This document shows, piece by piece, positions 1 through 64,000 of a DNA stretch of 64,000 nucleotides. Position numbers and translations under genes: made by a program. The number at the start of each line of letters is the position of its first letter. The first letter of the stretch is position 1. The stretch comes from Acanthochlamys bracteata (taxonomy: Eukaryota > Streptophyta > Magnoliopsida > Pandanales > Velloziaceae): assembly GCA_019914995.1 (NCBI GenBank), contig CM034140.1, positions 1,426,001 to 1,490,000 of the forward strand. Direction: 5' to 3'. The notes under the pieces were generated by a model. That model saw nothing but the letters and a program-made list of their open reading frames with translations, made no database searches and was not told where the DNA came from.

Positions 1-250
1 AAAATTTCAGAGAATTGCTCTACCTTGTTCAAGCTTCAAAATCAAAATTCTTCCCCCTCCCCCCAACAAAAAAGAAAACAAAAACGAAAACTTTTCTGCA
101 GAGATTTTAATTCCTTAAAGAAGCACTAAACCACATGACAGAATTCAGCTTCAAACGAATTACATATAACTCAATGAAGAAACCAGAAACAACTCATTAA
201 ACCAATAAAAATTTAACTAAAAAATCACACAAATAACAAACAATTCAACA

Positions 251-255
251 AAAAG

Positions 256-286
<31 letters not shown>

Positions 287-290
287 GAAG
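251..290. repeat. Purine (GAA/GA) simple repeat
   Basis: A run of AAGAA/AAAG units followed by about nine GA dinucleotides, lying in the first intron of the PLATZ gene. Low-complexity tract, likely length-variable. Confidence 0.8.
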
Positions 291-326
291 AAATTCAGGA
301 AAGGGAATGAAAGAAAAATAAATTAC

Positions 327-509
327 CTGGAGAAGAGTGTGAGAAGGGTGAGAAGGAAGACAGTGAGGGCAGATACTAGTGCAGCAATCAAGGCAGAACA
401 TATTCTTCTCATTCTTCCTTCTGCTTTCATGGTACACACAACTCATGAAGAAACTTTCTTCTACTATTAAACCTCCCAACCATCCTGGCACAACTCTTTC
501 CGTCACCAT
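327..509 (-). CDS. PLATZ family transcription factor, first coding exon (partial, runs off window)
   Basis: The 61 residues read here match the N-terminus of plant PLATZ proteins, plant-specific zinc-dependent DNA-binding proteins that usually repress A/T-rich promoters in the nucleus. Visible are the WL..L start, then C24, H27, a KNEKN(M)FCLDCC stretch (C39, C42, C43), C47, C50, H54 and H57, which form the first zinc-binding part, ending in LLQ at a splice donor (CAG|gtaatt, intron from 326 downward). The Met at 507-509 is chosen because it directly precedes the conserved part, and a TATA box at 585-592 leaves room for only a short leader. An upstream in-frame glutamate-rich stretch would lie in that leader. 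The second zinc-binding part and C-terminus lie left of the window. Family is near certain; the subfamily looks like the ICPHC type. Confidence 0.88.
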
Positions 510-584
510 TAATTTTTCTTCTTCTTCTTCTTCTTCAATCTTCACTACTACTGCAATAACAATGACTACTTCTCCATCTCTCTC

Positions 585-592
585 TATATATA
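585..592 (-). promoter_or_regulatory. TATA box of the PLATZ gene
   Basis: TATATATA on the minus strand, about 75 bases upstream of the chosen start codon. It predicts transcription starting near 555-560 and so a leader of about 50 bases. Confidence 0.55.
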
Positions 593-659
593 CTTGCACC
601 GCCACTGCAGCAGTACTACCACCCTCTTTAAATATGCCTACTGTTTTCCTGTAAGATCT

Positions 660-1262
660 CTTTCTTTCTCTAACTAATTAATTATAATGCTGTATATATA
701 GTTAAATCACCCATGATGATTATAACGTCTGTAAAACTTTTTAAGTTTTCTGTTTTTTTGAGGGTTATGGAATGGTTTGGCTTTGCCAGCAGGTATGCGA
801 GGGAAAGGGGGTTGTTAATCCTGGTCAGCTACTAACAAGGAGAGAGGGAACAGGTCTCATTCATCTATTGGTTCTTTCAATTTGACAGTGATCCCTTTCA
901 TAACAATACATACACGTAAAAGAATTTCGTTTTATGAATTTGTGAAAATAAGTTCATGAGTTTTAACATAACACAAAACAGTTCTCGTCTCTTTCACTTT
1001 TTTCACTGAATTACTATATTCTATACTATGATGATCAATATTGATGAGAAGTTTTAGGAGTTAAAATAACTGAGTAGAAGGAAAGATTGTTGTTTTTATT
1101 GTTTTCCTGTGAAATTTGTTGATGTTGTTGCAGAAAGGGTTCGAGCAACAGTTGCCATAGCAGCAGCAGTGGCTACTAGTGCAGATACAAAGCATTGCCG
1201 CTCTTTTGTTTTCTTCTTGAGTTTCTGTGTAGGCCTTTTTATGCGATGCAGAGAAAATTAAA
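660..1262. other. PLATZ upstream region, no gene seen
   Basis: Mixed-composition DNA upstream of the PLATZ promoter. Reading frames are short and lack recognisable protein or splice structure on either strand. A short GCAGCAGCAG-containing stretch near 1160 does not form a supported exon. Confidence 0.5.
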
Positions 1263-1478
1263 AGTGTGTTTTGAAAGTAATTTTTAAAAATATTTTTATT
1301 TAATTTTGAAAAATAAATTTATTTTTTTATTTTAATAATAAGAATAAATAATAATAAAATTTTAGTATGTATAAACTTTTATATTTTGTTAAATTTAAAT
1401 AAAATTATAATATAATATAATAATTATTAAAAAATTAATAAATTATTTTGTGCAAATGCAATGCCAAACAAGCACGAA
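1263..1478. mobile_element. Degenerate MITE relic
   Basis: AT-rich block bounded by a GTGTGTTTTGAA-like left edge and a CCAAACAAGCAC right edge whose reverse complement resembles the left edge. The interior shows the alternating A-run/T-run pattern of the better elements in this window. No clean target-site duplication is seen, so the ends are approximate. Confidence 0.35.
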
Positions 1479-1914
1479 GCAGGAATGAAAATTGAAGCTG
1501 TGCAACTGAATCAAAAAAATTTGCACATATTTTGTGCTCCCTCTATTCATCTTCAAAGTTTATATATTGTATTGCTATTCAAATTCTTTCCAAAATGCAC
1601 CAAGTATATAAGTTGTGAGTAGGATGTAAATCTGAATTTGATAGAACCAAATTCAATAAAAAGTAAAATAGAAATAAATTTGATAAATTTAAAATAAAAT
1701 TGATTCAAATTTTATAAATTGATGAAAACAGCTGAGTACCCTTAATGTTGAAACACAATATTAATTTTGAACTTAAAAATTTGTGATTACGGATTAATAA
1801 GATGGGTGTTGGACCAAGGCAATCATAAGCATTTGTTAAAAGTAATGGAGAGTACTGAACGTTTACTACATAGCTGTTTGCAGAACTAATAATCAAAAAG
1901 GATTCAACGGTTAA

Positions 1915-2100
1915 ATCGTTTGGAGTAATTTTAAAATAGATATTTTTTAAAATAAAAAGTATTTTTGTTTTTTTAAACTAATTTTATTTTATTTAAAAAA
2001 ATAAAAAATATTTATAATTTTTAAATAATTTTCTTAATTCTTATAATAAATATATTTAAAAATATAAAATTAAAAGTTAAAAAATTATTTTTGAAAATGC
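1915..2100. mobile_element. MITE, about 186 bp, TAA target-site duplication
   Basis: The AT-rich block is flanked by TAA at 1912-1914 and again at 2101-2103. The left edge carries CGTTTGG and the interior has the ATATTTTTTAAAATAAAAAG pattern shared with the 3656-3926 element. The right inverted repeat is weak. The 3-bp TAA duplication fits PIF/Harbinger (Tourist-like) MITEs. Confidence 0.5.
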
Positions 2101-2671
2101 TAAGTAAACTACCAGCGGAGCAAAAAAGAAGCATTCCCAAGGCTGCAGTAGTTCTAAATGATGACATCTTTATCATCATAATCATTATCCAAGAAAAAGA
2201 AAGATACAATTATTTAATTTAAAAAATTCCATAAAACTATTCAATTTTAAAATATAGAATTCCTTTCTCAAAATTTAAAATATTTTAAAATATTATAAAA
2301 GTTATTTAAGAATTGTAAAAATTACAAAAATGCACTAATATGCGGCCACTAAAATAAACGTAAAGAACAACTTAGTAATTATCACTGGAACTAGCGAAAA
2401 ATTTTACAATTTGAAGACGGCGTTTAATTAACTCTTATAAAAAATAACAGATGAAGAAATTCTAGTAGAAGCAACTGTAGATTGCATCACTCTGGCACCA
2501 AGTTGGACTGGAAAAATGTTGCAGGAATTGAACGTACTGCGTTGGCGTTAACAATTAAACAGCATTGCTGCCACCTCGCTAGTAGATAAGATCCCAATCC
2601 ACAACCCTCTCCTTTTTATTTTGTTCTCTTTTCGTACGAAACTCTTTTCTGTGAGTTCTGTTTAGGGCTAA

Positions 2672-3274
2672 GGGCATCTTTCAATTTCACAAAATTTGCT
2701 TTTTCTTATTAAAATTTGGTTAAAATTTTTATTTTTTGTTTTAATTGTTTCGAAAAAATAAAACTTATTTTTTAAAATAAAACGGATTTATCTTAATATT
2801 ATGCTTATTTTCTGAAAAATAATTTTTAAAATCTTTTAATTTTAAATTTGAGTTGAAAGTGAGTTTTTAAGTAAAAAATTTATTTTAGTTTCAAAATGAG
2901 TTGATAGTTGAAATATAATTTAAAAAGATGAGCGTGAAGTGTAGATAAACAAGCTTTTAACTTTATAAAAAATCAATTTTAAAAAAACTCACTTTTGTGA
3001 AAATAAAAATATGCTTAAAGTAAAATTGTTTTTAAAAATAAATATAAAAATTATCTTATAGTAATGATTAAGAAAAGTATTTATGAAACATTTATGCTAA
3101 ATTCAAAAAGTTTGGTTAAATTTTAAAATATACTTATTATTTCATATTTTAAATAGTAGTTTATTAAACTAATTTTAAATTTAAAAAATATAAAAAGTAT
3201 TTTTCTAATAAATTTTTTAAAAAGTATTTTTATTTAAATTTTTTTTCTATTTTACGATCACTCAAAAAAGTCCC
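2672..3274. mobile_element. Candidate 603-bp inverted-repeat element, TAA duplication
   Basis: The left edge GGGCATCTTTCAATTTCAC and the reverse complement of the right edge (GGGACTTTTTTGAGTGA) agree over most of the first dozen bases. TAA flanks both sides (2669-2671 and 3275-3277). It has no open reading frame. It is longer than its neighbours and may contain a nested copy. Termini resemble those at 56310-56552. Confidence 0.45.
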
Positions 3275-3655
3275 TAAAAGGCTAGATGTGATCAGATTCT
3301 GAATAGCTGAAGACAACTGAAGCTACAGTAAAGCTCTTAGTTTCCTTTCACATCTGCAGCAGCTGTTTGGACTTTTGGTGCTATTCGGAGTTAATGCCCA
3401 GTGAAAGTTAGTAATAATTAAATAAAACAGATCCGGAGTTGCCAAACCATGTAGAACACTGTAGCATGTTTCGTATATCTGAGTTAAACAAAACTTTTTA
3501 CAAAATTATACTTATATTTATTATATAATATATAATTTATTTATATATTTAAATTATAAAAGAATTCTAAAATTTTATGCATAATCTTTAGATTTATGTA
3601 ATCTCAATATATCACTTCTAAAAATATTGTCCTAAACGTTCAGCAAAGTAACTAA

Positions 3656-3926
3656 AGGGGCGTTTAAAATTACTTATAAAATAGAATTTTTTAAAATAAA
3701 AAATATTTTTATTTTTTTTAAAAATAAATTATATTTTTTAAAAAATAAATTATATTTTTTTACTTCTAAAAAAATAATAAAAATATATAATAAAAAAATT
3801 TCACTTCGTAAATTTTTTTTACATTTTTTAAAATTTTAAATAAATTTTTATATATTTATAAAATATGTATTAAAAAATATAAAATAAAAAAAAATTAATA
3901 AGCAGTCAGCTGTGCCAAACACCCGC
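3656..3926. mobile_element. MITE, 271 bp, same family as 56557-56816
   Basis: The left terminus AGGGGCGTTT and the reverse complement of the right terminus GCGGGTGTTTGG are imperfect inverted repeats, with TAA at 3653-3655 and 3927-3929. The interior shares long near-identical stretches with 56557-56816: ACTTCTAAAAAAATAATAAA, a TCACT.CGTA motif, and TATATTTATAAAATATGTATT. This makes the two copies clearly related. No coding capacity; the 3-bp TAA duplication points to PIF/Harbinger. Confidence 0.75.
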
Positions 3927-4066
3927 TAATTAGATACAGAGATACAGAGAGTTGGCAAATCATGTAGAACGCTGTAGTCCACTATTTTCTGTCTTTCTTT
4001 TCTTCCTTTGAGTCCACAGAGTTTGTATATACGGTTATTTTGAATTTACATCAGAACTACATTTAA

Positions 4067-4288
4067 ACTGCTGTTTAGAAGTATTTATAAAATAATTTTT
4101 TTTGAAATAAGAAATATTATTATTCTATTTTGATAAATGAGATTTACTAGTTTGATCCCAAAAAAAATAAAATTTTCTATAATTTCTAAAATTTTAAAAT
4201 AAATATTATATTATAAACATTTATTTTAAAAAATATAAAATAAAAAATTAATTAAGAGTTTTTTCAAAATGAAAAACCAAACGGCACT
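4067..4288. mobile_element. MITE, 222 bp, TAA target-site duplication
   Basis: Left end ACTGCTGTTTAG and reverse complement of right end AGTGCCGTTTGG match at 9 of 12 positions. TAA occurs at 4064-4066 and 4289-4291. The interior includes TTTATAAAATAA and a late AAAAATATAAAATAAAAAAT stretch typical of the family here. Confidence 0.65.
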
Positions 4289-4325
4289 TAAATTAAAACT
4301 GCAGTTACAAAAAGCTATTTAAGAT

Positions 4326-4467
4326 GATGTTTGTTTAAGCTTTTTAACTCCTTTTTATTTTAATTTTTAATAAGTTTTATAGTATTATTTAAATAAAAAT
4401 AAATTTATATTAAATATTTTCTAAATATTTATTATTAATTTTTTTTAAAAAAGTATTTCCAAACATC
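4326..4467. mobile_element. Short inverted-repeat relic
   Basis: AT-rich block starting GATGTTTG and ending CCAAACATC, so about 8 bases of terminal inverted repeat remain. No target-site duplication is visible. Probably a truncated member of the same MITE group. Confidence 0.35.
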
Positions 4468-4469
4468 TG

Positions 4470-6816
4470 CGATGCATTTGGGTATTAATTTCAAAATACT
4501 GCGGGTACCTCTAAAAATCACAGCTCAAAAACATCCATCCACTTTTGTGATTTCTTTTCAACCCATGTTCTTTCTCTTTTCTATATCTGTATATTTCTTA
4601 TTTATATTTTCCTCTTCACTTCCTAGTCTTATAAATATATTTTCAAAAAAAATAACTAAAAGTGTTTTTCTTAATAATAATAAAATATTTTTGAAATAAT
4701 AAACATGATTATTGAGAAGTAAAGAATTATTTCTATTAGAATGTAGTTTATATTATTACATCCAAATAATTTTAAAGATTAGAGTTGTTAGTGTCGTAAA
4801 CTAACAAATACTTCAATAACTTTCTATATTAATTGACAATAAATACTCTGTGTAATTTATTTCTTAAAAATTTCATTTAATTTCTAGAAATTATTTTCTA
4901 TAAAAAAAACATAATCAAGGAAGACAACATGCCAACAAAGAACTATGCTATCCATAATTACTGTTTGAAATTGTCTAGTAAAAGCTTTTAAAAAATGACG
5001 CAATTACCAAGATTCCAGTGTTCACAGACATTCCAAATGGCTACAAAGAAACATCAAATCAAACTCCAGGAGAAGCTACAGGAGCAGACTGATTTTTCTC
5101 TTATCTCTCTCTTGTATACAGCTATAACGGTTGCCAGGGTCCTTCCCTGCAACCCTTTGTTATATAGACCTAACATCAGTTTGAATCCGTAGGGTCTTCA
5201 TATGCGCCGTTGTTCAGAAAACTACCAAAACTTTACTAACTTAACAAGCTGGGAGACTGCACGAATTGATTGCCAATTTGATTTTTGTTACCACAATGAA
5301 ATTTCAAGAATGTTGGTTCCTTTTTTTTATTGCAAAGCTCACTTCTATTCAGGTACTGTAGAATTCCTCTTTTCTTTTTTTTCCCCTCTAAAACTCATGC
5401 AAATTTCACAGTAGCATTGTTGATTCAAGTAGCCAACTGTACCTCATAGTTTGAAGGTTTTATGTGCGGTTGTGTACATAGAATGGCATCCACAAACTTG
5501 AATCACCTTATGGTACATTCTAAATTATCATTGGAACCTGAAGGATTATTAAACGGAGGCCAAATTCTCGAGCTTAGGATCCCCTCGTTTGATTTGTTGG
5601 ATCAATTTTTTATGGTCTTCTTGCTTAGCAGTAAAACGAGAACTATAATTTAAAAATGCCCAATCACGTAATGCAAGTATCATCACAGATGCAGGTTTGT
5701 TATTAGTGAAGGCAGCTTATTGTTGGCGGGGAAACTATTTATAGCCATGATTTTACATGTCTTAATAATTGCCACTACTTTCGATACTTGTTGTCCAAGA
5801 CCGGACCACCCATGGTAATGCTAAGTTGACCTCTTATTATCCAAACACTATGAAGTGGCAAAGTTACTAAATTTTGTTGCAGGGTGATCCAACTACAATA
5901 TATTTTATGATTAGGGTCTCTGCAACTAAAAGAAACATAGAACTGGTTGAAAATGGTCTTAACCTGAATGAATTGGGCAGAATGTATTTCACATTTTGAA
6001 ACTCAAATTGTAGACCTAAACCTGAACAAGCCACAGAGAGTTTGTGGTTACAGACCTAAGAGAACATCCGACACTCTTGCTCACATAAGCCTAATAGGGT
6101 AGTTTCCAGCTGACAAACAGGAAATCAATTATGGAGATCAATTATAAAAGCCTGAAGCGGGCCCGAAACATTCCTTGCTCTTTGGGGCCACATTGGCAAA
6201 ACACTCTGGGAAGTTTGCTAAAATTTCACCAGACTCGATGAAGAGGAGTATCACTAGATGCTGGTCAATTGACCAGCTTGTAATTTTCAACTATTAGATC
6301 AGTTGAGAGTTGTCTAATCAAATTTACAACTAGATACCACTGTATTGGAGAAGACAAGCAGAAACAGAACTGCATATCACGCTTACGCAGCTGCATATCA
6401 CATGATTTTGAGCATCTTTGGTGTAGACACATTAAATTGTGATGAGAAAGTGACAAACTGAAAATGTTACTTCTCATGTGGCAGGAATAACATGGAGTTT
6501 TGTTGGCATACCTACATGCATGATGCCGCTATAGAATTCACAAAAGCGAAATGACTACGATTTAAGCAGAACCTGAAAGCATGGCCGCTTCTTCAGTATA
6601 TCCTTGTTGTATTCACTCGTGCCTAGTCAATGGAAATAAAGTGAAATTTAGTCAAGCTTAAATATGTTCAGATAACAATCGACTTTTTATCATATTTTTC
6701 ATCTTTCATAAACTATTTGTGCTCCATGAAATAAATTAATCTACCCAACATGCAGTACGATACGCCCATCTAGAAGCATGCTAAATAAGAGAGAATGGGA
6801 GGCGACAACTAAACAT
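4470..6816. other. Intergenic region and thioredoxin o 3' flank, no gene seen
   Basis: Short frames only, without family resemblance. The part nearest 6.8 kb, more mixed in composition, is probably the 3' untranslated region of the thioredoxin gene. An 18-bp palindrome at 6260-6277 is the one discrete feature. Confidence 0.5.
6260..6277. promoter_or_regulatory. Perfect 18-bp palindrome with two opposed W-box cores
   Basis: GCTGGTCAATTGACCAGC reads identically on both strands and contains TTGACC in each orientation, the core recognised by plant WRKY factors. It lies downstream of the thioredoxin o stop codon, not in an obvious promoter, so function is inference only. Confidence 0.3.
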
Positions 6817-9800
6817 TTACTTGAAGAGATCTTCCGTGATGTTCTTCAGCTGTGTAGCATCAGCACCCACAATTTCAGCAGCCTTCTTACCGCTTTGAAA
6901 AAGGTGGAATGTTGGCTGCGCATTTTCAGATATTATAGCATCAAGTCCAGTTAGTTACTCAGATATTTAGCAGAAGAACTTGGCCTAAATGGATTCTAAA
7001 CATAGTAAAGAAGTAACAGAATCCGGTTACATATTAAAGCATGAGTAAATGGTCGTCATATGATAAGAAGCAGAGATTTAAAAAATGCATAAAGATGAAT
7101 CTGAAAATCATCATAAGCAACAGGACCCTACAAAAAAATTCTCACGTGAGCAGATGGCAAAGTATGACCTTCCTCAGAAATTCTTTTTCCGAGGTAATAA
7201 AGATTCGGGTATGGAAAGACCCTACCAGCTTTCATCTTTTCACCCGAAACTTGTTCCAGGTACATGGTTCCAACTTCATAAAGAGCCATTACAAGTTCAT
7301 AATGACGATTAAATCTTTGTCCTTTCAAAGGCTAGTTATGATGCATTTATACAATAACTGTCAATATGTGCATGCAAACTGATAAAATCTCATTAACTGT
7401 AAATCATAAAAGTTCATCAATATTCTCATACACTTTAAAGACATTTCAGACTAGGCTAAGCCTGCACCAAGTTCCCCTTAGCAGGCAAACCAATAGATAC
7501 ACTTTGGAATACAACAAACGTAAGAAAAAGTGATTATCACGATTATGTTATAGTATATCAACTTGATCCTTGTAACACATGCTTAGTTAGAGGCGAAGTG
7601 TATATTGTATCACCTTTAAAAGTAAGTTAGATGTACATGCCTCATCAAATTCAAGAAACTACATCTGATATGGCAAATGAGGTATTCATCTAGAAACTCG
7701 TTATGAATAGCAGTAGCTTCCCCTGTCCTTACTCAGGTATCAGAAAGGTATTTATAGGACCAAGTAAGATTTCACAATTTTACAGGATCAAGAGAGCCAT
7801 AGACCAATTTAATGTTCTATGGCTATGCCATACTAGGACATGCCAAGCAACATTCCATGGTACCCAAGTAGGAACAAAACTTATCACCTAACTAGACCAA
7901 CATGCATTTAACATACTGAATTACTTACATTTACAACAGTGCTGATAGAGTATCAGTACAGATTACCACGTAGTTTACACCTTGCAGGTCTGGCCGCATT
8001 ATCAGATAGTGGCAATTTCTTTTTAAGTCCTCATTTTGCAATAACCAATCACAAAAGTGCACAAAGCTTAACTTAGTGAGTTATTAATATTTGTCAGAAT
8101 TGCAATTTGAATATTGAATTTGAATGTCAGAGCAATTTTGAATTTGATATTTGAATTATTTGTCTAATTGTATTTGGAAGGACCAACCGGAACATAATTA
8201 AAGAGCTTAGAATTAATATATGTAATTAGTCGTTTCTGGACCAAAGATAATATGATTAAATGATTTCTGATTTTACAATTCTTAATGCATCTCTTATTTA
8301 ATTCTAAACTAGACCAAAATTAGGATCAATGAAAGATAGGTGATTTTGTATTGGATTGAGGTTAGAATCATAATTTGAAGTTTGATCTAAGGACTGGACC
8401 AAATTATTATGTACGAAATCTTCACTTTAGTCAATAATAAAGTTTTTACTCGTTTAAGTTTCAAACAAAAGATGAAAATTCACAGTTCTATGATGTTGTG
8501 TCCGACTAATAGAATTACAGAATTTAAAATTACGCAATACTAGAAGTACACATACCACAGAGTATATCTTCAGCTTGTTCAATATGCTGCCAAAGCCCTC
8601 CTGGAGTATATAAAAAATTATTGCTGGCACAGCAAGTTTGTTACAATAGCTTAAGGAAATTTTAAGTGCAACTGGTGCCACTGTGGTCTCCTCATAATGT
8701 ACAGCAATCATTATAGAGATATGTGCTGATATATAGAACTCTTCATTTACCAATACAATATTAGCAATCAGAATTGGCATAATGCATTTCCACATAAAAG
8801 TTTTGACAATAAACAGAATGAACTCTGTTGATTACACTGGACTAGAACTTATTTGCTCCTATACAACTCCTACATACCTGGTCAATGTCAATCTTGTAAG
8901 TTGCAACATTTGAAAACTTCTTGCTTGTCTCTTCAAGTATAGGAGTCATAAATCTGCCTACAAGGAGACAGTTAACTTATTGTATTAGAAAAGCGATGTA
9001 GTGACATGCTCAAACAAATGCCATGATTATCGAGTCTCCACATCGTTGGTAAAGAGCGTGCTGAATCAGTTAGAAATTGAGCGTAGTTGAGGACATCATT
9101 AAGCAAGAGAACTCAGCTAATATAGAGAGAGAAAAACAGAGTAGAAGGTTCTAACACTGATCAAATTCAATTTGCTACACAAGTATTATACAACTTAAAA
9201 TAGAAACAGCTTTCGGATATTTTCACCGGAGATTAGGCCTATTCATGGTGAATGTTAGCTTGTGAAAATTATCCAAATTATACCCCCTAGAAATGGCCAA
9301 ATAAAGCCACAATGGAAGCACTTTATTATAGCAGAAGCATGGTTAGTGCTCAGATTCATTTGCCAAATTCCAGGGATCAATCTTGTCTTATGTCAATTTT
9401 TATCAAACCAGGTGCATGCAACAGTCCATAATTTGCAGTGACCAAATTTAGGATTTGTCATAGTCTGTCTCATTGATTTCTTATGTTACCTGAAATAACC
9501 TTCACGCATAAAACAGTATAAAGCTAAAATTCTCAGAAAGACGTGTTAAGGTGAACACAGAATGAAAAGTTTGGGTTTAGAAGAAAGCATACATGGACCA
9601 CACCATACTGCAGTGAAGTAGAAGATTGCATTGCCTTTTTCATCTGCAAGAGAACCATAACTGACTGTGTTATAAGCACTAGAAGAAAAACCAAAGTTCT
9701 TGAGATATACCCATCTCAGAAAAAAGTTGTGAAAGGGCAACACGTATGAGCATTAATAGCGTCATCCTATAATGTTCCTGTTCCAACTTCAAACTGGAAG

Positions 9801-10852
9801 CAATGACTTGATGACTGACTAAATGAATAAACCCTTCGGGAGACGCTTGAGTAGAATAGCTTGTGAAGCTAAATCACCAATATAAACCAAAAATAATACC
9901 TCAAAAAGAACAATCTGAAACCTCCCTGATTAACACAACAAAAGCAATCCCATCCACACAATAAAGTCAACAGCATCTTTGATAAGCACTTAAATCACAG
10001 AACATTGGTGAGTAAAAGAACAGCCAAAATTCAAACCCATTAAAATTACTTCTCAAAAGGAGCTAAGTAACTCCAAATAGAATAAATATGCAACTAACAG
10101 GTGTGCTTTGACTACGCTAGTTCAAGACCAACATAACAAATGGCATTGGTGTCAAAACACATTATAATTCATACAGGCATATAAACTGTTGTATAAAACC
10201 AATGACATAGAGAGAATATATCTATAGAATCAACGTGGCCAAGCACCATAACTACCCATTTGCTATGCACTCCAAAATCCTGATCACAGTACCTAATACT
10301 AGCGCGTCACAAAAAAAGCACGCTTCTAATATTCATGTTGTATAAGACCAACTTAAGTAACATCTTCAAGCTTTTAATCGATTTCTAAAATAAACATCAA
10401 AACTATTGTTTGCCACAGAATCTGACCAATAAAATAGATATTAATCTATACGAATATATTTGAGACAAAACAGACCTTGAACTTTGTCGCGGATAGTGTT
10501 GAACTGTTCTGCCGATCCAATCTGCACTATATTCGATGAACCTGCGAACACGAATAGCAATCAACATTAAGAAATCCAGAAAATATGTGTTGATTGATCC
10601 GAGATAAGTATATAGAGAAAGAGATAGAGAAAAACCTGACGGAGAAGAGAAGCAACGTTTGAGCGAGAAACAGAAAGGACGAGAAGAAGAAAAAAGGGAT
10701 GGTTGTAACTGTGACGAGACTCGAAGAAGAGAAGGGGGTGAACCGTTGAAGTTCAGCGGCCGAGATGGATGGCGAACTATGCCGGCGGCGGCGGCGGCAG
10801 AGGAAGAGCTGATGCAGCGGAGGTGGAGGTAGAGCGCGTGCCTTGTTGCCAT
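6817..10852 (-). CDS. Thioredoxin o, mitochondrial
   Basis: Small dithiol-disulfide oxidoreductase of the plant mitochondrial thioredoxin system, reduced by NADPH-thioredoxin reductase. Six coding exons join in one frame: 10852-10636, 10541-10476, 9643-9593, 8957-8878, 8600-8556 and 6915-6817, giving 185 residues. Residues 1-72 are rich in Ser, Arg and Ala with few acids, as expected for a mitochondrial presequence. The active site WCGPC is at 108-112, split by an intron between its last two residues' codons; FMTPI follows, and the conserved Pro of the SVPT turn is at 154. The C-terminus (GAD.T.LKN) matches the o class. Intron 5 is long (about 1.6 kb) and holds no gene. TGGGCC-type motifs lie upstream. 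All key residues are intact, so it looks functional. Confidence 0.93.
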
Positions 10853-10964
10853 TTTTCGTTATTAGTTTTCCTTCCAACTGTTGTAGAATCCTCCAAAATT
10901 TCGTACAGAAACCAAGTTGGACCAAGCCTGACCAATAAAACCCCATTTCCGAAGCCCTAATTAA

Positions 10965-11026
10965 GAAACTGGCCCAAATAATGTTTCCCAGAACGAACCC
11001 ATCTTCACTATCTAAAATGGCCCAAG
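10965..11026 (-). promoter_or_regulatory. Site II (TGGGCC/T) motifs upstream of thioredoxin o
   Basis: Two GGCCCA motifs (about 10971 and 11019) read as TGGGCC on the minus strand, about 120 and 170 bases upstream of the start codon. A CCCTAA telo-box-like motif lies near 10955. Such TCP-bound site II elements are common in promoters of nuclear genes for mitochondrial proteins; the role here is inferred. Confidence 0.45.
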
Positions 11027-11029
11027 TCA

Positions 11030-12958
11030 TGTTTTCCTAACAAATAACTTTCTAAAGGTTCTGTTTATTTATGGGAATCTTTAATAGAATTCAAATTCTC
11101 AAATACAGAATAAGAAAAAATATTCTTTGATATTGACTGCATGCTTTAGATGTGACGTAACGGATGAAGGAATTAGTGGAGTTCTTAACCGACTTAATAA
11201 ATCCGCTCACAAGAAAAATATTTTTCTTTAGAAATTTGATCTAATCTTGCTTTATTAAGAAACAATACCAGCAGAGTATGAGCTAAATCTTCGGCTTTCA
11301 TTTCATTTGTCTCCTTTTGAAATTAGAAATTGGTAATTCAGTTAGTAATTGTTTCTGTAATATTTTTATTGATAAAGCCCATTAAGGAATTGGGCCGTTT
11401 GATTTTGGAAAACTTGTACTGCAGGTGAACAAGTTGTAGTGCAGTACTACATCTCAATCCTTGGAATTGAGGGAAATAAATTAACCGCCTCCAATAGACT
11501 TTGACAAAAAGGCAATTCTAGAAACAATTGACATTGAATTAAGTGCTAGAATATTTAATTATAGACTCTTATAATTTTTTAATAATAAAGTTTTATTTTA
11601 AATAACAATGACTGTTTAATTTAAAATTTATCAAAAAATTATTACATATTAAGCATCCATAATTTTATTTTTTTATTAAATTTAGAGTTTCGAATAGTTT
11701 GTATATTTTATTTACATAAAAAATTTAAAATTTTATTTTCACGTACAAAATTTTAATTTTAATTTTCTTATTTATATATATATATTTTTCAATATAATTC
11801 TATTTTTAATTTCTAATTTATTTTTAAAAATTATTAAAATATAAATAGTAACTCTATTTTCAATTATTTTTAAAAAATTCACTTTCAATTTTTACTTTGA
11901 AATTCAACTACGAATATTTAAAATACGTCTACATATATAAGAAAAGTAAATATACTAATTTATTATCAACAAATATATCATAATTTTTATAATAAATTAA
12001 ATTTATTATTGTCAGTTTGACTTACAAATATAAGCAAAATATATATAAATATAAATATACGAAATCATGTCGAAAATTGTTCAACATTTTTTTTAAATTG
12101 ATCATATATACGATTCTTATGCTATATTAGCATGCATCACTTTATTTTTAGTTGCAATATAGTAGTACATGTAGCAAAAATGTAGTACAATTTGTACTAC
12201 CAAGTAATTTAGCCAAAAACTGGTCAAGCCAAATAGTCACCCCATAGAACAGGTATCCTGCTTTGACTTGTTACCAACTTCCAATATCTCAATTATTTCA
12301 AAACCTTTACAAAATAAAAAATCTATAAAATTCAATTACTTCTATGCATGGTACCGTGTGAACAAATTGCCCATTATCTAATTCCAAAATAATCTTCTCT
12401 CTCATTAATTTATTATCAACGTAACGCAAAAACTATTAAAATATTATTTCGAACTAAAGTAAAAGTTTGAAAGCGTTGGAAGAATTTTTTATTTTCTTTT
12501 TTTGGGTAAGAGTTTTTGAATTCTGTTAAACTGTTTTTTAAGTTGTTGAACAACTCCAACTCAGATTATTATCATGTATGTCTTTTAGATAGATGGCCGC
12601 CGGTCGTTGTTCAGCATCGCTGAAATTGAAAGCAAAGAAATGAAAGTATAATCAACAAGAAGTTCTAAATTCAACTGCTCCAACACGTTTTCCAGCCTTA
12701 TTTCCCAAATTACCCTTTCCATAAATATCCTTATAAATCAAAAGCTTATAATTTGCAAAATGAGCTTTCAAATTTTGTATTTAGTTTTCCTCTTCACCTC
12801 AAAATAAGGCCGAATAGCCTAAAAATGCAACATTCGAAACGTCTAGGTCTGCAAAAACTATTATTAACCCCTCGATTTCGTAATTAAAATAAACAGAAAC
12901 ATGAACTCCTTAAAAAGGGCTAAATGGTCAACAAATTCTAAAGAACAAGTTCTGACCA
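11030..12958. other. AT-rich intergenic region and RAN1 promoter, no gene seen
   Basis: Very AT-rich from about 11.55 to 12.45 kb with no supported reading frame. Composition rises toward 12.6 kb, where the RAN1 promoter should lie. I could not place a convincing TATA box. Confidence 0.5.
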
Positions 12959-13050
12959 ATGTTTGTGGAAGTCTTTTCTTCAACCACCCTCTCCCCTTAT
13001 ATTTCCTTCGATTCTTCTCCATTTCTCAGTACTCTCTCTGCAATTTTTAA

Positions 13051-13080
13051 TTCATTCATTCGTTCATTCATTCATTCATC
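13051..13080. repeat. CATT tetranucleotide repeat in the RAN1 leader
   Basis: About seven TTCA/CATT units just before the RAN1 start codon, in the leader or, if the upstream Met is used, coding Ser/Phe-rich sequence. Confidence 0.75.
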
Positions 13081-13087
13081 TTCTCTA

Positions 13088-16000
13088 ATGGCTCCAAGCA
13101 TACGAGACCTTCAGCTAACAACTCTCTCTACAGACCGTGATGGCCTTGAAGAAGTTCGACTTCTTGATGCCGCCTACGATATTGAATCCAACGGTGGACA
13201 TAAAGATGGCGCTGATAATTTATGCCGGATCGAACTTCGTGTTACGGGCATGACTTGTGCTGCTTGTTCCACCTCAGTTGAATCTGCTGTTTCTGCTCTT
13301 GATGGTGTTTCAGAAGCTTCTGTTTCTTTGCTCCAGCATAAGGCTCGGGTCGCTTATGACCCTAATCTTCTCAAGGTTTTGATTTTGTTTATTTATTTGA
13401 TTCGCTGTCTTTTTGGGGGTTTATGTTCTCTAGGACGAATTATTAGCTAGTTGGTTTACAGTTGGATTTTGGATTCTGGGTATGGTTTGGTTTGATTGCT
13501 TGATTAATTTAGTTGCACTGGAGTTTAGGATCGGTATCAATTTGGAATTTTTTGATCTGGGTATCTGTTGGATGTTGGTTGGTAGTTTGCGGAGCTGGAT
13601 GTGGTTGAATTATCAACCAACTGTGTTCTGCGCATCGTTTGGTTTGTGGTTGAAATACTGTAGTTGCACCGAAGTTGAGAGTTCCATTGCAATATCACAT
13701 GATTTATACCTTTGTGCATTCCAGATGAATTGTTAGTTCAGTTGACTTCGTTGGGGATTTGTAAGCTGGGTATAAGTTTGCTTCATGAATAAAAGCTGCC
13801 TTTGTGCATTAGCTGAATTCTTACTTAGGATGGGAATCTTGCAATTTGGATTTTGGTTGGGATTGTGGTTTATTGGTGTAGCTTCAAGTGTGATGCCATG
13901 ACCATCTGGTAGCTCTCAAGTTGGTAATCCCCTTTGCAAGGTTTATTCGATTATAGTGGCTATGGGGTTTCAGGAGGTTTTGGCTGTGTGCTGTTGCGAT
14001 TATAGATAAATAGATTGAAATTCATAGCACTGAATAGTTACTGCTACTTTCCAAGTGTTCCATTTCTGTAAGAGAGGTGATCCTATTTATGTTTCACATT
14101 ACTGCCTAATTCTCAATCTCCCTCCCATTGTGTTAGTTATCTTCACCAATGTCCTGTCACTGTACTTGAGTGTGTCGCAGCTCTGGCTCCTAATGCGCTA
14201 GCCTAGTGCTTTTTAAACTATATTATTCTTTTCGTACCCTTTTTTAAATTCTGAGTGACAAAGGGCACAACAAGTTTGACCTTGGTCGGGTTTCACAACT
14301 TTATCCACCTGTTTTCTGTCTTGACGTAATCGAGGTTTTACGTGGATATAAAATTGGAAGTAGCATTTTTGTTTTGTTTATTTGTTTTGGTTCCATTATA
14401 ATATTGTGCTCGAAGTTTACATCTTCCGTTTGACTTCTGATTTAATTAATGCATATTGTCCTAAACGAGTATGTTGTACTACATGCGATGAGAGTTTCTC
14501 TAATATTGGGATGACTTGTAATAGCATTATAAGAGTTCGGCATATCTGTACTATTCCAGTTGCAGGCATGGCATTGTTACAAACTCTCACTGTTGTTTAT
14601 ATGTTCCCACAGGAGGAAGATATAACAGGTGCTATTGAAGATGCGGGCTTCGAAGCTGAAGTCCTTCCAGATTCCCATGTGACCGCTTCTAGGTCACATA
14701 AGGTTCTATCAGCACAATTTAGAATAGGGGGTATGACATGTGCTGCTTGTGTCAACTCTGTCGAAGGCATATTGAGAAAACTTCCTGGAGTTAAAAGAGC
14801 AGTCGTTGCCTTGGCAACTTCAACAGGGGAGGTTGATTATGATACATCAACAACGAGCAAAGATGAAATAGTCAATGCAATAGAAGATGCTGGCTTTGAA
14901 GCGGCATTCATGCAAAGCAATGAGCAAGATAAAGTTTTATTAGGTGTAGCTGGTTTGTACAGTGAAGATGATGTAAATGTATTACAGGGCATACTTAGCA
15001 GTGTAAAGGGGGTGAAACAGTTTAATGTAAATAGCACTCTTTCAGAAGTTGAAATCGTCTTTGACACTGAAGCCACTGGTCTGAGACTTATAGTTGATTC
15101 CATTGAGACTGGGAGCAATGGGAGACTCAAAGCAAATGTGCGCAACCCTTATGCACGTGCTGCTTCAGACGATGCTAAAGAAACTTCGAAAATGTTGCGG
15201 CTGCTATTGTCCAGTCTCTTTTTAAGTGTAAGTATTTAGTTAAATACTGGAAAGAAAGACAGCTCTTTTTTCTTTTGTGTTGCTAATTCTTGTTGACAAT
15301 TGAGCTCTTTTTTGTTTGTCAACAGGTCCCTGTGTTTCTTATTCGTGCAGTTTTTCCTCATGTGGCTTTTGTGAATTCCTTGTTACATACACATTTTGGA
15401 CCTTTCATGATTGGTGAGTGGCTGAAGTGGCTGTTAGTGAGTATTGTCCAATTCGTCATTGGCAGGAGATTTTATAGAGCAGCTTATAGATCACTGAGAA
15501 ATGGCTCTAGTAATATGGACGTTTTGGTCACACTAGGGACTTCAGCAGCATACTTTTACTCTGTGTATGCACTTATACATGGTGCATTTACTGGATTTTG
15601 GTCACCAACGTATTTTGAGACTAGTGCCATGATAATTACATTCGTATTGTTTGGAAAATATTTGGAAGTAGTCGCAAAGGGGAAGACATCAGATGCTATT
15701 AAGAAGCTTGTTGAACTTGCACCTGCAACCGCTCTATTAATGGTGAAGGATGCAGGTAAATTCTCTAAAATCTTCTCTTTGGGTGTAGCCTTCTTGTAGT
15801 TTGCACTTGTGAATTTTCAGTACTTCATGTGACTTCCTCCAACTGGCAAGTTCATCAAATAAAAGTTTCTTTTTATATTTCAGATGGAAGATATGTTAAG
15901 GAAAGAGAAATAGATGCTCTTTTAATCCAGCCAGGCGATATCTTAAAGGTTCTGCCTGGTTCAAAAGTGCCATCAGATGGTGTTGTCGTTTGGGGTACTA

Positions 16001-18465
16001 GCTATGTTGATGAAAGTATGGTGACTGGTGAATCTGCTCCTGTTCTGAAGGAAATATCCTCTCAGGTTATTGGAGGTACAATGAATTTGCATGGTGCCCT
16101 TCAGGTGCAAGCCACAAAAGTTGGGTCCAACACTGTTTTGAGCCAAATAATTTCCCTTGTTGAGACAGCTCAAATGTCTAAAGCACCTATTCAGAAATTT
16201 GCAGATTTCGTAAGCATCTGTCTTCATTTGTCTTTTCTATGAAGTCCAAACATTACCACCTAGTCTATATGTTCTTAATTCACCACCAATGACTGATTTA
16301 ACCATTGTAGTCCAGAGATCTATTTGTTGATTTTTTTTCAATAATTAGGATCTGCTATCTTATTTTTATTGCTCTGTGCAGGTGGCAGGCATATTTGTGC
16401 CCACTGTGGTGATCATGTCACTTTTGACTTTCTTTGGATGGTAAGTAGTTCACTATCCAGAAGATCCTAAAGATGATATCAGGTATTGCAACTTACTTTG
16501 AGTGGTATTTACAGGTTCATTTGTGGATCTTTAGGAGCGTACCCAGAAACATGGCTTTCAGAAAGTGGCAGTTGTTTTGTGTTCGCCCTTATGTTCTCCA
16601 TAGCAGTTGTTGTGATTGCTTGTCCTTGTGCTCTCGGCCTTGCCACACCAACTGCTGTCATGGTTGCAACTGGAGTTGGCGCTAAACATGGGGTCCTCAT
16701 CAAAGGTGGAGATGCTCTGGAGAGGGCTCAGAGTATTCACTATGTGGTGTTTGACAAAACAGGAACTCTTACGCAAGGTAAAGCAATTGTCACGACTGTT
16801 AAAGTCTTCTCAGGAATGGAACTGGGTGGATTTCTTACTCTTGTAGCTTCTGCTGAGGTAAGAAAACAGCTTGATAAGCATTTGCCATTTTTAGAAAATT
16901 TTGGTTTGCTTATGGCAATCAATCACACTGACCATCTTTGGGTGTACTGTAGGCTAGCAGCGAGCATCCTCTAGCAAGAGCTATTGTTGACTATGGTTAC
17001 CATTACCACTTCTTTGGCAAGATTTCTTCGTCCAAAGAAAATGTGAAGCAAAGAAAAGAGGATATACTTTCTGAATGGCTTCTCGAAACTCTTGACTTTT
17101 CCGCTCTTCCTGGTAGAGGTGTCCAATGCTGGATTGATGGGAAAAAAGTTTTGGTATGCCTTCATAATACATTTAGTGCTTTATGAACCGACATATGTAA
17201 GTGTAGACGTCTCAATGAATGATATAATGACAGGTCGGAAACCGAAGCCTGTTGACTGACAATGGAATTCATATTCCCCCAGAAGCGGAAAGTTTTATAG
17301 TTGAATTGGAATTAAATGCTAAGACTGGCATATTGGTTGCTTATGATGGCCTCTTCACCGGAGTATTGGGTATTGCGGACCCTTTGAAAAGAGAAGCAGC
17401 AGTTGTCATTGAAGGCTTGAAAAAGATGGGTGTGCAACCTGTGATGGTAACAGGGGATAATCGGCGAACAGCGCAAGCTGTTGCTAAGGAGGTATGTTCA
17501 TTGTGTTTGACCGTAATTGGTGTTAATTCTCCTTATTCTCTTTGTTGTTGAATTTTTGTTCTCTTAATATACTTTAAAGTCTTACTATGCTGCGTATGCA
17601 ATTAAACTCTCGTAAAACCGCAATAACTTGGACTTATGGATTTTGAAATCTCTTCTCCAAAATGCTAAAAGAAATGTATTTTGCTCTTTTGGATCCCAGT
17701 AAAGTTTTCAGAGTAAGGTAAAACATCAAAGAACTTGTAAAGTGACATCCTGGAGTTCCTACTGGAGATCCTTTGCAAATATAGGAGAACCTCTAGGGAA
17801 GACAAACTCTTATTTTGCTTCTACTAGTTATAAAATAGAAACACGTCATAGTGAATGATACCCTGAGCATGATGGTTGGCCGCTTTATATTATCTACTTT
17901 TTGAGTTTGATGCATTTGCCTCTATTGGTCCACGGCTTTCATATCAAATTGAATAGTGTAAACTTAGCACGTAATCTTTTCTCTACAGGTGGGGATTGAG
18001 GATGTGAGAGCGGAGGTGATGCCAGCAGGAAAAGCTGAGATCATTCGTTCCCTCCAAAAGGATGGAAGTGTTGTTGCCATGGTTGGGGATGGTATCAATG
18101 ATTCCCCTGCCCTTGCAGCTGCTGACGTCGGGATGGCTATCGGTGCAGGGACAGACATTGCCATCGAGGCAGCTGACTATGTGTTGATGCGTAACAGCCT
18201 TGAGGACGTCATCACGGCCATTGACCTATCTAGAAAGACATTTTCCCGCATACGTTGGAATTACTTCTTTGCCATGGCATACAATCTCGTTGCCATTCCC
18301 ATTGCAGCTGGGGTCCTCTTCCCATTCACAGGTCTCAAGATGCCTCCATGGTTAGCTGGTGCATGTATGGCCTTCTCATCGGTTAGCGTCATTGCTTCTT
18401 CGTTACTTTTGAGACGGTACCGGAAGCCAAGGCTCACGACGATACTGGAAATAACTGTAGAGTAA
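13088..18465 (+). CDS. RAN1: RAN1/HMA7 copper-transporting P1B-type ATPase
   Basis: Pumps copper across the endomembrane to supply ethylene receptors and other cuproproteins. Nine exons join in frame: 13088-13375, 14613-15227, 15326-15755, 15884-16209, 16382-16440, 16515-16857, 16953-17153, 17234-17491 and 17989-18465, giving 998 residues against about 1001 in Arabidopsis. Seen in order: two metal-binding MTCAAC motifs (55-60 and 137-142), a third degenerate HMA-like repeat lacking CxxC, TGES, the membrane CPC motif (IACPCALG), DKTGTLTQ phosphorylation site, SEHPLA, and GDGINDSP hinge. All catalytic residues are intact. The start [10 protein letters not shown] matches the known MAPSRRDLQL start. 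An in-frame upstream ATG at 12959 would add 43 residues. No break seen; probably functional. Confidence 0.97.
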
Positions 18466-19073
18466 CAATTGATTTATTGATTGATTTGATTTTTTTTCGA
18501 CCCCTATCTCTTGTTTGTAAATTTACCTTGAAAGCAAATGAAATCAAGCGTGTTTTTGGTTCACCCCTTGCAATGGTAACACCTCCAGTTTGTGCAAAGC
18601 TAATGCTGATAACAGAGAAAAGCTATGTCCTGATGAAGTAACTTCTAGAGCCACCATGACTATGGAGAAACTTTCATTACTTGCAGGTGTCATTATTGCG
18701 GGCAAAGCAAGATAAGTAGAACAAGGAGAGGAACACGCACAAGGAGGTCTTCTTTCTTCTTCTTCATCATCACCACCCTATTGATCTAAGGAATACATTG
18801 AGTTTGTTATATATAGATCGATTTTAGCGATACAATCCATGCGTTGCATAAGCTTTTTATGACGCGTTGATTTTCCTGCAAGCTTTTATTTTTCAGCAGA
18901 ACTTATATATTGCAGCTGAGCTTCTCTTTATCATCATCATGAACTTGTCAAGATCAGAGAGAGATATGACTCGAAATGGCATGGCGACCATGTTATCAGG
19001 TAGCTTGTCTATTTCTATACATACATGTTTAACTACTGATCTTATATCTTGATAATATGTAGTTTTAGATTTA
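18466..19073. other. RAN1 3' flank, no gene seen
   Basis: Contains the likely RAN1 3' untranslated region, a CTT/ATC-rich stretch near 18750 and a TATATATA-like run near 18810. Only short frames; nothing with family resemblance. Confidence 0.45.
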
Positions 19074-19234
19074 GGCATGTGTTAATTATTTGAAAATGAA
19101 TTTTTTGAAAGTGAGTTTCTGAAAAATAAATAAAAAATAAGTTTATGAAAATAAATTTATGAAAGTAAACTCACAAAGTCATCTGAAAATAATTTTTTGA
19201 CGGAAGAAATTAACTTCGTGAAAGTAAACAAGCC
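19074..19234. mobile_element. MITE, about 161 bp, TTTA/TTA duplication
   Basis: Left edge GGCATGTGTTAATT and reverse complement of right edge GGCTTGTTTACTTT match over most positions. TTTA occurs at 19070-19073 and 19235-19238. The interior is rich in GAAAATAA and GAAAGTGA repeats. Terminus resembles the GGGCATGTT type at 56310. Confidence 0.55.
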
Positions 19235-19506
19235 TTTAGAAAATCTTGCAAATGCACAGAAGTGGCATAGCAGCTTGACTGCAGGAATCAATCAGAAAAC
19301 GTAGTTCAATACAAAAAGTTTATAGCAGAGTTCCGTGTTTCGCATGGCTCTCCCGTAGGGCTATACGGCAGAGGAACGTTACAGTTTTCTCTGTAACATC
19401 AATATGATTCCCTGCACAAAACAAACAACAACAACGATCAATGCACCATCTCCTTTTATTTTCCAACTATCATGTACCTGATCTGAGTTTAATACATAGA
19501 TGATTG

Positions 19507-19776
19507 TTACCAGAAGCATGAACCAGACCGACCGTGGCCAGGAGGAAACAGAGGAGAGTTGCCTTCTGCAACTCCATTATCTTTGAATTTGTTCACTGGA
19601 TTGTTATGTTTGCTACATATAGATGAATGGTGACTGCAGAGATCACCATCAGGGCTCTCTATATAATGTTGATACTCAACACTATCAATCAGATGCATTT
19701 TGTCTAGTTCCAAATAACAATAAGATTTCAAAGCAGCAGCATGGAAGGCGAGGAAGTTCTTTGGTGGTGCTTTCAT
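19507..19776 (-). CDS. Small 89-residue reading frame, unrecognised
   Basis: An ATG-initiated frame between RAN1 and GAPCp. It has two cysteines in a C-x6-C spacing near the middle and a Gly/Pro-rich tail (SPLFPPGHGRSG). No signal peptide or membrane segment is evident. Its last codon overlaps a possible splice donor (TG|gtaaca), so a spliced version would end a few codons into the next exon near 19418. The Pro-Gly-His tail is vaguely like processed plant peptide precursors, but without a secretion signal I would not call it one. It may be chance. Confidence 0.2.
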   Translation of the reverse strand: MKAPPKNFLAFHAAALKSYCYLELDKMHLIDSVEYQHYIESPDGDLCSHHSSICSKHNNPVNKFKDNGVAEGNSPLFPPGHGRSGSCFW

Positions 19777-20155
19777 AAACTACCATTATCTTCATTTTCT
19801 TTTGTAATTTTCATCAAATTATGAATCTTCCAAGGAAAACTATATCAGAGAAATTCTTTGATGGCAGAATTGTATGGTATCATTAGACTAGTGTTCTAGA
19901 CCAAAATAACTGGAGTAAAATTACAAAATGAAAAGCCTACAATGCACAAAATAAAGCAGATCCTCCTTCAAAAGAGGGAGCAGAGTATCGATTATTAATA
20001 TTCTCTGTACCAAACATATCTCATGTCTTACAATTATTGGCAACATTGCTAGCAGGAAAATGCTGAGACATCAAAATTGCAGCTTCCGCTAAGACCAACT
20101 CTAATTTCAACAATCCTTGACTACCTCCTATGGCGTCCTAGGCTCATGTCTCGAA

Positions 20156-24294
<4,139 letters not shown>

Positions 24295-25397
24295 TGACAA
24301 GAAAACTTTTCCCGATCGAAGAAAAACCCTAGAGAGATTTGAAGAGGCAATAACAACAAAAAATAATCACAGGAATGTCCAGTTGACAATGCTAATGCTC
24401 AACTTCTTATTTATATACGTGAATGAAAGAAACAAGAAATTCTTGAGCCACCATGGCTTAAAATCTTCGGTTCGGGAATGACTCGGACTAATTGTTTCGG
24501 TTGATTGTTTCTGATAGTAGTCCAACCTACAGTCGGCCTGTGTGCCGTGTTTATGACAGGTTCGGCATGAAACGAGAAGACGTAGCTCACTCGTGCGTTC
24601 AAGTATTCCGGCGTTTTTATAAAAAAAAGTTATTTTTCGAAGTTAGTCGCCGTCAACATTAGACTTAAACAGAGAACAACAGAACTATCTGACGTTGCTT
24701 ACGTGGGCTACGCTCACCCGTTGTTTTGGGTCCCGTCTTTCACTAACGGTTGATTTTATTCGGGGTTTGGTACACCGTCGACGGAATAAAAACGAGAAAG
24801 TGTTTCACTTTAACGTTTGTCTAGAGGGGCTCAGGGGAGATGAGTTAGTGTGCCGGCTAAGTGCCGACCTGGCATAAGCCGGCGGTCTAGCGTAGTTGAG
24901 ATTCCGCACGCTGCTTCCCGGTGACCATATTCGTGACAATAGATAAAACTACCGTTTAAAAATGATTATAATTTTTAAAAAAAATAATAAATATATTTAT
25001 TTTTAAAAAATTGAAATAAAAGCTACCGTTCGTGAGTGAGAAGCACGGCGGCAACTGAGACCGGAATGCCACCACTTCGCTCTCTTCCGTACTTCATTTC
25101 TTGAAAAATTTCAGCTTTCCTGTTCAGTTATGGTGGTGGATTCAAGAAAACTGTAGAGATGGTACCTTCTACAAGAATTTGGTTAGGGATGTAAAATGAT
25201 CGTGTTCTTGATCTGAGAATGACTGCTCTGGCGTTCATTCATTCCTCTTCTTTTGTTTTGCATCCTTCGCTATTGCTGATTCTATGTTGTGCCGTTGCTT
25301 ATGTCAATAGGTCAACGTTCAAGAAACGGATCTACTTTGGAAAAAGTTCCAGGAGACTCTGCTTCTACGATGAATAAAGAAAATATGTACGCCTTTA
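24295..25397. other. GAPCp upstream region with mixed-composition DNA
   Basis: The GAPCp promoter should lie at 24.3-24.6 kb. The stretch 24640-24930 and 25020-25380 is less AT-rich than its surroundings and could be remnant transcribed sequence. No family resemblance was found; a 52-codon frame at 25219 is described separately. Confidence 0.4.
25219..25377 (+). CDS. Small 52-residue frame with hydrophobic N-terminus
   Basis: An ATG frame with a strongly hydrophobic start (residues 11-28 rich in Leu, Val, Ala) followed by a basic, Cys-containing tail rich in Lys, Arg and Tyr. This is the outline of a secreted or membrane-anchored small protein. It is preceded by two very short ATG frames. 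A splice acceptor-like CAATAG at 25306-25311 falls within it, which weakens the case. No relative recognised. Confidence 0.2.
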   Translation: MTALAFIHSSSFVLHPSLLLILCCAVAYVNRSTFKKRIYFGKSSRRLCFYDE

Positions 25398-25578
25398 ATT
25401 TAGAACGGTTTTGAAAATACTTTTAAAAAATAATAATAAATAATAATAATAAGTATTATGTAAAACTTTTTTATATTTTTAAATTTAAACCATCTTTTAT
25501 AAATATTATAAAAATTTTATTAAAAAATATATCATTAAAAATTAAAAAATCACTTTTTAACGCGTTGTCAAACGCTCT
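25398..25578. mobile_element. Degenerate MITE relic
   Basis: AT-rich block with left edge AGAACGGTTTTGA and right edge TCAAACGCTCT, roughly inverted copies. Flanking TTA and TAA do not match as a duplication. Interior resembles the other AT-rich elements. Confidence 0.4.
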
Positions 25579-26472
25579 GTAAATCTATTGCCTGCATAAA
25601 TATCTGGACGTTCTTTGATTCTGGTTAAGTGGTTATAGTGGTTGATTTTCTGAAGCTGTTGTATCTATTAAGCCTGAGAGTGGCGAGAAACCAAACCATC
25701 ACAGTATTCTCTTGGACCATTGAACTAAGTGCTAAAATCTAATATGAATTCCAGAATCAAAAAGGAGAAGGCGGCGATTCTTCTGAAGCTAACCTACCTA
25801 TTTTTCTGTACACAATATTTCAACGGATATCAGCACTTGCATAATATATACCAACTGACTCAATGAATTGCTTCGTTGTTCGCAGACCAAATATATAATA
25901 ACAGTCGTGGGAAATTTTCAGCTTATAAATGACTTTCCCTGCTTTATAATAAGAATTGTAATTGAAGCTTTGTTACATGTTAACTAAATAGGCATAGAAC
26001 AACAAAACAGTGGGAACAAAGAGCAGCTAACCAACAAAAATGCACGTTAGTCTTATAGAAGGTCTTCACTACTGAGAAGATTTTGATACACCATCTCGTC
26101 TATTATGAGTCGGAGAACACTTTGGAAGTCATACTTGAGTGTACCTTGACTTATAGCACAGCAGATGAGAAACAACATAACTAAGACAACAAATAATGTA
26201 AGGCGATAATTGTATAACGAAGCTTTTAAGAGACTCCTAATGGACTTCAAAATTTCACAGGGACAGTTTGACACCATAAAAATAAATACAAAAGGAAGAG
26301 CTTTCTGTGCATCCTTACAAGGAATGGTCTATGGGTCTGACCACCATCGAGATTAATTGCTTTGTTGTAGGGTACACAAACTTGAACGAGATGTGTCAAG
26401 CAGAAGGCACGCGGTTTGCAAAAAATTGATAACTAGTTCTAGAAAAGCAACCAAATCAAAACAAGCTTTACC

Positions 26473-28446
26473 TCAACGCCTGCTGGTCTTTCCAATAGAT
26501 CGCTTTCCTGAAAACAAATGCTTAGGCTTTAAGTTCGGAATGGTTCTATCCGCCTCTCCACGACGAGCATCCTTGTTTCTCAATTTAACAGCTTTCTTTG
26601 CAATCTTAAGTGCCTTAACCTTCTGGGCAGAGTCCTTAAATCCTTCAAGGTGTAACTTCACCAGGAGGCCTTGGCCTTGACCTTGATCGTGACTGCAGCA
26701 GCAGCTTCTTGTTAATTCTGTCATCATCTATATCCATTGACTCAATATCATCACCTCTAGATACAGATCTCTCCCTTTTTCGACCTCTCCTAGAGACAGA
26801 TCTGCTCCGAGCACGATTCACTGCTGCAGTGGGATCTATCCCAAGGGCAGACAGCTCCCTGCCCATTCTTTTACTAGTGAACTCTCTGTCTTTGTTGTGC
26901 TTTCTTGACACAATAGGGCGACTTTCAGCAGTGCTCTTCTTAAGTCTATGCTGCACGATTCTCTCTCTCTTCTTTTTCCTAATCATGGCAAGAGCCTCTT
27001 GCTCCTTTGGATTTAAGACATCTCTATCCATCTCAAAGTCATCCTCTCCTTCAGCTTGATTTCCTTCTTCCCTCTCCAGCTCTTCCAGCCTCAATAAAAT
27101 GTCAGCATCAACAAAGTCATAGACGTTATGACCATCTAAAATTTCTGGTATAATATCTTCCTTCCACTCATTGTTGGCCAAAATGTAATGCTTCCTCAAA
27201 TTGGCGGAGTATACACCGGCGCCGCCATTTTCATTCTCGAGATCCTTCTCAAGCTTTCGTTTTTCGTTGGACGAACTCTCCACTGCTCTTGCTTCTAGAA
27301 CTGCCTGTGGTATGCAAGTAGGCCGTTCCTTGCTGTCACGTGGCTTTGGAATTGCAACATGAAATCGGTTCAAACAGTCATTTATTCTCTTCGATTTCAT
27401 TTTTACTTCCACCCTCTGATCCAAAAGTCTTTCACAAGCAGCATTTTTTACTGCAGCGACTCCATCTTCAGTCAAAGTACTCATCATCATGAAGATCTCA
27501 TCCTCCTTGGGCTCGCCACCTTGAGCTTTAACAGTTTTCATCGCTTCTTCCTTCATTTCCATGACCAATTTCATTTCTTCTTCAGAAAGTTTCTCCAGAG
27601 TCTGCAAATCAATCTTGTTACAAACAATCAGTAGAGGCTTATTCATGAACAGGGATTTGATGTTGTGGAAGAGCGCTGCCTGCTGCACTATGGTGTATCC
27701 GCAAGACCCAGAAAGATCCAGAAAGAACAGTATTGCAGCCTTTAAATGCGCAAGTGCAGTGATGCTACACATCTCTATTATGTTTCTGTCCTCGAAAGGC
27801 TGGTCCAATATACCTGCTGTATCAATCACTTGGTAGCGAAGATACTTGTAGTCCGTGTGTCCAACAAAGAGAGATTTTGTAGTAAATGCATATGGTTGGA
27901 CATCAACATCAGCTCTAGTGATCTTGTTCATGAAAGAGCTCTTGCCAACATTTGGGTACCCACAAATCAACATTGTACGAGTATTAGGATCAATAGAAGG
28001 AAGCCTGGCCATGTGCTGGCGTATCTGTTCCAAGTAAGCCAAGCTGGGACTGATGCGCTTTACAACAGTGCACATACGACCAAGAGGAGCAACTTTCAGG
28101 CACTTGCACCTGTAAAGTGAATCCCCGTACTTCAGCAGCTTGACATAGTCTTTCTGGATTTTCCCAATGATATTCCTTGCAGTGTTTATCTGACCTAAAG
28201 CCAGCTTGTAGTGGTCCTTGTTGTAAAGGACGTGCATAAGATCACCATAAAAAGGGTGGATATCATCCAATCGAGGGAGCTCATCAATAATGGCAGACAG
28301 CTTCTCATGGAAGCACGAAGGCGGGATATTGCATAGCCTTTGTGTACAACAGTCGGGGTTTGGCGTTGGGTCCGAGACAATATGATGTCTATGAGCTCCT
28401 TCCCTGATGGGACAACTGTAATTTTCTTGAAATTATACTGCACCAT
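26473..28446 (-). pseudogene. NOG1: NOG1 nucleolar GTPase, broken by two frameshifts
   Basis: NOG1 is a nucleolar GTPase needed for 60S ribosomal subunit assembly. The coding part is uninterrupted by introns, as expected, and a leader intron (28458-29051) shows it is not a retrocopy. From the ATG at 28446 the frame matches the family through [10 protein letters not shown]. About 39 bases encoding the next 13 residues are then replaced by 2, shifting the frame at 28311-28317. A 541-codon frame continues from 28270 with G1 GYPNVGKSS, G3 DTAG (normally DTPG), NKID, and the basic tail. At 26645-26647 a 2-base loss gives TGA; the normal final segment (EGFKDS through GKTSRR, stop at 26473) follows in another frame. 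Probably a pseudogene; a truncated protein from an internal Met is conceivable. Confidence 0.85.
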
Positions 28447-28457
28447 CTTGTTACAAA

Positions 28458-29051
28458 CTACAGGTACAACTTTCTACCTGATGATTGGAAAAGGCAAATT
28501 AGTAAAGAAACAAGAGAAGAATAGCATCAAATATACTCATCTTTGTGCAATTGTTTCAAAATTAATGTGCAACTAAGGAGAACTTAGATTTCTAAGGTCA
28601 AGAAAATCAAAGTCATAGTTGAGTTTAATTCAAAAGTAAGGGTGCCCCTTCCATCCTTTGATATAAACAAACTAAGAAACAACCTTTCAAAAATACGAAA
28701 GTGCTTGTCAATATACAAGACCTCCGTTCCCGAAACACAAATCACAGAAGTACTTATTGGGAAGATAATCATTTTTGAAGGTAGAGAAGTAAAAGAGCGA
28801 CTAAAGCAACTACGATTACGGGCAAGAAACTCGATCTTGAGAGATGTGAAATAGCTATTCATGATTTTGCATAAGGGAAACAGTTGAGAAGAATCAACTA
28901 TAAATTTCAGTAACAGAAAACAAAATATCAAATCCCATAACCAAAATTCCTCCTTTCAACTACTACTACTACTATTATTACTATCTTCAGAAGGAAATCA
29001 ACACCAACAAACAAACATTGATAAATCTAATCGAAGAACATCAATGCCTAC
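28458..29051 (-). other. NOG1 5'-leader intron
   Basis: Bounded by donor TTCG|gtaggc at 29051 and acceptor cctgtag|TTTG at 28458, twelve bases before the start codon. It holds no gene. The first untranslated exon lies at about 29052-29110. Confidence 0.55.
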
Positions 29052-29109
29052 CGAATTCGATGAAGTGATTGCTGCCCCTCTATCGGAGGCGGCGGGCGCC
29101 GGTCTGGGT

Positions 29110-29651
29110 TTATACCCTAGTTTTATTTATATCAAGGGAGAAAGAAAGATATAAATCAAAACATCAAAATATTGCTAAGCCCACAATTTTTAGTTTTCAA
29201 TATTGAATACTTAATTGTTTATTACCAAAATCGGACCCTTACAATAATAATCCTGAGAGAGAAGAATTTAATTACATAATGATTCCTTATCAGATAAATA
29301 TTGTAATGTCTAGCGGTTAATATTTAGTTCGCCAAAGTAATCCTTAGCAACTTACCAATTAATCAGCCTTTAGTAAAAATTATAAGCAAATATGGACCTA
29401 TTAAATTTTGATTGGTAGCAGCCTAACAGGCCCTTAAGCAGCTCCAAAGATTATAAATTACGAAATCAACCTCTAATCACTTATATTTTCTATGTCGGCC
29501 TCTTTAATACGTTTTGGCAATAGCCGTGTACAGTCGATATAAGGTGTTATTGGAGGACCATTTGCATGATCTTTTCTTTCTGGGTTCGCGATTGTTTGGT
29601 TTTCACTGTTTTCCTTGCAAAGCCGAAAAACTTTGTGCGCCGGATCTGAGA
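29110..29651. promoter_or_regulatory. Divergent promoter region between NOG1 and BET3
   Basis: About 540 bases separate the NOG1 first exon (minus) from the BET3 start codon (plus). The region is AT-rich in the middle. The two housekeeping genes may share control elements; no discrete TATA box was found on either strand. Confidence 0.4.
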
Positions 29652-32276
29652 ATGGCTCCGCCGCCGCTAGCACCGCGCTCCGGCGATGCCGTCTTCGCCA
29701 ACATTGATCGCGTCGTAAGAGATCTCAAAATCGAATCCTTATTATATCGTTTGATTGTTTTCGTGTTTAATTGGTTGGTTGTTTGATTGGTTCGCTGTGA
29801 TTTGTTGAGTGATCGTAGAATGCGGAGTTGTTCACGCTTACGTACGGTGCAATCGTGCGGCAGCTGCTCACCGATCTCGAGGAGGTTGAGGAAGTCAACA
29901 ACCAACTCGATCAGATGTATGTTTTGCTTTATTTAATTTTCTTTTCAATGAGCTGGTTTTGTTGTTTCTTATTAATGCTATACTGATTTTTCAAACAATT
30001 AGCGGTGTCGCTTCAGATTCACTGCCAGGACTAGATGCCGCTTTTAGTTGCAGCTGTAGGAATGGAAAGTTTCAGTTCTTTTTCTTTGTGTCAAGTTTAG
30101 ACAACTGGACCGCTTGCTTAAGTTCGATAGCTTCACTCTCAAAACTTTTATGGAAGTTGTTATTATTATGTAGAATTGGTTACACGTTTATGTGGTTGTG
30201 AGTTAGCTAAATATGTAGAAGTGTTGATCTTTCAATTTTTGGTATACTCTTAGACTTGCAACACAAATTTGAGGCGGAAAAATTATGATAAGAAAAGATC
30301 TTCTGTAGGAGAGAGTGTAGGAATGAAGGTTGTGGAGGTCTGGAAGTGGCCTGTGACTCTGGTTTCTGCCTTTGTTCAAGTTCTTAACTGATTCAACCTT
30401 TGGGTGTCATACTTTGTTCAAGCAGAAGAGCACACTTAACTTGTTCTGTTTTCTATAAGATCAATCATTTGCATGTTTGCCAAATTTTGTAGTGTGATGG
30501 TGCTGCTTGCACGTACCTCAGGTTGCGTAATAATAGATGGCATGTTATCGACATACTAGTATTGTGCTCATTACGCCGGATGTGAAGATGTTTAGCTTGT
30601 CAGTTTCACAGCTTGGTTATTATTGTTATGGTTTCTATCTGATCAATCCTTAAACCAGAATTTTCAACTTTTCGATAAAGTTGGATTAGATGCTTTATTA
30701 TGCATTGACCCTATATCCAGTACTAGTGTATCTTGTCATTTTGACTTTTTCGTTTCGGCATTACGTTTAACAATTCTTTTTGCACTTGCAGGGGTTACAA
30801 TATTGGAATTCGACTAGTAGATGAGTTCCTCGCCAAATCTAATGTGTCAAGATGTGTAGACTTCAAGGAGACGGCTGAAGTGATCGCAAAGGTTAACCCT
30901 AGTTAAAAGCTTTACTAAGCTCGCAAAAGTGATTTGATGTTGATTTGACAACATGGTGATTAATTTTCAATTTCCACTTTCACATGGATGAAATCGTTTT
31001 GTTGGTTACATGACATTCATCACAATAATAATAAAGTCGTTAACCCATTAGTTGGTTTGGATATATGGATATCTGCATGAAATTTTATGGAATACTATAT
31101 GTTCAGTTTAGTGCTAATATTAGATTCTAGCTCATGCGGTACATTTAACATTAGGCTCTTACCTTTTTGAAACTGTTATATGAAAGGTAAATGTAAGTCA
31201 AACTTGAAGCACTAGGTCATATTCTTTTTGCATTAACTATTTTGTATCCTTAATGGTTGTTGATATTGCCTTTCATTCTTTCTTTTATTATTACTGTATT
31301 TTCTTTCCTGATCTGCTTGTGTGTGTATGACTGATGATCTTTACTTTGTGTGTTTCATCTGACTTTGTCGGTGAATGGAGAAATCGGTCTAATAACACAT
31401 TTCAAACAGGTTGGCTTCAAAATGTTCTTAGGCGTCACTGCGACTGTGACTAACTGGAATGCCGAGGAGACAAGTTGCAGCCTTGTTTTGGAGGATAATC
31501 CACTGGTTGATTTCGTTGAACTTCCTGACACATGCCAGGGTCTATATTACGGCAATATATTAAGTGGTGTCATCAGAGGAGCACTTGAAATGGTTTGTTT
31601 TTTGTTATCTTTATTCTCATGGTTTATATTAGAATTGCCTACTCGTCATTGGCAAAGATCCAACTTGGGCTGTTTAGGTACTCCATCCAGGCTTGGCCCT
31701 TAATGGTGCTAGTCTTGTCTTATCATCTAGCAGCTTCCAAATCCCTTGATTTCTGGCTTGGTTTTTATTGTAAATCTATTGAACAAGAGGTAGGTAATAG
31801 AACTAGATCAAAGGGGTCGATTAAGTGCTGTCAAGGTCATGTAGCTTACTATGCTCGTTATGTAAAGTATGAAGAATAGTTCTAATTGAGCATAAAAATT
31901 GAGCCATGGGAAACAAAAAGGAAAGACTTGGGCATGCAAGAAGTGTTCATTAGGGACCTGGTCATACTGAATTCAGAGATCATTGAATTCTACATATAGG
32001 GTATATGATCATTGTGTGCAAATAGGTTGCTAAATCTGATCTTTATGTTGCATAAAAATTGTGTGGTTGAGTAACAATTCAGTTCTGGAATAGCCTTTGC
32101 AGGACCATAATAGATGGAGGGTTGTTCATTGATATTCTGCTTTAACTTGCCAGGTTTCAATGAAGACTGAAGTCACTTGGGTTCGGGATATGCTACATGG
32201 TGATGATGCCTATGAACTGCGTGTGAAACTTCTGAAACAAGTTCCAGAAGAATATCCATACAAAGATGATGATTGA
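29652..32276 (+). CDS. BET3: TRAPP complex subunit BET3 (TRAPPC3)
   Basis: Core subunit of the TRAPP tethering complexes that activate Rab GTPases in ER-Golgi and post-Golgi traffic. Five exons join in frame: 29652-29714, 29819-29916, 30792-30891, 31410-31592 and 32154-32276, giving 188 residues, the usual plant length. The sequence is very close to the family throughout: NAELFTLTYGA, SNVSRC with the Cys (75) corresponding to the acylated position in BET3 homologues, FKMFLGVTA, DNPLVDFVELP and the end YPYKDDD. No lesion seen. The start is fixed by the short MAPP..RSGDAVFA leader typical of plant BET3. It diverges from the broken NOG1 gene. Confidence 0.96.
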
Positions 32277-32914
32277 TTAACATGTTCTGTGATCACAGTT
32301 GCCGACTTGCAGTAGGTCTCTCTGTTTATAGGATTTGAGTCATGTCAGAAATGCTCTGGTAGCAACTTTCTCTGAGGAAAAATTTCTTGTAGAACTAGAT
32401 TCTCAAAAACCTGGGCTACAAGCATACTAAAAATCTGTGTTTCATGATGCATTTACTTAATTGTGTTAAATCTCAAGAGTGGAATATTAGTAACGCTCTT
32501 TGTAAAATTCCAGCATTGCGACAACGTAAAGGCTATTCATTTGTGGGACGATGTCTATACACCTGCACTAGACTTGTTTTTACTGTTGCAACAATCTGTG
32601 TTCTGACAGTTTTTCAGTACTTAACATTGCTATTCTACAATTCATTCTCATGTAGACAACGCTGCACTTCACTGAACTAAATTGATGGTGAGTGAATGGA
32701 CTCTGTACTTGCACTAAATCGCACAAGTTTTCCACCTTCTGTAGCAGATATCAGTGAAATGTTTTCCTGTTATGCTAGTATTCACACAGAATCATACATA
32801 CAACAGAACCTGCTACACATGCATGAAAGAATACAGACTTTTTAAGTCTGAACAGGTTAAAACCTCAAGGGAAACATCTTCTAAGTAAGTATTTAACAAA
32901 GATTTAGTAGATGT
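32277..32914. other. BET3 3' flank, no gene seen
   Basis: Probable 3' untranslated region and intergenic DNA; only short frames without resemblance to known proteins. Confidence 0.5.
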
Positions 32915-33160
32915 TTGAAAGCGCCTAATATTTTCTTATCACTCCAGTTTTTTATTTTACGTTGTTTAATAAAATTTTTAAAATATTTTACAAAATTTTT
33001 ATAAAATTTAAAAAAGTATAAAAAAACTTTACACCGTAAAATCTTATTATTAAAAATACAAAAAAAATTCTACAAAAATTTTATTTTTTAAATTAAAAAA
33101 AAAATTTTTTAATTTTTTTATAAAATATACTTATTTTGGATAAACACTTCCAAAATTCTT
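32915..33160. mobile_element. Degenerate MITE relic downstream of BET3
   Basis: AT-rich block starting near GTTTGAAAGCGCC and ending near ACACTTCCAAAAT, with poly-A/poly-T interior (TTTATAAAAT repeats) like the other elements. No duplication located. Confidence 0.35.
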
Positions 33161-33638
33161 TTTAGGATATAGGCACTCTTCCAGATGCATACTTTTAAAT
33201 CCAGTAGCCCGCTCAAGTGATCCGATAGTTGTGATTAATCAAGCGATCGCGGACGCAAAAGACAAACGCATATTTTTTTCCTCAAACATATGAAATAAGT
33301 TGCGACCGTCCGATCGTTAAATTAAAAAAATGCGAAAACATATGCATCCCCAACCCCCAAAAAAATAACAAATATATTGAAGGTAAATAGTTGCAGAATA
33401 TTGATATGCGTCATGTCAGTGTGATGTTATTGATGGAGTGATGCATAATTCTTTTGACTACTGTAGAGTGGACACAGAATTGAACTGAATACAAGCAACT
33501 ACATGGGAAATCAATCAATCACCATCATAGATTCCTTTTCTTCTCTTTAACATGAGAACTCTGAGTTACGAAATGCAGAATTTTAATAAGCCTGCTTCGC
33601 AGACACGCAGCATGTCAGAGCTCTCACGTACCCAAATC

Positions 33639-33854
33639 TCAAGCCACTTCCATATCATTGCTCCTGCAACGATATGATAAAGATTATAATAATGGATCTT
33701 AGTAAGAAATGTTGACTATGGTCACTAGATGCATGCCATAGGAAGTGGTCTCCAAGACCATGTGTGCACACATTTAGAGAGAGCAATGCATATGGTGGAC
33801 CTCTCCAATGTTATTCCCAATTGGATCAACTTCAAATCTGCCTCAAGTACTTGT
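33639..33854 (-). CDS. Possible terminal exons of an unrecognised minus-strand gene
   Basis: Two exon-like segments in compatible phase. 33854-33801 encodes a Leu-rich helical stretch (QVLEADLKLIQLG) and ends at AG|gtccac. 33663-33639 follows a ttgcag acceptor and reads SNDMEVA then stop. They could be the 3' end of the gene whose exons appear at 35818-36730, but the connecting exons were not found, so this is weak. Confidence 0.2.
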
Positions 33855-34734
33855 CTTAAGAACGAACAGTTACCAACTATCAGAGAAAAAAAATAATTGC
33901 AGATTAATAACATGATCAAGTGTCTACTGTCACTAAAAGAAGAGTTCAAACAAATCTACACTGACCATGAACATGCCAGTCTCAGATTTCTAGCATGTCG
34001 AGAGATATCGATTTCATTGCTTTCTGAAAACAGTAGTCTCTATTTATGATTCATTACGGCATTTAAGGAGCGTAGAATATAAAATCAAAAGCTGCAGTTG
34101 ATGCAGGAAATAATATAAAAGTTAGCTGTTCTCATACTGAACCAATTAACAGTTAAGACTTTGTCAGCTATAGCTGAAAGCCTTGCAGAAAACAAAGCTT
34201 AGGGCACAACAATGTTATTGGTGAGAGTGCTTAGACTTAACATGGTTTTGTCACGCAATAATCAAGTCTATTATGTTGTTGTTAAAGCACTTTCACTTAT
34301 ATTTACACCTCATTTTTAACAGACATAAAATATTAAGTTGTTTTCAGCTGCTGCATTGCCATAGGGATTTCTCAAGAAATCATCAGAGGTGAACTTAAAA
34401 AGTTGAAGTGGAAAGAGATGAAAACGAATCAGAAACAAATGAGAAACAGAGCAGATCATTGTTCATTATTGAGGCTACAGAGAAACCTAACATGGAATTA
34501 CAACATAGGATTCTCTCAAAACTAACATTTTGTCATATGGAACTCTGAAAACCAGAACTATGTAACGCTTGTTTATGCCATTTCAGACATGCCACAGCAA
34601 TAATAGTATATACCTAGAAACAGTGGAAATGCTTAATAATCCTAAACAAATAAGTTCTTACCAAAAAGCTACATAGTATTTTAATCTTAATTCATTTGAC
34701 TAATTTTCTTTTCTTACAACTCAATTCCACCAAC

Positions 34735-34746
34735 TATATATATATA
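34735..34746 (+). promoter_or_regulatory. TATA box of the 106-residue gene
   Basis: TATATATATATA, 70 bases upstream of the ATG at 34816, suitably placed for a short leader. Confidence 0.5.
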
Positions 34747-34815
34747 GAAGGCTGAGGATGATCAAAGGCAATAGAAAGAAAAAAAAAAGGGTAGTAATTG
34801 GGAGAGAGTACCTTC

Positions 34816-35136
34816 ATGGGTGTGTTGTTGTGCCACAAGGGCGCTCCGAAAGCCAGCAGAGGAGGAAGAGCAGTGCCTGTGAGTGCAGCTGCACAACACC
34901 ATTGCATGCCAGGCTCAGGCATAGGAAGGCTGATGAGCAAACTAAAGAAGAGAAGCCAAAAGCCTTGCATGAACTCACAGAGATCTACCTTCCGTTTTCA
35001 GTATGATCCCATGAGCTATGCCAGGAACTTTGATCATGGTGCTTTTGATGATGATTCTTCACACTTCTACCACTCCTTTTCATCACGGTTTGCCGCTGTG
35101 TCGTTAAGGATGCCCAGAGAAGTTAGTAATAAGTAG
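34816..35136 (+). CDS. Small uncharacterised plant protein, 106 residues
   Basis: Intronless frame starting MGVLLCHKG, whose Gly2 and Cys6 would suit N-myristoylation plus palmitoylation, so membrane attachment is possible. A basic middle (RLMSKLKKRSQK) is followed by FRFQYDPMSYARNFDHG, an acidic DDD run, and FYHSFSSRFA. The YDP.SYA.NFD then SSRF pattern recalls a small family of uncharacterised plant proteins, recalled from memory and not checked. A TATA box precedes it at a sensible distance. Function unknown. It would lie inside an intron, on the opposite strand, if the minus-strand exons at 33.6-33.9 and 35.8-36.7 kb belong to one gene. Confidence 0.6.
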   Translation: MGVLLCHKGAPKASRGGRAVPVSAAAQHHCMPGSGIGRLMSKLKKRSQKPCMNSQRSTFRFQYDPMSYARNFDHGAFDDDSSHFYHSFSSRFAAVSLRMPREVSNK

Positions 35137-35817
35137 GAACAGTAGTTAGCTCCATAATCTTCTTTCTTTCTTTATTTTTTAATTTTGAAAATTTTGTAGC
35201 ACTTTCAGCTAGCTGGTGTAGATGAAAGATCCATTCTGCATGTAATTGCCTTTCAAACTGCTTTATACTAATATCTTAACAACTACTGTCTAATGATTAG
35301 TGCTAATAACGAGCAGATGGAAAAAGGATTTTTTTTTTTTGGCGAATTAAAAAGAATGCTTACTGATGCTCTGTCAATTCAAATTTGATAGCGACTCAGT
35401 ATTGGATGTCCTCAAGCCTCGCCAATACTATCATGGACCAATCAATTCACCGGGATAACTTGCTATTTTGTCTAGGTCCTCATAAGCAAAGATATCAACA
35501 GTTACAAAACTTTTTGAACATTTCTATCAGAAGATCATAGTCCATTCCAAGAGAGGTGTTAATAGGCAATCAGCTAGTTTCAATCTGAGGGAGTGTAGTA
35601 ATTCCCCCAAAAAGAAAGGTTATCTAGTAAACGCGACCCAGGTTTCTCGTAATCCAACAAGCTGATGGTTGGCAATACATTGGCTGAAGGCATCCCTTAT
35701 GATAGAGTAATATAAAATAAATATTCTATGTCATCTTCTATGCTCCTACAAGGAAGTTGAACTGGATAAAAGACAAAAAAGACATATTCAAAATGCTTTC
35801 AACTAAGTCATACTTAC
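35137..35817. other. No gene seen between the 106-residue gene and the minus-strand exons
   Basis: Holds the 3' flank of the small gene. Minus-strand acceptor-like sites (cttgtag near 35748, ccttcag near 35684) lead quickly to stop codons, so the next exon of the minus-strand gene is not settled. Confidence 0.35.
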
Positions 35818-36730
35818 CCATGGTCTTACTGCAGCACGATGCATCTTGAGCAAATGTAGTTTCTCTTTCGCTTGTATCTCTTGACAGATTGCACCAAAAG
35901 ACCTTACTGAATTTTAGTTATAAAACAGATACTTTGAATACATTTATTATGACAAACAAGCCAATTACTGATGTCCTGTAAAACTAGATTCAAATGCAAA
36001 CTTTCAAAGCATCATTACATATAAGAGATTGTAAGACCGGCATGCTGAAGGCTTCAACCTCTATCGACTCCTGCAGAGAAGTATTGGACAGACTAGAAGA
36101 TAGACTTTTCAAGGAACTACGTTGACAACCATTGATATTGCCTAATTTCTAGTACTAAACCTACCTTAAGTAGAGATAATGAGATACAGAATTAACAGTG
36201 AGTTTAACACTTATGATTTGTACATAGTTTTCTGATATTTCTGCGAAAAGTGTCCCGGAAAACTCAACCCTATATGTACAGCGTTCAAAGGAATGAAGAA
36301 ACAGAGATGACTTTCTTTCTTTCGTAAAGAACTAAAATATATCTTTGATTCACATTTGCCAATCAGATAGGTCTTAACATATAACAAAAGATTTGTCTAC
36401 AAGATGTTAAGTCCTTCACAGACTACACAGACTGCAACCTGAGATTAAAGGTTCTGGTTTACCTCACCATCGAGGTATTTAAGTGGCATCACTTTACCAA
36501 AATTGGCCATGATTGAGCCAGAAGCAAGTCTATATGATCAAATTTGGGAAACAAAGGAATTTGAAACATCAGCGTGACAATAAATGAAGTACCTGTTTCC
36601 TCTTCGCTTCATGATTTGTTCACCTATTCAAAACAAGAAGCTTTACAAGCGCCTTAAGGATTTCACAATGCCGTACCTTTTAACTGAGATAGTTAACCGA
36701 TTTTCTTCTGCTTAGGTCTGTACAGCTCTC
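35818..36730 (-). CDS. Unrecognised multi-exon gene or gene fragment
   Basis: Five short segments bounded by AG acceptors and GT donors join without a stop and with matching phases: 36730-36698, 36623-36593, 36529-36463, 36070-36019 and 35906-35818. They encode about 90 residues. The product begins ELYRPKQKKIGEQI, is basic early (MKRRGNR), and continues with MPLKYLDGE, IEVEAFSMPVLQSL and QEIQAKEKLHLLKMHRAAV, which looks helical. I do not recognise it. The first segment begins at an acceptor, so an upstream exon is needed, yet only about 450 bases separate it from the CHR4 stop codon on the same strand. It may be 5'-truncated, a late CHR4 alternative exon series, or a real gene with a tiny first exon. 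Confidence 0.45.
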
Positions 36731-37180
36731 CTGTTGTGGAAAGAAAAAAAGAGTTCAGAAGTTTCTAGCACTCAAATAGAAATCATTGATGAACTATAGA
36801 TTGGAGACGGTAATAATCATGAAATCCCAAAATGACAAAAACAAAAAATTGATCCATCAATCTTTTCTTTTTCTGGGTCTCTCTACCAAAAATACATCCG
36901 TATGCTTGGTAGGGGATAATGCAACAACAAATCTATATAATCATTGCCATGAGCATATACACATTCTGTCTATAGCAAAGCTATAGAAATCAGAAACTTT
37001 CCAGGAATAGTGATGGAAGAAAATTGCGCCATTTTGGCGTTCATTTGGAAGCTTTCAAGAGAATGTCTCTTCTATTTTAACTACTTCATACATGCTAACA
37101 AAAATGGTACATCCTTGGACCTGGGAAAGACAGGCAGACCAGAAAAGAGCAAGCTTTTTGTTTCCAATTTCACTTTGATG

Positions 37181-48288
<11,108 letters not shown>

Positions 48289-48304
48289 CCTTTGATACTT
48301 CAAC

Positions 48305-50104
48305 CTGTGTATAATTACTATAATGAGCATGGTAAGTAAACACCATAACATTTTCTATAATCATAGAAGCCAAAATGTAAGCTCAGTACAGAGTGCAATT
48401 TCAAAACCTATTACAGAGTGCAATTGTATTCATCTTGTCAAAAGCAAAAGAAAGCTTCAAAAATTGCAAATATTTGGAGCGATACTTAACAAAAAAAAAT
48501 GCTTCCGAAAGACTTACTGCATTTACTACACAAAGGACTGCACATTTGTCACCATATATATTCCCTTTTCAGAAAGAACAAGTTTTGCTCCAGAAGTAAG
48601 CATACTTGGCATATCCACATAGAAATGCTTCAAAGGCTATCCTAATGAGGCACAAATTCCATTGTATCATGTATCCAGCTTCTAAAATTTGAATTTTCAC
48701 AGAAACTGCTACTCGCAAAGCAGCTGTTGCTATTACAAGCAGTAAAGCATTAAGACAAAGCTATCCAACAAGCAAATATGATGAAAGCATGATTAACTCA
48801 GGCTACCCATAGCATTCCTGATGAATGACAAAACATGTTCAACAGTGAAAACCAGGCTATCCACAAGTTGCAAAACAATCCCAACTTTTGCTTATTACAT
48901 ATCATGGCCGTGGCAAGAGCAACTCACAGCAGGCACTGACACCAATTATAATATTAATATCTTCCATCTCATGCACAAATGCAGCTGAGCCATTGAAAGA
49001 AGCTGAAATACAATGAAAGAATGCTGGTCCCAGGCTGGCATATCCCAGTTCCATTTGCAAATCTCAAGTGCAAGCCCAACTATGAATGGTCATTGCCAAC
49101 CTGTCACCCTTAAAATGGAATCTAGCACTCTCTTTGTGTCCCCTCTCAAGACTCCCACAATCAACAGTGTGAACTGCATGCCTCCTGTATCAGATTTTCT
49201 TCTATAGCTAAATATTTCCATGTGTTGGAGCAATCCGAATCAAATGTATGGACATTTACAAACTCAATGCATCAGCAGCACCCGCTACTCCACTAAAAAC
49301 CGAATATGAGCACTCGCTAATCCTTCACCATCTTTCAGTAGCTGGCAATATTTTCTCACATTGGTTCTCCATTGACCACACTGATTGCCATTTTTGGGAA
49401 CATACTAAAACCATCCACCCTACTGATTTCCATAATCTACCTGAGGGTGAAAAAACAAACTTCGGCCAGTCATCCTTAACCAACAAAGCACCATAATTAG
49501 CTTCTCCAATATTTAACTCCAAATGTAGCTTTGGTGAGACAAACAAGTGGCCTAAGTCTAAAACTCATTGATATCCATGGCGCAGCAGGCCAAGAACGGT
49601 TCAAGAACACCAAATTAAGAGATCCCAAAAGTTTATTGCTTATCCAATTTGATTATTACAGTTCAATCAGAAATCTCTCGCTGGTTTGAGCAACCGCGAT
49701 TCCCATTATAGACAGAATGAAACTCTGGTAAGATAACAGACTAAAGGTTGCTTATATGCAAACCAAGATGACCAGTACGATCAACAATTAGCTCACAAGA
49801 TCAGAATCAATTTCCTCCTCAGCAGAACCAAAGTATTATTATATTCCATAAAACGACTTCAATATACGATACGGGCATGCAAAACCTCAACAATTTCACC
49901 AAAGATCATAACCTTCCCAACTATATAACACAAACACATCACCGAGAACACAAAATCAGCAAGAGAACACAAATCAGACACACCGAGTCGCTGAAATCAC
50001 CTTAAACAACAAATTTACTCTTCGAATCAGTCATTTAAAGACCGAAATCAACAAAAAAACCAAACAAAAAGACAAACAACCAAACAAAAGAACCGAAACC
50101 TTAC
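48305..50104 (-). other. CHR4 5'-leader intron
   Basis: Donor ATTAG|gtaagg at 50104 and acceptor acacag|GTTG at 48305, sixteen bases before the start codon. It contains only chance reading frames. Long leader introns often boost expression in plants. Confidence 0.6.
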
Positions 50105-50263
50105 CTAATCTTTCACGGCAGGTGTAGAAATCACATCAGCTTGTTACGAAACAGTTGAATCGAAGCTTGATCTGGTGAGTAAATCGATCGCCGGGGGGGA
50201 ATCGCAGGTAGAGAGATCGGTGGGTGGTGAGGGATTTGGGAATTTGGGGGAATGAAGGCGGCA

Positions 50264-50428
50264 GGAGAGAAGAAGAAGAAGAAGAGTTGTAGAGAGAGAG
50301 AGAGAAGGGGTGTGGTGGGGTCGAGGCCCGCAGAGACGGGTACGAATGAAAAGAAGACACGTGGGGCCCGCCGTGCGAGGCGCTGGTGAGAAGGGGACAG
50401 CGAGAGAGAGTGAGAGAGAGAGAGAGAG
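50264..50428. repeat. GAA/GA-rich tracts in the CHR4 leader and promoter
   Basis: (GAA)n followed by (GA)n near 50264-50304, and a second (GA)n near 50402-50428, equivalent to CT-rich sequence on the sense strand of CHR4. CT repeats near transcription starts are common in plants and may bind BPC/GAGA factors. Confidence 0.65.
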
Positions 50429-50549
50429 GTTTAAGGGACCGAGGTATCATCACGATAGATAGATGACACACAAACTCCAACTCCATCACTTCTTCTCTCT
50501 CTCTTTTTTTCTTTTCTCTGAAGCTGTAACGCAACGCGGGAAGTGTTCG

Positions 50550-52200
50550 ATCGTTGATTGCCGCGCGCGATCTTGCTTTGTTTGCTTCTCTCTCTCTCTA
50601 CATATTGTTGATGTTATTGATTAAGGAAAAACTAATTAAGGATGAATAATAGGAATGGTGGACCGGTATTGCAAAATATAGTAATTTCTTCACTTCGTCG
50701 CGGTAGTCGACCAGCTTTACTTATACTTGAAGTTTGGTGGTTTTGGAAATTGCGGAAAACAACTCTGACTCTGACTTTTTATCTTCTATTTTTTCAAAAC
50801 TGTTCTACTTTGACTCTGCTGTACGCATTCAGAGGAGAACGTTTTAAACGAAAACTGAAAAGATGGGCATATTTCATAATATATTTTTTTCTAGATTTTA
50901 AATTTAACATATTATTATTTTATTTATTATTTTAAATTTTTATTTTTACTTTTATGACAAATTTTTATTTCCACTAAAATTTTATTTTAAATTATATTCC
51001 ACGTATCTTCAACTCTATTTTTGCTTATTAAAATTATATTTTTATCAAATTTAATTGCATGTCCTAATTTTAGAACGTCTTTTAAATATCCAAAATATCA
51101 CTTACTCTTACAAATTTTAGATTTCGAAAGATAGACATATTTCAGTTATTCATTGAATTCAAAAATTCACTTTTATTTTACTATTTAATAATTCATTATT
51201 TTGAATTTTAAATTTAATTCTCACTTCAACTCACTATAAATAAAATAAAAATAAAAATAAAATTTATTTTTAATTTATTTATTTCTATAGATTCAGTTCT
51301 GTGAAATTTAAATTCGTGATTTAAAATACGCTCTAAGCTGCCACCAAAGTAAGTTTCAAAGAAATAAGATAATGAACGTTGGAGTTCGATAAATGAGATT
51401 GAAATGGGTTTTAATTTTATGTATTGGTTATATTTAAAAATAAAGTTCTAGATAAAGTTAGGAATAAAAGTCAAATTTGAAAATAAATTCTATAATAATA
51501 ATTAAGATATACGGAGTGTTTTTGAATTATAAATTTAGCTAAAGCAATTAAAACACTCCTTAAAATGTTTGCAGAGAATGTAATGGGAATGCAACTAGCA
51601 TGGATGAAGAAACTGTTTGTAGAAGAATCAGTGTAGCTTCATTGTTTTGCCAAATTTCTGGCTGATTCAACTAACAACTTTTTGCGGTTACTTCAAAGTT
51701 TCCATAGAAGCTTTTCTAAAACTCATAAATTTGTCCTTTCTTAAATATGAATGAATGAACATAATTAACACTGCGGTGATAAAATGTCAATGATCTATCA
51801 CGCTGATGGAATTACACCGCCGTCGACGGCCCACCACTCACGCTGATGGAGTCGATACAACGTTTTCAATCAAACATAACTTCGTTGATCTATTCCGGTC
51901 TTTCCGTTTCGCGTCGTTGACGAACTACAGTTGGCTAATAACATACAACAATACCCCTATGACTTCAAGTTACTACGAAAAATGCCACTAGTACAAGAAG
52001 CCGCGGTCGCCGTCCGGGATACCGACAGCCTACCCAGGGTCCAAAGTGCATCTATCATCTAACCAATCAATACACGACACGTGTAAGGTAAGCGGTCCCA
52101 TAGACACTTGGCTTTGCGGAACCTGATTCCCTCCCTCTTCTCAGACCAACTCTCACACTGTATTTGGAGTTCACTCTCTTTCTCTCTCTAGGTTTCCACA
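50550..52200. promoter_or_regulatory. Divergent intergenic region between CHR4 and NF-YC
   Basis: About 1.6 kb. It is AT-rich from 50.87 to 51.55 kb, with GAGAACGTTTTAAA near 50833 and TTAAAATACGCTC near 51320 as possible ends of a relic element. It also holds a 47-bp inverted repeat at 51513-51559. The part from 52.0 kb, with CACGTGT near 52079 and CT-rich sequence near 52170, is the likely NF-YC promoter. Confidence 0.45.
51513..51559. repeat. 47-bp inverted repeat
   Basis: GGAGTGTTTTTGAAT on the left is matched by CAATTAAAACACTCC on the right (13 of 15 positions paired) around a 17-base AT-rich loop. It could be a terminal remnant pair from a deleted element or a hairpin. Confidence 0.6.
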
Positions 52201-52217
52201 TTGTTCTACTGCAGCAG

Positions 52218-53853
52218 GTACAAAAAAAAACGAAAAGCTCAGATTTTATGTTGTTTTCTGTTACCTGGAATCACGGTTTTCTTGAATCATGAAATATGTT
52301 TTATTTCCAGTTTGATTTGTAAGGGATTTCTGTTTTTTTAAATATTTTCCTGATTGGAGAATTCAGTGATGCATGTTGTTTTACAGTGGTTTTGTGGATT
52401 CTTTGTGCATGCATGTATATATTTTGTTCGTTTTGATAATTCTCTTGTTTGAATGAATTTTTTTATTCAAGAAAATTGAGGTATTGTTGTAGAGATGGCT
52501 TTTCTTTTTTTTGTTGAAATTTTATATTGCTGAATCTTGTTAAGTTGTCAGATGTTCATGTTTGGTTTCCAACTTTCAGTGTTTTCAATGCTTTGTTGGT
52601 AGAATTGGAAGTGAATTCTCTCCTCATTGAGGTATGAGGTATTAGTTTCCCTTAGATTCTTGAAATCGGGTGGGTTTCTTTGATTTCTTCGTGCAGAATA
52701 ACTGTTCTAATTGTTCAAAGATAGTGAAAGCTGGCACCCGCTTGTTCACAAATAACCAGGAACATGGGAGTTAGGAGCCCCGATCTTCTTAATCATCGCT
52801 ATTCGATAGTTAAATCGTGAAGGGTATCATTAGACAAATTATTTTGGTTGACCTTAAGAATGTATGAATAGGTCTATGCTTTTTCTGTGCTTTGATGAAA
52901 TGGTATTCTTCATCTCTGACGACTTCCTCTATGACCACAATTGATGATTTTTCCCATTTTCTTGTTTGATGTTGTTGTTAGCTTCGCTAAAACTCTGTAT
53001 GATTCTCAACGATAAATGTGATGATTTTCCATCGGTAAGACATTCCTTAATGTTAGTGCCTCTCCCTAAGAAAAAGGGGCTAAAGCTTGAACAAGTAGTT
53101 TTGTTAGCCTAAATATAGAACGAGGATTTGCTCACACACAAGCTACAAATTCTTGATTGCTGTCAGTTAAATATAAACAGATGTGGACAAACTTAGAAGG
53201 TAAGGTTGTGTCTAACAATTGGCGAAAGCTCTTATGCTTCTGATTTTGTTTTCTCCTAAATGAGCTTGAGGTTCCATTCAATATCTTTGCTTTTAGTAAT
53301 GATCACCGTTATCCTTCAGGTTGACGGTGCATGCAGATATGTGCTAATGGGCTTATCATAGAGCGTATAAGTACTAAGATTTTGGCCGACTCTTTTGAGA
53401 AAAATGTGTGAACTTCATTCTAGTCAGATCTGTAAGTCAAATAACTCATGTTTTTTGCAATTTGTGACATGATGCAGCATACCATGTATCAAAAGTTAGA
53501 ATGGCATGTGATACTGTTATGTCTAGATGCCTTACTTCCTCCTCTGTATTACGTCGTGGTTGTTATACTGGTTGCACTCTTGGTTTAAGGATGATGTTTT
53601 TAGGCTGAGAATTTTGAGTCAGAAAGCTGATCTGGAATCAGTCCTATTATGTACGAACTTTCGTTGTTGATTGGTTTAAGGATGATATTTTCGTTGTTGA
53701 TTTAATTCAAAAGCAATATTCATTCTGGCACTCATCAGTGTTTTAAGGAGAGAAACAAAGCACGCCTGCAAATATGACAAAAGTATTTTATCAGAAAGGA
53801 GCTGCAGTAGTATCCTAGATCATTTCTTTCTGAATTAATGTTTTGTTCTGCAG
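52218..53853 (+). other. NF-YC 5'-leader intron
   Basis: Donor CAGCAG|gtacaa and acceptor gttctgcag|TAGTAG place a 1.6-kb intron in the leader, with 39 untranslated bases before the ATG. It contains no recognised gene. Confidence 0.6.
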
Positions 53854-53892
53854 TAGTAGGTTTATATTTTGGAGGAAGTGAAAGCTTGTGCC

Positions 53893-54705
53893 ATGGAACA
53901 ATCAGCACAACCAGCCAAACCTGTCGTAAGTGTTGTATCAGGAGCACCGCAAATAGCTTATGCCGCTCCTTCCTACCACCCTGCTGCTTTGGTAGCTACT
54001 GGTACTCCTGCCATTATTCCACCAACGCAACCTGCAACAACTTTCCCTACCTCTCCTAGCCACATTGGAAATCAGCAACAGATTGCCTATCAGCAAGTTC
54101 AGCAATTCCACCATCAGCAAAGGCAGCAGCTTCAGGCATTCTGGGCAAACCAAATCCTTGAAATAGAGCAGACCACAGACTTCAAGAATCACAGCCTGCC
54201 TTTGGCGCGGATCAAGAAGATAATGAAGGCTGATGAGGATGTCCGCATGATTTCAGCTGAGGCCCCTGTGATTTTTGCAAAGGCATGCGAGATGTTCATA
54301 CTGGAACTGACTCTGAGGTCCTGGCTTCACACAGAGGAGAACAAGAGACGGACACTACAGAAGAATGATATCGCTGCTGCTATAACAAGGACTGATATTT
54401 TCGACTTCTTGGTTGACATAGTTCCAAGAGATGACCTGAAAGAAGAAGGCCTCATGATGCCTAGAGCTGCAGTGCCTGCTGTTGGTGCTCCAACAGAACC
54501 AATTCCATACTACTATGTTCCAGCACAACATCATCAGGTTGCTGCACCAGGGATGATTTCAGGGAAAGCTGTTGATCAGACAGCTGCAGCAGCAATTTAT
54601 GCACAGCAAACACATCTAATGGCTTATGTGTGGCCGCAACCCCTAGCAGAAGAATCCACTCGACAGCAAATGCAGCAGTCTCAGCAGCAGCAATCTGAAG
54701 AGTAA
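53893..54705 (+). CDS. NF-YC, CCAAT-binding complex histone-fold subunit C
   Basis: Subunit of the heterotrimeric NF-Y transcription factor; NF-YC pairs with NF-YB through the histone fold, then recruits NF-YA or CONSTANS-type proteins. Single coding exon of 270 residues. The Gln-rich N-terminus leads into [18 protein letters not shown], then the core [20 protein letters not shown] at 102-121, [17 protein letters not shown] and [22 protein letters not shown], and ends in a Gln-rich tail. It resembles the NF-YC1/4/9 group that acts in flowering and hormone signalling. The Met at 53893 is the first ATG in the last leader exon and is followed by EQSAQPAKP. No defect seen. Confidence 0.96.
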
Positions 54706-55136
54706 CATCACTGCCTACCTTTTAGGGGGGAAAAAAAAGAAAAGAGAGAATCTTCAAAATTCTAATACTTTGGTGAGTGACAATTAGCAAGTTGAGAGAG
54801 TGAGTGATTGATGTCTGGGATGTGCTGTACAGGTGCTTCTTATGCAAATGTTTTAGAAACAGCACCAGGCGTTGTAGTGTGTTGTAGCTAGATTTCAGTA
54901 GTGCCGTTGCAGGTAGCAACTTAGGTTTGTGGTGTTGTAACAAAGAGTCTTTTTTTCTCTCGACACAAGTATTATCGTCATTGTCGGAAAGGAATAAAGC
55001 GTAACTTTCAATATTCATACTTCAGTTTTGCAAGAATATCTCATGGAGGTGTAGCCTGGTAGTATATAGGTTACAATGAACACAGGCTTCTGCTGATCCC
55101 TGCAAAACTTTAGAGCTTGCATTTAACGCAAAGAAG
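54706..55136. other. NF-YC 3' untranslated region and spacer
   Basis: Transcribed 3' sequence of NF-YC; an AATAAA-type signal occurs near 54992. No separate gene seen. Confidence 0.5.
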
Positions 55137-56309
55137 CTATGCATAAAACACTTGACCCACATTGAGCAAGCTCTCGAGAGGTACATTGAAAATAACACTG
55201 TTTTCCCTACATATCCTCCTAAGAAAGGCGTATACATAATCCACTGCAATCTTTTTCAAAAAAACTTTACTTCCTCCGTGCTCTCAATATCGTGTTTCCA
55301 TGAATGTGAACTACACCGGCCTGTTTACACCTGTTCAAGAACTCTTCGGCCTCCGTCTGACTCATTTGCCCTGAAAACCTCGACGCACCATTGGCATGAT
55401 GAGGGGATTGGACAGGTTCTATTGAGTCAGATAAAGTAGAACGCCTAATATGTGAGTTACCGTTTTCAGTGACGAGCAACTCAACTGAGTTATCGGTTTT
55501 CTGTCTTTGAACCCTGTAGGCAGTGACCACTGTATTCAGAATCCAGTAACCATCCATCAATGACTCCAATCTGACAAACAAAGAAAGCGCACCGAAGCGC
55601 ATCTTCTCAAAGTTGTCGTCTTTCTTGTGTAGATCCTTGTAACCATACCTTGCAACACAACAGAAGATGTGGAAGTTTTTTGGGCCAATTCTTCTTACAA
55701 GAAATCTAACGTCCATAGGAACTGTGTAGACAGGGAGGTACTTCACACAGACGGAAAAAACAACCGAGTGGATAGCTGGTAGGTTGGTGATGACCGTAGG
55801 CATTTCCATGACTTTGGTTCTTAGCAGTTACGGCTATACAAAGAATCACGAGGATCCAACTTATGTCAGGAATATATATCTGACCTAGAAACTTCTTTGA
55901 AGTATAAACCACATTGACCCGTGAGAAACAGCCAAGTGGTAATACTTGCTTGATTTATTGAAAATGCCACAGATACGGTGGCCTGGCTGACAATAACAGC
56001 TTCTAGTGTTGCAACTATAAACACTCGCCAGTATTCGCTGTCTACAAATAATAATAGCATCAGCAACTGATGCAGAGTTACAATCTGTTTTTCAATGAAG
56101 TTAGAAACATTTGGGCATTACCTGGAATGGGACGGTAAAAGGCATCAAAAACTGATCTTTGTTCTGCATGATGTAAGCTGCTTGTCCAGTGCATGCAAGA
56201 AGAAGGCAAGGGAAGACGACAATGGTGAAAGCTATCTACAATAAAGCCAGATGCAAGGTGTTAAAACGTGAAGCAAGACAAATCAATTTTGAGTTGCAAT
56301 GATAGGTTA

Positions 56310-56552
56310 GGGCATGTTCCTAATTGAATTTTTTAAAAATAAATTAAAAATATAGTTTAATTTTTATATTTTGATTATTTATTCAAGTGAGTTGAAAGTG
56401 AAATTTAATTTTTAGTTTTTTAAAAAAGTTGAAAATAAAATAAAATAATTTTGGAGTTTTGTTATGAGTTTAATTTATGTTTAAAATATGTGAGTCATAT
56501 GGTTCTCCAAAGTTTATAGAAAAAATTAAAAATTTAAATTTGAAACACGTCC
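56310..56552. mobile_element. MITE, 243 bp, TTA target-site duplication
   Basis: Left end GGGCATGTTCC and reverse complement of right end GGACGTGTTTC are imperfect inverted repeats. TTA occurs at 56307-56309 and 56553-56555. AT-rich, non-coding, with GAGTTGAAAGTGAAATTTAA inside, also seen in the 2672-3274 element. It lies in the KUP pseudogene intron directly beside the next MITE. Confidence 0.7.
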
Positions 56553-56556
56553 TTAC

Positions 56557-56816
56557 GGGGGCGTTTGGGATTGCTTATGAAATGGAGCTTTTGTGAAATG
56601 AAGGGTATTTTTGTCCTTTTTAAAAAACGAGCTCTATTTTTTTTACTTCTAAAAAAATAATAAAAATATGCAATAAAAAGATCTCACTCCGTAGAATTTT
56701 TCTACACTTTCTAAATTTTTAAATAAATTTTTTATATATTTATAAAATATGTATTGAAAAACGTGAAATGGAGAATTGAAAAGTTGGATTGGAGGAAAGC
56801 AAAGCCAAACACCCCC
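56557..56816. mobile_element. MITE, 260 bp, TAC target-site duplication, best-preserved copy
   Basis: Terminal inverted repeats GGGGGCGTTTGG and CCAAACACCCCC match at 11 of 12 positions, with TAC at 56554-56556 and 56817-56819. The interior shares long near-identical runs with 3656-3926 and 59959-60145. The 3-bp duplication and G-rich ...TTTGG ends fit PIF/Harbinger (Tourist-like) MITEs. It entered at the splice donor of the KUP exon ending at 56820. Confidence 0.82.
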
Positions 56817-56870
56817 TACATCGACAGCCAGAACAGGAAAGTGACAAAGATCAGCATACAAGGCTTTTTC

Positions 56871-57442
56871 CTGAATAATTGAAGAAAAAGGATGTAAGTT
56901 ATCATACAATTACCAAATCAAGTAAACAAAAAGCACTCTGATTAAAATCTAAGTATCCAACATGTAATACTAAGCATAATTCCACCAAGAGAGGTCCAAT
57001 ATCGTGATCCCTTCTGAAATAACGGTATATGTGTACACGGGAGAGAAAGCTTTCAATACTCTTTAAATATGAAAACATACGTAACTTTACATTATAAATA
57101 CTATATATATAATACATTTAAATTTTTTAATTAAAAATATTTTGAAAATTTCTTTTTTTTTATTTTATTTTTTTTAACCAAAACCATGTTTCATAATCAA
57201 TCCGAAAGATCCCAAAAGAATCTGCCACCCGATCTCTGGAGAATGGAGGTCGACATGTTACCACTTTGAATACTTTTCAACCAAAATTGAATTCTTTTGT
57301 TTTTGGTTAGAAAGAAAACGTTTCCATTTATCTTCCCATTTTCTTGTTCAATTCTTATGCTTCTTCTTGCTAGAAATTAATTTTCTCCTACCAATCTTCA
57401 AAAAAGAATTTGGAAAATTTACCAAGTTTTGGGTTTTCCTTG
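56871..57442. other. Spacer between KUP pseudogene and SDRB
   Basis: AT-rich; no earlier KUP exon recognised. The last 150 bases are the likely SDRB promoter and leader. Confidence 0.45.
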
Positions 57443-60338
57443 ATGGGTTCCAGTAGTTCTCCATTTCGAGCTGATATATTGAAGGGAAAGGTGGCCTTGG
57501 TGACCGGCGGTGGGTCTGGAATCGGCCTCGAGATCAGTACTCAGTTCGGTAGACACGGCGCTGCTGTTGCGATAATGGGCCGCCGCCGCCATGTCATTGA
57601 TGAAGCCGTTGAACATCTCCGGTCCTTTGGCATTCAGGTTAGGATGTGTTGCTGGATTGTTGTTAATTTCGAGCTCTAATCAAGTTTGAGATCTGAGTGC
57701 TTGCTTTTCCTCTTTTTCTTTTTACATGCAACTTTAGATAAAAGTTTTGAGTTTTCGGTGATAAGGAATCAGTTTGTTATGCGATTTGATGAAATTCGTA
57801 AGTCTTTCTTTATGATTTACATGTGATTTGAGCTCTGGCTGCTTGCCTGCTTTCCTAATGATTATGCTTGAAGGTTAAAGAACTTAAGGCGCAGGAGAGT
57901 TCCGGATATATAATTCAGTGAAATTAGGGTGTACCTTTTTTGAGGTTTAGAATTGTCGCTAGGTAATTTTGGATGTGTAAGTTGGAAAAAGTATTGTGCA
58001 TTTTCTTTGTGATTTTTATAAACTTAAAGTCCTGTTTACTTGGTCTGCCAGAAAAATAAGAAATGGGCTGATGTAAGTTTGCATTTTCCCATGGTTTGTC
58101 TCCTATTATGCACTGCAGGCCGCTGGGTTTGACGGTGATGTTCGCAAGCGGGAAGATGCAGCTAGGGTTCTAGAGCAGACTGTCAAACATTTCGGGAAAA
58201 TTGATATTCTTGTCAATGGAGCAGCTGGCAATTTTCTTGCAGCACCAGAGGATTTGTCGCCTAATGGATTTCGAACAGGTAGAAATCTCTTTTTTATGTT
58301 TAAAATGTATGCTACCATTGGTTAAGCAAATTGTTAGTGTTGACTGGGGTTGGTTCAGAACATGCTCTTACATTTAAACCACAGTTAATATCTATGGCTC
58401 ATCTGGTTGAGACTACACAATGATTCTTCCATAACTTTTCCCAACCCTCTACACATAATGGAGCACGTAATCTTATCTTTAGTAGACATAGCTGAAGGTT
58501 CTGCATCTTAAACTTATGTAGTAAAGCATTTGCTATTATTGGGACAGCCAGTTGACTTGTAGTTCTCTGAAGCATAGTTCTTTGATTGCTTTTCCTGAAT
58601 AGTTATTGCTGCTATCATTTTTCAGTGTTGGATATTGATTCAGTTGGAACATATACGATGTCCTTTGAAGCTTTAAAATATCTAAAAAAGGCAGGAATAG
58701 GTAGAGATCAATCAACGGGTGGACTTATTCTGAACATAAGTGCAACTCTACATTATACAGCATCTTGGTATCAGATTCATGTATCTGCTGCAAAGGTATA
58801 CCTGTATATGTTGATTAAGTAAGAGCTCCTGCTTCACTATTGCTAAGTGTTTTCTCATTCCAAATGCAGGCAGCTGTTGATAGCATCACTAGATCTTTGG
58901 CTCTTGAGTGGGGAACAGATTATGATATCCGAGTCAATGGTATTGCTCCAGGACCAATTGAGGGAACTCCAGGAATGAGGAAGCTTGCGCCAGAAGAGTT
59001 AGAAAGCAGGACACGAGATTACATGCCTCTATTCAAACTAGGAGAGAAATGGGACATCGCGATGGCAGCTGTTTACTTGGCTTCTGGTGCAGGTTGGTTA
59101 CCATACTTTTTACATGAATTACTCTTTTCCAGTATGATATTTTGCCTAAACTTATGAAAGATTTCACAAAAAATACTGTTTGGACTGCGTTGTTGATGGC
59201 TAGCTGAAAAAACATTGCAAGAATTGTAACAATCATTATATATAAGCGACATACAGGTTTCTGGCTTTTTTCCAGGAAGCCATGGTATCTCCTAGTGTTA
59301 ACCTGAATATCACTATTTAGTCGATCGGACTCAACCCTTCTTGTAAAATTGTTCTGGATAAAGACATATCATAGCTACAAGAATGCAAATTAAACATTTG
59401 TGAAAATGGAAAAGAGGCTTGCATGAGAATTAAATGTTTAGTTGCTTGCCAAAACTGAAATAAACATGGTAAAGATATTTTAGATCTCCAGAATCTTATG
59501 AGATGTTGACTCCGCGACCATGAGAGATCATCAATTACTTAATAGTGTCATCTTTTTGTTGTCGTGCTCTTAATGCCTATGTTCTTTCAGGCAGCACAGT
59601 ATGAATATATATAGTATGTGTAGCCAAAGCCTGGATTTCTTCTATGGAGCTTAGTGCCACCTTTTAGTTATCCAACAACATTTGCTTGAGAAATTTATGT
59701 ACCAATGTCTTTTTAACACAAGGCAAAAATGGGAGATACTACCAGTGCCTCGTAGTAAATAAATTGATTTGCGAAAGCAATCACTGCCCAGATAGGGGCA
59801 GGTTAGCCATGAAGAATGTTTTTGTTTTCGCCATAGCACACCTATGATTATGTTGATCTCAGTGAACTAGGAGCAGGTTGGATATTTGAGGATTCTGACT
59901 ATTTCTCGAATATTGCTGCTGTAAGTACTTGAAAATTCACATGTAAATATAAGACAAAGGGGACGTTTGGGAGTGCTTATGAAATGGAGATTTTCTGGAA
60001 TGGAGGGTATTAAAAATCTCACTACGTAGAATTTTTTTAAACTTTCTAAATTTTTAAATAGATTTTCTAAATACTTATAAAATGTGTATTGAAAAACATA
60101 AAATTAAAAATTAAAAAGCTAATTTTCTTGTAATGTTTACAGTAGAATTTGGTGTTCTATAATTGATTAACTACCTCTCGCAGGTAAATACATCAACGGC
60201 CACACTATGGTTGTTGATGGAGGGCTGTGGCTGAGTCGTCCTAGACATGTACCCAAGGAGGAAGTGAAAGCACTATCAAGAGTAGTAGAGAAGAAGACGA
60301 GATCATCATCATCCAAGCTTCCTACCAGCAAACTTTGA
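57443..60338 (+). CDS. SDRB: Peroxisomal 2,4-dienoyl-CoA reductase (SDRB)
   Basis: Short-chain dehydrogenase that reduces 2,4-dienoyl-CoA esters during peroxisomal oxidation of unsaturated fatty acids. Five exons join in frame: 57443-57637, 58119-58278, 58626-58795, 58870-59092 and 60184-60338, giving 300 residues. The nucleotide-binding TGGGSGIG is at 21-28, then GDVRK, the VNGAAGNF motif, the NISATLHYTASWYQIHVSAAKAAVD catalytic region, IRVNGIAPGPI, and GHTMVVDGGLWL. The C-terminal SKL is a type 1 peroxisomal signal. The start is the first Met before the conserved FRADILKGKVALVTGG. Two MITE-related sequences lie nearby, one inside intron 4, without harm to the splice sites. Confidence 0.96.
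59959..60145. mobile_element. MITE copy in SDRB intron 4
   Basis: Starts GGGGACGTTTGGGAGTGCTT, nearly identical over 26 bases to the 56557 element, and shares TCTCACTACGTAGAATTTTT and the TTATAAAATGTGTATTGAAAAA core. The right terminus is eroded, so the end is approximate and no duplication was found. Confidence 0.65.
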
Positions 60339-60476
60339 TATTTCAATCAGCTCAAAAGAATTTTATAGGCCTTATCGCATCCCCATTTTATTTGCATCGA
60401 ATTTGTGTAACAGATTGTAAGCTATTTGCCAGAAACATATCTATTGTTTAAGATCCATAAGTTTATATTTCTGTTA

Positions 60477-60680
60477 GGACATGTTTCAATTACCATTTGA
60501 CTTTACTTTCCTCCTTTAGAATTGAGTTCAACACTTCATGTATTTTAATTATGAATCTAAATTTCACTTTCCTTTTCACACAATATTTATTTTCATCAAA
60601 ATTTTTGCTTTTTTTCTGAATTTTATTTTTGCAAAAAACTTATTTCATAAACTTATTTTCTATGTGATTTAGAATGACTC
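60477..60680. mobile_element. Candidate MITE downstream of SDRB, TTA duplication
   Basis: Left end GGACATGTTTCAATTAC and reverse complement of right end GAGTCATTCTAAATCAC are loosely similar. TTA is at 60474-60476 and 60681-60683. The left end is close to that of the 56310 element. Confidence 0.45.
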
Positions 60681-60734
60681 TTAGATCGACTCTACGAATG
60701 AGTTCTTCGGGCTTAGCTATGGGTAGTTGGATTT

Positions 60735-60965
60735 CGGAAACATTTAGAAGTACTTATAAAAAAATAAAATATTTATTTATTATTTATTTTTAAAAAAATT
60801 AATTTTAAAAGTATTAAAAATAATTAATAATAGAATTTTATGAGGTGGAATTTTTTTGCATTTTTTAAAATGTTAAAATAAAATTTATAAAGTATATAGA
60901 AAGCTTATTGAAAATCATAAAATTAAAATTAAAATGAAAATTTGTAGAAAAGCAAATCAAATATG
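60735..60965. mobile_element. Degenerate MITE relic
   Basis: Contains AACATTTAGAAGTACTTATAAA at the left and a TATTGAAAATCATAAAATTAAA run near the right, both shared with the other elements. Ends uncertain. Confidence 0.4.
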
Positions 60966-61035
60966 CTTAAAAGATCAGTTACATGTGAGAGTTATAGGTA
61001 ACTGAATCGGGACAAAACATAAACTCGCAAGGGCC

Positions 61036-61112
61036 TGGGCCGAATCCGGTCTTGTGCAAGCCTGGGCCGTTCCCACCACTAAAATGATGTACACTTTGTT
61101 GGTTCATGGGCC
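61036..61112 (+). promoter_or_regulatory. Three TGGGCC site II elements in the VIR3 promoter
   Basis: TGGGCC occurs at 61036-61041, 61063-61068 and 61107-61112, 240-320 bases before the start codon. The first two lie in a near-direct repeat of GCCTGGGCCG. Such elements bind TCP factors and are common in nuclear genes for organelle proteins. Confidence 0.5.
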
Positions 61113-61355
61113 ATGGCCTACCTTTGTGGCCACTACTTCTTATCAAAATTTGAGACACTTCATAGATTCTATAGCTAAAATTCTTGAAATGTTGTTATCT
61201 GTAACCTTTGATATAATTGATAACCATGAAATTACATTTTTGTAACTACAGATTATCAAATAAAAGACCCTGATTTTGGAAACAGTTTACTTTAATTGCC
61301 ACCGCAGAATATCTGTTGCCCTGAAAAAAGAATTAGCAGAAGTGCTGGAACGGCC

Positions 61356-63646
61356 ATGGTGACCACCGTGGTTTCACCTTCTCTATCTCTACGCTACCCT
61401 ACTTCAACACTAATAGGAAATTCCATTTCTACCCTTCCGACCATTAAAATCATTAAAGCTTCCTCGGCTAAGCAGTGGCGTGAATACGAGAACGCCGTGA
61501 AGGAGAAAGATCTCGAGCGTGCTCTCCGGTTCTTGAAAATCAATTCTTCTTCTTCACCGAAACCGATTCTCCTGCAACCTGATGGCGCTGAAAGTCGTGG
61601 GCAATCTCGATATCAGATTTTGGATTCGTTTGATGATGGTTTGGGTTGGTTGGAGAAGAAGAGAGATTGGGAGGTGCTTGATACGTGCATCAACGCCGAT
61701 GATATGCGGCTTGTCGCCGCAGCTTATGAGTTCTTGAAAGATCGAGGCTTGCTTTCGAATTTCGGAAAGTGCAAAAGTATTGGTAATACCTTTTTCTTTT
61801 CTAAATTTCTTCTAGTAATTTGGTTAAAGGAATGATGTTTGTAGATTCCGTAACTACTATGTTCATTTTGGTATATGAAAGGAATGAACTTGAGAATGAC
61901 CTATTGCTTAGTTATGAGATCAATGTGGTTGGCTCGATAATTTTAGTGTGGTATTTGTATCTGTTGAGTTGCATAGCTAATGCGTTATACTTGTTCATCA
62001 TTGTAGTTCTAGAAGGCCCAAGAGAAGTGACGCCAAATGTTCTGAAGGAATCAACTGGTTTAGAAGGTAATGGATCTTGAATTTCTCTCTCGTCGGCCTT
62101 TTAAGAATTCTTCCTAGCATGCTGCATGTGAAGTTATAACTACTTCTACTAGGTCTAGACATTAGCTAGTTCTTATTGTTCTTAACATGGTTAACTTAAA
62201 ATATATTCTCGTTTTGACATTGAATCATGGACTCAGGAAATATTTCTGATGCATGCAGCTAAAAAGCTTGCACCTAAAAAGTGGGGACTTTCTGGAAGTT
62301 CCAGGAACATCTTGCTTGCATTCCTTGCTGGGTCATCGTTTCTTGTCTCACAGGGAATAGACATAAGACCTAACTTAGCAGCCATATTGGGATTAGCAAT
62401 GTTGGATGCAATTTTCCTTGGGGGAAGCTGTCTTGCCCAAATACTTTGTTTTTGGCCTCCTTGTAAACGTCGGATTCTTGTGCATGAGGCAGGCCACCTC
62501 CTCACTGGTAATGTAAATCATTCTGAGGTTTTTGAGTGGCCAACAGGAATTGATGGATTCTGATTGCTTATTCAATATGCAGCATATCTGATGGGCTGTC
62601 CAATAAGAGGGGTGATATTGGACCCAATTATTGCAATGAAAATGGGGATTCAGGGGCAGGTATATATATGCTTTCTGATCATTATGACAAATGAGCACTT
62701 CTTCCAAGTACCATTTTGTAATACTCAATTTATGCATATGGATCAAACTAAGATAATAAGGATGAGAGAGAAAGAGAGGTCATTTTAATGGTTGTTGCAT
62801 TTGACTTACTGTTTCAAACATGTCAACTTGAAGAAGATCTGTGAGTTTGTTGTTATTAAGGCTTATGTAGGATCTCGCTATTCAAGTTCTGGATGAAGCT
62901 TGGCTAATGCAGTTTCTTTTGTAACCTCCGTACTTGTCATGTAAAGTCTTGAAAGTAACTGCTTTATGAATTCCGTAATTAGCTGGTTAAGCCTATTCTT
63001 GGAATTATCTTGTGATGCTTCATAGTACTATGACATGCTAAACTCTAATATTAGTCTTCTGCTGTAGGCAGGAACTCAGTTTTGGGATGAAAAGTTAGAG
63101 AACGAGCTTGCTGAGGGTCGCCTAAGTGGCTCTGCTTTTGACAGGTAGGCATTTTCTTATAGCTACAGATATTGAGTAAAAGGATATATCCAACTCTCTT
63201 CGAGTAGATTTATGAGGCATCAGCGGCCCCTTATCTGATGGCTCTCGTGCATGATTTTGAATGGCAAGGTATTCGATGGTTCTTTTTGCGGGAATTGCGG
63301 CTGAAGCTCTTGTTTATGGGGAGGCAGAAGGCGGAGAAAATGATGAGAACCTGTTCAGGAGCATTTGTGTTCTCCTACAACCTCCACTGACTGTTGCACA
63401 GGTCTGTATCTCATTTATTTTATCCACCAATGATGAGAACAGTTCAAGCATTGAACGGTTTCCCCCTCAAATTGTGATCCAATCTATCAGATGTCAAATC
63501 AAGCAAGGTGGGCTGTCATGCAGTCATACAATCTTCTAAAGTGGCATAAACATGCACATAGAGCTGCTGTGAAAGCTCTAGGAAGTGGGTACAGCCTTAG
63601 CGAGGTCATCAGGCTGATCGAGGAGGCAATGCCTTCTACTAGCTGA
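61356..63646 (+). CDS. VIRESCENT3-like plastid M41-type metalloprotease without AAA domain
   Basis: Homologue of Arabidopsis VIR3 (At1g56180), an FtsH-related plastid protein whose loss causes virescence. Seven exons join in frame: 61356-61782, 62007-62066, 62259-62507, 62583-62659, 63068-63144, 63269-63401 and 63491-63646, giving 392 residues against about 389. The first 35 residues are Ser/Thr-rich, as in a transit peptide. Next come an acidic coiled region (WREYENAVKEKDLERAL), two hydrophobic segments (about 180-192 and 203-226), then the zinc site HEAGH at 238-242, CPIRGVILDP, FAGIAAEALVYGEAEGGENDE and a C-terminal helical region. An AAA ATPase module is absent, as expected for this subfamily. 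No defect seen. Confidence 0.92.
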
Positions 63647-64000
63647 TACCACCACTCAACAGATTGACTTTGAAGCTTTGTATTCTGCAGCATCAGGACC
63701 TGCAACATGCCTTCTGGGAATTTAGTGCTTCGTATTTGGGCATTCTTCTTTCTGCTGATCGATGAATAAGGTTGCTCATGATACACAAAACTAAGAAGCT
63801 ACAGTTGTTGTCCTTGATCTGCTGCAGTTTGTTTGCATTGGATATATGAAGACCAAGCTGGCTAAGATTGCGTTCTATTGGGGAAAAGAAGTAACAGTTA
63901 ACATCAAATAGCTTAAAGTTTTGAAGTGAAGAGCATAAGCAAAGATGAACCATGTCCATGTTTATATTTGTAAATAAGCAGTTTGGAGGCATGACTCTCT
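63647..64000. other. VIR3 3' flank, no further gene seen
   Basis: Probably 3' untranslated region. Frames on both strands are short and unrecognised. Confidence 0.5.

Follow-up and report, generated by a model that had tools for sequence, protein, structure and literature searches.

PIF/Harbinger (Tourist-like) MITEs have terminal inverted repeats of 14-25 bp and ends of the form G(N)5GTT, the motif being that given in the accessible text of PMC2213677, and the available part of PMC2836001 describes a 9-bp target preference for PIF and mPing. Clusters of MITEs that arose from adjacent insertions have been described in pineapple, where, in the text open to us, they are Mutator-like elements with TA microsatellite joints (PMC8449440). 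In mulberry, MITEs have been found at alternative splice sites, again as given in the accessible portions of the report and of a later review (PMC6593561; review PMC12595863). A limited literature search, confined mostly to papers outside subscription, returned no title or abstract on two MITEs in one splice donor. Jiang and Wessler are said to have studied nested MITEs.

Here we describe a locus of Acanthochlamys bracteata where two MITEs, E1 and E2, lie side by side at an exon end of a KUP/HAK gene copy. The window, meaning the whole stretch of DNA that was analysed, is 64 kb long; coordinates refer to it, and all features of the site are on the minus strand.

Two elements at one exon end

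The relic KUP exon (56820..56870), whose counterpart in the related gene on contig C10 is 53 bp long and ends GTACAG, closes with GTCGAT, the exon-side letters up to 56820 being, as read directly, ...GCTGTCGAT. The bases adjoining it, GTA (56817..56819), are the left target duplication of E1, a 260-bp PIF/Harbinger-type MITE running GGGGGTGTTTGG...CCAAACGCCCCC (56557..56816). Between the elements stand the four letters GTAA (56553..56556), within which the right duplication of E1 (GTA, 56554..56556) overlaps the left duplication of E2 (TAA, 56553..56555). E2, a 243-bp MITE whose family is old and diverged (GGACGTGTTTC...GGAACATGCCC; 56310..56552), is followed by its right duplication, TAA (56307..56309), and then CC. 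Further on, the AG of the old acceptor (TTGTAG/ATAGC, the slash marking the border; 56236..56237) is retained in both the window copy and C10. Re-extraction of letters and coordinates bore out the first-pass annotation, which had placed E1 (260 bp, GTA on both sides) and E2 (243 bp, TAA on both sides) at a KUP exon end and had derived GAT/GTAACC on their removal: the flanks joined without both elements read GTCGATGTAACC, i.e. GTCGAT/GTAACC. Two distinct MITE insertions, no more than one base apart, are supported.

E1 looks like a PIF/Harbinger (Tourist-like) MITE. Its termini, GGGGGTGTTTGGCTTTGC and GGGGGCGTTTGGGATTGC (the latter the reverse complement of the 3' end), are alike at 15 of 18 positions, both fit G(N)5GTT, and its hairpin fold has a z of -5.55. 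When the best 40 of 3998 first-look candidates were scored, window copy included, 39 others proved to be near-full matches at 95-99% identity, and three weaker pieces (79-86%) were also found. In the genome, 176 exact copies of the 18-bp 5' end were counted, against 0 for a reversed-pattern control, and a perfect 3-bp target duplication flanks 35 of the 40 copies, the window's among them (5/40 lack an exact match). The near-full matches, the end counts and the identical flanks together argue that E1 is not a product of chance. Because the 40 copies are those that match the window copy best, they understate the spread of the family.

TTA (13) and TAA (8) account for 21 of the 35 duplications; the other 14 are GTA (4, including the window copy), ATA (4) and one each of GAA, TAC, GCA, TTG, ATT and TAG. 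GTA is thus, by the flanks of the perfect copies, a usual though minor target of E1. The preference extends beyond the duplication itself, with A at -2 in 27/35 sites, T or C at -1 in 32/35 and A or G after the duplication in 33/35; the window site, GAT-GTA-A, fits it. In this E1 is comparable to PIF and mPing with their 9-bp preference, as far as the accessible text goes (PMC2836001). Judged against the same partial sources (PMC2213677, PMC2836001), E1 resembles Tourist-like MITEs in its G(N)5GTT ends, its mostly TTA or TAA 3-bp duplications and a preference reaching past 3 bp, and it differs from typical ones by sitting also at GTA, ATA and others (14/35).

Several further E1 copies deserve mention. 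The joined site of one (L016) is GATGTAACC, identical to the window's. Two copies on contig C12 (L023 and L031) lie on opposite strands and share their flanks over the 12 bp compared, so a segment of ~100 bp or more seems to have been duplicated along with E1. As for a source, the DDE_Tnp_4 domain has at least 151 matches (150 of 311 candidates scored), and at five of 30 scanned loci (L098, L104, L105, L111, L123) an end like the 3' end of E1 lies 715-738 bp 3' of the domain. A second E1-like end was not found at the one locus followed. Those five loci are a possible source family of E1.

E2, too, looks like a PIF/Harbinger (Tourist-like) MITE. Both of its termini, GGACGTGTTTCAAA and GGGCATGTTCCTAA (the latter the reverse complement of the 3' end), fit G(N)5GTT; they are alike at just 10 of 14 positions, as expected of an old copy. 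Its 39 other matches show 72-87% identity, many of them partial. Among the 20 of these that were analysed, four have both ends, with matching TTA or TAA flanks, and no such pair was found in the other 16. The mean identity of E2 to these relatives is 66%, their own means being 64-73%. E2 departs from the relatives' consensus at 13 of 146 core columns (8.9%; relatives 5.6-13.4%) and at 40 of all 215 informative columns (18.6%; relatives 8.3-21.7%).

Since E1 abuts E2 and both carry Harbinger-type ends, the pair could be read as a single composite element that moved as a unit. Each element has its own duplication, however, with GTA on the outside of one and TAA on the outside of the other; moreover, no second full-length E1-E2 match was present beyond the window among the matches listed, and an exact pattern across the E1/E2 junction occurs once in the genome. 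We give this reading practically no weight, and, with no second junction found, a composite element was ruled out.

By exact pattern the E1-E2 junction is unique, yet elements overlap in a 3-bp site elsewhere too. A search for further Harbinger-type ends that abut at a spacing of exactly 3 bp returned three rows at two places. On contig C20 (L080:1230-1790), a row of Harbinger-type elements has a single TTA between neighbours, the last element being E1-like at 86%. On C13 (L078:1501-1525), a palindromic junction is formed by two E1-like ends that point towards each other with TCA between them. The window site resembles the pineapple clusters, as the available text presents them, in having independent elements side by side with no nesting, and it differs from those Mutator-like clusters in that two Harbinger-type elements overlap in GTAA (PMC8449440).

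A decayed KUP/HAK duplicate

By its sequence, the host is a KUP pseudogene, a decayed duplicate of the gene on C10. Homology to the C10 gene extends over 55073..57059 (minus strand), with frameshifts, a 593-bp deletion at ~55791-55793 and no N-terminal part. C10 holds the closest relative found, 75% identical in the last exon at the protein level and 81-84% identical in three pieces at the DNA level, and at both loci the matching between C10 and the window copy (contig C15) continues past the gene on its downstream side. The C10 gene is open across the 520 codons compared, its sole stop being at the end. Relative to it, the window exons carry indels of +2, -1, -2, -1, +1, -6, -3, -1, -2, -3 and +1, at least five of which shift the frame (the late single -1 and -2 may cancel each other), and the 593-bp deletion removes one intron and part of the last exon. 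The open reading frame across the conserved exons that marks a functional KUP/HAK gene is absent from the window copy.

The KUP homology begins at 57059, and the 4.4 kb upstream at the C10 locus found no match within the 64-kb window. By eye, a short-chain dehydrogenase gene appears near 57059 on the opposite strand. A degraded E1-like stretch, also seen by eye, lies at 59955-60130 (minus strand), apparently inside the neighbouring dehydrogenase-like gene.

A query with the relic exon found four places, namely C15 itself (93%), C10 (63% over 35 residues), C20 (71% over 28 residues; another KUP gene) and C5 (43%), and a last-exon query found 18, namely C15 (100%), C10 (75%) and 16 others at 30-59%. 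Neither query revealed another allele, or a haplotig, that lacks E1 and E2; what C10 carries is a diverged relative and not an allele of the window locus.

The first reading of the site had both elements falling into the splice donor of a working gene. That is not supported for a KUP copy with these frameshifts, the 593-bp deletion and the missing N-terminal part, and most of the functional story falls away with it, the copy being a relic. Since the copy is already wrecked, the elements document transposon history and probably have no effect on splicing today. MITE sequence stands at the position of a 5' splice site here, as in the mulberry and review cases in the text accessible to us, but, unlike in those cases, in a broken gene copy (PMC6593561, PMC12595863). 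In other respects the locus looks like any decayed KUP/HAK duplicate, truncated, partly deleted and frameshifted where its partner is intact, and the two MITEs are the sole oddity seen.

Donor strength with and without the elements

Donors were scored against the U1 consensus, as generally known, by unweighted matches over nine positions and by the longest run of matches over eleven. The element-free state GAT/GTAACC has 5/9 matches and a run of 4, the state with E2 only (GAT/GTAAGG) 6/9 and 5, and the present donor GTAGGG 5/9 and 3; the GTAAGG at the present E1/E2 junction has 6 matches and a run of 5, and the C10 donor CAG/GTAGGT has 8 and 6. It had been proposed that a normal donor became a poor one through E1. 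The scores do not bear this out: the count gives GTAGGG no clear disadvantage against GTAACC, the run a slight one, and C10 itself reads CAG/GTAGGT.

Part of the weakness lies outside the elements, in the exon end GAT: at the corresponding place, 7/8 other KUP genes have G as the last base of the exon (ten rows were compared, from which L082 and L090 were dropped as misaligned). One of these genes, L092, reads AGG/GTAACA there, which shows that an open KUP gene in this genome can have a donor starting GTAAC, with C at +5, and favours the earlier view of GTAACC as a normal donor. The CC after TAA may also have drifted once E2 had parted TAA from the exon. A cluster of mismatches suspected by eye at the junction was discarded, as the 15 densest 14-column windows between relic and C10 lie elsewhere.

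Order and timing of the insertions

The first-pass annotation had also ordered the events, E2 before E1, from the junction. Its order is favoured by divergence, but the junction letters on which it rested fit both orders: starting from GATGTAACC, either sequence of insertions yields identical final letters. Across the 260 bp of E1, the window copy has 0 private positions among the 40 copies, a state it shares with 19 of the 39 others; the rule of three then sets an upper limit of ~1.2% on its age. The divergence of E2 given above is an upper bound on its insertion age, since part of that divergence may predate insertion. An E1-first order is equally compatible with the junction; against it stand the apparent youth of E1 and age of E2, the latter figure being that upper bound, and we consider this order very unlikely.

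Neutral change per lineage since the duplication, between relic and C10, is 0.131 at third positions and 0.121 in introns; in two intact pairs the third-position values are 0.157 and 0.177. Differences between relic and C10 at codon positions 1, 2 and 3 number 34/388, 36/389 and 86/389, compared with 35, 23 and 83 of 324 for an intact C15/C10 pair and 28, 10 and 62 of 220 for an intact C20/C19 pair. Six of eight control gene pairs were left out, five as too distant and one (L081/L082) with only 10 aligned codons. Since its pattern resembles that of the intact pairs, the relic probably stayed under constraint over much of the period since duplication, its death coming late; the substitutions alone do not reveal a long-dead gene, and the codon-position pattern probably speaks against one, though it is compatible with a gene that is dead. 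We estimate that the relic has been dead for a fraction of 0.24 of that period (range -0.17 to 0.65).

Indels are several times rarer than substitutions. On that assumption, the short time for which E1 has been in place is unlikely to have sufficed for two large losses and at least five frameshifting indels, and from the many lesions set against no private change in E1 we infer that the gene was probably dead by the time E1 landed. The older E2 may have arrived while the gene functioned.

That leaves room for the gene having been alive at both insertions, the second of which would have damaged the donor and helped to kill it. The exact placement at the donor position, an E2 old enough to have inserted during constraint and the fall of the longest U1 run from 5 with E2 only to 3 now all agree with such a course. 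The lesions (at least five frameshifting indels, the 593-bp deletion and the N-terminal loss) are nevertheless hard to fit after an E1 without private change, and the U1 matches are equal now and without the elements (5/9), so that we regard it as improbable. Less improbable, though still rather unlikely, is the idea that E2 alone hit a working donor, that the duplicated TAA and the element's own first bases GG rebuilt a usable GAT/GTAAGG, and that splicing and constraint persisted until a later death.

The history that probably accounts for the elements, their duplications, the gene lesions and the intact partner, all of which are present in the DNA, is one of decay with two insertions at different times by two different PIF/Harbinger-type families. 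A duplicated KUP/HAK copy (C15, with its intact partner on C10) would have decayed by truncation, deletion and frameshifts; E2, of the old family, would have inserted first, into TAA at the old exon-intron border, and the young E1 much later, into the overlapping GTA, each duplicating its 3-bp target. E2 before E1, gene death before E1 and the lack of a present splicing effect are the parts of this history that we infer.

The cause of what is seen at this locus is ordinary biology. It illustrates that a striking junction can mislead: exact 3-bp duplications mimic a two-step attack on a splice site, when the host is broken and the letters give no order. If E2 did strike a working donor, the site would be a case of self-healing insertion right on a splice junction, in which the target duplication restores the donor that was struck. 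In either case, two MITE families have used overlapping target bases, and the chain of elements at L080 points the same way.
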